From: Kribbella jejuensis
GTDB lineage: Bacteria > Actinomycetota > Actinomycetes > Propionibacteriales > Kribbellaceae
DNA: 64,000 nucleotides
Reading direction: 5' to 3'
Assembly: GCF_006715085.1 (NCBI RefSeq)
Contig: NZ_VFMM01000002.1
Coordinates: 1,426,001-1,490,000, forward strand
Shown: positions 1 to 64,000 of the stretch, piece after piece
Layout of the letters: every line of letters begins with the position of its first letter
Numbering within the stretch: the stretch's first letter is position 1
The notes under the pieces: generated by a model
The model's database searches: none
Told to the model about the DNA's origin: nothing
The model's input: only the letters and a program-made list of their open reading frames with translations
Program-made: the position numbers and the translations under genes

Positions 1-498
1 GGTTCCACGAAGCAGAGTCCGACGCCGGAAAGCGGCGGGAAAGGCGGTGCACCATGAAGAGGCCATGGCACAGCGCCGGACCGCATGGCCCGGCGAAGGC
101 GACGCGGAGGGCCTCCGGTGGCTGGTTGGTGGGGGCGCCGACCGGCTGCCGAGAGCTCCGGGTGCTGTCGCGTGTGGATCTGTCCTGCCTGTACCGGGCG
201 CGGTGCTTACTCGCACTGCTTCCGGGGCGGGGTTCCAGCACAGGGCCAGGCACACGACACAGGGGACGAGTGTCACCGCCCGGCCGGCGCGGGGCGGGCT
301 TGGTCTCCCGCCGGCGGGCCGGCCGCTGGGACCTCCCGGGACCTCGGCGAGCTCGCGGTCAGGCCGGTTCGTACGGAACCGGATACGGGGAGTAGCTCGC
401 CGAGGCCCCAGCGACGTCAGCTGACAACCAGGGGGAGTCAGCCGAACGAGCCGGGCTGTTGACGCACAGGGGACGTCAGGAGCCCGGCAGAGTTCCAG
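1..498. other. No recognisable gene; structured GC-rich DNA upstream of degV
   Basis: The open frames here are all low-complexity (Arg/Gly/Pro-rich) and none resembles a known protein, so I call no gene. The DNA has structure: 12-base arms CCTCGGCGAGCT and AGCTCGCCGAGG at about 339-350 and 392-403 enclose a small hairpin (CCGGTTC/GAACCGG near 363-381). It could be the end of an upstream transcription unit or an untranslated RNA; I could not match it to tmRNA, RNase P RNA, SRP RNA or a riboswitch family. Confidence 0.4.
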
Positions 499-539
499 AG
501 CGAGGTGAAGGCCCCGGGAGGGGTGGCCTTCACCTCGCT
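499..539. terminator. Strong hairpin, probable terminator before degV
   Basis: A perfect 15-bp inverted repeat (arms 499-513 and 525-539, 11-nt loop) lies about 65 bases before degV. There is no clear T-tract after it, as is common in high-GC actinomycetes. It most likely ends transcription coming from the left so that degV has its own promoter. Confidence 0.6.
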
Positions 540-604
540 GTCGCTCTGATCTTTGTGGACTTCGACACTGCGCCTGGAGATAAACCGTCCGGTAACCTCG
601 CTGC

Positions 605-1447
605 ATGGCAGCCCGCGTGCAGGTCGTCACCGACTCCACGGCCGGTCTGTCCACGCACGAGCTCCTCCGCCTCCCGCTCACCGTCGTACCGCTGCAGGTG
701 GTGATCGGCGGTACGTCGTACGACGACGGCGCCACCTCCGCGGACGCGGTCGCGGAGGCGCTGAAGACGTTCACACCGGTCTCCACCAGCCGGCCGGCGC
801 CACAGACCTTCGCCGACACGTACGCCCAGTGCGCCGAGGACGGCGCGGAGGCAGTGGTCTCGATCCACCTCTCCGGGGACATGTCCGGCACCTTCGAAGC
901 CGCGATGATCGGCGCCAAGGAGTCCCCGATCCCGGTCCGGGTCGTCGACTCCCGCTCACTCGGCATGGGCCTCGGTTTCCCGGCCCTTGCCGCCGCCGCC
1001 GCAGCTGCCGCCGGAGAGGACGCCCCGGCCGTCGAAGCCGCAGCCCGAGCCCGGATGAAGACGATCTCGTCGTACTTCTACGTCGACACCCTCGAATACC
1101 TCCGCCGAGGCGGCCGAATCGGCGCCGCCCAGGCTCTCTTCGGCACCGCCCTGGCCGTCAAGCCCCTGCTCACCATCAACGGCGGCCGAATCGTCCCCCT
1201 GGAAAAGGTCCGCACCTCGACCCGAGCCATCGCCCGCCTGGCCGACATAGCCATCCAAAGAGCCGGCGACACCCCCGTAGAACTAGCAGTCCACCACCTC
1301 TCCAACCTGGAAAAAGCCCAAACCCTAGCCGACACCCTCACCACCCGCCTCCCCCAAACCAAGTCGATAGTCCTCCGAGAAGTAGGCGCCGTAATAGGAG
1401 CCCACGTAGGCCCCGGCCTCCTAGCCGTAGTAGTAAGCCCCCTCTAA
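605..1447 (+). CDS. DegV family fatty-acid-binding protein
   Basis: 280-residue protein of normal DegV/FakB-like length. DegV proteins bind a single fatty acid; in firmicutes the homologue presents it to the kinase FakA, but the actinobacterial role is not established. Visible motifs are TDSTAGL (residues 9-15), TSRPAP (61-66) and LSGDMSGT (89-96), the conserved loops that line the lipid carboxylate pocket. ATG start at 605, 65 bases after a strong hairpin. degV lying upstream of comEA-comEC-holA is, as I recall, a common actinobacterial order. The last ~200 bases use many rare A-ending codons (cta, ata, gta) compared with the first half. Confidence 0.93.
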   Translation: MAARVQVVTDSTAGLSTHELLRLPLTVVPLQVVIGGTSYDDGATSADAVAEALKTFTPVSTSRPAPQTFADTYAQCAEDGAEAVVSIHLSGDMSGTFEAAMIGAKESPIPVRVVDSRSLGMGLGFPALAAAAAAAAGEDAPAVEAAARARMKTISSYFYVDTLEYLRRGGRIGAAQALFGTALAVKPLLTINGGRIVPLEKVRTSTRAIARLADIAIQRAGDTPVELAVHHLSNLEKAQTLADTLTTRLPQTKSIVLREVGAVIGAHVGPGLLAVVVSPL

Positions 1448-1957
1448 CCCCACCCCAACCTCCCGCCCACCTCCCCGCCCCCGGCCCGCCACACCTCTCC
1501 ACCCTTCCGCCTCCCCGCTCACCTCGTGCCACCCGCCTCCCGCCTCGTGTTTCCCGCCTCGCCCGCGCCTCGCGCCCGCGCGCACCCGCATCACTCTGCG
1601 TGCCGGGCGCTGCCCGCCTACCTCTCGCGCCGAGTCAGGTCAACCTTCCGCGCTGCGTGCCTGCCACCCGCGCCGAGTCATCCCGTCTCCGTCCTCGGGC
1701 GGACGCGCCGCCTTGGCACCCTTCCCGCGCCGGCCAACGGCGAGGGTGGGAACAGGCGCTGGTGTCTGGAGACAGGCAATAGCCACTCCCCAGACACCAT
1801 TGCTTGTTCCCAGTCCCGACCAAGGCACCGTTTCGCGCTGGCCCACGCCTGCTCCCACGCGGATCACCGCACCGGACTCCGGATCTCCGGCGCGACGTCC
1901 TCCACAGGTTTCAACTCGCGCGTCCGAGCGTGCTGAGAACTCGTACTTTCCCTAGGC
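1448..1957. other. Gene-free stretch: C-rich tract followed by a long palindrome
   Basis: 510 bases between degV and comEA. The first ~250 bases on the + strand are strongly C/T-biased runs of CCCGCCTC-like words without a fixed period. The second half contains the 1748-1811 hairpin (listed separately). Open frames here are of shadow type only. A promoter for the com genes should lie near the end, but I cannot place one with confidence. Confidence 0.5.
1748..1811. repeat. Long imperfect palindrome (22-bp arms)
   Basis: Left arm 1748-1769 (GGGAACAGGCGCTGGTGTCTGG) pairs with right arm 1790-1811 around a 20-base loop. The inner 9 bp (GGTGTCTGG/CCAGACACC) and the outer 7 bp (GGGAACA/TGTTCCC) are perfect; the middle has wobble pairs and one mismatch. 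It is 300 bases after degV and 150 before comEA, so it is far for a simple degV terminator. It could be a terminator, a dispersed palindromic element or a protein-binding site. Confidence 0.6.
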
Positions 1958-3376
1958 GTGAAGGTCTTCCGCCGTACCGACCCCCCGCCCCCGGACGCCC
2001 GAGCCCGAGCCCTCGCCCGCCTCGCCGTCCGGCCGCCCACGCACGCTGACCTCCACACCCCCAACGACCACCCCGACCAGGAGGAGCGTGAAGAGGTGCG
2101 CGGAGGATGGACCCCCCACCAACCCCCCAACCCACCCAAGCACCCCGACCACGAACACCCTGACCGCCAACCACCCCAGCCACACCACCAAGCCACTGAC
2201 GCACGCGAGCATCCGCAGCTCCACCAGCCCGGCGGTGACCTAGGCGACCACCCGGTACGGCGCCAGCGCGAGCAGCCCGACGCCCACCCCAGCGAGCGCC
2301 CGGAGCTGCACCTGCCCGGCGGTGACCTAGGCGACCTCCCGGTACGGCGCCAGCGCGAGCAGCCCGACGCCCACCCCAGCGAGCGCCCGCAGCCCCACGA
2401 GCCCGCCCGTGACCTACGCGAGCACCCGGAGCGGCACCAGCGCGATCGCCACACACGCGAGCTTCCGGAACTGCACCATCGCGAGCAACTCGACCGCCAC
2501 CACCGTGAGCGACCTGACCGCCAGCCACGCGAGCGGCCGGAGCGAAATGAGCTGGATCAGAGTCAGCGTGACCTGTTCGTCGATCGGCTTCGTGATGCTC
2601 GATGGACTCTTACGCCTCGCCACATCGTCGTGCTCCTGGCGATTCTGGCAATCGGCCTCACCTGGGCGACCTGGAGCTTCCTCCGCGCCCGCCCGACTCC
2701 GATCCCCGAGGCCCGCCCCACCACAGCATCGACAGGCAGCCCGGTCAGCCAACCCTGCCCAAGTCAGCCCGCCCCCACAACGGCACAGCCATGCCCGACC
2801 ACAGGCCAACCTTCAGCCGCACCAACGCAGCCCGGCACCAGCCAAACCCAGCCCATCCCAAACCCAACAGGCGCTAACCAGACGCAGCAGCCCGGCCTCA
2901 ACCAACCACCAGGCACCGGAACCCCACCGAACCAGCAGCTCGTAGTCGTCTACGTAGCCGGCAAGGTACGGCGCCCCGGTCTCGTCCGCGCCCCGCTCGG
3001 CTCCCGCGTAGCCGACGTCCTCACCCTGGCCGGCGGCGCACTCCGCGGCGTCGACCTGACCACCCTCAACCTCGCCCGCCAAGTAACGGACGGCGAACAA
3101 ATCATCGTCGGCCAACCCAACCAGCCCCCACCCCCAAACCCACCTCCACCATCAACCCAGCCCACGCCGACCACCGCCCCCAACACCCCCGTGAACCTCA
3201 ACACCGCCACCCTCGACCAACTGGACGCCCTCCCCGGTGTAGGCCCAGTGCTAGCCCAACGCATCCTCGACTACCGCACCCAGAACGGCCCCTTCACCAC
3301 CATCGACCAACTCCAGGAGGTCCCCGGCGTAGGCCCCAAAAAGTTCGACTCCCTCAAATCCCATGTCACCCTCTGA
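1958..3376 (+). CDS. comEA: ComEA-like competence DNA-binding protein with long charged N-terminus
   Basis: Predicted membrane-anchored DNA receptor of the competence-type uptake machinery. Domains: a ~215-residue N-terminal region rich in His, Arg, Glu and Pro; one membrane segment at about 222-243; a Pro/Gln/Thr-rich linker; an SLBB domain at about 326-384 (VVVYVAGKVRRPGL); and a C-terminal ComEA helix-hairpin-helix region at 410-472 with LPGVGP and VPGVGP hairpins that bind DNA backbone. Typical ComEA proteins are 200-300 residues; the excess is the N-terminal region, which contains a 29-residue direct repeat (from residues 91 and 120). GTG start at 1958 is the longest frame; no clear ribosome-binding site, so a later start is possible. 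It overlaps comEC by 14 bases. Confidence 0.9.
   Translation: MKVFRRTDPPPPDARARALARLAVRPPTHADLHTPNDHPDQEEREEVRGGWTPHQPPNPPKHPDHEHPDRQPPQPHHQATDAREHPQLHQPGGDLGDHPVRRQREQPDAHPSERPELHLPGGDLGDLPVRRQREQPDAHPSERPQPHEPARDLREHPERHQRDRHTRELPELHHREQLDRHHRERPDRQPRERPERNELDQSQRDLFVDRLRDARWTLTPRHIVVLLAILAIGLTWATWSFLRARPTPIPEARPTTASTGSPVSQPCPSQPAPTTAQPCPTTGQPSAAPTQPGTSQTQPIPNPTGANQTQQPGLNQPPGTGTPPNQQLVVVYVAGKVRRPGLVRAPLGSRVADVLTLAGGALRGVDLTTLNLARQVTDGEQIIVGQPNQPPPPNPPPPSTQPTPTTAPNTPVNLNTATLDQLDALPGVGPVLAQRILDYRTQNGPFTTIDQLQEVPGVGPKKFDSLKSHVTL
2228..2401 (+). repeat. 87-bp tandem repeat inside comEA
   Basis: Two nearly identical 87-base units, each containing GCGGTGACCTAGGCGAC (first T of TAGG at 2241 and 2328), encoding 29-residue copies beginning PGGDLGD in the charged, probably cytoplasmic part of ComEA. 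Weaker derived copies follow to about 2560. The unit is a multiple of three, so copy-number change keeps the frame open. Confidence 0.85.
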
Positions 3377-6317
3377 CCCCGCCCCCGAACCGGACCCGAC
3401 CCCCGACCTCAACCCTGCACTACCAAACGCCCCCGGAGCCGATCCCGCAGACCACTCGGCAGGCGCTCCCGCGGACGACTCTGCAGGCGGTCGCCCGGAC
3501 GACTCTGCAGGCGGTCCCGCGGGGGACCCGACCGAAGCTGAGCACACAGACATTGGCTTACTCGCCCCAGCGGACGACTCGGCACGCGATCCCGCGGACG
3601 ACCCGGCAGACGGTCCGGCGGGCGACTGGGCAGGCGGTCCCGCGGGGGACCCGACCGAAGCCGAGCCCACAGACCTAGGCTTACTCGCCCCAGGGGACGA
3701 CCCGGCAGACGGTCCCGCGGAGGAACCAACCGAAGCCGAGCCCACAGACCTAGGCTTACTCGCCCCAGGGGACGACCCGGCAGACGGTCCCGCGGAGGAA
3801 CCAACCGAAGCCGAGCCCACAGACCTGCGATTACTCGCCCCAGCCGCAGCTGGCTGGTTCGCGGCAGCACTCCTGGTAGGCCAGGCACCGAGGGTCGGCG
3901 CCGTGGTCGGTGCAGTGGCGCTCGCAGTAGCCGCAGTCCTCAGCCTCCGGCTCGTACGTCGAAACCGCCCGACGCCTTCCGAGTCGGCGGATTCGGCGTG
4001 CTGGCGGGCGTCGGGTCGGGCTCGTAGTGGGTGGTGGCGTGGGGTTCGTGGTCGGCGTGAGGTTCGCGCCACTGGTGATCAGGGTGGCCGCCGTGGTGGG
4101 TCAAGTGGGGGCCGTCGGGGTCGGTGGGTTGTGGTGGGGGTGTTGGTGGTGGTCGGGGGATTGGGGGTTGCGGCGGGTTTGCAGGTGGCTGGGGTAAGGG
4201 CGGGGCCTGTGTATGGGTTGGCGGGGGAGGCCGCGAACGTGGGGGTGCGGTTGCGGATTGATGGGGATCCGTCGTTGCGGCAGAGCACTGCGAGTCGGCG
4301 GCCGCCGTATGTGGTGGTGAGGGCAACGATTGAGGAGGTGCGCAGCCAGCGAACAGGGACAGTGCGCGTGCGTACCCCGGTGCTCGTGATCGGGAACGCG
4401 AAGTGGCAGACAGTCAGGTACGGCCAGCACATCGAGGCGAACGGGAGGCTTGATCGGGCTGATTCTGGTGGTGAGGTTGGTGCGATGCTGTCGACGCGTT
4501 CGCCGCCGCGGGCAGTGGACGAGCCGCCGTGGTGGTTGCGGGCGGCCGAGCGTGTGCGGGCCGGGCTTCGGGAATCGGTGGCTCACGAGCCTGAAGACGT
4601 ACGCGGACTCGTACCGGCGCTGGTGATGGGTGACGTCTCCGGTGTCTCGGCCGACTTGAACGCGGACTTCCGCACCACAGGGCTTACACATCTGTCCGCG
4701 GTGTCCGGTACGAACCTGACGCTGCTGCTCGCGTTCGTGCTCCCGCTGGCGCGCGGGATCGGCGTACGCGCACGCGGTTTGACCGTGGTCGGTGTGCTGA
4801 CTGTCGTCGTGTTCGTCGTACTCGCCCGACCGCAGCCGAGTGTGCTGCGTGCGGCTGCGATGGGTCTGATCGCCTTGGCCGCCATGACAAGCGGAGGAGG
4901 GCAGCGTCGCGCCGTACGCAGTCTGTCGGTTGCGGTGATCGTCCTGCTGCTGCTCGACACGTCGCTCGCGCGCTCGGCCGGGTTCGCGTTGTCGGTGCTC
5001 GCGACTGCTGGGATCGTGCTGCTCGGACCAGACTGGCGGGATGCCTTGGCGCGTTGGCTTCCGCGGTGGCTGGCGGACGCGATCTCGTGCCCGCTCGCGG
5101 CTCAGCTTGCGTGTACGCCGATCGTCGCGTGGCTCTCGGGTCAAGTGTCGCTGGTCGCCGTTGCTGCCAATCTGTTGGCAGGTCCAACAGTTGGCCCGAC
5201 GACAATCCTCGGGTTCGTCGCGGCTGGGGCCGCGTTGGTGAGTACGGGACTGGCGCAGTTCGTCGGTTGGATTGCTGGGTGGCCTGCGCGCTGGATCATC
5301 CTGGTCGCTCGCGAAGGCGCCGACCTGCCCGGTGCGGCGAACGCCTGGCCCGCAACGGTGATCGGCGTCGCAGTACTGACGTTGATGTGCATCGCGCTGG
5401 TCGTCGGCCTGCACCGCATCCTGGCCCGCCCGATCGCGATGGTTCTCGCGGTGGTTGCGCTGGCGGTCGTCGTACTGCGGCCCGTCGGGTCGTTCGGGTG
5501 GCCACCGGGCGACTGGGTGTTCGTGGTGTGTGACGTCGGGCAGGGCGACGGGTTGGTGTTGCGGGCGGGCGACGGTACGGCGGTTGTGGTCGACACCGGG
5601 CCGGATCCGGCGGCGATGGATCGGTGTCTCAAAGAGCTGGGGGTGAAGTACATCCCGGTGGTCGTACTGAGTCATTTCCACGCGGATCACGTCGGCGGGC
5701 TCGCCGGGGTCCTGAACGGGAGGAAGGTGGGTGAGATCGAAGTGACGCCGTACTTCTCGCCGCGGGCAGAGTACGCGCGGGTGGTTGAGCTCGCGGCGCA
5801 ACATCGGGTGCCGGTGCGTACGGTCGCGTTTCACGAACAGCGGGCTGTTGGGCAGGTGAGTTGGACGACGTTGTGGCCGGCGACCGTACCGGCGCTGCCT
5901 CCGCCGGGTACGTCGTCGGCGACGTCTACGGACGAGGGATCGCCGGAGAACAACGCCAGCATCGCGATGATGGTCGAAGTCGCCGGCCTGCGGATCCTGC
6001 TCACCGGAGACCTGGAGCCCGAGTCGCAGCGGGCCGTGCTGGCGACCGGTGTCGATCTGCACGCCGATGTGCTGAAGGTGCCACACCACGGATCCGCCCA
6101 ACAGGATCCCGCGTTCATCGCAGCGGCGAACGCGCGCCTGGCTGTCATCTCCGCGGGCCGCGACAACGACTACGGCCACCCGGCCCCGCGGACGCTCGAC
6201 CTGTTGTCCCACGACACCGTCCGAACTGCCACCACCAACGTCAGCGGAGCCCTCGTGATCACCAACACCAACAACCACCTCTCCCTCACGACCCGAGCCG
6301 AGGAGGTGGTGGGCTAG
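3363..6317 (+). CDS. comEC: ComEC/Rec2 DNA internalisation channel with metallo-beta-lactamase domain
   Basis: 984-residue polytopic membrane protein that would pass single-stranded DNA across the membrane. Order: a Pro/Asp/Glu-rich N-terminal extension (1-~155) built of 25-residue repeats; first membrane segments; a soluble OB-like region (~280-380); the Competence domain with VMGDVSG and the conserved HLSAVSGTN; then a C-terminal metallo-beta-lactamase-like domain with SHFHADHVGG (about 770-779), GDLE and VPHHGS metal-ligand motifs. The repeat extension is not part of the family. ATG at 3363 overlaps comEA, so the two are translated together. No pilus or comF genes are in the window, so active transformation cannot be inferred. 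Confidence 0.93.
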   Translation: MSPSDPAPEPDPTPDLNPALPNAPGADPADHSAGAPADDSAGGRPDDSAGGPAGDPTEAEHTDIGLLAPADDSARDPADDPADGPAGDWAGGPAGDPTEAEPTDLGLLAPGDDPADGPAEEPTEAEPTDLGLLAPGDDPADGPAEEPTEAEPTDLRLLAPAAAGWFAAALLVGQAPRVGAVVGAVALAVAAVLSLRLVRRNRPTPSESADSACWRASGRARSGWWRGVRGRREVRATGDQGGRRGGSSGGRRGRWVVVGVLVVVGGLGVAAGLQVAGVRAGPVYGLAGEAANVGVRLRIDGDPSLRQSTASRRPPYVVVRATIEEVRSQRTGTVRVRTPVLVIGNAKWQTVRYGQHIEANGRLDRADSGGEVGAMLSTRSPPRAVDEPPWWLRAAERVRAGLRESVAHEPEDVRGLVPALVMGDVSGVSADLNADFRTTGLTHLSAVSGTNLTLLLAFVLPLARGIGVRARGLTVVGVLTVVVFVVLARPQPSVLRAAAMGLIALAAMTSGGGQRRAVRSLSVAVIVLLLLDTSLARSAGFALSVLATAGIVLLGPDWRDALARWLPRWLADAISCPLAAQLACTPIVAWLSGQVSLVAVAANLLAGPTVGPTTILGFVAAGAALVSTGLAQFVGWIAGWPARWIILVAREGADLPGAANAWPATVIGVAVLTLMCIALVVGLHRILARPIAMVLAVVALAVVVLRPVGSFGWPPGDWVFVVCDVGQGDGLVLRAGDGTAVVVDTGPDPAAMDRCLKELGVKYIPVVVLSHFHADHVGGLAGVLNGRKVGEIEVTPYFSPRAEYARVVELAAQHRVPVRTVAFHEQRAVGQVSWTTLWPATVPALPPPGTSSATSTDEGSPENNASIAMMVEVAGLRILLTGDLEPESQRAVLATGVDLHADVLKVPHHGSAQQDPAFIAAANARLAVISAGRDNDYGHPAPRTLDLLSHDTVRTATTNVSGALVITNTNNHLSLTTRAEEVVG
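3600..3840 (+). repeat. 75-bp tandem repeats inside comEC
   Basis: Units of exactly 75 bases (for example TAGGCTTACTCGCCCCAG at 3676 and again at 3751) encode 25-residue copies such as DLGLLAPGDDPADGPAEEPT. Two units are almost identical, a third is partial, and older diverged versions lie from about 3470. The acidic repeat precedes the first membrane segment. Confidence 0.85.
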
Positions 6318-6350
6318 CAGGTGAGGTTCGAGACCCGCTGCACTACCCCA

Positions 6351-6836
6351 CACCCAGAGGTGCGTCGGCCAGGTGGTGTGGCTTGGGCGAGTTTTCCCTG
6401 ATGGTCGGGGGCGGGCGGTGTGTGGGCTGGGTGGTGGGGCTTGGCGGGTTGTGTCTGGCTGTTCGAGGGCGGGTGGTGTGTGGGCGGGGTGGGGTGTTTG
6501 AGCAGGTTTGTTCCTGGCTGTCCGGGGGCGGGTGTGATGTGTCGGCCGGCTGGTGAGGCTTGGGCGGGTTGTGTCTGGCTGTTCGGGGGCGGGTGGTGTG
6601 GGCTGGGTGGCGGGGTTTGAGCGAGGTTGTTCCTGGCTGTCCGAGGGCGGGTGGTGTGTCGGCCAGGTGGTGAGGCTTGGACGGGTTCTGCCTGGCTGTC
6701 CCAGGGCGGGTGTGGTGTGTGGGCTGGGTGGTGGGCTTGGGCGGGCGGTGTCCGGCTGGCCGGGGTGGGGGGGTTTGGGCTGGGTGGTGGGGCTGGAGCG
6801 GGTGGTGTCTGCCTGTCCGAGGGTGGGTGGTGTGGG
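6351..6836. repeat. Array of about eight degenerate ~59-bp G-rich repeats
   Basis: Successive units begin GGGCGGGTGGTGTGTGGGCTGGGTGG and end near CTGGCTGTCCGAG, each 56-61 bases, filling the whole 500-base space between comEC and the convergent isochorismatase-like gene. The + strand is almost free of A and contains many runs of three or more G. Frames on both strands run open only because of the composition. I see no gene and no clear terminator other than this array. Confidence 0.85.
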
Positions 6837-7382
6837 CTAGAAGGTGACGCTTGAGGTGGGGATTGTGTTGGCGGGTTGGTTGCCGAGGGACCAGGCGGCT
6901 ACGCGGGAGGCGATGTGAGCTGGGATTGCTTCTGACACGCCAGGTACGGCGGGGATGTCGTAGGTGCCGTGAGCGTCGTACGGGAGTACGACGCGGTAGC
7001 CGCGGGCCAGTGCGGTCTTGGCCGTGGCATGCACGCACATCTCCGACATCAACCCGCAGATCGCCAGCGACCGCACGCCGGCGGACACCAGTACCTCCCC
7101 GAGCGGAGTGGCGTCGAAGCCGTCGTCGCGCGGTTTGCGGATCACGTGTTCCCGCGGGCCGGGCTTCACAGGCAGGTACAACTCCCAACCAGGCGTACCG
7201 GGCTCGTCGTCGGCGCCGGGTGGGCCGTCGTTCTGCAGGTGTACGACGATCGCGTTCGCTGCTCGTGCGCGGTCGAGCAGTTCGCCGATCCGTTCGACAA
7301 GCTGAGCGGCGCCTGGCACCGGGTCAGGACCGGAGACGAACGCGGTCTGTACGTCCACAACTACCAAGGCGTCGACGGTCAT
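6837..7382 (-). CDS. Isochorismatase-family cysteine hydrolase
   Basis: 181 residues, usual size for the family. Catalytic triad motifs are visible: Asp in VVVDVQTAF near the N-terminus, Lys in IRKPRDDGF, and the nucleophile Cys in GLMSEMCVHATAKTA. Family members hydrolyse isochorismate, nicotinamide or other amides; the substrate here cannot be told from sequence. The frame is open much further upstream, but the ATG at 7382 gives a protein that begins with the family's first strand, and upstream residues are only a shadow of holA. The gene diverges from holA with about 60 bases between the starts. Confidence 0.88.
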   Translation of the reverse strand: MTVDALVVVDVQTAFVSGPDPVPGAAQLVERIGELLDRARAANAIVVHLQNDGPPGADDEPGTPGWELYLPVKPGPREHVIRKPRDDGFDATPLGEVLVSAGVRSLAICGLMSEMCVHATAKTALARGYRVVLPYDAHGTYDIPAVPGVSEAIPAHIASRVAAWSLGNQPANTIPTSSVTF

Positions 7383-7440
7383 GGCGTCATCCTTGCCGGT
7401 TTGTTCAAGGCGCGCACCGAGATTGTCCGGAGGGCGTGGG

Positions 7441-8436
7441 ATGCTTGGCGTCGTGGCTGCTCGTAAAGGTTCTGCGCCGAAGCTCGGTGATGTCCTGCTG
7501 GTGACCGGGACCGAGTCGTTCCTGGCGGATCGGGCGGTGCGGTCGGCGATCGCGGCGGTCTCGAAGACCAGTGCGGACGTGGAGGTGACGGAGCTCGAGG
7601 CGTCGGCGCTCGACATCGGTGTGTTCGCGGAGCTGACCGGGCCATCGCTGTTCGCGACCGAACGGGTGCTGGTGCTGCGCGCGCTGGAGAACCTGCCGAG
7701 CGAGATGGCGCCACATCTGATCGAGTACGCCGGTGCCTCGGCGGACGACGTACTCGTGGTGCTCGTGCACTCCGGTGGGCAGAAGGGTAAGGCAGTCCTC
7801 GACAAGTTGCGGAAGGCATCCGTCAACGAGGTGGTCGCGACGGCGCCGAAGGCGTGGGAGTTGCCGCAGTTCGTGGCCGGGGAGATCCGGTTGCTCGGCG
7901 GGTCTGTGGACGAAGGCGCGGCATCGGCGCTGGTCGATGCGGTCGGACATGATCTGCGGGCGTTGGCGGGGGCGTGTTCGCAGTTGGTGTCGGATTCCGG
8001 TGGGCAGGCGGTGACTGCTCAGCTCATCGGGCAGTACTTCGGTGGTCGTGCGGAGGTGACGAGCTTCGCGGTGGCGGATGCCGCGATCGCGGGGCGGACC
8101 GAGCCGGCGCTGGAGCAGTTGCGGTGGGCGCTGGACTGCGGGGTCGCGCCGGTGCTGGTGACGAGCGCGATGGCGGGTGGGTTGCGCGGGCTGGCGAAGT
8201 ACGCGAGCGCGGCGAGCGGGATGCGGGACGCGGATCTGGCGCGCGAGGTCGGCGTACCGCCGTGGAAGCTGAAGCAGCTGAAGCAGCAGGCGCGGGGGTG
8301 GACCCCGGGCGGTCTCGCTGCGGCGATCAAGGCGGTCGCCCAGGCCGACGCCGACGTCAAAGGCGCCTCCGGCGACGCCGGCTACGCCCTCGAACGGATG
8401 GTCCTAACAGTCACCCGCTCCCACGGCCGCCGCTGA
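7441..8436 (+). CDS. holA: DNA polymerase III delta subunit
   Basis: 331-residue clamp-loader subunit that opens the beta sliding clamp. The N-terminal fold starts with GDVLLVTGTESFLADRAV; the middle has VLVLRALENLP and DDVLVVLVHSGGQKGKAVLDKL; the C-terminal helical collar includes KLKQLKQQARGW. The ATG at 7441 is preceded by GGAGG at 7429-7433 with good spacing; a GTG four codons later (7453) is an alternative. It is followed by rpsT on the other strand, a core actinobacterial neighbourhood. Confidence 0.92.
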   Translation: MLGVVAARKGSAPKLGDVLLVTGTESFLADRAVRSAIAAVSKTSADVEVTELEASALDIGVFAELTGPSLFATERVLVLRALENLPSEMAPHLIEYAGASADDVLVVLVHSGGQKGKAVLDKLRKASVNEVVATAPKAWELPQFVAGEIRLLGGSVDEGAASALVDAVGHDLRALAGACSQLVSDSGGQAVTAQLIGQYFGGRAEVTSFAVADAAIAGRTEPALEQLRWALDCGVAPVLVTSAMAGGLRGLAKYASAASGMRDADLAREVGVPPWKLKQLKQQARGWTPGGLAAAIKAVAQADADVKGASGDAGYALERMVLTVTRSHGRR

Positions 8437-8512
8437 CCCTGCACTACCCACCCAGCTACCAGCTTCTACGCCGGTGGGTTGGTGGCTGCTCGTCAGGGTT
8501 TTGGGCATGCGT

Positions 8513-8549
8513 AAACGATCGGCCGGTCTTGGGGACGGGCCGATCGTTT
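8513..8549. terminator. Bidirectional terminator between holA and rpsT
   Basis: Perfect 12-bp inverted repeat AAACGATCGGCC / GGCCGATCGTTT (8513-8524 and 8538-8549) with a 13-base loop, located between the convergent 3' ends of holA and rpsT. It has A-rich and T-rich ends on the outer side of each arm, so it could serve both genes. Confidence 0.75.
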
Positions 8550-8570
8550 GGGGTCGGGGGACCCGGGCTG

Positions 8571-8831
8571 CTAGAGGGAGGCGGCCTTCTTGAAGATGGC
8601 TGACTTGCGGTTGGCGGCCTGGTTGGCGTGGATGACGCCCTTGCTGACGGCCTTGTCGAGCAGGCGGCCGGCCTTGCGGGCGGTCTCGTTGGCCTTCTCG
8701 GCCTCGCCGGCCTCGACGGCCTCGTGGAAGCGACGAACAGCCGTCTTGAGGGTCGACTTCACGGACTTGTTGCGAAGTCGCGCAGCCTCGTTCTGGCGGT
8801 TGCGCTTGATCTGGGACTTGATGTTCGCCAC
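8571..8831 (-). CDS. rpsT: 30S ribosomal protein S20
   Basis: 86 residues, full length for bS20, which binds 16S rRNA and is needed for 30S assembly. The start [15 protein letters not shown] and the [13 protein letters not shown] and [12 protein letters not shown] segments are diagnostic. It is transcribed alone on the minus strand, convergent with holA, ending just before a strong hairpin. Confidence 0.98.
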
Positions 8832-8975
8832 GGAGCAGAGCCTCGATCAGGTGTGTGCGGTCATTACGGAAGATGGTGCGGCGCACGACTGAAACCACCC
8901 GTGGGCGCGCGAAGAGACAGATTACCAACAAGCCGTCCCCAGCTCCAAACCGGCGACGACCCGGCAACCCTCCGC

Positions 8976-9164
8976 TCAAACGCGAGGTGATGCCTCGGCG
9001 GCCGACTTCAGGCGAGTCAGCGTGGTGTGGATGCCGTCGGCGTTTCGTGGAGTGCGGTTGCCGAAGACGGGGCGGAACAGCGTCTTCAGGATACGTGGGC
9101 GGTGGTCGGTCCAGGATTCGGTGACCGTGCAGCCGTCCGCCGCATCAGTGAACGAGTAGTCCTA
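8976..9164 (-). pseudogene. Relic of an SRPBCC/polyketide-cyclase-like gene
   Basis: On the minus strand, 61 sense codons run from an in-frame TAG (9162-9164) to a TGA (8976-8978). The peptide begins DYSFTDAADGCTVTESW and ends RLKSAAEASPRV. The GCTVTESW block and the trailing helix are like the C-terminal third of START/SRPBCC lipid-binding proteins. There is no start codon or N-terminal two thirds: upstream is the in-frame stop and then the 15-bp repeat array. I read it as the surviving 3' end of a deleted gene. Family assignment is from pattern memory, moderately sure. Confidence 0.6.
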
Positions 9165-9631
9165 GCCGGAGATCGGGCTGGGTGAGTTGGGGTCGCATGC
9201 GGTGGGCTGGGTGCGGTGCGGCTGGGTGCGGTGCGGCTGGCTGCGGTGCGGCTGCGTGCGGTGCGGCTGGGTGCGGTGGGGCCGCATGCGGCGGGGTGTG
9301 AGAGGTGGGGTCGCATGCGGTGGGGCTGGGGTGAGGTGGGCTGGGTGGGCTGGGGCGCGGGGAGGTGGGGCGCGGGGGGGTGTGGGGCCAGTGGGGCCGG
9401 ATGCATGCGGGGCTTCAGGTGGGCAGGTGGGGGAGGTTGCTGACCGATCGATACAGGGTGTCAGCGGTTGAGTGCGCTGTGATGGATTCGGTCAGGTCCG
9501 GGATCGGGTTTTCCCTTCATCTGCGGTCGCTGACTGTGGGGAGGGTGACACTGTCGGCGGTCACCGGCATACTCGGGGCCCCGCGAGCCCCAAAGCTCCG
9601 CCATCGCTCCGCCAAGCCCTGGAGGAACTCC
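9165..9631. other. Gene-free stretch with G-rich repeats before the subtilase
   Basis: About 470 bases. The first part holds the 15-bp tandem array (9207-9281) and further GGTCGCATGCGGTGGG words at about 9191 and 9308. From 9430 the base composition returns to normal and should contain the promoter of the protease gene. The long frame extending the protease upstream to 9365 is not convincing. Confidence 0.5.
9207..9281. repeat. Five tandem copies of a 15-bp repeat
   Basis: Five consecutive 15-base units CTGGGTGCGGTGCGG at 9207, 9222, 9237, 9252 and 9267, with one or two substitutions in the last three. It lies in non-coding DNA directly behind the SRPBCC relic. Confidence 0.9.
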
Positions 9632-12600
9632 GTGACCCGCAAGCGACCGGCGATCATCGCCGCGACCGCACTGATCGCCGCGTGTGCCGGCGTACCGGTG
9701 CTGGTGAACTCCGCGCACGCCAGCCAAGCGTCCGCACAACCGGACGCACAACCGGCCGGCCAGCAGGCCGCACAACCGGGCAGCCAGCCGGCCGGCGCCG
9801 AGGTGAAACGCTCCACCACCGGGTCGTACATCGTGCAGCTCGATGACTCGCCTGTTGCGGAGTACGACGGCGACATCGCCGGGCTCGCCGCGACGAAGGT
9901 GGTGCCTGGCGCGAAGCTGCTGAAGACCGCGGCGCCCGTGGTCGACTACGTCAAGCACCTCGCGAACGAGCGCAACCAGGTGCTGGCCAAGGTTCCCGGC
10001 ATCACCAAGCTGTACGACTACAACTACACCTACGCCGGCTTCTCGGCCGAGATGTCGTACGACGACGCGGTCAAGCTGGCCAAGTCGTCGGGCGTGAAGA
10101 GCGTCGAGCCGAGCGAGATCCAGCACGCCGACACCGTCGACACGCCGCGCTTCCTGGGGCTGTCCGGCAAGGGCGGCGCCTGGCAGCAGGCGGGCGGTAT
10201 CGACCAGGCAGGCGACGGCGTGATCATCGGCATGATCGACTCCGGCTTTGTCCCGGAGCGGCCCAGTTTCGCGCCGATGAAGACCACCAAGCAGTCCGAC
10301 GCGATCGTCGCGAAGAAGTGGAAGGGCACCTGCCAGGCCGGCGAGGAGGCGCCCGTCACCTGCAACAACAAGGTGATCGGTGCCCGGTACTTCGACAAGG
10401 GCATCGGCAACCGCCCGATCCCCGAGGAATTCAAGTCGCCGCGCGACTACGGCGGCCACGGCACCCACACCGCGAGTACGGCGGCCGGCAACTACGGCGT
10501 CGACATGACCGTGATGGGCCGCGACTACGGCAAGGGTTCCGGGATGGCGCCGCACGCCCGGCTGGCGATCTACAAGGCGCTGTGGGCGGTCGACGCGACC
10601 GGCGGCGGCAGCGGTACCGACGCCGACATCGTCGCGGCGATCGACGCCGCGGTCTCGGACGGTGTCGACGTGATCAACTACTCGATCTCCGGCAGCGGGT
10701 CGACGTACGTGAACGCCACCGGCCTCGCGTTCCTGCGGGCGGCGAAGGCGGGCGTGTTCGTCGCGACCAGCGCCGGCAACACGGGTCCGGGTGACGCGAC
10801 CGTCGGCAAGACGTACCCGTGGGTCACGTCGGTTGCCAACGGCACCCATGACCGCGACATTCAGACCACGGTGACGTTCGGCAACGGCAAGTCGTACACC
10901 GGCGCGGGCATCGGCGCCGGTACGCCGCAAGCACCGGTCGTGCTGGCCAAGGACGCGGGCCTGCCCAACGCCGACCCGGCCAACCTCACGCTCTGCCAGG
11001 CCGGCACGCTCGACCCGGCCAAGGTGACCGGCAAGATCGTGGTCTGTGACCGCGGTGTGAACGCCCGCGTCGACAAGAGCCTGCAGGTGAAGAGCGCCGG
11101 CGGGATCGGCATGATCCTGCTCAACATCACCCCGGGCACCCTCGACGCCGACCTGCACTCGGTCCCGACCGTCCATCTGGACAACACCAAGGCGCCGGAG
11201 GTCAAGGCGTACGTCAGCGGCACCGCGAACCCGACCGCCACGATCGGTGCCGGGACACCGGTCCGCGTGAACGCTCCGATGGTCGCGAGCTCGTCGAGCC
11301 GCGGCCCGTCCCCGGCCGGCAACGGCGACCTGCTCAAGCCCGACATCATGGCGCCGGGCACGAACGTGCTGGCCGCCACGACCGCGTTCAGCGCGGCCGG
11401 TGGCGAGTACGCGTTCATGAGCGGTACGTCGATGGCCACGCCGCACATCGCCGGCATCGCGGCGGTGCTGAAGGGCAAGCACCCGACCTGGTCCCCGATG
11501 GCCATCAAGTCCGCGATGATGACGACCGCGACCGACAAGGACACCAGCGGCAAGCCGATCCAGAACGACAGCGGTTCGCCGGCCACCCCGTTCGGGTACG
11601 GCGCCGGCGAGGTGCAGCCGAAGTACGGGATGGATCCCGGCCTGGTCTACGACTCGACCTACACGGACTGGACGAAGTTCGTCTGCGGTTCCGGCCAGGT
11701 GCCGAGCACCCACGAACTGTGCGCCAACGGCACGATCGACCTGAGCGACCTCAACTACCCGACGATCGCGATCGGCGACCTGGCCGGCCGGCAGACCGTG
11801 ACCCGGACCGTGACGAACGTGGGTACGCGACCCGAGGTGTACTTCCCGACCGTCGAGGGTGCGAAGGGCCTCAAGGTGACCGTCACGCCGAAGCTGCTCG
11901 TCACGTTCCCGGGCCGCAGTGCGACGTACAAGGTGACGATCGAGAACAACGGCGCCCCGCTCGAGCAGTACTCGTTCGGCAAGCTGGTCTGGAAGTCGGC
12001 GAAGCACTCGGTCGCCAGCACGCTCGCGATCAAGCCGCTCACGGTGAAGGCACCGGTCCAGGTCAACGGCACCGGTACGGCGGGCTCCGTGCAGGTCCCG
12101 ATCACCTCCGGGTACGCCGGGACGCTCAACACCACTGCCCTGGGTCTCACCCCGGCGACCGTGAACGAAGCGGCGCTGAAGAACCCGGGTGGCGTGTCGT
12201 TCCCGACGACCGCGCCGAAGGCGAACGACCACGTCGCGAAGTTCACCGCGAACATCCCGGTGGGCTCGACGTACGCCAGGTTCTCCACGTTCGACGCGGA
12301 CTACCCGGCCGGCACCGACCTGGACGTGTTCGTCTACAAGGCTGGAACGACGACCCTGCTCGGTAGCAGCACGGGTGGCTCCGCCGAGGAAGAGGTGAAC
12401 CTGCCGCAGCCCGCGGGCGGTCCGGTGGACGTCTACGTCGACCTGTACGCCGGGGCGAACTCGCAGCAGGTCAAGCTGAACCACTGGGAGCTGCAGAAGG
12501 GCGCGGGCAGTCTGACGGTCACTCCTGCGACCCAGCAGGTGCAGGTAGCAGCCGAAACGAGCGTCACGGCCAGCTGGACCGGCCTGACCGCCAACACCCG

Positions 12601-12673
12601 GTACCTGGGCCAGCTGCAGTTCACCGACGGCGCAGACGGCTCCGGCAACACCGTCGTACGCGTAGACAGCTGA
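9632..12673 (+). CDS. Secreted subtilisin-like serine protease with PA insert
   Basis: 1013-residue S8 peptidase. The N-terminus (VTRKRPAIIAATALIAACAG, then an Ala-rich end) is a Sec signal peptide, followed by an Ala/Gln/Pro linker, an I9-type propeptide (SYIVQLDDSP), then the catalytic domain with Asp203 (MIDSGF), His276 (GHGTHTAS) and Ser600 (SGTSMATPH). A ~130-residue protease-associated domain is inserted between His and Ser, and the C-terminus has an Fn3-like domain, as in cucumisin-type subtilases, plus a further beta-rich domain. GTG start at 9632 is chosen because GGAGGA sits 5 bases before it and the signal peptide begins there. Likely a nutritional extracellular protease. Confidence 0.9.
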   Translation: MTRKRPAIIAATALIAACAGVPVLVNSAHASQASAQPDAQPAGQQAAQPGSQPAGAEVKRSTTGSYIVQLDDSPVAEYDGDIAGLAATKVVPGAKLLKTAAPVVDYVKHLANERNQVLAKVPGITKLYDYNYTYAGFSAEMSYDDAVKLAKSSGVKSVEPSEIQHADTVDTPRFLGLSGKGGAWQQAGGIDQAGDGVIIGMIDSGFVPERPSFAPMKTTKQSDAIVAKKWKGTCQAGEEAPVTCNNKVIGARYFDKGIGNRPIPEEFKSPRDYGGHGTHTASTAAGNYGVDMTVMGRDYGKGSGMAPHARLAIYKALWAVDATGGGSGTDADIVAAIDAAVSDGVDVINYSISGSGSTYVNATGLAFLRAAKAGVFVATSAGNTGPGDATVGKTYPWVTSVANGTHDRDIQTTVTFGNGKSYTGAGIGAGTPQAPVVLAKDAGLPNADPANLTLCQAGTLDPAKVTGKIVVCDRGVNARVDKSLQVKSAGGIGMILLNITPGTLDADLHSVPTVHLDNTKAPEVKAYVSGTANPTATIGAGTPVRVNAPMVASSSSRGPSPAGNGDLLKPDIMAPGTNVLAATTAFSAAGGEYAFMSGTSMATPHIAGIAAVLKGKHPTWSPMAIKSAMMTTATDKDTSGKPIQNDSGSPATPFGYGAGEVQPKYGMDPGLVYDSTYTDWTKFVCGSGQVPSTHELCANGTIDLSDLNYPTIAIGDLAGRQTVTRTVTNVGTRPEVYFPTVEGAKGLKVTVTPKLLVTFPGRSATYKVTIENNGAPLEQYSFGKLVWKSAKHSVASTLAIKPLTVKAPVQVNGTGTAGSVQVPITSGYAGTLNTTALGLTPATVNEAALKNPGGVSFPTTAPKANDHVAKFTANIPVGSTYARFSTFDADYPAGTDLDVFVYKAGTTTLLGSSTGGSAEEEVNLPQPAGGPVDVYVDLYAGANSQQVKLNHWELQKGAGSLTVTPATQQVQVAAETSVTASWTGLTANTRYLGQLQFTDGADGSGNTVVRVDS

Positions 12674-12683
12674 ACAACCGAAC

Positions 12684-12710
12684 GGCGGCCTGGCACCCAG
12701 CCAGGCCGCC
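12684..12710. terminator. Terminator between the subtilase and the convergent anti-sigma gene
   Basis: Perfect 11-bp inverted repeat GGCGGCCTGGC / GCCAGGCCGCC (12684-12694 and 12700-12710) with a 5-base loop, centred between the two convergent stop codons. Confidence 0.85.
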
Positions 12711-12723
12711 CTCGTCCTGATTG

Positions 12724-13824
12724 TCACGGCATCTGCAGCGTCATCCCTGTGGCGTTCTTCTGCAGGACAGCGCACTCGCCGCTGCGAACATCGCACCGGT
12801 ACAGCGCCGGAGGCTTGCGCGGTGGAGCGCTGAGCAGGATCAGACGGTTCGCATCCTCGAACTGCGGCTGGGGGAAGTCGGTCACCTCGTCCCCCGCGGG
12901 CAGCTGGAGCTTGGCGGTCTTCCCTGACCGTACGTCGAAGACGACCTTCCCACGACTGTTGACGATCTTGCGCCCGTCCGGCGACATGACCGGGTACAGC
13001 GTGTTCGCATCCGCGTCGCAGTACTGGCGCAGAACCTTGAGCGCACCGTCGCGCAGTACAGCTGCCTTGAGACAGCGATCGTTTCCTGTCTTGGTGGTCA
13101 GGACGATGGCGTCGGTGTCCGGCGGAGCGCTCAGCGCACCCTCGAAGCCGGCGGCATCGAGGTGTTCTGGCCGGCCGGATCCTGGCTGCGGCCACACCAG
13201 CAGTTCGTTCGTTGTCGCTGTCTCGTTGGCCATCCAGAGTCCGCTCCGGTTCCAGCCGAGCAGCGTCGGCTGATACGACAGCGGAGTGGTCGACACGGCC
13301 TTGCCCGACGCGATGTCGACGATGACGATGTCGCCCTCGGTGGCAGTCCGGTAGTGCATGACCGCCACCTGCTTGCGGTCGGGAGACAGGGTGGTTCCTC
13401 CTGATCGCTGAGGCCCGATCAGGCGGAAGGTTCCGTTCGCGTTGAGTACGCCGGCCTGGAACTGACCCGGTTCGGGCAGGCTCATCCCCAGCCAGCCGCC
13501 GTGGACCCTCCCGAAGAAGAAGCCGTCGATCCCCTTCGGGATCCGAACCCGCTGGTCGCCGTCGTGCAGCGTCGCGCCGACGGTGTACGGGATCGTCGGG
13601 GCAGTGGTGGGCACCGGCTCGGCCGGCTCCGGAGCGTTCCCCGAAAGCCGCGTCACGAGGGACACACCGACAGCCAGTACCAGGGCGATCGTGGCGGCGG
13701 CTGCGAGGGCCGGCCAGTTGCGGCGGCGTGTTGCTGGTTCGAGGCCCGGGCCCTGGGCGGAGTCGGGGACGGTGGCGGCCTGGGTCTGGAGGTAGTCGCG
13801 GAGGCGGGTCTCGGTGTCGGTCAT
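12724..13824 (-). CDS. Membrane-anchored beta-propeller protein, probable anti-sigma partner
   Basis: 366 residues: a ~37-residue cytoplasmic N-terminus (MTDTETRLRDYLQTQAATVP), one membrane helix at about 38-60 (WPALAAAATIALVLAVGVSL), and a ~300-residue outer region with repeated sheets such as LSPDRKQVAVMHY and MSPDGRKIVNSRGK, typical of TolB/WD40-like propellers. It starts inside the stop codon of the ECF sigma gene (ATGA at 13821-13824), so the two are co-translated. By analogy with other SigE-type pairs the N-terminus could restrain the sigma factor, but no zinc-binding anti-sigma motif (HxxxCxxC) is present, so this role is inferred from context. Confidence 0.75.
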   Translation of the reverse strand: MTDTETRLRDYLQTQAATVPDSAQGPGLEPATRRRNWPALAAAATIALVLAVGVSLVTRLSGNAPEPAEPVPTTAPTIPYTVGATLHDGDQRVRIPKGIDGFFFGRVHGGWLGMSLPEPGQFQAGVLNANGTFRLIGPQRSGGTTLSPDRKQVAVMHYRTATEGDIVIVDIASGKAVSTTPLSYQPTLLGWNRSGLWMANETATTNELLVWPQPGSGRPEHLDAAGFEGALSAPPDTDAIVLTTKTGNDRCLKAAVLRDGALKVLRQYCDADANTLYPVMSPDGRKIVNSRGKVVFDVRSGKTAKLQLPAGDEVTDFPQPQFEDANRLILLSAPPRKPPALYRCDVRSGECAVLQKNATGMTLQMP

Positions 13825-14348
13825 CGCAGTTCCTTCAGGCGTTCGGTCAGGACGGCGAGGCCGCGCGACGAGGTGGCACGGGCCGAGGATTCGCTGATCC
13901 CGAGAGTCTGGGCGATCTCCGCGAACGGCAGATCGAGGTAATACCGGAGCACGAGCACCTCGCGGGTACGTCGTGGCAGCGCGTGGAGCGCCTGCTGTAC
14001 CTGGGAGCGTTCCTCGCCCAGTACCGCGTCGCTCTCGGCGGAGGCGTTCGGCGCCTGGTGCGGCGGGATGTAGAGCCGTGCCACCTTGCGCCGTCGCAGT
14101 ACGGACCGGCTGCGGTTCAGCACAGCAGTACGTAGGTAGGTCAGGGCTGCGTCGGACGCCCGCAGCGGCCAGTGCCGGTACAGCTCGGCAAAGGCCTCCT
14201 GTACGACGTCTTCTGCCGCCTGCCGGTCGTCCACCATCAGCACGGCCAGCCGGAGCAGCCCGACCCAGTGCTGCTGGTAGAGCGCCGAGACCGCTCCCTG
14301 TGCGTCCACAGGTGCTGGGCGGCTGATGCTCACCATTGGATTCGTCAC
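13821..14348 (-). CDS. ECF RNA polymerase sigma factor, SigE family
   Basis: 175 residues with region 2 (ALYQQHWVGLLRLAVLMV and DDRQAAEDVVQEAF) and region 4 (LPRRTREVLVLRYYLDLPF then a helix-turn-helix IAQTLGISESSARATSSRGL), the two-domain layout of ECF sigma factors. The SAVDDRQAAEDVVQEAF style fits the actinobacterial SigE/SigM-like group. It is first in a two-gene operon with the propeller membrane protein, which probably senses an outside signal. The upstream phosphotransferase on the same strand ends 22 bases before this start. Confidence 0.9.
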   Translation of the reverse strand: MTNPMVSISRPAPVDAQGAVSALYQQHWVGLLRLAVLMVDDRQAAEDVVQEAFAELYRHWPLRASDAALTYLRTAVLNRSRSVLRRRKVARLYIPPHQAPNASAESDAVLGEERSQVQQALHALPRRTREVLVLRYYLDLPFAEIAQTLGISESSARATSSRGLAVLTERLKELR

Positions 14349-14369
14349 ACCGCTACAGACGCCCGTTGC

Positions 14370-15269
14370 TCAGAAACGCTGCATGCGGTCGCGTACCCAC
14401 TCCAGATGCACCAGAGCGTGCTCCCGCTGCCAGGGGCGGATCGTGGGGAGCCCAGGTGGCGCCGGCTGCGCAGCGCCCCACCACAGCCCGCCTGCGATGG
14501 CAGCGATGAAGCCTGTGATCGCCGCGTCGTCCGGTAGTTCCGGGAGCGTCACCGAACCACGCATCTCTGCGTGCAGGATCACCGTGTCCGCCCAGCGCGG
14601 TGCCAGCCCCGGGTGTGCCCAGTCGATGAACACCACCCGGTCGTCGGTCAGGATGATGTTGTCGGCCCGCAGGTCCCAGTGCGCCAGCGCCTTGCCCTCG
14701 GCCAGCGCCCTGATGCCGACCCGGGCCAACTCGGCGAAAGCCTCCACATCGACCCAGGACGGCACAGCGAGGTTGTCCGCGAGCACGTTGTCCCACCGGC
14801 TCAGGAAGTCATGGCTGCGTACGGCGATCACCGGTGCGTCCGGCCACGGCGACGGGTCCAGTACGTCGGTCAGCTCCGCCAGCGCGTCCAGGACCCGGTC
14901 CGCGTCGTCCTGTACCCACGGATGCGGCGGGAGGCGGCCGTCGATGTCCTCGAAGAGCATGCCGACCCAGTCACCGTCGTCGTACACCGCGTACAGCTCC
15001 GGAGCCATCGGGAGCCGGCCGATCGCCTGCGTCGCGGTGATCTCCAGCCGGAACAGCTCCGGCGTCTTCGGGTTCAGCGACGTACCGACTGCCTTCAGGA
15101 ACGCGCTGCGACCGGACGCCGTCACCAGCCGGGCTGCGGTACCGGGGGAGAAGCCGCCCTGCTGCGTCTTGGCCGACACCACGACGGAACCGAGCGTGCG
15201 CTCCACCCACGAGCGCAGCCGAGCGGGCAGCTCGTCGTACGGCAACCGGACCCCAGCAGCGTGTGCCAT
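14370..15269 (-). CDS. Aminoglycoside phosphotransferase-like kinase
   Basis: 299 residues of the APH/choline-kinase fold. The Brenner motif HWDLRADNIILT (catalytic Asp) and the metal-binding Asp in VVFIDWAHPG are present, as is an N-terminal lobe with SAFLKAV (ATP-binding Lys). Real antibiotic-resistance function is doubtful: this broad actinobacterial group phosphorylates unknown small molecules. ATG start at 15269. It lies upstream of and on the same strand as the sigma factor, and diverges from lepA. Confidence 0.85.
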   Translation of the reverse strand: MAHAAGVRLPYDELPARLRSWVERTLGSVVVSAKTQQGGFSPGTAARLVTASGRSAFLKAVGTSLNPKTPELFRLEITATQAIGRLPMAPELYAVYDDGDWVGMLFEDIDGRLPPHPWVQDDADRVLDALAELTDVLDPSPWPDAPVIAVRSHDFLSRWDNVLADNLAVPSWVDVEAFAELARVGIRALAEGKALAHWDLRADNIILTDDRVVFIDWAHPGLAPRWADTVILHAEMRGSVTLPELPDDAAITGFIAAIAGGLWWGAAQPAPPGLPTIRPWQREHALVHLEWVRDRMQRF

Positions 15270-15287
15270 GCGTCCCGAGGGTAGAGG

Positions 15288-15314
15288 CCCGGGCGGCCGC
15301 CCGCCCGGGATTTT
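15288..15314 (+). terminator. Hairpin with short T-run upstream of lepA
   Basis: CCCGGGCGG (15288-15296) pairs perfectly with CCGCCCGGG (15301-15309) over a 4-base loop, followed by ATTTTCG. It lies in the lepA leader and could stop read-through or attenuate; on the other strand it is in the 5' region of the phosphotransferase gene. Confidence 0.45.
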
Positions 15315-15384
15315 CGAATCTGCTGGACCCGCATGGGATGATTGACCAGATATTCACGCCGCAACGACCGAACTGGACCCCTCC

Positions 15385-17274
<1,890 letters not shown>

Positions 17275-17275
17275 G

Positions 17276-18184
17276 TTGCCGATCCAGATACCCGAAGGCC
17301 TGCTGGTCGTCTCCTCTCGCGGGCAGGACTGGGCCGACTGGCTCGATCGGCTTCCGCGGCTGACCCGGGACCTGCTCGACGAGTGGAGCCTGCAGGTCGA
17401 CGGTACGACGACGTACGGCAACTGTGCGCTCGTCGTACCGGTGGTTGCCGAGGGCAAGCGCGCCGTGCTGAAGGTGCAGTTCCCGCACTGGGAGGCCGAG
17501 ACCGAGCATCTGGCGTTGCGGGACTGGGCCGGTAACGGCGCCGTCCAACTGCTGCGGGCCGACCCGCGCCGGTTCGCGCTGCTGCTGGAGCGACTCGAGC
17601 CGCGGGACCTGACCACGATCGACGCGCTGGACGCCTGCGAGATCGTTGGCAGTACCTACAAGCGGCTGCACGTCCCGGCGGGTCCGCAGTACCGGACACT
17701 GTCGGGGGAGCTGACGCGCTGGATCGCAGGCTTCCGGAAGCTGCCCGCGTCCGCGCCGGTGCCGCACCGGTACGTCGAGCAGGCGATCTCGCTGGCCGAG
17801 GACTTCGTCGCGGACCCGGCGACCGACGGCCGGCTGATCCACACCGACCTGCACTACGAGAACATGCTTGCCGCGGAGCGTGAACCGTGGCTGGTGATCG
17901 ACCCGAAACCGTTGTCCGGCGACCCGGCGTACGAGGTCGCGCCGCTGATCTGGAACCGGTGGGACGAGGTCACCGGGGCGCACGACCTGCGCTTCGCCGT
18001 CCAGCAGCGGTTCTGGACGACCGTCGACGCGGCCGGATTCGACGAGGACCGCGCCCGCGCCTGGGTGATCGTCCGGCAGATGCTGAACGTGTTGTGGACC
18101 CTCGAATCCACCAGCGCCGACGAGTCCCTCCCACAGGACTGGCTGACCCGCAACATCGCGATCGTGAAGGCGATCCAGGACTAA
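17276..18184 (+). CDS. APH(6)/hydroxyurea-resistance-type kinase
   Basis: 302 residues resembling the APH_6_hur family (streptomycin 6-phosphotransferase, hydroxyurea kinase). The catalytic loop IHTDLHYENML (about 188-198) and the DPKPLSGDPAYEVAPLIWNR block, which is characteristic of this family, are intact. The TTG at 17276 lies one base after the lepA stop and is the only plausible start, so translation must be coupled to lepA. Function as a self-resistance or resistance kinase is possible; the true substrate is not visible. Confidence 0.85.
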   Translation: MPIQIPEGLLVVSSRGQDWADWLDRLPRLTRDLLDEWSLQVDGTTTYGNCALVVPVVAEGKRAVLKVQFPHWEAETEHLALRDWAGNGAVQLLRADPRRFALLLERLEPRDLTTIDALDACEIVGSTYKRLHVPAGPQYRTLSGELTRWIAGFRKLPASAPVPHRYVEQAISLAEDFVADPATDGRLIHTDLHYENMLAAEREPWLVIDPKPLSGDPAYEVAPLIWNRWDEVTGAHDLRFAVQQRFWTTVDAAGFDEDRARAWVIVRQMLNVLWTLESTSADESLPQDWLTRNIAIVKAIQD

Positions 18185-18194
18185 ACTCCACGAC

Positions 18195-18788
18195 ATGACC
18201 GTGACGAACCGCAGAGCCCGTAGCCCGCGTGGGTCGGGGGAGGATCTGCGGGACGCGCTGGTCACGGCGACTGCGAAGTTGCTCGAGACGCAGGACCTGA
18301 ACACGCTGTCGGTGCGGACGGTCACGTCGGCGACCGGCGTCAGCCCGACCGCGCTCTACCTGCACTTCGCCGACCTGCCGGAGCTGCTCCGCGCGGTCAA
18401 AGCGCGCTTCTTCGGCGAGCTCCGGGACAGCCTGCTGGCCGCCGACGGCGACGTCCGCTCGCTGGCCAAGGCCTATCTGCGGTACGCGCGCGAACACGAG
18501 GGCCGGTACGCCGTGATGTTCCACGCCCACCGCCGTACCGACGCCCCGGCCGCACCCGCCGCGGAGCTGGTCGAGCTCGGATGGGCCGCGTTCGAACCGC
18601 TGATCGCCGCGGTCGGCGCCGTCCTCCCGGACGCGTCGGACGACGAGCTCCGCGAGACCTCCCTCGAGCTGTGGCTCGCCCTGCACGGGCGCGCGCAGCT
18701 GAGTGTGGCAATGCCGTGGTTCGAGCTGCCGGACGAGGACCGGTACGTCGACCGCCTCGTCCGGCACCTCCTCGGTCAGCCCGCGTAG
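18195..18788 (+). CDS. TetR/AcrR family transcriptional regulator
   Basis: 197 residues. N-terminal helix-turn-helix: LNTLSVRTVTSATGVSPTAL followed by YLHFADLPELLRAVK, the standard TetR recognition helix and Tyr/His pattern. The C-terminal ligand domain (about 90-190) is not recognisable. It follows the kinase by 10 bases on the same strand. Its 3' end overlaps the convergent SDR gene by 13 bases, and the SDR is a plausible target. Confidence 0.88.
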   Translation: MTVTNRRARSPRGSGEDLRDALVTATAKLLETQDLNTLSVRTVTSATGVSPTALYLHFADLPELLRAVKARFFGELRDSLLAADGDVRSLAKAYLRYAREHEGRYAVMFHAHRRTDAPAAPAAELVELGWAAFEPLIAAVGAVLPDASDDELRETSLELWLALHGRAQLSVAMPWFELPDEDRYVDRLVRHLLGQPA

Positions 18789-19702
18789 GCGGTCTTCCCA
18801 CCGTCGATGACCAGCTGCGACGCGGTCAGGTACGGGAAGTCGTCGGAGGCGAGCGCCAGCGCGAAGACGGCGATCTCGTTCGGCGTCGCCATCCGTTGCA
18901 GGCCGTGGACATGGGACTTGCCCCAGTTCGCGGCCAAGGCGTTCCAGACCGGATCGGGGACATTCATCATGCCGGCCAGCCGGCGGACGAGCTCGGTGTT
19001 GGTCGTCCCCGGGATCAGCGTGTTGATCCGGATACCGCGCGCCGCGTAGTCGTGCGCGGCCGACTGGACCAGGCCGACCAGGCCGCGTTTCGTCGCGGTG
19101 TACGCGGACCGCTTCTCGGTGGTCGCGATCGCGTTCGACGACGAGGTGACGACGACGGTCCCACCGCCGCGCTTCAGCAGGTGCGGTACTTCGTACTTGA
19201 GCGCGAGGAAGTTCCCGCGCAGGTTGGTGTTGGTCACGTCGTCCCACTCGGCCGTCGTGTACTCGTGCAACGGCCGCTCGATACTGATCCCCGCGTTGTT
19301 GAAGCAGACGTCCAGCCCGCCGTACTCCGCGGCGATCCCGTCGACGAAGTTCCGTACGTCGTCCTCGACGCGGACGTCGGCCCGCAGGTACGTCGCCTCG
19401 CCGCCGGCGGACCGGATCTCCGCCTCGACCTGCCGGCCGAGCTGCTCGCGGCGCCCACAGAACCCGACCTTCCCGCCCTCGGCCGCGAACAGCAGCGCCG
19501 CCGCCCGGCCGATCCCACTGGTCGCGCCGGTGATCAGCACGACCTTGTTCTCGAACCGCTTCCGCGGTGAGGCCTCCATCGTCGGCGGCGTGTCGCTCTG
19601 GGCGAACGCCACGCCTGCCGCCGCCCCGGCTGCCGCGGCGGCGACGCCGGCCACTGCTCCGGTCGTGATCACCCGGCGGCGGCTGAATCGCTGGTCTGTC
19701 AT
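18776..19702 (-). CDS. Short-chain dehydrogenase with a Tat-type signal
   Basis: 308 residues. Classical SDR core: VVLITGATSGIGRAAALLF (NAD(P) binding), FNNAGIS, catalytic Ser in VTSSSNA, and YTATK (Tyr, Lys). Unusually it starts with SRRRVITTGAVAGVAAAAA, a twin-arginine signal followed by a hydrophobic stretch and an Ala-rich end, so the folded enzyme with bound cofactor is probably exported. ATG start at 19702. The substrate is unknown. It is divergent from the next TetR gene, and a palindrome TTTAC-AAAT-GTAAA lies just upstream at 19722-19735. Confidence 0.87.
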   Translation of the reverse strand: MTDQRFSRRRVITTGAVAGVAAAAAGAAAGVAFAQSDTPPTMEASPRKRFENKVVLITGATSGIGRAAALLFAAEGGKVGFCGRREQLGRQVEAEIRSAGGEATYLRADVRVEDDVRNFVDGIAAEYGGLDVCFNNAGISIERPLHEYTTAEWDDVTNTNLRGNFLALKYEVPHLLKRGGGTVVVTSSSNAIATTEKRSAYTATKRGLVGLVQSAAHDYAARGIRINTLIPGTTNTELVRRLAGMMNVPDPVWNALAANWGKSHVHGLQRMATPNEIAVFALALASDDFPYLTASQLVIDGGKTAYAG

Positions 19703-19721
19703 CTCCCACTCCCTCTCCTGG

Positions 19722-19735
19722 TTTACAAATGTAAA
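19722..19735. promoter_or_regulatory. Palindrome upstream of the Tat-SDR gene
   Basis: TTTACAAATGTAAA is a perfect inverted repeat (5-bp arms, AAAT centre) in an AT-rich pocket about 20 bases upstream of the SDR start; a related GTAAAC word follows at 19745. It looks like an operator, possibly for the convergent TetR (18195-18788). Confidence 0.5.
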
Positions 19736-19770
19736 TATACACTCGTAAACGTAATGCGGAAGACATTGCG

Positions 19771-19793
19771 GTTAGTAGTTACCACCTACTAAC
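19771..19793. promoter_or_regulatory. Operator-like palindrome upstream of the TetR-MFS operon
   Basis: GTTAGTAG (19771-19778) and CTACTAAC (19786-19793) form a perfect 8-bp inverted repeat with a 7-base spacer, ending 9 bases before the TetR start. Size and place are those of a TetR autoregulatory operator. Confidence 0.7.
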
Positions 19794-19802
19794 TTCAAGG
19801 CT

Positions 19803-20381
19803 GTGGCGACGCGGATGAGTGGACAGGAACGGCGCGAACAGGTGCTCGGGATCGCGGAGCAGGAGTTCGCCGGCGCCGGGTTGTCCGGCGCCTCGACGGA
19901 GACGATCGCGCGCCGCGCGGGGATCACCCAGGCCTACGTGTTCCGGATGTTCGGGACGAAGAAGCAGTTGTTCCTCGAGTGCGTGGACGCGGCCTTCGAG
20001 CGGATGCGGCTCGCGATGGTCGCCGCGGCCGGTGGGTCGAGCGGGATCGAGGCGCTGGCCGCGATGGGCCAGGAGTACAACGACATGCTCGCCGACCGCA
20101 CGACGCTGCTCCTTCAACTCCAAGGCATAGCGGCGGCGGCGGCCGGCGACGGCGAGGTACGAGACGCCGTACGGGCCAGCTTCGCCCGGTTGTGGCAATC
20201 AGTTGCCGACACCGCCCAACTCGACCCGGTCACCGTCAAGGCGTTCCTTGCCTTCGGCATGCTGCTCAACACCAGTGCGGCGCTGGACCTCCCGCAGGTC
20301 GACGAACCCTGGTCCCACCAAGCCAGAACCCGAATAAAACCAGGCCTTTTCCAGCACATCACGACCGAGACGAACCGATGA
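19803..20381 (+). CDS. TetR family regulator of the adjacent MFS pump
   Basis: 192 residues. N-terminal DNA-binding domain with STETIARRAGITQAYVFRMF and GTKKQLFLECVDAAF, typical TetR. The ligand-binding part is Ala/Leu rich and unassigned. GTG at 19803 or ATG at 19815 may be the start; I use 19803. The stop codon overlaps the MFS start by an ATGA, and a GTTAGTAG palindrome lies just upstream, so this is probably a drug-responsive, self-repressed operon. Confidence 0.88.
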   Translation: MATRMSGQERREQVLGIAEQEFAGAGLSGASTETIARRAGITQAYVFRMFGTKKQLFLECVDAAFERMRLAMVAAAGGSSGIEALAAMGQEYNDMLADRTTLLLQLQGIAAAAAGDGEVRDAVRASFARLWQSVADTAQLDPVTVKAFLAFGMLLNTSAALDLPQVDEPWSHQARTRIKPGLFQHITTETNR

Positions 20382-21760
20382 ACACGACGCAGGTAGTTGC
20401 CAAGCCCCGCGTACTCATGGCGTTTCTGGTGGCGGTCGGGGTGATCCTGTCGGTCGTGATCGGGAGCCTGGGAGCTCCGTTGATCACCGCTGTGGCGCAG
20501 CAGTACGGCGTTTCGCTTGCCGTGTCGCAGTGGACGCTGACGCTCGCACTGCTCGCCGGGGCCGTCGCCACGCCGGTCCTTGGGCGGCTCGGGGCGGGTC
20601 CACGTCGACGTACCGTCATGCTCGCGATGCTGGGAGCAGGGGTCGTCGGCAGTTTGCTGACCGTGCTTCCGTTGCCGTTCGCGTTCGTGCTGATCGGCCG
20701 GGCGCTGCAGGGGTCCGGGCTCGGGCTGATCGTGTTGATGATGGCGGTCGCTCGCGATCACCTGGACGAGGTCCGGACCGCGAAGACCATCGCCCTGTTG
20801 TCGGTGGCATCCACCGCGGGGATCGGGATCGGTTATCCACTGTCCGGGTTCATCACGGACGTCGCCGGTGTCCGCGCCGCGTACGGACTCGGCCTCGCCG
20901 TCACCGCGACCGCATTCGTCGCCGCTGTCTTCGTACTGCCGCAGGCGCCGGACCGCCCGTCGGTCCGGCTCGACGTGCGCGGCGCGATCCTGCTCACGAT
21001 CGCCTTGCCCGCGCTCCTCTTGGTGATCGGACAAACGACCCTGTGGCAACACCACACCGGGGTCGCGCTGACCGTCCTGATCGCGGCACTGCTGCTGTTG
21101 GCCGGTTGGACCTTCCTCGAGGTGCACACCGAGAACCCGCTGGTCGACATCGGACTCCTCCGTCACCCCGCGGTCGCCGCGGCCAACGTCGTGATGTTCG
21201 CCGGCGGCATCGGGATGTACCTGTTGTTCAGCATGATCACCCGCTATGTGCAGACGCCCTCGGCGGCCGGCTACGGCTTCGGGCTCAACACGTTCCAGGC
21301 CGGTCTGGTACTGGTCCCGTTCTCGCTGCTCGGTTTCGTGGCCGGTCGCCTCGTACCCGGTTGGCGGGAGCGCCTCGGTCCCCGGATGTTGCTGACGGCA
21401 AGTACGGCGACGGTGCTCGTCGCGTTCGTACTCTTCGCCACGGTCCGCTCACACCTGGTCGAACCGATCGTTGCGAACGGCATCCTCGGCTTCGGCGTCG
21501 GCGCGTTCTCCGCGGCGATGCCCGGTGTCATCCTCGCGGTCACGCCGAAGGCCGAGACCGCCAGCGCGATGAGCGTGAACGCGGTCGTCCGGAGCGTCGG
21601 CTTCTCCACCGGCAGCGCGCTCGGCGGCCTGATCCTCGCCGCGCACACGACCGGCGTCTTCCCGCGCGAGTCCGGGTACGGCGCGGCGGCCTGGATCGGT
21701 GCGGCCGCGACCGCGGCGACGTTGCTGATCATCGCCGTACTGCCCCTGAGGCGTCAGTAA
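20378..21760 (+). CDS. MFS multidrug-type efflux transporter
   Basis: 460 residues, Leu/Val/Ala-rich with 12-14 predicted membrane helices. Starts MNTTQVVAKPRVLMAFLVAV; LGRLGAGPRRRTVM is a motif A-like cytoplasmic loop. The layout resembles EmrB/QacA-like proton-driven efflux pumps. The ATG lies in the stop codon of the TetR gene, so both are one operon; the expected substrate is a toxic hydrophobic compound. Confidence 0.88.
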   Translation: MNTTQVVAKPRVLMAFLVAVGVILSVVIGSLGAPLITAVAQQYGVSLAVSQWTLTLALLAGAVATPVLGRLGAGPRRRTVMLAMLGAGVVGSLLTVLPLPFAFVLIGRALQGSGLGLIVLMMAVARDHLDEVRTAKTIALLSVASTAGIGIGYPLSGFITDVAGVRAAYGLGLAVTATAFVAAVFVLPQAPDRPSVRLDVRGAILLTIALPALLLVIGQTTLWQHHTGVALTVLIAALLLLAGWTFLEVHTENPLVDIGLLRHPAVAAANVVMFAGGIGMYLLFSMITRYVQTPSAAGYGFGLNTFQAGLVLVPFSLLGFVAGRLVPGWRERLGPRMLLTASTATVLVAFVLFATVRSHLVEPIVANGILGFGVGAFSAAMPGVILAVTPKAETASAMSVNAVVRSVGFSTGSALGGLILAAHTTGVFPRESGYGAAAWIGAAATAATLLIIAVLPLRRQ

Positions 21761-21800
21761 ACCGGTGGAAACGCCGAGCCCCTCGGGAGAGGATGCGGGT

Positions 21801-22430
21801 ATGCGGTTGCTGACGGTCAACGTGGTGGAGAAGCTCATTCCGGGTCCTAAGGAGACCGGATTCACCGCGATCGACAAGCGGCCGCAGCTCGGCCGGATCC
21901 GTGTCCGCCCGCTCGGGCTGGAGGGTGACCGTGTCTGCGATACCGCGAACCACGGCGGCCCGGACCTCGCCCTCTACGCGTACGCCGACGAGGACGCGAA
22001 GTGGTGGGCTCAAGAACTCGGCCGCGACATCCCGACCGGTCTGTTCGGCGAGAACCTGCGCACCGAGGGCCTCGACGTCAACGGCGCGCTGCTCGGTGAG
22101 GTGTGGCGGATCGGCGCCGAGGTCGAGGTGATGGTGCGCGCGCCGCGGATCCCGTGCATCACGTTCCAGCACCGGATGCAGCTCCCGCGCTGGGTCAAGC
22201 GCTTCCACCAGGCCGGTCGCCCCGGCGCGTACCTGAAGGTGCTCCGCGAGGGCACGATCGGCGCCGGCGACCCGATCGAGATCGTCAGCCGACCGGACCA
22301 CGAGGTCACCGTCGCGCACATGTTCGGCGAGCAGGACCCGGGCAAGCTGCGCGCGATGCTCGATTCGGGTGTCGACCTGATGGGCGAGATCCGCGAGAAC
22401 GCCCAGCGGATCGCGGCCCGTGGTGAGTGA
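21801..22430 (+). CDS. MOSC domain protein
   Basis: 209 residues of the YiiM-like MOSC group, which binds molybdenum cofactor sulfur or handles N-hydroxylated compounds. Visible: GLEGDRVCDTANHGGPD, GENLRTEGLDVN and the conserved Cys in PRIPCITFQ. The ATG at 21801 has GGGAGAGG about 8 bases upstream; longer frames lack a ribosome-binding site. It overlaps the next MFS gene by 11 bases. Confidence 0.88.
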   Translation: MRLLTVNVVEKLIPGPKETGFTAIDKRPQLGRIRVRPLGLEGDRVCDTANHGGPDLALYAYADEDAKWWAQELGRDIPTGLFGENLRTEGLDVNGALLGEVWRIGAEVEVMVRAPRIPCITFQHRMQLPRWVKRFHQAGRPGAYLKVLREGTIGAGDPIEIVSRPDHEVTVAHMFGEQDPGKLRAMLDSGVDLMGEIRENAQRIAARGE

Positions 22431-23658
22431 GCTGTCGACCGGCGCTCGTGGTGTGCTGCCGGCACCCGGCCCGTTGCGCCCGCTGGCTCTCGCCACCCTG
22501 CTGAGCAGGGTCGGCAACGGCCTGCTGATGACGGTAAGCGTCCTGTACTTCAACCGGATCGTCGGCCTCAGCATCGCCCAGGTCGGCCTCGGGCTCACCG
22601 TCGCAGGCCTGTTCGGGCTGTTGTCCGCCGTACCGCTCGGGCATCTCGCCGACCGGCGCGGCCCGCGCGGGCTCTTCGTCGTACTCAGCCTGATCCTCTG
22701 CGCGCTCTCGCTGGTCTACCTGTTCGTGCAGAACTTCTGGCAGTTCCTGGTCGTGAGCATCGTGCTGACAATGATCGACCGCGGCGCGGGCGCGGTCCGG
22801 GCGGCCCTGATCGCCGCGATCACCACCGGTGCGGGCCGGGTCGCGGCGCGTGCGTACCTGCGGGCCGTCACCAACATCGGCATCATGCTCGGCGCGGCCG
22901 TCGGTGCGTTCGCGCTGCATTTCGACACCGGTACGGCGTACCGCCTGATGTTCGTGCTCGACGCGGTGTTGAGCAGTGTCGCGGCGCTAGTCGTACTGGC
23001 GATCCCGCGGGTGGCGCCGCAGCCGCATGACGACGGCCGGCCGGTGTGGATCGCGTTGCGCGACCGCGGGTACCTCGCGGTGGCCGCGCTGAACGCCGGG
23101 ATGAGCATCCATTTCGCGGTGCTCGATGTCGCGATCCCGCTGTGGGTGGTCGATCACACCGACGCCCCGCGGTGGACGGTCGCGGTGCTGCTGATCATCA
23201 ACACCGTAGTGGTCTCGTTGTTCCAGGTGCGCTCGTCGCGCGGTGTCGCCGACCCGACCACCGCGGCCCGTGCCACCCGGACGGCCGGACTGTTGCTGCT
23301 GGCATCGATGATGCTGATGGCCGGCGCCACCTGGGGCAACGCGGTGACCGCGGTCGCGCTGCTCGCCGTCGGCGCGTTCGTCCAGGTGATCGGGGAACTG
23401 CTGCAGTCGTCGGGTTCGTTCCTGCTCAGCTTCGACGTCGCGCCCGGCCACGCCCAGGGCCAGTACCAGGGCGTCTGGAACACCAGCATGTCGATCAGCA
23501 CCATGGTCGCCCCGACCGTCCTCGCCCTGCTCCCACTCGGCCTGGGCGTCCCCGGTTGGATCATCCTCGGCGTGTGGTTCGCTCTCGTCGGCGTCCTGTT
23601 CGTGCCGGTCGTCCGCTGGGCCGAACGGAACCGCAGTACCGCACTTCTTGCGACTTAG
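22420..23658 (+). CDS. MFS transporter (first of a tandem pair)
   Basis: 412 residues with about 12 membrane helices. The A-motif GHLADRRGPR follows helix 2, and it has the conserved GAVFG-like packing seen in drug and sugar exporters. Starts at GTG 22420 (the next codon is also GTG), overlapping the MOSC stop. It is closely similar along its whole length to the next gene, so the pair arose by duplication. Substrate unknown. Confidence 0.87.
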   Translation: MVSELSTGARGVLPAPGPLRPLALATLLSRVGNGLLMTVSVLYFNRIVGLSIAQVGLGLTVAGLFGLLSAVPLGHLADRRGPRGLFVVLSLILCALSLVYLFVQNFWQFLVVSIVLTMIDRGAGAVRAALIAAITTGAGRVAARAYLRAVTNIGIMLGAAVGAFALHFDTGTAYRLMFVLDAVLSSVAALVVLAIPRVAPQPHDDGRPVWIALRDRGYLAVAALNAGMSIHFAVLDVAIPLWVVDHTDAPRWTVAVLLIINTVVVSLFQVRSSRGVADPTTAARATRTAGLLLLASMMLMAGATWGNAVTAVALLAVGAFVQVIGELLQSSGSFLLSFDVAPGHAQGQYQGVWNTSMSISTMVAPTVLALLPLGLGVPGWIILGVWFALVGVLFVPVVRWAERNRSTALLAT

Positions 23659-23682
23659 TCGCAGATAGCTCATGATGGGCCG

Positions 23683-24894
23683 GTGCGGAAGCTGCTGCCG
23701 GCGCCAGGTCCGCTGCGCCCGTTGGCGCTGGCGACCCTGCTCAGCCGGGTCGGCAACGGCCTGCTGATGACAATCAGCGTGCTGTACTTCACCCGCGTCG
23801 TCGGGCTGTCGATCGCGCAGGTCGGCCTCGGCCTGACCGTGGCCGGTCTGTTCGGCCTGCTCGCGAGCATCCCGTTCGGCCACCTCGCTGACCGGCGCGG
23901 ACCGCGCACGCTGTTCGTGGTGCTGAGCCTGCTGATGTCCGCGACCGCGGTGCTCTACATCGTGATCGGCACGTTCTGGCAGTTCCTTGCGGTCGCGACC
24001 GTTGTCGTCGTCCTGGACCGCGGCTCGAACGCAGTCCGCTTCGCGCTCATCGCCGGTGTCGTGCAAGGCCCCGAGCGCGTCGGGGCCCGTGCGTACCTGC
24101 GGTCGATGACCAACATCGGCGTCACCGCGGGCGCCGGCCTCGGCGCGATCGCACTGTCCTTCGGTACGGCGACGTCGTACCGGCTGATGTTCGGCCTGTA
24201 CGTCGTACTCGGCGTGATCGCGGCACTCGTCGTGCTCGCCGTACCACGGGTCGCGCCCCAGCCGCGTACGGACGGACCGGTGTGGATCGCGCTCCGCGAC
24301 CGTGGGTACCTGGCGGTGGGCGCGCTGAACGCCGCGATCTCCATCCATTACTCGGTGATCGACGTCGCGATCCCGCTGTGGGTGGTCGAACACACCGACG
24401 CGCCGCACTGGGCGGCCGCTGTACCGCTGATCGTGAACGCCGCCGGGGTCGCCGTCCTGCAGGTCCGGGCGTCCCGGGGCATCGTCGACACCACCTCGGC
24501 CGCGCGCGCCACCCGAACCGCCGGATTGTTGCTCTTGGCATCGATGGTGCTGTTCGCGGCCGCGTCGGCGGGTGCTGCTCTGGTGGCCGTGGCGGTCCTG
24601 GTGATTGCCGCGTCGGTGCAGACCGCCGGCGAACTGTTGCAGTCGTCCGGATCGTTCCTGCTCGGGTTCGACCTCGCCCTGGAGCAGGCCCAAGGTCAGT
24701 ACCAGGGCGTCTGGAACACGAGTACGTCGGTCAGTTCGATGGTCGCGCCATCGATCATGGCGCTGCTCCCGCTCGGTCTCGGCGTACCGGGCTGGATCGT
24801 CCTCGGCGGATGGTTCGCGCTCGTCGGTGTCCTGTTCGTGCCGGTGGTGCGCTGGGCGTCAGGGCGTCGGCTCGCGGTAGCCGAGCGCGGCTGA
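23683..24894 (+). CDS. MFS transporter (second of a tandem pair)
   Basis: 403 residues. Shares long identical blocks with the preceding gene, for example PGPLRPLALATLLSRVGNGL, GHLADRRGPR, WIALRDRGYLAV and QGQYQGVWNTS. The second copy lacks the ~10-residue N-terminal lead of the first. GTG start at 23683. Its last 36 bases overlap the convergent IclR gene. Confidence 0.87.
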   Translation: MRKLLPAPGPLRPLALATLLSRVGNGLLMTISVLYFTRVVGLSIAQVGLGLTVAGLFGLLASIPFGHLADRRGPRTLFVVLSLLMSATAVLYIVIGTFWQFLAVATVVVVLDRGSNAVRFALIAGVVQGPERVGARAYLRSMTNIGVTAGAGLGAIALSFGTATSYRLMFGLYVVLGVIAALVVLAVPRVAPQPRTDGPVWIALRDRGYLAVGALNAAISIHYSVIDVAIPLWVVEHTDAPHWAAAVPLIVNAAGVAVLQVRASRGIVDTTSAARATRTAGLLLLASMVLFAAASAGAALVAVAVLVIAASVQTAGELLQSSGSFLLGFDLALEQAQGQYQGVWNTSTSVSSMVAPSIMALLPLGLGVPGWIVLGGWFALVGVLFVPVVRWASGRRLAVAERG

Positions 24895-25623
24895 GATCTT
24901 GCGGGCGGCCTCGATCGCGGCGGGGGCCATCAGAGCTACCTGGGCGATCGACTGCTCGAGGGACAGGGTGGAGATGCTGACCGCGGCGATCGCGGCGCCG
25001 GTGTGGTCGTGGATGACGGCGGCCACGCAGCGGATGCCTGGCTCGTTCTCCTCGTCGTCCAGGGCGTAACCACGGGCGCGGGTCTGAGCGAGGTCAGCCT
25101 TCAGCGCGGCGGCGGTCGTGTGGGTGAGCGGCGTCCGGGCCGGCAGACCGGTGCGCGTGATGTGGACGTCGAGCGATTCGTCGTCCTTCTCGGCGAGCAG
25201 GGCCTTGCCGATGCCGGTGCAGTGCAGCCAGATCGCCTTGCCGACGCGGGACGGCATCCGGTACGGCTTCGGGCCGTCGAGGCGGGCGACGTAGATCGCC
25301 TCGTCGCCGTTCAGCAAGCCGACGTGCACGGTGCAGCGGGTCTGTGCGACCAGGTCCGCGAGCACCGGACGGGCCACCGTGGCCAGGTCGACGTTCGTCA
25401 GCGCGTGGCCGGCCAGCCGCAGCGCCTTCGGGCCGGGGTGGTACGACCCGTCCTCGGCCTGAGCGACGAACTCGTGCTCGACCAGCGACGCCATGATCCG
25501 ATGCACGGTCGATTTGGCCAGTCCGGTCGCGTTCACCACGTCGGTGAACCGCGAGTGCTCCAGTACGGCGTCCAGCACCATCAACGTCTTGTCGATGGCC
25601 GAAGGCGAATCCATGCCCGACAT
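24859..25623 (-). CDS. IclR family regulator of the uronate (kdu) genes
   Basis: 254 residues. N-terminal winged helix: MDSPSAIDKTLMVLDAVLEH, then TDVVNATGLAKSTVHRIMASL (recognition helix); the C-terminal ligand domain has IYVARLDGP and TGIGKALLAE. KdgR-like IclR proteins bind uronate breakdown products. The start at 25623 has a GGAG element 8-11 bases upstream; a longer frame to 25653 lacks one. It is followed, in the same direction, by kduD upstream, so it forms the end of a kduI-kduD-iclR operon. Candidate binding sites are listed at 27214-27310. Confidence 0.88.
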   Translation of the reverse strand: MSGMDSPSAIDKTLMVLDAVLEHSRFTDVVNATGLAKSTVHRIMASLVEHEFVAQAEDGSYHPGPKALRLAGHALTNVDLATVARPVLADLVAQTRCTVHVGLLNGDEAIYVARLDGPKPYRMPSRVGKAIWLHCTGIGKALLAEKDDESLDVHITRTGLPARTPLTHTTAAALKADLAQTRARGYALDDEENEPGIRCVAAVIHDHTGAAIAAVSISTLSLEQSIAQVALMAPAAIEAARKISAALGYREPTP

Positions 25624-25633
25624 CCTGCCACTC

Positions 25634-26386
25634 CTATCTCGCCAGCCAGCCACCGTCGACCGCCAGGACGTGGCCGTTGACGTAGTCCGCCGCCGCGGAC
25701 GCGAGGAACACCGCCGCGCCGACGACGTCCTCCGGCCGCCCCCAGCGGCCGGCCGGAATACGCTGCCGGATCGCCGCCTCCCGGTCCGGGTCCGCCTGGA
25801 GTGCGGTGGTGTTGCCGGTACTGATGTACCCGGGCGCGATCGCGTTCACCTGGACACCGGCCGGTCCCCACTCGTTGGCCAGCGCCCGGGTCAGCCCCGC
25901 CACTGCGTGCTTGCTGGCCGTGTAGGCCGGGACGGTGATCCCGCCCTGGAAGCTGAGCAACGACGCGATCGTGACGATCTTCCCGTCACCGCGTTCGGCC
26001 ATCGCCGCGCCGACCGGCCGCGTCACCGCCCACGTCGAGTTGAGATTCACGTCGATGACGTGCTGCCAGTCGGCGGTCGTCGTCTCGGCCGCGGGCGCCC
26101 GGCGGATCGTGCCGGCGTTGTTGACCAGGATGTCGACCCTCCGATGGTCGACGATCTCCGCGGCGGCTCGTTCGACCGCGGCCGGATCGGCGAAGTCCGC
26201 GATCACCACCGTCGCGTCGCCGCCGTTCTGCTTGATCGCCTCGAGGGTCTCCTCGAGCGCCGCGTCCCGGGCCATCAGGATCAGCTCGGCCCCGGCCGCG
26301 GCGTACCCGGCCGCGATAGCCGCGCCGATCCCGCGCCGCGCGCCGGTGACCAGCGCCGTCCGGCCTTCCAGGCTGAACAACGTCAC
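25634..26386 (-). CDS. kduD: 2-dehydro-3-deoxy-D-gluconate 5-dehydrogenase (KduD-like SDR)
   Basis: 250-residue classical SDR: TGARRGIGAAIA cofactor loop, NNAGT, catalytic Ser in SLLSFQ, YTASK, and DGGWLAR at the end. KduD reduces 2,5-diketo-3-deoxygluconate to 2-keto-3-deoxygluconate with NAD(H). The assignment rests mainly on coupling to kduI: the GTG start (26386) overlaps the kduI TGA. It lies 10 bases upstream of the regulator gene. Confidence 0.88.
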   Translation of the reverse strand: MTLFSLEGRTALVTGARRGIGAAIAAGYAAAGAELILMARDAALEETLEAIKQNGGDATVVIADFADPAAVERAAAEIVDHRRVDILVNNAGTIRRAPAAETTTADWQHVIDVNLNSTWAVTRPVGAAMAERGDGKIVTIASLLSFQGGITVPAYTASKHAVAGLTRALANEWGPAGVQVNAIAPGYISTGNTTALQADPDREAAIRQRIPAGRWGRPEDVVGAAVFLASAAADYVNGHVLAVDGGWLAR

Positions 26387-27207
26387 CGCAGATCCCGCAC
26401 GTCGACACCGTCCATGTCGCCGAACGCCTGGTTCTCGCCGGCCATCGCCCAGACGAAGCTGTACGACGAGGTGCCGCAGCCGGAGTGGATCGACCAGCTG
26501 GGGGAGATGACCGCCTGCCGGTCGGCGACCAGCAGATGCCGGGTCTCCTCGGGTTCGCCGAGCAGGTGGACGATCCGCTCGGTCTCCGGCAGGCCGAAGT
26601 ACAGGTAGCACTCGGTACGCCGGTCGTGGGTGTGCGCGGGCATCGTGTTCCACGTACTGCCCGCGTGCAGCGTCGTCACGCCGAGGACGATCTGGCAGCT
26701 CTGCACCCCGTCGGCGTGGATGAACTGGTCGATGGTCCGGCGGTTCGCGGTCTGCTGATCGCCCAGTTCGAGCCGGTTGCCTTCGCCGGGGTTCACCTGC
26801 CTGGTCGGGAAGGCGGTGTGAGCGGGCGCCGAGAACACGTAGTACGCCGCTTCGGGCCCTTCGAAGACGACCTCGCGGACGCCACGTCCGACGTACAAGC
26901 AGGCGCCGCTGGTCAGCTCGTACTTCGTGCCGTCGGCGGTGACCGTGCCGGGTACGCCGACGTTGACGATCCCGGCCTCGCGGCGTTCGAGGAAGTACTC
27001 GCTGCGCAGCTCGGGGTAGGTGCCGAGCGTCAGCGGCCCGTCGGTGGGACGGGCGCCGGCGAGCACGATCCGGTCGTGGTGGGTGAGTACCGCGTTGACG
27101 GCGCCGGGGACGAACAGGTCGTCCACCAGGTAGTGGCGGCGCAGCGCGGCCGTGTCGAAGCCTGGCACCTGCTCGGGATGGGTCGCGTGCCTGATCTGCA
27201 ATGTCAC
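26383..27207 (-). CDS. kduI: 5-dehydro-4-deoxy-D-glucuronate isomerase
   Basis: 274 residues, full KduI length. Isomerises 5-keto-4-deoxyuronate, formed from unsaturated uronate released by polysaccharide lyases, to the substrate of KduD. Family blocks: RHYLVDDLF, AGARPTDGPL, cupin zinc ligands in MPAHTHDRRTE and SIHSGCG. GTG start at 27207, very close to a predicted promoter, so the mRNA may be leaderless. Divergent from the SSS transporter. Confidence 0.93.
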   Translation of the reverse strand: MTLQIRHATHPEQVPGFDTAALRRHYLVDDLFVPGAVNAVLTHHDRIVLAGARPTDGPLTLGTYPELRSEYFLERREAGIVNVGVPGTVTADGTKYELTSGACLYVGRGVREVVFEGPEAAYYVFSAPAHTAFPTRQVNPGEGNRLELGDQQTANRRTIDQFIHADGVQSCQIVLGVTTLHAGSTWNTMPAHTHDRRTECYLYFGLPETERIVHLLGEPEETRHLLVADRQAVISPSWSIHSGCGTSSYSFVWAMAGENQAFGDMDGVDVRDLR

Positions 27208-27213
27208 GGAACA

Positions 27214-27234
27214 AGGTTCTACTCAGCGGAACGC
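27214..27234. promoter_or_regulatory. Operator-like site 1 at the kduI promoter
   Basis: AGGTTC-N9-GAACGC immediately upstream of kduI. The spacer TACTCAGCG resembles that of the second site. A minus-strand TTGACA (27237-27242) lies 17 bases from the sequence GAACCT (minus strand, 27214-27219), so a repressor here would cover the promoter. The -10 match is weak. Confidence 0.6.
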
Positions 27235-27245
27235 ACTGTCAACGC

Positions 27246-27270
27246 TGGAACATAGCGTCGAAATGTTCCA
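27246..27270. promoter_or_regulatory. Central perfect palindrome between kduI and the SSS gene
   Basis: TGGAACAT (27246-27253) and ATGTTCCA (27263-27270) are perfect inverted 8-bp arms with a 9-base spacer, the same spacing as the two flanking AGGTTC/GAAC sites. Typical geometry for an IclR-type operator. Confidence 0.65.
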
Positions 27271-27289
27271 AGTTCCGTATCTTGACACT

Positions 27290-27310
27290 AGGTTCTGTTC
27301 AGTGGAACCT
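27290..27310. promoter_or_regulatory. Operator-like site 2 at the SSS transporter promoter
   Basis: AGGTTC-TGTTCAGTG-GAACCT, a perfect inverted repeat with 9-base spacer. A plus-strand TTGACA lies at 27282-27287; the GAACCT arm is 17 bases after it and would occupy the -10 position. Confidence 0.65.
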
Positions 27311-27347
27311 CTCAAGCACTCGCCCCACGCCCCTGGGAGGATCCCCG

Positions 27348-28844
27348 ATGACCGCTCTGGACTGGACCGTCCTGGTCGGCTATTTCGTGTTGATGGTGCT
27401 GATCGGCGTCTGGTCGCGCACCAAGATCAAGACGGTCGTGGACTACTTCACGACCGGCGGCCGGATCCCGTGGTGGCTGTCCGGCATCTCGCACCACATG
27501 TCCGGCTACAGCGCGGTGATGTTCGTCGCCTTCGCCGCGGTCGCCTACTCGTACGGCATCACCGTCTACGTCTGGTGGGCGATGACGATCGGGATCGGCG
27601 TCGGCATCGGGGCGTTCCTGTTCGCGGCCCGCTGGAACCGGTTGCGCGCGAAACACGGGGTCGTGTCGCCGCTGGAGTACCTCGCGCGGCGCTACAACCT
27701 GCCGACGCAGCAGGCGCTCGCGTACTCCGGTGCCGCGCTCAAGGTCGTCGACATCGCGTCCAAGTGGGTCGCGATCGCCGTCCTGCTGAACGGTTTCACC
27801 GGCGTACCGATCCGGTGGGGCATCCTGCTGACCGGCGTGGTGACGATGCTGTACGCGACGCTCGGCGGGTTGTGGGCCGACGTACTCACCGACTTCGGGC
27901 AGTTCGTGATCCAGTTCGGGGCCGGTGTCGCGATGTTCATCGGGGTGCTGCACCACCTGGACGGCGTACCGACGCTGTGGAAGATGTGGGACCAGTTGCC
28001 GGCCGGGCACGGGCACGCGCTGAACGGGCCCTACACACCGGTCTTCCTGGTCGCGTTCCTGTTCATCAAAACCTTCGAGTACAACGGCGGCATGTGGAAC
28101 CTGGCGCAGCGCTACATGGCCGCGCCGTCCGGCTCCGAGGCGAAGCGCTCCGCGTTGCTGTCCTCGGTGCTGTGGCTGGTCTGGCCGCTGATCCTGTTCA
28201 TCCCGATGTGCGCGGCGCCGTTGCTCGTGCACCCGGGCAAGCCGGAGCAGTCGTACGTGCAGCTGGCGCAGTTGCTGTTGCCGAGCGGTTTGATCGGGCT
28301 GGTGCTGGCCGGGTTCTTCTCGCACACGATGGCGATGGTGGCCTCGGACGCGAACGCGATCTCGTCGGTGATCACCCGGGACCTCGCGCCGGTACTGGTA
28401 CCACGGGTGCGCCGGTTGACCGACGGCGCGACGCTGAAGATGGCGCGGATCGTGACGTTCACATTCGTCACGGTGAGCATGCTGATCGCGATCGCCACCA
28501 ATGGCGAGGGCGTCGTGCTCAAGATCGTCGTCGACCTGGTCGCGGCCACGATGGGTCCGATCGCGATCCCGTTGATGCTCGGGCTGCTGCCCTGGTTCCG
28601 GCGGAGTGGCTCGCGGGCCGCACTGGCGTCCTGGGCGATCGGGCTGATCGCGTGGGCGATCGTCAAGTACGGCGTCGGATCCACCGACCAGACGCTGGTC
28701 GTTGCGTTGCCGTTGGCAACCTCTCTGGTGGTGTACGTGGGCCTCGGTCTGCTGCTGCCGGAGAACCGCGGGGACGTCGAGGAATTGGTCGACTCCCTGA
28801 ACACCGATCCGGTCGCCGCCCGCCGGGCGGCGGCCCTGTCCTGA
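27348..28844 (+). CDS. Sodium:solute symporter family transporter
   Basis: 498 residues with about 13 membrane helices, SSS family layout. VDYFTTGGRIPWWLSGIS and the later LYATLGGLWADVLTDFGQF are recognisable sodium-symporter blocks. The divergent kduI-kduD suggests it imports uronates or uronate oligomers. ATG at 27348, GGGAGG 8 bases upstream. The frame extending to 27201 overlaps the promoter and is not real. Confidence 0.88.
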   Translation: MTALDWTVLVGYFVLMVLIGVWSRTKIKTVVDYFTTGGRIPWWLSGISHHMSGYSAVMFVAFAAVAYSYGITVYVWWAMTIGIGVGIGAFLFAARWNRLRAKHGVVSPLEYLARRYNLPTQQALAYSGAALKVVDIASKWVAIAVLLNGFTGVPIRWGILLTGVVTMLYATLGGLWADVLTDFGQFVIQFGAGVAMFIGVLHHLDGVPTLWKMWDQLPAGHGHALNGPYTPVFLVAFLFIKTFEYNGGMWNLAQRYMAAPSGSEAKRSALLSSVLWLVWPLILFIPMCAAPLLVHPGKPEQSYVQLAQLLLPSGLIGLVLAGFFSHTMAMVASDANAISSVITRDLAPVLVPRVRRLTDGATLKMARIVTFTFVTVSMLIAIATNGEGVVLKIVVDLVAATMGPIAIPLMLGLLPWFRRSGSRAALASWAIGLIAWAIVKYGVGSTDQTLVVALPLATSLVVYVGLGLLLPENRGDVEELVDSLNTDPVAARRAAALS

Positions 28845-28870
28845 CACCGAACCCCAGGAGAAACTGCCAG

Positions 28871-29056
28871 ATGCCGAACATCACCGTCGAACTGCTCTCC
28901 GGCCGCACCCTCGACCAGCGCCGCGAGTTCGTCGCCGCCGTCACCGACTCCGCGATCGCCATCCTCGGCGCCAAACGCGAATCCGTCCGCATCGTGTTCC
29001 AGGAGATCGAAACCACCGACGTAGCCAACGGCGGCACCCTGGTCGCCGACGCCTGA
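28871..29056 (+). CDS. 4-oxalocrotonate tautomerase-like protein
   Basis: 61 residues, the size of the 4-OT family. The mature N-terminal residue is Pro (MPNITVELL), the catalytic base; the Arg-rich RTLDQRREFV helix fits. It lies 26 bases after the transporter with AGGAG upstream, in the same transcript. It may tautomerise a keto-sugar acid intermediate of uronate catabolism; this is inference from location. Confidence 0.85.
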   Translation: MPNITVELLSGRTLDQRREFVAAVTDSAIAILGAKRESVRIVFQEIETTDVANGGTLVADA

Positions 29057-29062
29057 CCCTGA

Positions 29063-31848
<2,786 letters not shown>

Positions 31849-31958
31849 GTTGCGGAAACGTAATCGAGAAGGTTCAGCCGGGCAAGCGAGTGGCATGGTC
31901 AGACATGCGGATTGCTATTACTCTCCGGTTAACTTGACCCCCCTCTTGGAGGCCAGTC

Positions 31959-33791
31959 ATGACTGTCGCCGATCCCGGCCAGCTCGCGCTGCTCAGCAAT
32001 CGCAAGGGCACCATGGCCCAGATGTTCCTCGACCGGGTGGCGGACACGCCGGAGCGGGAGGCGTTCCGGTTCCCGCGCGGGGAGGCGTGGACGTCGGTGA
32101 CCTGGCGGGAGACCGAGGCGCTGACCCGCCGGCGGGCCGCCGGGCTGATCGCGCTCGGGGTGGAACCCGAGCAGCGGGTCGGGATCGCCGCGAGCACCCG
32201 GATCGAGTGGATCGAGTGCTATCTGGCCGCCGTGCTCGCCGCCGCCGCGACGACCACGATCTACCCGTCGACGATCGCCGGCGACGTCGCGTTCATCGTG
32301 GCCGATGCCGACGTACAGGTGGTGTTCGCCGAAGACGCGGGGCAGGTCGACAAGCTGCGGGAGCACCGGTCGGAGACGCCGTCGCTGCGGAAGGTTGTGC
32401 TGCTGGACGGGACGCCGGAGGAGAGCGACGGCGACTGGGTGATCGGGCTCGGCCGGCTCGACGCGCTCGGCGACGAGTACCTGGCCGAACATCGGACGGC
32501 TGTCGATGACCGGATTGTCGGCATCAAACCGGACACCTTGTGCACATTGATCTACACGTCCGGTACGACGGGTCGTCCGAAGGGGGTCCGGCTGCCGCAC
32601 TCGGTGTGGACGTACGAGGGCGCCGCGGTCGAAGGGATGCGGGTGCTCTCGCCGGACGACCTGCAGTTCCTCTGGCTGCCGTTGTCACACGTGTTCGGGC
32701 AGGTCCTGCTCGCCGTCCAGTGCCAGATCGGGTTCGCGACCGCGGTCGACGGGCGGATCGACAAGATCGTGGACAACGCCGCGGTCGTGCAGCCGACGTT
32801 CATGGCGGCGGCGCCGCGGATCTTCGAGAAGGCGCACGCGCGGATCAGGACGATGATCCAGTCCGAGGGCGGGGCGCGGGCGCGCTTGTTCGACTGGGCG
32901 TTCGGTGTCGGCGCTCGGGTTTCGGAGCTGCGGCAGGCCGGGCGGGAGCCGTCGGGTCTGCTGGCTGCGCAGTTCGCGGCGGCGGACCGGCTGGTGCTGT
33001 CGAAGATCCGTGCCCGGTTCGGTGGCCGGATCCGGTTCTTCGTCTCGGGTTCGGCCGCGCTGGACAAGTCGCTCGCGGAGTGGTTCCACGCTGCCGGCCT
33101 GCTGATCCTCGAGGGGTACGGGTTGTCGGAGACGTCGGCAGGCTCGACGCTGAACCGGCCGACGCAGTACCGGCTCGGCAGCGTCGGCCCGGCGTTCCCG
33201 GGGACGTCGTTCAAGATCGCCGAGGACGGCGAGGTGCTGATCAAGGGCGACGGCGTGATGAGCGGGTACCACAACCAGCCCGCCCAGACCGCCGAGGTGA
33301 TCGACGCCGACGGCTGGTTCCACACAGGCGACATCGGCCACTTCGAGGACGAGTTCCTCTACATCACCGACCGCAAGAAGGACCTCTTCAAGACCTCCGG
33401 CGGCAAGTACGTCGCGCCGCAGGTGATCGAGGGCCGCTTCAAGACCATCTGCCCGTACGCCAGCCAGTTCATCGTGCACGGCAACCTGCGCAACTTCGTG
33501 TCCGCACTCGTCACCCTGGACCCCGACGCGATCGAGGGCTGGGCCGCCGCCAACGGCCTGGCCGGCAAGTCCTACGCCGAGATCGTCACCTCGGACGCGG
33601 CCCGCGCGATGGTCCAGTCGTACGTCGACGAACTCAACGCGGGCCTGAACCGCTGGGAGACCATCAAGAAGTTCACCATCCTCGACCGGGACCTGACCGT
33701 CGAGTCCGGCGAGATGACCCCGAGCCTCAAACTGAAGCGCAAGTACGTGGAAACCCAGTACGCCGACATCCTGGACAAGATGTACGACTAG
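31959..33791 (+). CDS. Long-chain fatty acyl-CoA synthetase
   Basis: 610 residues, FadD15-like AMP-forming ligase. ATP/AMP motif IYTSGTTGRPKGVRLPH, the LEGYGLSETSAG region, TGDIGHFEDEFLYITDRKKD and a C-terminal catalytic Lys region (SLKLKRKYV). It activates fatty acids for beta-oxidation or lipid synthesis. ATG at 31959 with TGGAGG 6 bases upstream; GGTTAACTTGACC at about 31928 may carry the promoter. Its 3' end overlaps the convergent IMP-cyclohydrolase-like gene by four bases. Confidence 0.93.
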   Translation: MTVADPGQLALLSNRKGTMAQMFLDRVADTPEREAFRFPRGEAWTSVTWRETEALTRRRAAGLIALGVEPEQRVGIAASTRIEWIECYLAAVLAAAATTTIYPSTIAGDVAFIVADADVQVVFAEDAGQVDKLREHRSETPSLRKVVLLDGTPEESDGDWVIGLGRLDALGDEYLAEHRTAVDDRIVGIKPDTLCTLIYTSGTTGRPKGVRLPHSVWTYEGAAVEGMRVLSPDDLQFLWLPLSHVFGQVLLAVQCQIGFATAVDGRIDKIVDNAAVVQPTFMAAAPRIFEKAHARIRTMIQSEGGARARLFDWAFGVGARVSELRQAGREPSGLLAAQFAAADRLVLSKIRARFGGRIRFFVSGSAALDKSLAEWFHAAGLLILEGYGLSETSAGSTLNRPTQYRLGSVGPAFPGTSFKIAEDGEVLIKGDGVMSGYHNQPAQTAEVIDADGWFHTGDIGHFEDEFLYITDRKKDLFKTSGGKYVAPQVIEGRFKTICPYASQFIVHGNLRNFVSALVTLDPDAIEGWAAANGLAGKSYAEIVTSDAARAMVQSYVDELNAGLNRWETIKKFTILDRDLTVESGEMTPSLKLKRKYVETQYADILDKMYD

Positions 33792-34453
33792 CTCTGCAGG
33801 ATCGCGCCGGTGAAGTCGGGGGTGTCCAGGCGGACCGTGATTGCGGCGACCCGGAGGTCTGGATGCAGTGATTGCCAGATCGTGTCCGTGATGGCGGACC
33901 AGGGGAGTGGAACGGCGATCAGTTCCGGGTGGCCGTTGGTGGTGACGTCGGCGGCGGTGCCGGAGTAGGTCGTTGTGGTGATGGCAGTGCCTGGTGCCAG
34001 GCGGGCGGCGTACAGGGACGGCTGTGCGGTGAGTTCGCCGTACGGGATGGCGGAACCGATGACGGCGTCGGTGAGCTCGGTGCCGTTGATCGTTGCGCCG
34101 GCGGTGATGCGTGGGGTGCGGATCGGTGGGTCGGGCTCGTACGTGAGTTGGCGCAGCGCGAGTTGGAGGTCGGGTTGCTGTCCGCGGCCGGCGGTCAGTT
34201 CGCTGACCTGGGTGCCGTTGCCGACGATGAACCAGTCGTCGCCGCGGGTCGCCGCGGTGTAGTGGCGGAGGTCGTCGGTGGCGGTGCCGGAGACGTCGCG
34301 GACGATGATTTCGCGTTGCTGTACGACGAGTTCGCGGGACTTGGACGCGGGGGATCGGCCGGTGAGCCAGTACGCGAAGAACGGGACGCCGTCGGTGTCG
34401 CGTCCGACGGCGAGACCGCGGCCTGGGTACTCGGGGGACTTCCAGGTGGTCAT
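33788..34453 (-). CDS. IMP cyclohydrolase-like protein (archaeal PurO type)
   Basis: 221 residues. The start MTTWKSPEYPGRGLAVGRD and FFAYWLTGRSPASKSRELV match the PurO-type IMP cyclohydrolase fold, which closes the purine ring in archaea. Actinobacteria normally use PurH, so this may be a moonlighting or divergent paralogue. The ATG at 34453 overlaps the stop of the S33 hydrolase (ATGA), coupling the two. Its substrate is not certain. Confidence 0.75.
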   Translation of the reverse strand: MTTWKSPEYPGRGLAVGRDTDGVPFFAYWLTGRSPASKSRELVVQQREIIVRDVSGTATDDLRHYTAATRGDDWFIVGNGTQVSELTAGRGQQPDLQLALRQLTYEPDPPIRTPRITAGATINGTELTDAVIGSAIPYGELTAQPSLYAARLAPGTAITTTTYSGTAADVTTNGHPELIAVPLPWSAITDTIWQSLHPDLRVAAITVRLDTPDFTGAILQS

Positions 34454-35325
34454 CGGCCGAGGAATTTCCGGATCGCGTCGACGTAGTGCGCCGGCTCTTC
34501 CTCGTTGATCGAGTGGGCTGCGTGATGGAAGATCTCGAGGGTCGCCTGCGGGAGCCGGGCGGCGAGGTCGCGCGGGATGTCGAAGCCGACCTGGCGGTCC
34601 CAGAGCGCGGCGAGGATCAGCGTGGGCACCTCGACGGCGGCAAGGTCGTCGACCAGATCGGCGCGTTCGTTGCCGACCAGGGCCATCGCCACCTCCATGT
34701 TCGGGGCCGGCGCATTCTCGTCGTCGGCCGGGATGTTCGACGGGTCGTGGTAGAAGAACGCGGCCGCGTTGGTGCTCTGGGCAATCGCTCCCAGGGCGGC
34801 GAGGGTACGGTCCAGCGGCTCGGTGACGCCGTCGAGTTGGGTGCGCAACGCGGTCCGCTCGGCGTCGGTCAGGATCGGGTCGACCGCGGCCGGGCGCATC
34901 GCCCACAGTCCGGGGTGCAGCGGGTCGGCGATCGGTGGAGCGTGCAGGATGAGCCGATCCACATGGTTGCTGTGGGCAACGGCGTACTCGGCCGCCAGCA
35001 AGCACCCGTACGACACACCCCACGGCACGATCCGCTCGACGCCGAGCGCCGTACGCAACTCGTCCAGGTCCGCGACGAGCTGCTCCATCGTGTACGTCGA
35101 GGCGTCGGATGGACGCTCCGACCGACCGCACCCACGCTGGTCGTAGAACACCACCGGAGCCACCTTCGCCAACTCGTCCCCGACCGACCGCTCGACACTG
35201 TACGAACTCTCCCCGGGCCCACCGTGCAGCAACACCAGCGGCACACCACCGTTCGCCGCCCCCACCACCCGCACCCAATGCCGAACCCCACCAGCACCCA
35301 CCGCCCGCACCCCATCACTCAACAT
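34450..35325 (-). CDS. S33 alpha/beta hydrolase (proline iminopeptidase-like)
   Basis: 291 residues. Oxyanion segment LVLLHGGPGESSYS, FYDQRGCGRSE (the proline iminopeptidase signature), the nucleophile Ser in PWGVSYGC, and His in FHHAAHSI. Residues and length suit proline iminopeptidase; ester hydrolysis is also possible. The start at 35325 is chosen over the ATG at 35337 and the longest frame to 35406 for fit to the family; no strong ribosome-binding site is visible. Confidence 0.82.
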   Translation of the reverse strand: MLSDGVRAVGAGGVRHWVRVVGAANGGVPLVLLHGGPGESSYSVERSVGDELAKVAPVVFYDQRGCGRSERPSDASTYTMEQLVADLDELRTALGVERIVPWGVSYGCLLAAEYAVAHSNHVDRLILHAPPIADPLHPGLWAMRPAAVDPILTDAERTALRTQLDGVTEPLDRTLAALGAIAQSTNAAAFFYHDPSNIPADDENAPAPNMEVAMALVGNERADLVDDLAAVEVPTLILAALWDRQVGFDIPRDLAARLPQATLEIFHHAAHSINEEEPAHYVDAIRKFLGR

Positions 35326-35357
35326 GCCCGCGAGCATACGCGCGCCCCGGTCCCGTG

Positions 35358-35750
35358 ATGGACCTACTGCACAACCGGGGAGCTGAACTCCCCAAACCCT
35401 CACCACGCTGGAATCCTGGTTCCAGAACCTCTGCGAGAGGGGAGCGAGATGACACGCTCACGCTGAACGGAACGCGGGCCACCGGCTCCACCGGCAGCGT
35501 CCGGTTCACGGCGAACGTGACCCGGAGCGACGACACCCTCATCTTCACCGACCTCACGACCTTCCCGATCGCCGGTCCGATCGACGCCACCGCTCGGCGC
35601 GCCGCACTCGAACAGGCCGTCCTCGACCATCTCCGCACCCCGCTCACCTACAGCATCGAGTCCAATCACCTCGAACTCCGCGCCACCAGAACCACCGGCC
35701 TCAGCCTCAGCGCCCCCCGCCCGGACGGAAATCCGCGCGGTACCTGCTGA
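35358..35750 (+). pseudogene. Probable decayed META-domain protein
   Basis: An open frame of 130 residues whose C-terminal two thirds (from about DTLTLNGTRATGSTGSVRF to LELRATRTTGLSLSA) aligns by eye with the META domain (heat-shock protein HslJ type): NGTRATGSTG, the beta core TLIFTDLTTF and the end strand TYSIESNHLEL. The usual Cys and TTRMAC motifs are replaced (GSVRF, TFPIAG) and there is no signal peptide or lipobox; the N-terminus is Pro/Arg/Gly-rich noise. I read it as a relic, or a truncated gene. Confidence 0.5.
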
Positions 35751-35751
35751 T

Positions 35752-39042
<3,291 letters not shown>

Positions 39043-39058
<16 letters not shown>

Positions 39059-39158
39059 CCTCCTACCCTGACCTCCCGCCCTCACCTCCCGCCCTCACCC
39101 CCCGCCCTCACCCCCGCCCTCACCTGCCGCCCTCACCTGCCGCCCTCACCTGCTGTAC
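39043..39158 (+). repeat. 13-bp tandem repeat spanning the hemW 3' end
   Basis: Nine consecutive units close to TCACCTCCCGCCC, one of them 12 bases long. The first (39043-39055) encodes the last hemW residues DLLP, the second starts with the hemW stop TGA, and the rest follow in the intergenic space. Confidence 0.85.
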
Positions 39159-39268
39159 TGGCGTGCTGCCCTGGCCTGATCTGCGGCACTCGGCCCTCCT
39201 GTTGAAGTGATCACAAGTGATCGCAGTGAGCTGTTGACGACTGTTACGAGCAGGCGGCAGGGTGTGCG

Positions 39269-39280
39269 GTAAGCGCTTAC
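39269..39280. promoter_or_regulatory. LacI-type operator in the lyase promoter
   Basis: GTAAGCGCTTAC is a perfect 12-bp palindrome 21 bases before the lyase ATG. The same pattern appears as AGTAAGCGTTTGCT and AGTAACCGTTTACT in the transporter/dehydrogenase promoter near 47.2 kb, suggesting one LacI-family repressor controls both. Confidence 0.75.
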
Positions 39281-39301
39281 TGGTCCTTCTGAGGAGTCGC
39301 G

Positions 39302-41690
39302 ATGCCGCCCATCGTTCGTCGTCGGCTGTTGTTACAGGCCGGGCTCGCCGTCGGTGCGTTGGGCACCCTCGGACTGCCAACGGATGCGTTCGCGGAGGAC
39401 GAGTTCGACGTACTCCGGGCCCGCTGGGCCGAGCTGAACACCGGCGGGGCGATCGACGCCGGCGACCCCGCGTACGCGAGCGCGCTCGCCCAACTCGGCC
39501 AGCAGGCGCAGCAGTTCGTCGACACGTTGATCGTCGACAACACGCGGACGGCGCTGTGGGCCGACCTCCCGCTCAGCCCGACGAGCGGCAACTTCTCGAT
39601 CAGCTACACCCGTCTGAAGACGATCGCCCTGGCCCGCGCGACACCCGGCACGGGCCTGGCTGCGGAGGCCGGTGAGCTGCTGAGCGGTGCGCTGGACTTC
39701 CTCAACACGCGCTCGTTCAACGAGACGCTGAAGGAGACCGGGAACTGGTGGTTCTGGGAGATCGGCGCACCGCGCGCGCTCCTCGACACCTGCGTGCTGG
39801 CGTACGACGCGCTCTCGGCCGAGCAGCTCACGACGTACCTGCGAGCCGTCGACCACTTCGTTCCCGACCCGAACCGCCGGACCAATTCGCCCTCGCTGCG
39901 GGAGACCGGGGCGAACCGGGTCGACAAGGCGTTGATCGTCGCGCTCCGCGGAATCGTCGGGAAGTCGACCGACAGATTGTCGGCAGCTCGCGACGCGCTC
40001 AGCGACGTCGCGGAGGGCGGCAAGAACAGCGTGTTCACGTACGTCAGCAGCGGCGACGGGTTCTACCGCGACGGCTCGTTCATCCAGCACGGCAATCTCG
40101 CGTACGTCGGTACGTACGGCAACGTCGCGCTCGGCGGAGTCGCGAACCTGATCGCGCTGCTCGGTGGATCGACCTGGGAGATCACCGACCCGAACCGCGC
40201 CGTCCTGCTGGACGCGGTGGACACGAGCTTCGCCCCGTTCATGGTGGACGGCCTGATGATGGACTGCGTCTCCGGCCGGGCGATCTCCCGCGAGGCCGCC
40301 GGCGACCATCGCAACGGCCATGGCACCACCTCGACCGTGCTGCTGCTCGCGAGCGGAGTCGCGGAACCCTACGCGAGCAGGTACAAGGCACTTGCGAAGA
40401 GCTGGATCACCCGCGACCGCCTCGACGACTACCTGCCGGGCGCATCCATCCCGCAGATCTCCCGTGCGAAGGTGCTGCTCGCCGACGCCGCGGTCACACC
40501 CGCCCCGACCCCCCCCGCGGCACTTCCAGTTCTACAACCAGGACCGTGTCGTGCACCGCCGCCCGGGTTGGACGTTCGCGATCGCGATGTCGTCGAAGCG
40601 GATGGCCCGCTACGAGTGGGGCAACGGCGAGAACCTGCGCGGCTGGTACGTCGGCGACGGCATGACGTACCTGTACAACAGCGACCAGTCGCAGTACTAC
40701 GACGCGTACTGGCCGACGGTCGACGCGCAGCGGATGCCGGGTACGACGGTCAGCACGAAACCGCGTCAACCCGGGGGCGCGGGCAGCGGTACGGGAACAG
40801 TCGCCGCGTACGCCGAGTGGGTCGGCGGAGCGTCGTACAAGGAGGTCGCCGGCGCCGTCGGGATGCACCTGATCAACTACGACAAGAGCTTGCAGGCGCG
40901 GAAGTCGTGGTTCTGCCTGCGGGACTCGGTGGTCGCGCTGGGCACGGGGATCGTGGGCACGGATGGTTATCCGGTGGAGACGGTTGTCGAGAATCGGAAT
41001 CTCCACGAGAACGGCACGGCGGCGCTGATTGTCGACGGACAGGCGGCGGTCGACCAGACCTACGGCGATCCGCAGTGGGCCTACCTGGAAGGCGTGGGCG
41101 GCTATGTCTTCCCGGCCGGCGGTCAGTTGCGGGTCGAGCGAGAGGACCGGACCGCGTCATGGTCGGAGATCAACGTCGGCAACGATACAGCCGGTTCCAC
41201 CACTCCCTACACCAGGCGCTACGCGAAGCTCGTCTTCGAGCACGGCACCGGCGCCGGTTCGTACGCGTACGTTCTGTTGCCGAACGCAACCACCCCCCAG
41301 ACGGCCGAACGAGCAGCCGACCCCGGGATGACCGTCCTGGCGAACACCGCGAATGTCCAAGCGATCGTCTCCCACCGCGAGAACCTGGTCCTGGCGAACT
41401 TCTGGACAGCCGGCGCCCTGACCGAGATCACCGGTGGCACCGGGACACGTTCCGTGGCCAGTGACGGGCCCGCATCCGTAGTGGTCGGCGCGGACGGACG
41501 CGTACTGACGGTCGCGGTGTCCGATCCGAGTCGGACCGCGCAGACCGTCCGGGTGACGATCGACCGGCGGGTCGGTGACGTGATCGCCAAGGATTCGGCG
41601 ATCACGGTAGTTGCCGCGGGCAAGCAGTTGGTCCTGGACGTCGCCGTCGGCGGCACGAACGGCGCCACCCACACCGCGTCCTTCAACTGA
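39302..41690 (+). pseudogene. Family 8 polysaccharide lyase, frameshifted
   Basis: A Tat-type start (RRRLLLQAGLAVGALG) and the PL8 alpha/alpha barrel with NWWFWEIGAPRAL, SFIQHGNLAYVGTYG and SGRAISREAAGDHRNGHG (catalytic Asn, His, Tyr, Arg region) occupy frame one to about 40510. The second half, from RHFQFYNQDRVVHRRPGWTF to the end, is in the next frame. The change is at a run of eight C (40509-40516): removing one C would join the frames. PL8 enzymes cut hyaluronan, chondroitin or xanthan by beta-elimination. Whether this is a true mutation, phase variation or a read error cannot be told from the window. Confidence 0.85.
40509..40516 (+). repeat. C8 homopolymer at the lyase frameshift
   Basis: Eight C residues between ACA CCC GCC CCG A and GCGG. 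Seven would keep the lyase in frame (residues TPAPTPPRHFQF). A mononucleotide tract of this length is a slippage hotspot. Confidence 0.85.
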
Positions 41691-41769
41691 TCTCCGCAAG
41701 CAACCGGGGCCGCCCATCAGCGGCCGGCCGGGTCGCCGGGTGCTGGCAGTTCAACCAGGAGGTTGTTCG

Positions 41770-42316
41770 ATGACGCCGCGCGCCCGTCCCCGGCCGCTCA
41801 CGAGGCGCCGTGTCCTCCAAGTAGCCGGTACCGGCCTGGCGCTGGCCACCGCACCAGCGGTGGCCGACGCGCACCAGCACCACAAGTATCAGCACGAGCA
41901 CCAGCGCGAGCGAACTCCGTACGACCGGTTTCTAGCTACCGGCCGACACCGCGCTCAACATCGGCGACACCGGCAGCGCGAAGGTCACGCTCGGCGAGCA
42001 GGCGCAGCCGATGCTGTACTTCGTCCTCGGCCGCACCGGTGAGGACGACTTCCAGCGGCAGCTCGACGAACGCGCCACGCCGTACGCCGAACTCGTCAGC
42101 CCGCATGTGATGATCACCGTCGAACGCGCGTCGGCGCTGACCTATCGAGCCGAGAACCACACCGAGCTGCTGAGAAGCTCGTGATGTTCGAACAGCTACG
42201 CCTCGAGCGACTGCTTCCGCGCCTGGGGTGTGCCGGTGGATGCTGAGGCGACCGCACAGCTCGGCGCGCTGCAGCTGGCTCCGCCACCGACGGATCCGAC
42301 GACGATTCGTGAGTGA
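41770..42316 (+). pseudogene. Decayed Tat-secreted protein, possibly M60-like
   Basis: ATG at 41770 follows AGGAGG with ideal spacing and opens a Tat signal (LTRRRVLQVAGTGLALA) and a His-rich stretch. After about 41935 the sense continues in the next frame (TALNIGDTGSAKVTLG, then PYAELVSPHVMITVERASAL and YRAENHTELL) and meets an in-frame TGA at 42182; sense resumes as NSYASSDCFRAWGVPV to a TGA at 42314. So at least one frameshift and one nonsense mutation. The middle resembles M60-like (enhancin) peptidases to me; family is a low-confidence guess. Confidence 0.55.
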
Positions 42317-42320
42317 ACAG

Positions 42321-42359
42321 GACGAAGGCACCCACCGGGTCGAGGTGGGTGCCTTCGTC
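42321..42359. terminator. Bidirectional terminator
   Basis: Perfect 16-bp inverted repeat (42321-42336 and 42344-42359; GACGAAGGCACCCACC and its complement) with a 7-base loop, between the decayed + strand gene and the convergent fucosidase. Confidence 0.85.
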
Positions 42360-42375
42360 GCTCACGGGGTGACGC

Positions 42376-43635
42376 TCAATCGCGCAGGAAGAGTTCGATG
42401 ACGCAGCTCTCGACGTCGGGGGCTCGGTTCGGGAGCTTCAGAGTCAGCGTGTTGTCCGGGAGGCCGGTCAGATATGTGTGCGCGGGCGCGGAAGGGTCCA
42501 CGGTCATCCGCGTAACCTCCGACGCGTCGTGCAGGAACTGCGCGTACTCGACCCGATCGCCCAGGCCGGGCAGATGCAGATGTCCCATCGGCCAGGCGAA
42601 GACGTGGAGATACAACCTCCGGCCGTTCTGCGTGTAGCGGCAATCCACCGGCGGCACATAAGCACTCGGACCGCACCCGCGGATCGACCGCTCGTGCAGC
42701 CGCATCCACGAGCCGACGCCGGCCAGCGCCTCGAGCGCCCGAGGCTCCCAGGCACCACGACCGTTGGGGCCGACGTTGAGCAGCATGTTGCCGCCCTTCG
42801 AGACCGAGTCGACGAGCATCCGGATCAGCAGTGCCGGCGACTTCCAGTCGTGGTTGTCGCGGTGATATCCCCAGCTGCCGTTCAGCGTCTGGCACGCCTC
42901 CCACGGCACCTGCGTGCCGTTGCCAGCGGCGACCTCGTTCCCGGGCGGCTGCACCTGTTCGGGCGTGGTGAAGTCACCCGACCCCAGACCGAGCCGATTG
43001 TTGACCAGGATCCCCGGTTGCAGCTCCCGGACCATCGCGAGCAGCTCCGCGGACCGCCACTCGTCCGGCCCCTTCGCGTTGAACCCGCGATCGGCGTACG
43101 AGAAGTCGAACCACATCACGTCGATCTTCCCGTACGACGTGAGCAGCTCGCGGACCTGCCCGTGCAGGTAGTCGGCGTACTTCGCCACGTCCCGGTCCGC
43201 GGTCCGATCGATGAAGTCGACGTCCTTGCGCTGCGGGTGGTACAGATCCACCGGGAAATCCGGGTGGTGCCAGTCGAGCAACGAGTGGTACAGCCCGATC
43301 CGGAACCCACGGGCCCGGAACGCCTCGACCATCGGCGCCAGCAGGTCCTTGCCGTACGGCGTGTACGGCGCCGAGTAGTCGGTCAGCTTCGAGTCCCAGA
43401 GGCAGAACCCGTCGTGGTGCTTGGTCGTGATCACCAGGTACCGCATGCCGGCGTTCCAGGCGTCCTCGGCCCACTGCACCGGGTCGTACAGGTCCGGGTC
43501 GAAGTGGTCGAAGTACGGCTGGTACTCGGCGTCGGTGAGCTGTTCGTACGACTTCACCCATTCGTGCCGCGCCGCGGCCGCGTAGATGCCCCAGTGCACG
43601 AACAGCCCGAACCGGGCCTCGGTCAGCCAGCTCAT
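42376..43635 (-). CDS. Alpha-L-fucosidase, GH29 family
   Basis: 419 residues. ARFGLFVHWGIYAAAARHEW, YLVITTKHHDGFCLWDSKLT and IDVMWFDFSYAD (nucleophile Asp in WFDF) are GH29 signatures. Hydrolyses terminal alpha-L-fucose. No signal peptide, so it acts inside on imported oligosaccharide. ATG at 43635 overlaps the stop of the solute-binding protein gene (ATGA). Last gene of the transporter operon. Confidence 0.9.
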   Translation of the reverse strand: MSWLTEARFGLFVHWGIYAAAARHEWVKSYEQLTDAEYQPYFDHFDPDLYDPVQWAEDAWNAGMRYLVITTKHHDGFCLWDSKLTDYSAPYTPYGKDLLAPMVEAFRARGFRIGLYHSLLDWHHPDFPVDLYHPQRKDVDFIDRTADRDVAKYADYLHGQVRELLTSYGKIDVMWFDFSYADRGFNAKGPDEWRSAELLAMVRELQPGILVNNRLGLGSGDFTTPEQVQPPGNEVAAGNGTQVPWEACQTLNGSWGYHRDNHDWKSPALLIRMLVDSVSKGGNMLLNVGPNGRGAWEPRALEALAGVGSWMRLHERSIRGCGPSAYVPPVDCRYTQNGRRLYLHVFAWPMGHLHLPGLGDRVEYAQFLHDASEVTRMTVDPSAPAHTYLTGLPDNTLTLKLPNRAPDVESCVIELFLRD

Positions 43636-45293
43636 CGAGGACTCGCACTGCCGCTCAGCGCGGTCTCGTACTCGCCGCGGATCTTGTCGCCGCCGTCCTT
43701 CTTCCATTTCGCCAGCGCCGCGTCGAACGCGCTGATCGGTTTCCGGCCGGCGATCACGTCGTTGCGGACGTCGGCGAACGCCTGGCCGATGTCGCCGCCG
43801 GTCTTGTCGTTGGTCGGCGAGATCATCGAGGTGGTCGGATCCTTCACCACCATCGCGAGCAGCTTGGTCAGGTCCTCGTGCGCCTTGTCGATGTAGGTCG
43901 GGTCAGTCGCGTTGAACAGCACCTGCGGGGGAGCGGCGATGTACTTCCACGGCACGGTCAGCTCGGCCTCGCCCTTGCTCGTCTGCTTCGGGTTGCCGTT
44001 CGCGTCCCGGGTGAAGTCGACGCCCTCCACGCCGTAGTTCAACAGCAGGTTCTCGGTGCTGCCGAACGGGGCGGCGAAGAAGTTCGCGACCGCGAGCAGT
44101 TCCTTGGCGCGGGCCTCGTCGGACTTCTTCATCAGCGTGTACGCGAACAGCACGTTGTCGGCCCACGTGTTCGCCTTGCCGCCCTTCGGCGCCATCGGCA
44201 CGAACGCGCGCGGGTCGTTCTGCGGGTCGAGCCGCTTCATCGCCTTGACGTAGTCGATGTACGCGGGGAACCCGTCGTACACGAAGGCGCCCTTGCCGGC
44301 CTTGAACGCGTTCTTCCGCGCGGTCCCGTCGGCGCCGTCCGAGCCGGGGACGACGACGCCGGCCTTCACCAACTGGACGGCGAACTCGAGCGCGGCCTTG
44401 TACTCCGGCGTCTCGAAGCTCTTCACGAGCTTGCCGCCGTCCTCCTTCCAGCCGAACGGTACGCCGAACATCTGCTGCACGAACGTGAAGAACGTGTTGC
44501 CCTTCGAGTTCACGATCGCCCAGCGGCCCTGCTGCGGTTTGGTCAGCTCCTTGCAGGCGGCCAGGAAGTCCTCGGCGGTGGCCGGGTACTCGATGCCGGC
44601 GGCGTCCAGCAGACGCTTGTTGTAGAACCCGGCACCGCCGGTGATGCTGCGCGGGATCGGCAGCCCGTAGATCTTGTCCTGGACGACGCAGGCCTGCCAG
44701 ATCACCTGCGGGATGTTCGCCAGGTTCGGGTAGTCCTTCACCTTGTCGCCGCTCAGGTACGGCGTCAGGTCGGTGCACTTCGCGGACAGGAAAGCCGGTA
44801 GGTTGTTGACCAGCGTCGCATCCGACATCAGGAACAGGTCAGGCAGCTGGTTCGCGGCCAGCACGGTCTGGAACTTCGTCGCCCAGTCGCTGTCCGGCAC
44901 GATGGTCAGGTCGAGCGTGCCGCCGAGCTGCTTCTCGACCGCCTGCCACGCGGTGTTCTTGTCCTTGGCCGGGGGCAGCGGGTCGAAGATGTCGGTCATC
45001 ACGCTGACCTTGCCGCCGTTCAGCGGTGGCCTCTTCACCGTGGTGACGAGGTCCTTCGGGTAGGTCCGGTAGCCAGGCGGTACGCCGTCCGCCGTACCGG
45101 CCAGCTCCGGCTTGGGACCGGCGAACGGCACGTACGTGGGCAACGCGACCGTGGACGCGCGGGCGGTACCGGCCGCCGTGCTGCCGTTGCTGCAGGCAAC
45201 CAGCGTCGGGACGCCGGTCGCGCTCATCACGGCGACACCGACGGCGCTGCGCAGCAACCCGCGGCGGCTGAGAGAGGGGGTGGTCACGGTCAT
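43632..45293 (-). CDS. ABC sugar-importer solute-binding lipoprotein
   Basis: 553 residues, LplA/YtcQ-like size for CUT1 binding proteins of oligosaccharides. Signal has both twin-arginine (SRRGLLRSAVG) and a lipobox ending LVAC at Cys34, so a Tat-exported lipoprotein. Binding domain from about residue 60. In one operon with two permeases; no ATPase gene is near, which is usual, a shared MsmK-like ATPase serving many systems. Confidence 0.9.
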   Translation of the reverse strand: MTVTTPSLSRRGLLRSAVGVAVMSATGVPTLVACSNGSTAAGTARASTVALPTYVPFAGPKPELAGTADGVPPGYRTYPKDLVTTVKRPPLNGGKVSVMTDIFDPLPPAKDKNTAWQAVEKQLGGTLDLTIVPDSDWATKFQTVLAANQLPDLFLMSDATLVNNLPAFLSAKCTDLTPYLSGDKVKDYPNLANIPQVIWQACVVQDKIYGLPIPRSITGGAGFYNKRLLDAAGIEYPATAEDFLAACKELTKPQQGRWAIVNSKGNTFFTFVQQMFGVPFGWKEDGGKLVKSFETPEYKAALEFAVQLVKAGVVVPGSDGADGTARKNAFKAGKGAFVYDGFPAYIDYVKAMKRLDPQNDPRAFVPMAPKGGKANTWADNVLFAYTLMKKSDEARAKELLAVANFFAAPFGSTENLLLNYGVEGVDFTRDANGNPKQTSKGEAELTVPWKYIAAPPQVLFNATDPTYIDKAHEDLTKLLAMVVKDPTTSMISPTNDKTGGDIGQAFADVRNDVIAGRKPISAFDAALAKWKKDGGDKIRGEYETALSGSASPR

Positions 45294-45298
45294 TTCTC

Positions 45299-46189
45299 CT
45301 AACCCTTGATGGCGCCGGTGAGTACGCCCTTGGTGAAGTAGCGCTGCAGGAACGGGTAGACGCAGAGGATGGGGACGAGCGCGACGACGACGACGGCCAT
45401 CTGGACGGCCTGGATGGAGGCGACCGCCTCACCCGGCGATTCGGTGCCGCCACCGACCGGCTGCCCCTGCAGGACGTAGAGGCGCAGGACGAGCGGCAGC
45501 GGCCACTTGCCGGTGTCGCTGAGGTAGAGCAATGCGTTGAAGAACGCGTTCCAGTGGCCGACGGCGTAGAACAGCGCGACCACCGCGAGGACCGCCTTCG
45601 ACAGCGGCAGCACGATCCGGAGCAGGATCGCGAGGTCGCCGGCGCCGTCGATCCGGGCGCTGTCGAGCAGTTCGGCCGGGATGTTCTGGAAGAAGTTGCG
45701 CAGCACCAGGAAGTTGAAGGCGCTGACCAGGCCGGGGACGATCAGCGACGTGTACGAGTCGTACATGCCGAGCGCCTTGACCAGCAGGAAGTTCGGGATG
45801 ATGCCGGCGCCGAACAACATGGTCAGTAGAACGGTCGTCAACACGAACCGCCCGCCGACGATCGGCCGGCTCAGCCCGTAGGCGAGCGCGATCGTGACGA
45901 CCAGGTTCAGCGCCGTACCGATGATCGTGATCGCGGCACTGACGAGCAGCGCGTGACTGACCACGCCGCCGGCGAAGATCGTCCGGTACGCCGCCAGCGT
46001 CGGCTCGCTCGGGAAGAACGCGATGATGCCGCCGCGGCGGGTGATCTCGGACTCGCCGGCCAGGCTGGTCGCGATGATGTTCACGAACGGGTACAGCACG
46101 AGCAGACAGACGACCGCGATCACCACACTCTTGATCGCCAGCCCTGCCCTGCTCGGAGCTTCCATCCACGGTGGGCGTGCGGTCTTCAT
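45299..46189 (-). CDS. ABC sugar-importer permease (second, LplC-like)
   Basis: 296 residues, six membrane helices, LplC/YtcP type. KSVVIAVVCLLVLYPFVNII is helix 1; the EAA loop SARIDGAGDLAILLRIVLPLS is intact. ATG at 46189 overlaps the stop of the first permease by ATGA. Followed by the binding protein after 5 bases. Confidence 0.9.
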   Translation of the reverse strand: MKTARPPWMEAPSRAGLAIKSVVIAVVCLLVLYPFVNIIATSLAGESEITRRGGIIAFFPSEPTLAAYRTIFAGGVVSHALLVSAAITIIGTALNLVVTIALAYGLSRPIVGGRFVLTTVLLTMLFGAGIIPNFLLVKALGMYDSYTSLIVPGLVSAFNFLVLRNFFQNIPAELLDSARIDGAGDLAILLRIVLPLSKAVLAVVALFYAVGHWNAFFNALLYLSDTGKWPLPLVLRLYVLQGQPVGGGTESPGEAVASIQAVQMAVVVVALVPILCVYPFLQRYFTKGVLTGAIKG

Positions 46190-47145
46190 CGCGAGTAGAT
46201 CCCTTCGTGGCCGAAGCGGTGGGCGAGTTTGTTGGCGCCGAGGATCAGGACCAGCCCGATCACGCCCTTGACCAGGCCGACGGCCGCGGCCGGGCCCCAC
46301 TGGCCGTCGAGCACACCGTGGAAGTACACGTAGGTGTCGAGGACTTCCGCCGCGTCGGCGCCGACCGCGTCGCGCTGCAGCAGGATCTGCTCGAAGCCGA
46401 CCGAGAGGATGCTGCCCAGGTTGAGGATCAGCAGCAGCAACGTCACGGGCACGATGCCCGGCAGCGTCACGTGCCACAGCCGCCGCCAGCGGTCCGCGCC
46501 GTCGATCGCCGCCGCCTCGTAGTGCTCGGTGTCGATGTTCAGCAACGCGGCGAGGTAGATGATCGTGCCCCAGCCGGCGTCCTTCCAGATCAGCTGCAGC
46601 GTGACCAGCCACGGGAAGAAGCCAGGATTCGTCATCAGGTCGACCCGCGGCAGGCCGAGGTCACCGAGCAGCTGGGGAAGCAGGCCGGTACCGCCGATCA
46701 GCTGCTGGCTGATCGAGATCAGGATCACCCAGCCGATGAAGTGCGGCAGGTACACGACGCTCTGCACGAACCGCTTGATCCTCGGACTCACGATGCTGTT
46801 CAGCAGCAGCGCCAGCCCGATCGGCGCGGGAAAGAACAGCGCCAGCTGCAGTACGGCGAACTTCAACGTGTTGAGCAGCGCGCGGTAGAAGTCCGGCTCG
46901 GTGAACACCGAGAAGTTGCCGAAGCCGACCCACGGGCTGTCCTTGAAGCCGAGGTACGGCTGGTAGTCCTGGAACACGATCACGTTGCCGAGCAGCGGCA
47001 CGTAGTGGAACACCACGAAGAACAGGAACCCGGGCAGCACCAGCAGCAGCATCACCCGGTCGCGGCGCAGCCGCGCGCGCAGGCCGGGACCGGGCTGCCG
47101 GACCGTGGCGGGCGGCCGGCGCGACGTACGGCTGACGCGGTGCAT
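46186..47145 (-). CDS. ABC sugar-importer permease (first, LplB-like)
   Basis: 319 residues, six membrane helices. LLLVLPGFLFFVVFHYVPLL helix 1 and the EAA loop YEAAAIDGADRWRRLWHVTL are diagnostic of MalF-like CUT1 permeases. First gene of the operon; GGAGG-like sequence and AGTAAGCGTTTGCT operator just upstream. Divergent from the hydroxyacid dehydrogenase. Confidence 0.9.
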   Translation of the reverse strand: MHRVSRTSRRPPATVRQPGPGLRARLRRDRVMLLLVLPGFLFFVVFHYVPLLGNVIVFQDYQPYLGFKDSPWVGFGNFSVFTEPDFYRALLNTLKFAVLQLALFFPAPIGLALLLNSIVSPRIKRFVQSVVYLPHFIGWVILISISQQLIGGTGLLPQLLGDLGLPRVDLMTNPGFFPWLVTLQLIWKDAGWGTIIYLAALLNIDTEHYEAAAIDGADRWRRLWHVTLPGIVPVTLLLLILNLGSILSVGFEQILLQRDAVGADAAEVLDTYVYFHGVLDGQWGPAAAVGLVKGVIGLVLILGANKLAHRFGHEGIYSR

Positions 47146-47157
47146 GTTCCTCCTGGT

Positions 47158-47171
47158 AGTAAGCGTTTGCT
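47158..47171. promoter_or_regulatory. LacI-type operator at the permease operon start
   Basis: AGTAAGCGTTTGCT, an inverted repeat of the AGTAA/TTGCT type with one mismatch, lies 13 bases upstream of the first permease start. It matches GTAAGCGCTTAC of the lyase promoter. Confidence 0.6.
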
Positions 47172-47267
47172 GTCCAATGTGAGAGCAACCATGAAACGTT
47201 CACCGCCTTGCTGTCAAGCACTTGCCGCACTTCTCTTGACCTCGGTTCGGTTAACTGCTTACGGTTT

Positions 47268-47285
47268 CTAGTAACCGTTTACTAG
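47268..47285. promoter_or_regulatory. LacI-type operator at the dehydrogenase start
   Basis: CTAGTAACCGTTTACTAG is an 18-bp palindrome with one mismatch pair. It overlaps the AGGAG ribosome-binding site (47284-47288) of the next gene, so the bound repressor would block transcription and initiation. Confidence 0.7.
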
Positions 47286-47294
47286 GAGTGATCC

Positions 47295-48374
47295 GTGCCG
47301 AAACCTGAAACCACCGAGGGTCGTGGCCCGCGGTTGCGTACGCTCGTCGCGATGCCTGCCGAGACCTGGTCGGAGGTGTTCACCCCGGCGGCCCACGAGC
47401 GGCTGGAAGGGGTCGGCGAGCTGCTCGGGATGTCGGCAGGCGCCGCATCACGGGGGAACGACGCCCGCGGCGGCCAGATGCCGCGGTTGCGGTCGTCGTT
47501 CGGCGAGGTTGCCGACGAGCTGGCGGCGGCCGAGGTGTTGTTGACCGGGTGGGGCTGCCCGCGGATCACCGGCGACGTCCTGGATGCGGCCCCCAAGCTG
47601 CGGGCGATCGTGCACGCGGCGGGGACGGTCAAGACCTTCGTCGATCCGGTGGTGTTCGAGCGCGGCGTGGAGGTTTCGTCCGCTGCCGCGGCGAACGCGA
47701 TCCCGGTCGCCGAGTTCACGGTGGCGGCGGTCGTGCTCGCGGCCAAGCGGGCATTCCGGCACCGGGACTGGTACCGGGGCTCCGGGTTTAAGCGGCCGTT
47801 GCCCGGAGCACCGATTCTCGGAACGCTCGGTACCACGGTCGGCGTGCTCGGGGCCTCCCGAATTGGACGCCAGGTGATCGAGCGGCTGCGGTCGCTGGAC
47901 GTCGACGTACTGGTGAGTGACCCGTACCTGAGTCGCGCGCAGGCGGTGGCGCTGGGCGCGCGGTGGTGCGCGTTGCCGGAGTTGTTCGCGGCGAGCGACA
48001 TCGTGACGGTGCACGCGCCGCTGCTGCCGGAAACGCGCGGGCTGGTGACGGCGGAGTTGCTGGCCGCCATGCCGGACGGCGGCGTACTCGTCAACACCGC
48101 GCGGGGCCCCGTGGTGGACCATGTCGCGCTGGAGCAGGAGTGTGTCTCGGGCCGTCTCGATGCGGTCCTCGACGTCACGGATCCTGAACCGCTCCCGCCC
48201 GACTCCCCGATGCTGCGGTTGCCCAACGTCTTCATCACGCCACACCTGGCCGGTGCCATGGGCAACGAATCCACCAGACTCGGCGACGCGGCCGTCGCCG
48301 AACTCGAGCGCCTCGCCACCGGCCACCCTCTCGCCCACGGCATCCACCGCGACGACCTTGGGCGGATTGCATGA
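47295..48374 (+). CDS. D-isomer-specific 2-hydroxyacid dehydrogenase
   Basis: 359 residues, a little longer than the usual 310-340. NAD loop GVLGASRIGRQV, the conserved VNTARGPVVDHVALEQ and the catalytic His in PHLAGAMGNE. It may oxidise or reduce a sugar acid made by lyase or fucose catabolism. GTG at 47295 with AGGAG; an operator covers this site. Its stop overlaps the DUF2264 start by ATGA. Confidence 0.85.
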   Translation: MPKPETTEGRGPRLRTLVAMPAETWSEVFTPAAHERLEGVGELLGMSAGAASRGNDARGGQMPRLRSSFGEVADELAAAEVLLTGWGCPRITGDVLDAAPKLRAIVHAAGTVKTFVDPVVFERGVEVSSAAAANAIPVAEFTVAAVVLAAKRAFRHRDWYRGSGFKRPLPGAPILGTLGTTVGVLGASRIGRQVIERLRSLDVDVLVSDPYLSRAQAVALGARWCALPELFAASDIVTVHAPLLPETRGLVTAELLAAMPDGGVLVNTARGPVVDHVALEQECVSGRLDAVLDVTDPEPLPPDSPMLRLPNVFITPHLAGAMGNESTRLGDAAVAELERLATGHPLAHGIHRDDLGRIA

Positions 48375-50227
48375 CGGCGGCAGACCTGGGCGCGGGGCGG
48401 GGGCTGCGGGGGCCGGATCGGGTGGTGTCGCCGCGGACCGGGTATACGCGGGAGGCCTGGTTGGCGGTGGCCGATCGGTTGCTGGACGCATTGGTGCCTT
48501 GGTTCTCGGCGAGTGGGGCTCAGGTTCGGTTGCCGGGGCGGGGGAGTTGGTCGGGGGCGGACTGCGATGGTCTGGAGGGGTTTGCGCGGTCGTTCCTCCT
48601 GGCTGCGTTCCGAATTGCCGCGGACGATGGAGACGAGCGGCTCGTCGAGCGGTATTCGCGCGGGCTGGTCGCGGGGGCGGGTGGTGAGTGGCCTCGGTTG
48701 ACGCCGTGTTCGCAGCAGATGGTGGAGGCTGCGGCGATCGCCGTCGGGCTGCACGAGTCGCGAGCCTGGTTGTGGGATCGGCTTGACGGCACGGAACAGC
48801 AGGTTGTCGTCGACTGGTTGAGCGGGTTCGTCGGGTCGCGGACGTGGGACAACAACTGGCGGCTGTTCCAGGTCGTGGGGGAGCAGTTCCTCGCGTCCGC
48901 CGGAGCGCCGTACTCACCGGACGACATCGATGCGGGGCTCGAGCGGATCGAGGACTGGTACGTCGGGGACGGCTGGTACTCCGACGGTCCGGGACAGAAC
49001 TTCGACCACTACATCGGGTGGGCGATGCACCTGTATCCGGGGATGTGGGCGCGGATGGCCGGGTCTGCCGCGGACGGGCGGCTCGCGGTGTACCGGGAGC
49101 GATTGCACCGGTTCGTCGAGGACGCCGTACACCTGACCGGTACGGACGGGGCGCCGATCCACTTCGGGCGATCGCTGTGTTACCGGATGGCGAGCGTCGC
49201 GCCGTACTGGATGGGGGCGTTGCTCGACGCGACACCGTTGACGGCAGGTCAGACGCGGCGGTTGTGCTCGGGGACGTTGCGGCACTTCGTGGATCACGGG
49301 GTCCCGGACGGGCGGGGGTTGCTGACGCTCGGGTGGCATCACCATTTTCTGCCCGTGACGCAGCCGTACTCCGGGCCGGCTTCGCCGTACTGGGCTGCCA
49401 AGGGGTTTCTCGGGTTGTTGCTTCCGGCCGATCATGAGGTGTGGACGGCGCCGGAGGCCGGGGTGCCGTTGGACGAGCGTGATCAGGTGCGGGAACTGCC
49501 CGCGCCGGGGTGGGTGGTTCACGGAACGAAGGACGACGGGATCGTCCGGCTGCTCAACCACGGCAGCGATCACGGTGGGGAGGGCGATCCGCACTACAAC
49601 CGGCTGGCGTACTCGACCCGCACCGGCCCGGAGTTGACAGCCGATGCCGTCGACAACCAGCTCCTGCTGGGCGACTGTGGCCCGCGGACGCAGATCCGGC
49701 GCACCCAGGCGGGCGGTTCGTGGTGGGAAGCAGGGGAGGCGCGGATCGAGGTCGCGTCGGTGGTGCACGGCCGCATCGAGGTGCGCTGCGCGCTGGTCGA
49801 CGGGCCGCCGGGTGTGATCAGGCACGGTGGATATGCAGTGGCCTCAGCTGAGTTCCCAGAAGCAGAGGTTGGAGAGCTCTGGGCGCAGGCAACGCGGGTG
49901 GATCGGCTCAGCTCGGTTGTTGTCGGGTTGTCGGGATACCAGCGGGCGGGGGTACGCCGGGGGCTGGATGTGAATGCGTTCGGGCCGCACTCGGCCACGC
50001 CGTATCTGGAGGCGGATTACCTCGGGGAAGGTCCGCGGCTGCTGGTGGCGGCGGTGGTACTGTCCGGCGACACGGTGTGGCCGCGGCAGTTGGGCGAGAG
50101 CATCGACGTGACGGTGGACGGGTGCCGGGTCGGCCTCCGGTTCGCCGACGGCGGGCAGGTCGACGTACGGCTGGGTGAGGAGGTGGGTGATGGCGGAACC
50201 GCCCCGGGGGCGGGCGCGCCGGCGTGA
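48371..50227 (+). CDS. DUF2264 family protein
   Basis: 618 residues. DUF2264 is a broad alpha/alpha-barrel-like family often found with polysaccharide lyases; no activity is firmly established. Blocks: TWDNNWRLFQVVGEQFL, GWYSDGPGQNFDHYIGWAMH and RMASVAPYWMG, with aromatic and acidic residues that could bind sugar. No signal peptide. Translation is coupled to the dehydrogenase and it overlaps the LacI gene by 38 bases. Confidence 0.8.
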   Translation: MTAADLGAGRGLRGPDRVVSPRTGYTREAWLAVADRLLDALVPWFSASGAQVRLPGRGSWSGADCDGLEGFARSFLLAAFRIAADDGDERLVERYSRGLVAGAGGEWPRLTPCSQQMVEAAAIAVGLHESRAWLWDRLDGTEQQVVVDWLSGFVGSRTWDNNWRLFQVVGEQFLASAGAPYSPDDIDAGLERIEDWYVGDGWYSDGPGQNFDHYIGWAMHLYPGMWARMAGSAADGRLAVYRERLHRFVEDAVHLTGTDGAPIHFGRSLCYRMASVAPYWMGALLDATPLTAGQTRRLCSGTLRHFVDHGVPDGRGLLTLGWHHHFLPVTQPYSGPASPYWAAKGFLGLLLPADHEVWTAPEAGVPLDERDQVRELPAPGWVVHGTKDDGIVRLLNHGSDHGGEGDPHYNRLAYSTRTGPELTADAVDNQLLLGDCGPRTQIRRTQAGGSWWEAGEARIEVASVVHGRIEVRCALVDGPPGVIRHGGYAVASAEFPEAEVGELWAQATRVDRLSSVVVGLSGYQRAGVRRGLDVNAFGPHSATPYLEADYLGEGPRLLVAAVVLSGDTVWPRQLGESIDVTVDGCRVGLRFADGGQVDVRLGEEVGDGGTAPGAGAPA

Positions 50228-51287
50228 CCCCGAGGCGGCGCGGACCATCCGGGACGTGGCCGATCGCGCGGGGGTCTCCACCGCGACCGTCTCCCGTGTT
50301 GTCAACGGCAACTATCCGGTCGCGGCCTCGACCCGGGCAGCGGTCGAGCGCGCGATGCGCGAGCTCGGGTACGTCGCGAACGCGCACGCCCGTGCACTGG
50401 CCGGCTCCACCACCCGCGTGGTCGGCATCGTGGTGAACGAGATCGTCGACCCGTTCTTCGCCTACATCGCCCGCGGTGTGCAGTCCGAAGCGACCGCCTC
50501 CGGCCGGCTGTGCCTGGTCTGTTCGACGCAGGGCGACGAGGCGGCCGAGCTGCGGTTCGTCGACCTGCTGCTCGAACAGCGCGCGGACGCGGTGATCCTG
50601 GTCGGCGGCGCGGTCGAGGACCAGGACTACTTCGCCACCATCGGGCAGCGCGCGAAGCAGCTCGCGAAGAACGGTTCCAGCCTGGTTCTCTGCGGGCGGC
50701 CCGGCCTGGAGTCCGGTGTACCGGCGTACGCCGTCGACTACGACAACACCGGCGGGGCCGCCGCGATCACGGACCACCTGCTCAGCGTCGGCCACACAAA
50801 GATCCTGTACCTCGGCGGCCCGACGATGCTGTCCACCACGACCGCCCGGGTCCGCGGCTTCCGTCAGGCATACGCGGCCCGCAAACTCGAGCACGATCCA
50901 GCGCTGGTCCGTACCGGTGCGTTCGGCCGCCAGTGGGGGTACGACCAGACGCTGCGCGCGCTCGACGAAGGCCCCGAGTTCACGGCGATCTTCGCCGCCA
51001 ACGACATCGTCGCGGCCGGCGCCTACACGGCGCTGCGCGAACGCGGCCTCAGCATCCCGGGCGACATCTCGGTCGTCGGGTACGACGACGTACCGGTCGC
51101 GGTCGAGCTGCAGCCGGCACTGACCACCGTCCGGGTACCGCTGGAGGAGCTCGGGCGAGCCGCCGTCCGCGCCGGGGTCTCCGGCCAGGAACCGAACGCG
51201 GATCCGTTCGCGCACCAGCAACAGGTGACGACGCTCGGCACCGTCGTGGTGGTCCGGGACTCGGTCGCGCCACCCGGCCGGCGCTGA
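50190..51287 (+). CDS. LacI family regulator (probable controller of the cluster)
   Basis: 365 residues. Helix-turn-helix TIRDVADRAGVSTATVSRVV and hinge YVANAHARALAG, then a sugar-binding core. ATG 50190 has GAGGAGG at 50176-50182; an extended GTG frame at 50175 is less likely. It is at the end of the dehydrogenase-DUF2264 transcript, so it could be the repressor binding the GTAA-CG-TTAC sites at 39269, 47158 and 47268, though the second LacI gene is an alternative. Confidence 0.9.
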   Translation: MAEPPRGRARRRDPEAARTIRDVADRAGVSTATVSRVVNGNYPVAASTRAAVERAMRELGYVANAHARALAGSTTRVVGIVVNEIVDPFFAYIARGVQSEATASGRLCLVCSTQGDEAAELRFVDLLLEQRADAVILVGGAVEDQDYFATIGQRAKQLAKNGSSLVLCGRPGLESGVPAYAVDYDNTGGAAAITDHLLSVGHTKILYLGGPTMLSTTTARVRGFRQAYAARKLEHDPALVRTGAFGRQWGYDQTLRALDEGPEFTAIFAANDIVAAGAYTALRERGLSIPGDISVVGYDDVPVAVELQPALTTVRVPLEELGRAAVRAGVSGQEPNADPFAHQQQVTTLGTVVVVRDSVAPPGRR

Positions 51288-51371
51288 CTACTCACAGCGA
51301 ACTCCCAGGTACGAAACGGCACTTGACATATCTACTGCGGACCGTTGAGACTCAGCTCACTTTCGCGATCC

Positions 51372-51383
51372 GAGAGCGCTCTC
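51372..51383. promoter_or_regulatory. LacI-type operator upstream of the orphan binding protein
   Basis: GAGAGCGCTCTC, a perfect 12-bp palindrome, lies 33 bases upstream of the ATG. It differs from the GTAA-CG-TTAC sites in the cluster, so a different LacI protein may bind it; it is similar to the CebR-type GGGAGCGCTCCC pattern. Confidence 0.7.
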
Positions 51384-51416
51384 AACCCCCGTCCGAGTTC
51401 CAGGGAGCTTTCAGCC

Positions 51417-52739
51417 ATGCGGCCCAGTGCCCGCTATCGCCCCGTAGCCGGCCTGCTCGCCGCTGCCGGGATCCTGTTGGTCGCCGCCTGCGGTGGCGGT
51501 TCCGGTACGACGGACACCGCCGGCAGGTCCGCCGACGGCCCGAAGATCGAGCTGACCGTCGCCACCTTCAACGAGTTCGGGTACGCCGACCTCTACGCCG
51601 AGTACGAGGCGCAGCACCCGAACATCACGATCGTCGAGCAGCGCGCGAAGACCGTCGACGACCACGTGAAGAACCTGGACGCGAACCTGGCCCGCGGTAC
51701 CGGCCTGGCCGACATCGAGGCGATGGAGGTCAGCTGGATCTACAAGTACCTGGCCAAGGCGGACAAGTTCGTCGACCTGCGTCAGTACGGCGCGGACGAC
51801 CTGAAGGACCGCTGGCTGGACTGGAAGCTCGACGGCGCGACCACACCGGACGGGAAGATCATCGGCTACGGCACCGACATCGGGCCGGAGGCGATCTGCT
51901 ACCGCCGCGACCTGTTCGCGAAGGCCGGCCTGCCGACCGACCGCGCCGAGGTGGCGAAGCTGTTCCAGGACTGGCCGTCGTACTTCGCGACCGGCCGGAA
52001 GTTCAAGCAGCGGGTCCCGGGTTCGGCCTGGTACGACTCCGCGGTGCTGACCTGGGAGGCGATGCGGAACCAGCTGATCCAGGCGTACTACTCGAACCAG
52101 GACCTGTTCCTCGCCGACCAGAACCCGCGGCTCAAGCGCACCTGGGACCAGGTCGTGGCCGGCAGCAAGGACGGGCTGTCCGCCGGTCTGCCCGCCTGGA
52201 GCGACGCCTGGAACGCATCGTTCCGGACCGACAAGTTCGCGACGATGGCCTGCCCGGGCTGGCTGCTCGGCGTGATCCAGGACAACGCGGGCAGCTACGG
52301 CAAGAACAAGTGGGATGTCGCGGACGTGTTCCCCGGCGGCGGTGGCAACTGGGGCGGCTCGTACCTGACCGTCCCGGCGCAGTCGCCGTACCCGGAGGAG
52401 GCGGCGAAGCTGGCGGCCTGGCTGACCGCGCCGGAGCAGCAGGTGAAGGTGTTCAAGAAGATCGGCTCGTTCCCGTCCACGCTGGACGCGTACGACGACC
52501 CGCAGGTGAAGTCGCAGGTGAACCCGTACTTCAACAACGCACCGGTCGGGCAGATCTTCGTGAACCGCGCGCGCAGTGTGATCCTCAAGCAGCACAAGGG
52601 CCCGCGGGACGGCGAGATCAACCAGATCTTCAGCGCCGCACTGGCGCGGGTCGACGCCGGCAAACAGGCCCCGGACGCGGCCTGGAAACAGGCGCTGGCC
52701 GAGGCGTACAAGGTCGCGAACACCCGCGTCGGAAGCTGA
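51417..52739 (+). CDS. Orphan ABC sugar solute-binding lipoprotein
   Basis: 440 residues with a signal peptide and lipobox (LLVAACGGG, Cys25). CUT1-type binding protein, for example IELTVATFNEFGY and YRRDLFAKAGLPTD. It lies alone between two LacI genes with no permease genes downstream in the window. ATG at 51417 with AGGGAG. The partners must be elsewhere, or it competes for the cluster permeases. Confidence 0.88.
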   Translation: MRPSARYRPVAGLLAAAGILLVAACGGGSGTTDTAGRSADGPKIELTVATFNEFGYADLYAEYEAQHPNITIVEQRAKTVDDHVKNLDANLARGTGLADIEAMEVSWIYKYLAKADKFVDLRQYGADDLKDRWLDWKLDGATTPDGKIIGYGTDIGPEAICYRRDLFAKAGLPTDRAEVAKLFQDWPSYFATGRKFKQRVPGSAWYDSAVLTWEAMRNQLIQAYYSNQDLFLADQNPRLKRTWDQVVAGSKDGLSAGLPAWSDAWNASFRTDKFATMACPGWLLGVIQDNAGSYGKNKWDVADVFPGGGGNWGGSYLTVPAQSPYPEEAAKLAAWLTAPEQQVKVFKKIGSFPSTLDAYDDPQVKSQVNPYFNNAPVGQIFVNRARSVILKQHKGPRDGEINQIFSAALARVDAGKQAPDAAWKQALAEAYKVANTRVGS

Positions 52740-52848
52740 GCCCAACACACCCTGGCCGGTGGCGGACGTCTGACGCACGATCGACCGGCGACGTATTACG
52801 GTGTGAACGCGGGCCGATCGAGAGCAGTGTCAACTAAAGGGAGGGCCG

Positions 52849-53856
52849 ATGAACGGGTCTGGTTCTCCGACTCTGGAAGAGGTCGCGGCACTCGCCGGGG
52901 TGTCACGGGCGACCGTCTCGCGGGTGGTGAACGGCTCGCCGAAGGTGCTGCCGGACACGGTTGCCGCGGTCGAGCAGGCGATCTTGCAGCTGGGGTACGT
53001 ACCGAACCGGGCGGCCCGCGCGCTGGTCACCCGGCGGACCGACTCGGTCGCGATCGTCGTACCGGAACCCGACAGCCGGGTGTTCTCCGACCCGTTCTTC
53101 GCCCGGATGCTCAGCGGGGTCAGCCGGACGCTCGCGCCGACGCCATCGCAGCTGGTGCTGCTGCTCGAACCGGCCGAGGCCGACGACCAGCGCCTGCTGC
53201 GGTACCTGCGCGGCGGGCATGTGGACGGCGCGATCATCATCAGCCACCACGGGCGGGACAACATCCTGCAGGAGCTGGCGCAGCTGCCGCTGCCGATCGT
53301 GTTCAGTGCGCGGCCGCTCGGCGTCGACGTACCGGTGGCCAGTGTCGACGTCGACAACGTGGCCGGCGCGCGGACCGGCGTCCAGCATCTGCTCTCGATC
53401 GGCCGGAGGAAGATCGCGACGATCGCCGGACCGCTCGACATGACCGCCGGAATCGACCGGCTGACCGGCTACCAGGAAGTGATGAAGGAGGCCGGGCTGC
53501 CCGCGATGGTCGCGTACGGCGACTTCACCCCGGACGGTGGTGAGCAGGCGGCGCTGCGGTTGCTGGACGACCACCCGGACCTGGACGGCCTGTTCGTCGC
53601 ATCGGACCTGATGGCGACCGCCGCCCTCCGCGTGCTCTCCCAGAGCGGCCGCCGAGTTCCGGCGGACGTCGCGGTCGTCGGCTTCGACGACTCGGTCCTC
53701 GCGACCACGACCACTCCGAAACTGACCACGGTTCGCCAGCCCGTCGAGCAACTGGGCTCCCGGTTGGCCGAGATCCTGCTCGCGAAGATCGCCGGCGAGG
53801 AGCACACCACCGCGGAGATCTACGACACCGAACTCGTCATCCGCGACAGCGCCTAG
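52849..53856 (+). CDS. LacI family regulator
   Basis: 335 residues. HTH LEEVAALAGVSRATVSRVV, hinge YVPNRAARALV; effector core with DVDNVAGARTGVQHL and GFDDSVLATTTTP. Ends with LVIRDSA. ATG at 52849 with GGGAGGG. Close to the orphan binding protein, so a plausible repressor of it at GAGAGCGCTCTC. Confidence 0.9.
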   Translation: MNGSGSPTLEEVAALAGVSRATVSRVVNGSPKVLPDTVAAVEQAILQLGYVPNRAARALVTRRTDSVAIVVPEPDSRVFSDPFFARMLSGVSRTLAPTPSQLVLLLEPAEADDQRLLRYLRGGHVDGAIIISHHGRDNILQELAQLPLPIVFSARPLGVDVPVASVDVDNVAGARTGVQHLLSIGRRKIATIAGPLDMTAGIDRLTGYQEVMKEAGLPAMVAYGDFTPDGGEQAALRLLDDHPDLDGLFVASDLMATAALRVLSQSGRRVPADVAVVGFDDSVLATTTTPKLTTVRQPVEQLGSRLAEILLAKIAGEEHTTAEIYDTELVIRDSA

Positions 53857-54089
53857 CTGATAGTCAGCGGTCGCGTCCGAGGTGAATCGACCGCACGTAC
53901 GCCTTCATCGGAGCGATGTGCTGCGCGAGGCCATCGGTTGGCGGCCGGCCCTTTCCATCGACCAAAACGTCGTCGGTGTGGTGGTCAGCGAATCGGTGCG
54001 GAACGCAGCAAGGGGGCCTGCAGGCAGGGAAGTGCAGCCCGCCTGAGGTCGGGAACACTGTTTCCGCCGCGGAACTGGGGTTGCTTCGG
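53857..54089. other. Gap with no recognisable gene
   Basis: 233 bases between the LacI gene and the TRIC-like gene. Minus-strand frames look partly coding (HIAPMKAYVRSIHLGRDR ending at 53864) but I recognise no family and see no start, so it may be a gene relic. Confidence 0.4.
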
Positions 54090-54725
54090 TCATGTTCTGC
54101 GCTTGGTATCCGGAGGCTCCGGTGCGTTGAGGTCGTAGCGCACTCCGAGCATTCGAACGACGAAGCAGAAGGCCGCCGCGACGAGCGCGGCGGGGAGACC
54201 CACCGCTCCGAACCGGTCGGCAGAGACGACCACGAGTGAGCCCAGCAACGCGGGGATGGCGTACAGGCCGCTGGTGAGTACCGACGGGATCTCGCGGATG
54301 AGAACGTCTCGCAGCGTTCCACCGCCAACGGCGGTGATCGTGCCCAGGATGATCGCTTGGCCGAAGCCGACCCCGAATTGGAGACCCTTGAGCGCGCCGC
54401 TGACCGCGAACAGGCTCAGCCCCGCAGCATCCAGCAGCAGGACCGGCGTGGCGAGTCGATCGAGGCGGCGGCCGAACCCGAACGCGACGAGGGCACCGGC
54501 GGCCGCGACCGTCAGGTACCGCCAGTCGTTGAACGTCGCCGGCGGCAGCGCCCCCAGCAGGATGTCGCGCACGATTCCACCACCTAGTGCGGTGAGCATC
54601 CCGAGCGTGACCACACCGACGATATCGACCCGGGTGACCCGCAGTGCGGTCAGCGCGCCGTTCAGGGCGAACGCGAAGGTGCCGGTCAGGTCCAGAACCA
54701 GAAAGGTGGCCGAAGCAGTGCTCAC
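54090..54725 (-). CDS. TRIC-type cation channel family protein
   Basis: 211 residues, about seven membrane helices, two internal repeats. The paired GGGIVRDILLG and GGGTLRDVLIRE signatures define the UPF0126/TRIC family, trimeric intracellular cation channel-like proteins in prokaryotes. C-terminus basic and soluble. ATG 54725 (or thereabouts); single-gene unit. Some members have been linked to potassium or glycine transport, not clear here. Confidence 0.87.
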   Translation of the reverse strand: MSTASATFLVLDLTGTFAFALNGALTALRVTRVDIVGVVTLGMLTALGGGIVRDILLGALPPATFNDWRYLTVAAAGALVAFGFGRRLDRLATPVLLLDAAGLSLFAVSGALKGLQFGVGFGQAIILGTITAVGGGTLRDVLIREIPSVLTSGLYAIPALLGSLVVVSADRFGAVGLPAALVAAAFCFVVRMLGVRYDLNAPEPPDTKRRT

Positions 54726-54829
54726 GCATCCTGTCTACCGGACTCACGCCCTGGTGAAGCGCGTCGGAGGTTACGGGCCTCGCAACTCGCAGCTGAGCTG
54801 GTCGAGATGCGCCCCGCCGGCGACCGCGT

Positions 54830-54901
54830 TCAGCCCGTCTTCTTGTTGCCGAGCGGCTCGGGCACCATCGGGCTGCCGTGTCCGACGAAAGCTGCCGGCA
54901 T
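54830..54901 (-). pseudogene. N-terminal relic of an extradiol (LigB-like) dioxygenase
   Basis: A minus-strand ATG at 54901 opens a 23-codon peptide MPAAFVGHGSPMVPEPLG, the N-terminal GHGSPM block of 4,5-DOPA dioxygenase-type LigB-like proteins, and then stops at a TGA (54830-54832). The rest of the gene is missing. It is a gene remnant rather than a small protein. Confidence 0.6.
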
Positions 54902-54994
54902 GGTGACGTCGTCGTACTGCCGCGCCCCGGCCCAGCTCCGCCGCAGGTCCATTCGCTCGAGCCGAAGGCGATGAGGTGAGCGCATCATGGAGAT

Positions 54995-56242
54995 ATGCCC
55001 GACACCGCGCCGACCGCAGTTCTCGACAGCCTCGCGTCCGTCCGGGCGTGGCAGGAGGATTTCTATCGCGACCTGCACGCCCATCCCGAACTCTCACACC
55101 AGGAGTGGCGGACGGGGAGTAGTGTCGCCGCTCGACTGCGGGAGGCCGGCTGCGAGGTCCAGGACAAGGTCGGAGGCACAGGCGTCGTGGGGATTCTGCG
55201 CAACGGGGACGGCCGGTGCGTGCTGCTGCGTGCGGATATGGACGCGCTGCCGGTGCTCGAGGCGACGGGACTGCCATACGCGAGCAGGCAAGTTACGGAC
55301 GACGGCGTCCCGCTCATGCACGCCTGCGGTCATGATGTGCACATAACCTGCCTGCTCGGTGCGGTCACTTTGCTGGCGCAGGCGCGGGCGCAATGGTCAG
55401 GCACCTTGGTCGCGCTGTTCCAGCCCGCTGAGGAGACTGCGGACGGTGCGAGGGCGATGGTCGAGGGCGGGCTGGCTTCGATCGTGCCCCACGTCGATGT
55501 GGCGATGGCTCAACACGTACTGCCGTTCCCGTCCGGCCTCGTCAAGAGCCGGCCAGGCCCGACGCTGTCCGCCGCCGACAGCATGCGGATCACCGTCCAT
55601 GGGCGGGGCGCGCACGGCTCGATGCCACAGGCCGCCGTCGACCCCGTCGTACTGGCGGCCAGCATCGTGATGCGGCTGCAGACCGTGGTCTCCCGCGAGG
55701 TCGCGCCCGGCGACACCGCGGTCCTGACGGTGGGGAGCCTCCAGGCCGGGACGAAGAGCAACGTCATCCCCGACCACGCGGTGCTCCAACTCAACGTCCG
55801 CACCTACGACGAGCACACCCGCTCGACCGTCCTGGACGCGATCGAGCGGATCGTCCGCGCCGAATGCGAGGCGTCCGGGTCGCCGAAGGAACCCGAATTC
55901 GAGCTTTTCGACCGCTATCCCCTCACCGACAACGACAATGACGTCACCGACCGGGTCGCCGCCGCGTTCGAGGACTACTTCGGTGATCGCTCGGGCCCGC
56001 TCCCGCAGCAAAGTGCGAGCGAGGACTTCAGCGATATCCCGACCGCCCTCGGCGCGCCATACACCTATTGGGGAATCGGCGGCATCGACGCCGACACTTA
56101 CCGGGCAGCCGAACAGGCCGGCCGCGTCGCGCAGGACATCCCGGTCAACCACTCGGCAAACTTCGCGCCCGTCGTCCAACCCACCCTCGACACCGGCACC
56201 CAGGCGCTCGTCGTCGCCGCCTTGGCAGGGCTCGCCGGCTAG
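54995..56242 (+). CDS. M20 family amidohydrolase (first copy)
   Basis: 415 residues. Zn-binding and catalytic blocks: LHAHPELSHQE, RADMDALPV, MHACGHDVH and FQPAEET, then a lid domain with HGSMPQAAVDP. Typical of amidohydrolases acting on N-acyl amino acids or hippurate. ATG 54995. A second M20 gene is convergent 7 bases beyond its end. Confidence 0.9.
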   Translation: MPDTAPTAVLDSLASVRAWQEDFYRDLHAHPELSHQEWRTGSSVAARLREAGCEVQDKVGGTGVVGILRNGDGRCVLLRADMDALPVLEATGLPYASRQVTDDGVPLMHACGHDVHITCLLGAVTLLAQARAQWSGTLVALFQPAEETADGARAMVEGGLASIVPHVDVAMAQHVLPFPSGLVKSRPGPTLSAADSMRITVHGRGAHGSMPQAAVDPVVLAASIVMRLQTVVSREVAPGDTAVLTVGSLQAGTKSNVIPDHAVLQLNVRTYDEHTRSTVLDAIERIVRAECEASGSPKEPEFELFDRYPLTDNDNDVTDRVAAAFEDYFGDRSGPLPQQSASEDFSDIPTALGAPYTYWGIGGIDADTYRAAEQAGRVAQDIPVNHSANFAPVVQPTLDTGTQALVVAALAGLAG

Positions 56243-56249
56243 CAGCAGG

Positions 56250-57518
56250 TCAGTCGGCAGCGGGTCGGTCGTCGAGCCAGGTCAGCGCGGCGACGGTCAG
56301 GGCCTCCACGCCGGTGCTGAGCGTCGGCTCGAGGAGTGGTGCGAAGAACGGCGAATGGTTGCTGGGCAGTTCGTCCTCTCGACCTTCGCGGAAGGCCGGT
56401 CCGGCGACGGCGGGATCGAGGCCGCCCCAGAACCAGAAGACCGTGGGGACGCCGAGCACCTCGCCGAACACGCCGACGTCCTCGCTCGCATTGACGACCG
56501 GGATCGGCAGGATGCGCTCGGGCCCGAAATGGTCGCCGATCGCGGCCAGGGTCGTCCGGGTCGCGTCGGGGTCGCTGATCAGCATCGGCGCACTGGCGAA
56601 CCAGTCGATGGTGGGCTCGCTCGGCGCCGCGCTCGCCTGCGACTCGGCCCGCGCGATCCGCTCCACCGCGGCGCGGACGAGGTCGCGGACCTGCGGCGAG
56701 TAGGTGCGGATGTTGACACCGAGCTCGGCGGTCTCCGGGATGATGTTCTCCTTGGTGCCGGCCTGCAGCCGCCCGACGGTGACGACGGCGGGCTGCGCCG
56801 CCGGGACCTCGCGGGCGACGATGCCCTGCAGCCGGGTGACGACGTTCGCGGCCATCAGCACCGGGTCGATCGCTGCCTCGGGCCGCGAGCCGTGCGCGCC
56901 GCGACCGTGCAGGACGATGTTGACCGAGTCGGAGGCCGCCATCACCGGTCCGGTCCCGTAGCCGATGAAACCGGCCGGGAGCGGTCCGACGTGCTGCCCC
57001 AGCACGATCCGGGGTTTCGGGAAGCGGTCGAAGAGCCCGTCCTCGACCATGCCCCGGGCACCGATCGCGAGCTCCTCGGCCGGCTGGAAGACCACGAGCA
57101 CCGTCCCGCGCCAGCTGTCGCGGGCCTGCGCCAGCAGGTGGGCGGCGCCGGCGAGACAGGCCGCGTGCATGTCGTGGCCGCAGGCATGCATCACCGGCAT
57201 CTCGTGCCCGTCGCGGTCGGTGGCCCGGACCGTACTGGCGTACTCCAGGCCGGTCTTCTCCTCGACCGGCAGTGCGTCGAAGTCCGCCCGCAGCATCACC
57301 ACGGGACCGTCGCCGTTGCGGAGGACGCCGACGACACCCGTGCCGCCGACCTGCTCGACGACTTCGTCCGCGCCCGCGTCGCGCAGGCATTGCGCGAGGA
57401 TCCGCGCGGTCCGGACCTCCTGCAGCGACAACTCGGGATTGCGGTGCAGGTCCTTGTACAACCCCGCCAGATCGTCGCGAAGGTCGGCCGAGAGCTTGAC
57501 GAGCGCGTCGTTGGGCAC
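56250..57518 (-). CDS. M20 family amidohydrolase (second copy)
   Basis: 422 residues. Blocks: LHRNPELSLQE, LRADFDALPVEEKTG, MHACGHDMHA and FQPAEELAIGA, all with metal ligands in place; an insert of MP and dimerisation domain follows. Similar to the first copy but clearly diverged. GTG start at 57518 is the only position at the family start; the long open frame further up is a shadow. The paired convergent arrangement is unusual. Confidence 0.88.
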   Translation of the reverse strand: MPNDALVKLSADLRDDLAGLYKDLHRNPELSLQEVRTARILAQCLRDAGADEVVEQVGGTGVVGVLRNGDGPVVMLRADFDALPVEEKTGLEYASTVRATDRDGHEMPVMHACGHDMHAACLAGAAHLLAQARDSWRGTVLVVFQPAEELAIGARGMVEDGLFDRFPKPRIVLGQHVGPLPAGFIGYGTGPVMAASDSVNIVLHGRGAHGSRPEAAIDPVLMAANVVTRLQGIVAREVPAAQPAVVTVGRLQAGTKENIIPETAELGVNIRTYSPQVRDLVRAAVERIARAESQASAAPSEPTIDWFASAPMLISDPDATRTTLAAIGDHFGPERILPIPVVNASEDVGVFGEVLGVPTVFWFWGGLDPAVAGPAFREGREDELPSNHSPFFAPLLEPTLSTGVEALTVAALTWLDDRPAAD

Positions 57519-57565
57519 CTGTTCAGGATGGGTTCGGCAGACCCGCCGCGCAACCATCCGGCGCA

Positions 57566-58402
57566 CTACGGCGGGTCGTTCTGGAACTGGAACTGGACGC
57601 GGATCGAGTCGTCGAGCGGGAGGACGACGGTGGTGTTGGAGGCGGTCCAGGTCTGCGGGACGAGGAACAGTCGGTTCTGGCCGACGACCAGGAGGCGAAG
57701 GCCTCGGTAGCGGTAATTGAAGGTTTGCCCGGTGCTCGGGCGGAGGGTGGTTTCCTCGATGCCGGGCGAGCGGAGCGACAGGCGTTCCTTGGTGTCGAGG
57801 ATGACGACCGGGAAGCGGTTCAGGTGTCGCGCGTCGGACTTGGCGAGACCGCGGCCGGAGTACTGCGCGGTGGTCGCCGTTGCCCAGAACGCGCAGGTCG
57901 TGGTGGCGATCGCGAGCAGGGCGATGAGGATGCGCTGCGGGCCGACGGCCGGGTCGGCCTTGCGGCGGAGGTACGTGAGGTAGGCGAGCGCCGCGGCGGC
58001 CAGGCCGATGACCGCAGGGACGATCAGCGCGTAGTACGGGATGCCGCCGATCAGCGGATACGCGAGCAGGCCGATCACGCCGACGATCAGCACCAGTACG
58101 GCGATCCGCGCGGCCCGGCGTACGGCGAGAGGCGTCGGGTGGATCGCGTTGTGCAGCAGGAGTCCCGCGACCGCTAGCAGCGTGATCACCAGCAGCGGGA
58201 CGAGCAACGGCTGCGGGCTGCGCATCACGTAGTCCTGCGTACTCAGTCCGATCGTGTCGACGTCGATCCCGAAGTACTCGTACTGCGAACGCGCGGAGAC
58301 GTACCCGAAGTAGAACAGCAACGCGCTCAGCAGCGTCACCGGCGCGACGATCCCGGCGGCAAAGCTCACCCACCGCTCGAGCTGCGACCGGTCGTCGGCC
58401 AT
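57566..58402 (-). CDS. Conserved-looking membrane protein of unknown function
   Basis: 278 residues. Helices near 15-35, 65-85, 98-118, 120-145 and 160-180, then a ~100-residue outer domain (RFPVVILDTKERLSLRS, FLVPQTWTAS). No family recognised. Separated by three bases from the next lipoprotein gene, so an operon. The helical part suggests a signalling or transport component. Confidence 0.65.
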   Translation of the reverse strand: MADDRSQLERWVSFAAGIVAPVTLLSALLFYFGYVSARSQYEYFGIDVDTIGLSTQDYVMRSPQPLLVPLLVITLLAVAGLLLHNAIHPTPLAVRRAARIAVLVLIVGVIGLLAYPLIGGIPYYALIVPAVIGLAAAALAYLTYLRRKADPAVGPQRILIALLAIATTTCAFWATATTAQYSGRGLAKSDARHLNRFPVVILDTKERLSLRSPGIEETTLRPSTGQTFNYRYRGLRLLVVGQNRLFLVPQTWTASNTTVVLPLDDSIRVQFQFQNDPP

Positions 58403-58405
58403 CGG

Positions 58406-58990
58406 TCAACTCGTCGGCGTCTCGGTGGCCGGTGGCGTCACCGGCGGCTGCGCAGTGAGCGTGATCTGGCTGCCGCCCAGCGACTTGAGCTTCGCGCACT
58501 GGCGCTCGGTCTCGCAGGTCGCGGTCGCCGGGATGACGAGCGTGACCGTGCCTTCCGTACCGACCTGTTTGAAGCCGACCCAGCACTGCGGGAGGTCCTG
58601 AGACGTCCACAGCAGACCCTCGCAGGACTGGGAGCTCGCGGGGCAGCCGGTCTGGTCCAGTGTGAAGACACCGGGCGGGTCGAACGTCGGCGTACCGAGT
58701 TCGATCGTGACGCCGTTCGGGATGTCGCCGGCCAGCCAGCTGATCGGGTTGCAGTTCGCGCCGTCCTCCGGGACACCGCCGATCGGCAGCGAGGCGATCT
58801 GGATGGACGGCTTGTCCTGCCGGGTCTGCGTGGGCTCGGCGCCGGTCGGCTCGGGGACGGGTTCGCTCGTGTCCTCGGTCGTCACGGTCACGGCCGGCGG
58901 AGCCGTACCACTGCTGTTGTCGCCGGACGTGTCGGAGCACCCCGGGACCAGCAGCATCAGTACGGAAACCGTCACAGCCCACCAGCGCAT
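58406..58990 (-). CDS. Putative lipoprotein of unknown function
   Basis: 194 residues after the chosen start. Signal peptide and lipobox LLVPGCSD (Cys18), then a Thr/Pro linker and a compact Cys-containing domain (Cys at about 79, 115 and 122 and more), ending Thr/Pro-rich. No known family. The frame is open to 59050, but the start at 58990 has GGGGGTGG and places the signal peptide correctly. Paired with the preceding membrane protein. Confidence 0.65.
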   Translation of the reverse strand: MRWWAVTVSVLMLLVPGCSDTSGDNSSGTAPPAVTVTTEDTSEPVPEPTGAEPTQTRQDKPSIQIASLPIGGVPEDGANCNPISWLAGDIPNGVTIELGTPTFDPPGVFTLDQTGCPASSQSCEGLLWTSQDLPQCWVGFKQVGTEGTVTLVIPATATCETERQCAKLKSLGGSQITLTAQPPVTPPATETPTS

Positions 58991-59091
58991 GACGACCACC
59001 CCCAGGAACAGAATGACCCTCCGTGCAGATCGCGACAACAGGTCGTTCACTCTCCGCTGCGGGCGGCGCCGAACCGTGGTAAATCTGTCGG

Positions 59092-61662
59092 ATGAGTGAC
59101 CACGAGATCCGGATCGCGCTGGTACTGAACGGCGGCGTCAGCCTCGCGGTCTGGATGGGCGGGGTGACGCACGAGCTGGATCTGATCCGCCGCGCGTCGG
59201 GCGGTGCGGAGGCACCGAAGCCACAGCCGTACGACGCCGTGATCGCCGACCGCTGGCGCGAGCTGTGCCGGCGGGGCGAGGAACGGCGGCGCGTGGTCGT
59301 CGACGTGATCGCCGGGACCAGTGCCGGCGGCCTGAACGGATCGTTGCTCGCGACCGCGATCGCGAACGGGTCGACGCTGGATCCGGACGGCGACGACGGG
59401 CCGTGGCTGCGGCAGAAGTGGGTCGCGCTCGGTTCGCTCGACGTCGGCAAGCTCGTCCCGGCCGCGGGCGTGAAGTCGCCGTCGGTGCTCGACGGCACGT
59501 ACTTCCTGCGGCAGGTCGAGGAGTTGCTCAAAGGAGTTGCCGACGCGGGCGAGAGTGCTGCCGAAGAGCCTGTCACGTTGTTCGTGACCGCGTCCGGTCT
59601 GGGCGTGCAGCAGTTCGAGGCGAAGGACGCGGCGGGGCAGGCGTTCGTCGTACCCGACCATCGTTACCTGTACGGGTTCACCAGCGAGGACGCGCCGACG
59701 TACGACGGTACGCACCGCAGGTTCACCACCCAGCAGAAGAACGGGCTGAAGGACACCGAACTGCTGGCGCGGGCCGCCCGCGCGTCGGCGTCGTTCCCGG
59801 CCGCGTTCGGCCCCGTACTGGAGACGCCGGAGCTGGCCGCGGAACCGCCCCGGATGCGGCCGCAGCCGGTCGAGTCCGGCGCGTGGCTGATCGACGGGGG
59901 CGTCCTCGACAACGCCCCGTTCGGCCCGGTACTCGACGTCGTCGCCCGCCGTCCGGTCAACGGCAAGGCGACGCGGTACGTCCTGTACGTCGTACCGTCC
60001 GCCGGGATCGGCCGCGCCTCGACGGCGTTGCCTGCCGCGAAGCAGCCGAGTTGGCGAGTGGCCGCGCTCTCCGCGGTGCAGTTCCCGCGCGAGGTCGACT
60101 TCCGGTCGGACGTCGAGCAGCTCGAACGCCTGCTGCTGGAGGCGGACGCCTCCTGGTCCGACACCCAGCGGCTCTTCGATCGTTGCCTGGCGCAACCAGC
60201 AGAGCGGGCCCGGCTGCAGGCGGCGGCGACGGCGTTGCAGCCGGCGTACTCGCGGGGTCGCGCGGCCGGTGGCGTGTGGGAGGCCGTGACGATCGCGAGT
60301 CATGACCAGTCGACCGTGCTGGACGCCGCGACCGCGCTCTCCGAGAACGAGATCGACGACATCCTGCGGACCGATCACCCGTGGGTGCCTGATCCGGACG
60401 GGTCGACGGCCGTTCTGCATGACGATGCCGAGGGCAACCCGAGCTGGTTGTGGGGGACCGGTGCGGCCGAGCGAATCGTCCGGCTGATCCTGCGCTCGTT
60501 GCGGACCCAGGTCAGCACCGCCCCACACGAGGAGCGTGCCGAGCTGGAGAAGCGGCTGACCGCGGCGAGCGACTGCCTGCTGAAGGTGCAGGCGGTTCGC
60601 GACGCCCTCGACGTACAGTTGGCCGCTGCCCATCTCGACCTGCGGCCGGCCGGTGGCGCGGAAGCGGTCGCGGTCGGGCTGAACGACATCTTCGAGCAGT
60701 TGCAGGTGCAGCGCACACTCGGCGACGCGTTCGCGGCACTCGTCCAGGTGATCGGGTGGGATCTCGTCGACACTGCGCTCGAGGTGGAGATCGTCTCGAG
60801 GTGTACGTCGGCACGCACGCCGCAGCAGCGCAGTGCGCCGTTCCAGTTCCTGCGGCTCGGTCCGGACATCCCGCTCGCGGTCCTCGACGAGCTGCAGGAA
60901 GGGTCGATCGCGAACCAGCTCAACGACCGGATCCTGTACGGCACCCAGGTCGGGCACTTCGGCGCGTTCGGTGCGGCCGACTGGCGGCGCTGGGACTGGC
61001 TGATGGGCCGCCTGCACTGCGTCGCGCATCTCGGTGCGATGCTCGGCGCGGACGCGGACTGGATCCGCGAGACCCAGCGCCAGGTGCTGCAGGCCGAGGG
61101 CTGGCAGCTGACCGAGGTCGCCGAACGGATCGAACGGCTGGCCCGGGACTTCCCGGTCGATGCCGGGATCGCCGCGCTGGTGACGATGCGGGACGAGCTG
61201 AACGAGTCGCCCGAGGGCCGTGCGATCACCAAGGGGCTCGCGGACCGGATGGTCGACGTGTCGGGCGGTCTCGGTCCGCAGGTCGGCAACTGGGTCAAGG
61301 CGGCCGCGGGCCGCAAGCATCAGCCCGGTTCGTGGCTGCTGCGCACCGCGCGCTGGTTCACCGAGCCGGCGCGGCAGACGGTGTGGGAACGGATGGTCCG
61401 CGGCGCCAAACTCACGCCGGCGCCCCGGCCGACGATCTTCCAGCCATGGTTGCCGGCGGCAACAGCAGCTGTTGGTGTGGTGCTGCTGGTCGTCGCGGCG
61501 GCAGTGGATTCTGTGCTTGCTGGTCTGTTGGCCGGTGTGGTGCTGACATTGAGTGCTGTCCTCGGCGTGATCACCTGGTACGTCCGCCGCGCCCGCCGCC
61601 GGATCCGCACCTGGCTGGAGAACCGGATGCCGGAAATCAGTCCAGGGTCACGAAATCGATGA
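59092..61662 (+). CDS. Patatin-like phospholipase with C-terminal membrane anchor
   Basis: 856 residues. Patatin signatures: oxyanion loop LNGGVSLAVWMGG (12-24), nucleophile Ser77 in AGTSAGG, catalytic Asp268 in LIDGGVLDN. The long C-terminus belongs to the actinobacterial DUF3376 patatins and ends in two membrane helices (about 785-835) and a basic tail. ATG 59092. A lipid acyl hydrolase at the membrane; defence-type partners (nucleotide cyclase) are absent. Confidence 0.9.
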   Translation: MSDHEIRIALVLNGGVSLAVWMGGVTHELDLIRRASGGAEAPKPQPYDAVIADRWRELCRRGEERRRVVVDVIAGTSAGGLNGSLLATAIANGSTLDPDGDDGPWLRQKWVALGSLDVGKLVPAAGVKSPSVLDGTYFLRQVEELLKGVADAGESAAEEPVTLFVTASGLGVQQFEAKDAAGQAFVVPDHRYLYGFTSEDAPTYDGTHRRFTTQQKNGLKDTELLARAARASASFPAAFGPVLETPELAAEPPRMRPQPVESGAWLIDGGVLDNAPFGPVLDVVARRPVNGKATRYVLYVVPSAGIGRASTALPAAKQPSWRVAALSAVQFPREVDFRSDVEQLERLLLEADASWSDTQRLFDRCLAQPAERARLQAAATALQPAYSRGRAAGGVWEAVTIASHDQSTVLDAATALSENEIDDILRTDHPWVPDPDGSTAVLHDDAEGNPSWLWGTGAAERIVRLILRSLRTQVSTAPHEERAELEKRLTAASDCLLKVQAVRDALDVQLAAAHLDLRPAGGAEAVAVGLNDIFEQLQVQRTLGDAFAALVQVIGWDLVDTALEVEIVSRCTSARTPQQRSAPFQFLRLGPDIPLAVLDELQEGSIANQLNDRILYGTQVGHFGAFGAADWRRWDWLMGRLHCVAHLGAMLGADADWIRETQRQVLQAEGWQLTEVAERIERLARDFPVDAGIAALVTMRDELNESPEGRAITKGLADRMVDVSGGLGPQVGNWVKAAAGRKHQPGSWLLRTARWFTEPARQTVWERMVRGAKLTPAPRPTIFQPWLPAATAAVGVVLLVVAAAVDSVLAGLLAGVVLTLSAVLGVITWYVRRARRRIRTWLENRMPEISPGSRNR

Positions 61663-62461
61663 GTTCCTCGACCCGGCCGAGCAGCGCCGGGTCGAGGTCC
61701 GCGAAGCTGTTCACCTTCGACAGAATGTGCTTCCAGGCCGCCGCGACGTCGGCCTGGTCGGTCGCCGGCCAGCCGAACGCCTGCAGCACGCCCTTCTTCC
61801 AGTCCTGCCCGTGCGGCACCTTCGGCCAGGCCTTGATCCCGACCGACGGCGGCTTGACCGCTTCCCAGATGTCGATGAACGGGTGCCCGACCACGAGCAC
61901 GTACCGGTTGTTCACCTGGGCCGCGATCTTGGACTCCTTGGAGCCCTCGACCAGGTGGTCGACGAGGACGCCGAGCCGCCGGCCGGGTCCGGGCTGGAAG
62001 CGGTTGACGATCTCGACCAGGTCGTCGACGCCCTCGAGGTACTCGACCACGACGCCCTCGATCCGCAGGTCGTCGCCCCAGACCTTCTCGACCAGCTCGG
62101 CGTCGTGCCGGCCCTCGACGTAGATCCGGCCGGCCCGCGCGACCTTCGCCCGGACGTTGTCCACGGCCACCGATCCGGAGGCCGTCCGGGTCTTCTTCGC
62201 CGGTCCGGCCTTCTTCGGCGGCTTCAGGCTGACCGGTTTGCCGTCCAGCCAGAACCCCGGGCCGAGCGGGTAGGTACGGATCTTCCCGTGCCGGTCCTCG
62301 AGGTCGACGACGCCGTGCTCCCAGCGCACGATCGCGCCGACGAACCCGGAGCTGGGCTCCTCGACGACCATGCCCTTCTCGATCTCGACCTCGACGGTCC
62401 GCCCGTTCTTGGGTTTGCGCCAGTCGCCCGCGAGGACGTCGTTCCCATACCTGTCAGCCAC
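61637..62461 (-). CDS. DUF3097 family protein
   Basis: 274 residues, close to the family norm. Conserved actinobacterial protein, MADRYGNDVLAGDWRKPK start, GRIYVEGRHDAELVEKVWG and LVDHLVEGSKESKIA, suggestive of a Toprim-like nucleic-acid enzyme. Function unknown. In many actinomycetes it follows hemW; here it lies 22 kb away on the opposite strand. Overlaps the patatin 3' end by 26 bases. Confidence 0.88.
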   Translation of the reverse strand: MADRYGNDVLAGDWRKPKNGRTVEVEIEKGMVVEEPSSGFVGAIVRWEHGVVDLEDRHGKIRTYPLGPGFWLDGKPVSLKPPKKAGPAKKTRTASGSVAVDNVRAKVARAGRIYVEGRHDAELVEKVWGDDLRIEGVVVEYLEGVDDLVEIVNRFQPGPGRRLGVLVDHLVEGSKESKIAAQVNNRYVLVVGHPFIDIWEAVKPPSVGIKAWPKVPHGQDWKKGVLQAFGWPATDQADVAAAWKHILSKVNSFADLDPALLGRVEELIDFVTLD

Positions 62462-62470
62462 GCGCCAACT

Positions 62471-64000
62471 CTAATAAGTTGGAGCCGCATGCGTGGCCGT
62501 TGACTGTCGGCTCGGCGCGGTGAGCGTGAGGACGAAGTACGCCAGGAATCCGGCGACCAGTCCGACCGCCCACGAGTAGTCGTACAGCGGCTTGAGGAAC
62601 GGGATCAGGCCGTTCTGCGGGAACGGACCGGCGCCCGGGTTCGAGTACGCGCCGCCGACCGCGAGCACCGAGCCGAACAGCGTCGCGACGACGCCGCGCC
62701 AGTTCCAGCCGCCGGAGTACCAGTAGCGGCCGCCGGGTTTGTAGAGCTCGGCGAGCTGCAGGTTCGTCCGGTCGATCAGCCAGTACCCCGCGATCAGTAC
62801 GCCGGCCACCGACGCGAGCAGGCCGCCGTAGAACGACAGCCATACGAAGATGTAGATCGACGGGTCCGAGATCAGCCGCCACGGCTGGATGACGATCCCG
62901 ACCACGCCGGTGAGCAGGCCCGCGGTGCGGAAGTTCAGCCAGCGCGGCAGTGCGTTCGCGAAGTCGTACGACGGACTCACCACGTTGGCCGCGACGTTGC
63001 AGGACATCGTCGCCAGGATCGCCATGATCAGGCCGATCGTGACGATCACCGGGTTCTGGAACCGGCGGGTCAGCTCGACCGGGTCCCAGATCGCCGAACC
63101 GTAGAGCACCACCGTGCCGGACGTGGTGATGATCGAGACCAGTGCGATGAACGACATCGTGGTCGGCAGGCCGATGATCTGGCCCCACACCTGCGCCCGC
63201 TGGCCCTTACCGAACCGGGTGAAGTCGGGCATGTTCAGCGACAGCGTCGCCCAGAACGCGATCATGCCCATCAGCGACGGCGCGAAGATCTTCCAGAAGT
63301 CGGCGTCCCAGCCGAGCTTGGACGGCTGCGACAGGATCGGCCCGAAGCCGCCGGCCTTCACCAGGACCGCCACCATCAACGCCAGGAACGCGATCGTCAC
63401 CAGCGGCGCGGCCCAGTTCTCGAACCGGCGCAGACCCTCGATACCGCGGAAGATCAGCGCCATCTGCAGTACCCAGAAGAACAGGAAACTCAGCCACATC
63501 GTCCACGGGTGCCCGCCGATCGCCGACGCGTTCGTCCAGCCCTTGCCGAACAGTTCGCCGACGATCACGAAGATCGCCTGCCCGCCGATCCAGGTCTGGA
63601 TCCCGAACCAGCCGCAGGCGATGAACGCGCGCAGCAGCGCCGGGAAGTTCGCGCCGCGGACGCCGTAGAAGGCGCGCGCGAAGACCGGGAACGGGATGCC
63701 GTACTTCGTGCCGGCATGGCTGTTCAGCAACAGCGGGACCAGGACGATCAGGTTCCCGAGCGTGATCGTGAGGAACGCCTGCAGCCAGTTCATCCCGAGC
63801 GCGACCAGCCCGGACGCGAGCAGGTAGCTCGGGATGTTGTGCGCCATCCCCATCCACAAGGCGGCGTAGTTGTACGTCGTCCAGGTCCGCTCGGGCAACC
63901 GCGTCGGCGCGAGCTCGGCGTTCGCGTACGGACTGCTTCGGAGAGCTTCCGGATCCGCTAGCTCGACGCGTCCGTCGGGATGAACCGTTTGTATGGCCAT
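62471..64000 (-). CDS. NCS1 family nucleobase:cation symporter
   Basis: 509 residues, about 12 membrane helices, ATG exactly at the window end. Characteristic NCS1 pieces: TWTTYNYAALWMGMAHNIPS, ACGWFGIQTWIGGQAIF and SLNMPDFTRFGKGQRAQVWG. Transports hydantoin, allantoin, purine or pyrimidine with Na or H. Nothing upstream is visible in the window. Confidence 0.93.
   Translation of the reverse strand: MAIQTVHPDGRVELADPEALRSSPYANAELAPTRLPERTWTTYNYAALWMGMAHNIPSYLLASGLVALGMNWLQAFLTITLGNLIVLVPLLLNSHAGTKYGIPFPVFARAFYGVRGANFPALLRAFIACGWFGIQTWIGGQAIFVIVGELFGKGWTNASAIGGHPWTMWLSFLFFWVLQMALIFRGIEGLRRFENWAAPLVTIAFLALMVAVLVKAGGFGPILSQPSKLGWDADFWKIFAPSLMGMIAFWATLSLNMPDFTRFGKGQRAQVWGQIIGLPTTMSFIALVSIITTSGTVVLYGSAIWDPVELTRRFQNPVIVTIGLIMAILATMSCNVAANVVSPSYDFANALPRWLNFRTAGLLTGVVGIVIQPWRLISDPSIYIFVWLSFYGGLLASVAGVLIAGYWLIDRTNLQLAELYKPGGRYWYSGGWNWRGVVATLFGSVLAVGGAYSNPGAGPFPQNGLIPFLKPLYDYSWAVGLVAGFLAYFVLTLTAPSRQSTATHAAPTY

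Follow-up and report, generated by a model that had tools for sequence, protein, structure and literature searches.

The intergenic region between kduI and a divergently oriented symporter gene of Kribbella jejuensis appears to control a small uronate (5-keto-4-deoxyuronate) utilisation regulon. We propose that this regulon comprises kduI-kduD-iclR, the symporter gene and a tautomerase gene, and that the linked IclR protein is its regulator. Within the window, by which we mean the whole 64,000-nucleotide stretch of DNA analysed, the region would harbor two sigma-70-type promoters (TTGACA-N17-GAACCT) pointing apart, each overlaid in its spacer and -10 region by a 17-bp convergent GTTC-N9-GAAC site in equal register. 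On the kduI side, an extra half-site lies N3 further on, between the -10 region and the start codon; its counterpart near the symporter promoter is found at -45, displaced upstream by 20 bp (two helical turns). The IclR protein would bind as a dimer of dimers, block the RNA polymerase at both promoters and be released by a pathway intermediate such as 2-keto-3-deoxygluconate. The kduI transcript is predicted to begin at the G of the GTG start codon, that of the symporter gene to possess a leader of approximately 31 nt with a Shine-Dalgarno sequence. We regard this explanation in its entirety, i.e., a uronate regulon with shared IclR-type operators, repression and a leaderless kduI mRNA, as probable: sequence comparison yielded the promoter-like hexamers, the half-sites, their spacings, the position of the GTG and the linkage of iclR, from which we infer binding, repression, the inducer and the exact 5' ends. 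The parts are of known kinds; as judged from the aligned sequences, the way they fit together is unusually clear and common to nearly all relatives examined. The locus may serve as a base-resolved, genus-wide case in which each of two divergent promoters has bases in common with an IclR-type operator.

The genes were assigned by means of protein family models. kduI (26383..27207, minus strand) encodes a 5-dehydro-4-deoxy-D-glucuronate isomerase (NCBIfam NF002091, 390.6 bits, cut-off 250). Its stop codon is overlapped by the GTG start of kduD (25634..26386, minus strand), as read in the sequence. The kduD product is a 2-dehydro-3-deoxy-D-gluconate 5-dehydrogenase-like SDR, whose top NCBIfam matches were KduD models, with scores slightly below the respective cut-offs (332.3 vs 369 and 328.5 vs 338.85). 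The third gene in this direction (24859..25623, minus strand) encodes an IclR-family transcription factor, as both Pfam domains, HTH_IclR (1.6e-12) and IclR_C (8.2e-46), exceeded the gathering threshold. On the plus strand, a gene for a transporter of the sodium:solute symporter family (27348..28844; Pfam SSF, 1.8e-32) starts with ATG at 27348, 140 bases apart from the kduI GTG at 27207 on the minus strand. It is preceded by the Shine-Dalgarno sequence GGGAGG (27335..27340, plus strand), which was read in the sequence and seen in many aligned rows. The gene of a tautomerase-family protein (28871..29056, plus strand; Pfam Tautomerase, 7.8e-14) follows 26 nt 3' of the symporter gene and has no operator of its own in the window. 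Two adjoining transporter-like genes (412 and 403 aa), by eye paralogues, reside at 22420-24894. A published description of this uronate locus was not found in the open-access library searched, where Kribbella and kduI occurred together in no paper.

On the kduI side, the -35 hexamer TTGACA is located at 27237..27242 and the -10 hexamer GAACCT at 27214..27219 (both minus strand), the latter covering -12 to -7 if the G of GTG is +1. The corresponding hexamers of the symporter promoter lie at 27282..27287 and 27305..27310 (plus strand). An earlier note on this DNA had pointed to TTGACA-N17-GAACCT at each divergent promoter, and indeed these two copies, one per strand, are the only ones that a search of both strands of the 64 kb disclosed. 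The note had also described three inverted repeats with matching geometry. We located them as AGGTTC-N9-GAAC at 27214-27232, AGGTTC-N9-GAACCT at 27290-27310 and a central palindrome TGGAACAT-N9-ATGTTCCA at 27246-27270. All three share the N9 spacer, but they differ in half-site orientation, which is divergent in the central pair (GGAAC...GTTCC, N13) and convergent in the outer sites (GTTC...GAAC, N9). Nor are they three equal sites, since the operator on the kduI side comprises three half-sites, GTTC-N9-GAAC-N3-GTTC (27209..27232, read on the minus strand from 27232 to 27209); it starts in the spacer between -35 and -10 and stops one base short of the GTG. Its third half-site, GTTC at 27209-27212 between the kduI -10 region and the GTG, had been overlooked. 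This exact three-box string occurs as a single copy in the window's genome. The symporter-side operator GTTC-N9-GAAC (27292..27308, plus strand) takes the same register to its promoter as that on the kduI side. Relative to the symporter promoter, a further GTTC (27272..27275, plus strand) occupies -45 to -42; it lies 20 bases 5' of the next GTTC, giving the arrangement GTTC-N16-GTTC-N9-GAAC.

Altogether, nine GTTC/GAAC boxes were found within 113 bases, the highest box density in the window; segments of this length with at least eight boxes begin only from 27188 to 27216. GTTC-N9-GAAC has three copies in the 64 kb, two of them in the kduI/symporter intergenic region. A consensus promoter scan of the locus called no promoter, and the -10 hexamer GAACCT matches TANNNT poorly, as A-11 and T-7 are kept and T-12 is absent. 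GGAAC is a common -35 element of ECF sigma factors, so that the GGAAC motifs might be taken for ECF promoters. We rejected this reading, which is extremely unlikely: the conserved string approximately 35 bases 5' of the GTG is TTGACA and not GGAAC, and the half-sites occur in both orientations with start-to-start spacings of 7, 13 and 20.

Conservation provided a stronger test of the region than shuffle statistics of the central palindrome. We compared 38 Kribbella genomes including that of the window, 37 of which possess kduI, and aligned the 37 kduI loci (L031-L067). TTGACA-N4-GTTC-N9-GAAC was found exactly in 36 of the 38 genomes, every match residing at the kduI locus. The two others were G010, whose kduI locus deviates by one mismatch, and G022, which lacks kduI. 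An off-by-one control with N3 instead of N4 yielded no exact and 36 one-mismatch matches in the 38 genomes. The kduI-side alignment was anchored on the -10 region by a pattern that matched exactly once in each of the 37 loci and that fixes most letters of the -10 hexamer and the start codon by construction. It revealed 0 to 6 deviants per column at -35 to -30 (n=37), GTTC at -25 in at least 36/37 per column, and GTTC at -5 with a weakest column of 34/37. The -10 hexamer reads (G/A)AAC(C/T)T, with A-11 and T-7 in all 37 loci, A at -12 in one locus and T at -8 in another. T-14 and A-13 were invariant as well (37/37), which the placement of the -10 hexamer does not account for. The codon at +1 is GTG in 36 loci and ATG in one. 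GTTC-N9-GAAC is present on the kduI side in 35/37 loci, and the complete three-half-site operator is exact in 32/37. Mean pairwise identity of the 37 loci amounted to 95% in promoter and box columns versus 44% in the remaining columns of the 52-base stretch that precedes the start codon; columns with at most two deviants made up 21/23 of the element columns versus 2/32 of the others.

The pattern used for the symporter side fixes its own letters and dropped five of the 37 loci (L055, L059, L060, L062 and L066). In the 32 others, 20/20 element columns versus 7/70 other columns were conserved by the same measure. The extra GTTC at -45 was invariant (32/32), and the remaining elements read TTGACAC (one TTGACGC), GTTCTG (one ATTCTG) and TGGAACC (one CGGAACC). 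GAACC of the -10 hexamer occurred in 32/32 and T-7 in 30/32 anchored loci, and the operator was identified in 32/37 loci, once with ATTC. Hence, the comparison across Kribbella supports the suggestion of the earlier note that the divergent promoters are symmetrically built.

In all 30 Kribbella loci checked, the window's own among them, iclR lies directly 3' of kduI-kduD. Together with the genus comparison, this linkage corroborated that the sites probably are operators of the IclR type, as had been presumed. The linked IclR protein is most likely a repressor of both promoters; as iclR occupies third place in the kduI operon, its own gene would be repressed, too. An activator or dual regulator, for which boxes 5' of the -35 elements would recruit the RNA polymerase as with PcaU and PobR, the activators of aromatic catabolism, is unlikely, even though it would agree with the weak -10 elements, with the apparent helical phase of the central pair relative to the kduI -35 hexamer, and with the GTTC that never varies at -45 to -42 in the symporter promoters, a position that also suits an activator. 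The best-conserved sites, however, cover the spacer, the -10 region and +1 of both promoters, which are polymerase-blocking positions. Moreover, both -35 hexamers in the window are perfect TTGACA, which is unusual in activator-dependent promoters, and 12 of the 32 loci with two promoters lack the central pair. Repression by the linked protein remains our preferred reading.

The operators match published types of IclR sites. In the main text of the survey by Suvorova and Gelfand (2021, PMC8222616), the group-1 motif has a subgroup GTT-11-AAC, and the motif of group 2 is TGRAACAN1-2TGTTYCA. Both groups are combined in three-box sites, whose boxes alternate; tandem sites with a spacing of 18-22 nt are described as well. 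The kduI-side operator shares with these sites the GTT-N11-AAC core of 17 bp, to which the third box adds GAAC-N3-GTTC, a group-2 pair. GTT-11-AAC, as a convergent 17-bp palindrome of the GTTYC-N7-GRAAC type, was present on the kduI side in 35/37 and on the symporter side in 32/37 loci (one ATTC). Three-box sites were found on the kduI side (exact in 32/37 loci) and at the tautomerase operators described below, but not on the symporter side, where no GTTC follows the GAAC at N3 and the extra box lies 20 bp upstream instead. This distance of about two helical turns falls within the range of the tandems (PMC8222616). As at the kduI locus, targets of GTT-11-AAC are often sugar or sugar-acid genes according to that text (PMC8222616). 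On the basis of these matches, the locus is a further case of a known kind. It differs from the sites in the survey's main text by one operator that takes equal register on two divergent promoters, and by the central GGAAC-N13-GTTCC, which fits neither published spacing, N9 nor about N3 (PMC8222616). The string 'kdu' does not occur in that main text.

The three-box sites of PcaU, PobR and HmgR (Acinetobacter, Pseudomonas) are given there as likewise consisting of a palindrome and an external half-site in direct repeat, the latter being required for PcaU binding (PMC8222616). Identity of the linked protein with PcaR/PcaU/PobR was rejected, as it scored 150.4 on TIGR02431 (cut-off 284.75). KdgR is an enterobacterial IclR-family repressor of pectin and uronate genes. 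It resembles the linked protein in its family, in the association with kduI/kduD-type genes and in an inducer expected from the same pathway. Nevertheless, the model for KdgR (NF011671) gave 147.6 bits against a cut-off of 275, and this identity was rejected also. KdgR motifs are described as A/T-rich (PMC8222616).

In eight other Kribbella genomes (L183-L190), the tautomerase gene is preceded by a three-box site, GGAACAATGTTCC-N7-AGAAC; these genomes had been chosen because the three-box string was already found near their kduI locus. The first base of the site is 47 to 58 bases away from the second tautomerase codon. A recurrent one-mismatch match approximately 74 to 109 kb from kduI in many genomes was dropped as a second regulon member. 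Its copy in L071 (TTGACAATCAGTTCCAATTAAATGAAAATGATTGTCATGAAA, around 4000) lies at the start of a gene for a metal-binding-type lipoprotein, followed by ABC transporter genes (by eye), and the TGATTGTCATGAAA stretch at this match is presumably Zur-like.

A wider order-level survey disclosed kduI in 87/293 genomes. Outside Kribbella, four of 70 named kduI loci harbored an exact GTTC-N9-GAAC at most 320 nt 5' of kduI. All four belonged to the five loci in which kduD and iclR follow kduI in this order (IclR identity at least 44%) and none to the 65 others, a contrast that is weaker than the figures because in many of the 65 loci kduI is operon-internal, often behind kduD, and its promoter would lie further upstream than the 320 nt covered. 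Among 29 loci sampled across the class, that of the window not counted, six more showed the order kduI-kduD-iclR. The exact GTTC-N9-GAAC was found in none of these six, and their site sequence is clearly different. On inspection, the assumption that they lack the operator was rejected, as five of them contained a degenerate tandem RTTYYATRTARYRRAAY with a start-to-start spacing of 20. In ten of the eleven non-Kribbella kduI-kduD-iclR loci, the tandem scored best at spacing 20 (17-24 tried), above all 200 mononucleotide shuffles; thus, sites of the same class lie 5' of kduI in 10/11 loci (IclR identity at least 44%), L159 without a tandem being the only exception. The consensus was derived by eye from L139 and L153-L157, for which the result is post hoc, and L153-L157 are one family (f20) and not independent; L137, L138, L142, L147 and L073 depend less on it. 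L073, the single Kribbella locus tried, also gave spacing 20 as the best, its second unit being a half-site only. In L127, L167 and L170, which stand outside the eleven counted loci and contain kduI-kduD with an IclR-like gene of 27-40% identity, neither an exact GTTC-N9-GAAC nor, by eye within 250 bases, any such site was detected.

These comparisons bear on whether the linked iclR is a bystander and the boxes are bound by a different regulator, be it an IclR paralogue or a protein of another family. Binding by the linked protein is a prediction, and three-box strings of other sequence recur across the genus, so that paralogues may read similar half-sites. Such strings (GTTCAGGCAAGCTGAACACTGTTC and close variants) were noticed elsewhere in Kribbella, e.g., in G002, G021, G023, G025 and G029, and are perhaps operators of IclR paralogues. 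The constant linkage within Kribbella (30/30) argues for the linked protein, as does the distribution outside the genus (4/5 vs 0/65, with the reservation that kduI is often operon-internal). In addition, the entry of the recognition helix differs with the type of site: it reads GLAKST or GLPKST at loci with GTTC..GAAC sites and GVSKST at loci with RTTYYATRTARYRRAAY. A bystander role of the linked iclR is for these reasons very unlikely.

The earlier note had suggested that the kduI mRNA may be leaderless. Our comparison supports this prediction, since the start codon keeps a fixed position relative to the -10 hexamer. The GTG occupies 27207-27205, and an in-frame stop codon lies 18 bases upstream of it. 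The distance from the -10 region to the start codon is 6 bases in 37/37 loci, and that from the start codon to the conserved RHATH/KHATH of the protein is 5, 6, 7, 9 or 10 codons. A string resembling a Shine-Dalgarno sequence before the kduI start was seen neither in the window nor in any other of the 37 Kribbella loci. In 36/37 loci, no further in-frame ATG, GTG or TTG occurs between the start codon and RHATH/KHATH; in the window, TTG at codon 3 is a possible alternative start. In-frame start codons upstream, inside the promoter, exist in several genomes (e.g., an ATG 27 bases 5' in L054, L060, L061, L064 and L066), none of them being common to all loci.

The N3 between the GAAC and GTTC boxes is AGT, GTA, GTA and AAT in L147, L137, L142 and L138, respectively. 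In Kribbella, the same three bases include T-7 in 37/37 and C-8 in 36/37 loci. Variation in other genera and near-invariance in Kribbella point to a constraint by the promoter rather than by the operator, which by the usual numbering (-35 to -30, -12 to -7) places +1 at the G of GTG. Where other genera possess an operator of this class, it is located further upstream, and an SD-like stretch precedes the ATG, e.g., in L138 and L147. We concluded that a leaderless kduI mRNA starting with the G of GTG is well supported by the alignments. The start codon would then be tied to the promoter and not to a ribosome-binding site.

In Actinobacteria, a -10 signal approximately 12 bp 5' of the start is taken as a mark of leaderless genes in the text of PMC3160421. 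kduI shares with the leaderless genes presented there and in PMC3898074 the -10 region approximately 12 bases before ATG or GTG and the absence of a Shine-Dalgarno sequence. It differs from them in the -10 hexamer, which is GAACCT and not TANNNT and overlaps an operator half-site. Alternatively, transcription of kduI might start further upstream, the leader being translated without a Shine-Dalgarno sequence. The lack of T-12 in the -10 hexamer would be compatible with that, as would the existence of leadered genes without such a sequence, a UTR class separate from the Shine-Dalgarno class in PMC3898074. However, the distance from the -10 region to the start is constant (6 nt, 37/37) and that from the start to the domain variable, TTGACA, A-11 and T-7 are in textbook register with the G of GTG, and a start further 5' would fall within the conserved -35/-10 block. 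Considering also the reading of such -10 positions in Actinobacteria (PMC3160421), a leadered kduI mRNA is improbable and the leaderless form is retained.

The central half-sites are less readily explained. The divergent pair GGAAC-N13-GTTCC (27247..27269) lies within the palindrome at 27246-27270 and was found in 19/37 Kribbella loci, with N14 in one more. The 8-base arms with N9 are restricted to the window's own locus (1/37). When the local DNA was shuffled 2000 times by mononucleotides, 38 shuffles contained some perfect palindrome with 8-base arms and a spacer of 3-20, so that the central palindrome, taken by itself, is only mildly unusual. In the 19 N13 loci, the end of the pair is separated from the kduI -35 hexamer by 4, 14, 15 or 26 bases, i.e., by steps of about one turn. 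The distance between the -35 hexamers of the 32 loci with both promoters is 39 (7 loci), 48-51 (12), 58 (9), 61 (3) or 69 (1) bases. The larger changes of this gap measure 9-12 bases and none 3-8 (by eye), and gaps of 58 and 61 are more than a quarter turn apart. The gap of 39 bases requires at least four changes on a tree of 30 loci, three of them forced by well-supported branches. Of the 32 loci with both promoters, the 12 without the pair are the nine with gap 58, L067, L038 and L046; in terms of spacing, it is missing at gap 58, at gap 69 and in two loci with gap 48. This pattern, which was seen by eye and to which transfer of alleles between lineages may have contributed, suggests that the spacing of central pair and -35 hexamer is kept in helical phase.

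The central half-sites of the window fit the group-2 half-site (TGGAACA/TGTTCCA), their spacing being that of group 2 plus one turn. There is no established explanation for the pair, which is possibly a novel element. Conceivably, it represents a third mode of IclR half-sites (a divergent N3 pair plus one turn), where the pair or the operators are phased to the kduI promoter so that indels of approximately one to two turns, but not of other sizes, are tolerated; an IclR oligomer would bridge or loop both promoters as a shared switch, with a half-site directly before a leaderless start. We put this forward as a speculation, more doubtful than not yet worth considering. The natural series of spacings (39, 48-51, 58, 61 and 69 bases between the -35 hexamers) constitutes a test set for helical phasing and, likewise, for the idea of alternative dimerisation at three-box IclR sites.

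Some loci deviate from the common arrangement. L055 has retained the adjoining symporter gene, but its promoter is altered: a stretch containing GTTCCGCCCCTTG twice stands in place of the promoter/operator, and kduI has the start codon ATG and the -10 hexamer GAACTT. No symporter gene was found within 1.5 kb at L059 and L060, nor at L132, apparently the same contig as L066. L059 and L060 nevertheless retain the kduI-side GTTC-N9-GAAC, and in L059, L060 and L062 additional copies of GTTC-N9-GAAC, or strings resembling it, face an upstream region that is different. Finally, three genomes (L068, L069 and L070) contain a second kduI, 47-49% identical. The DNA 5' of this second gene shows strong conservation in all three (CTTGACCTGTGATCGGAGCCAC(A/G)GGTA, AGCAGAACGTGGTTCAGATAGCGAGGAG) and is unlike the kduI-side operator of the window.
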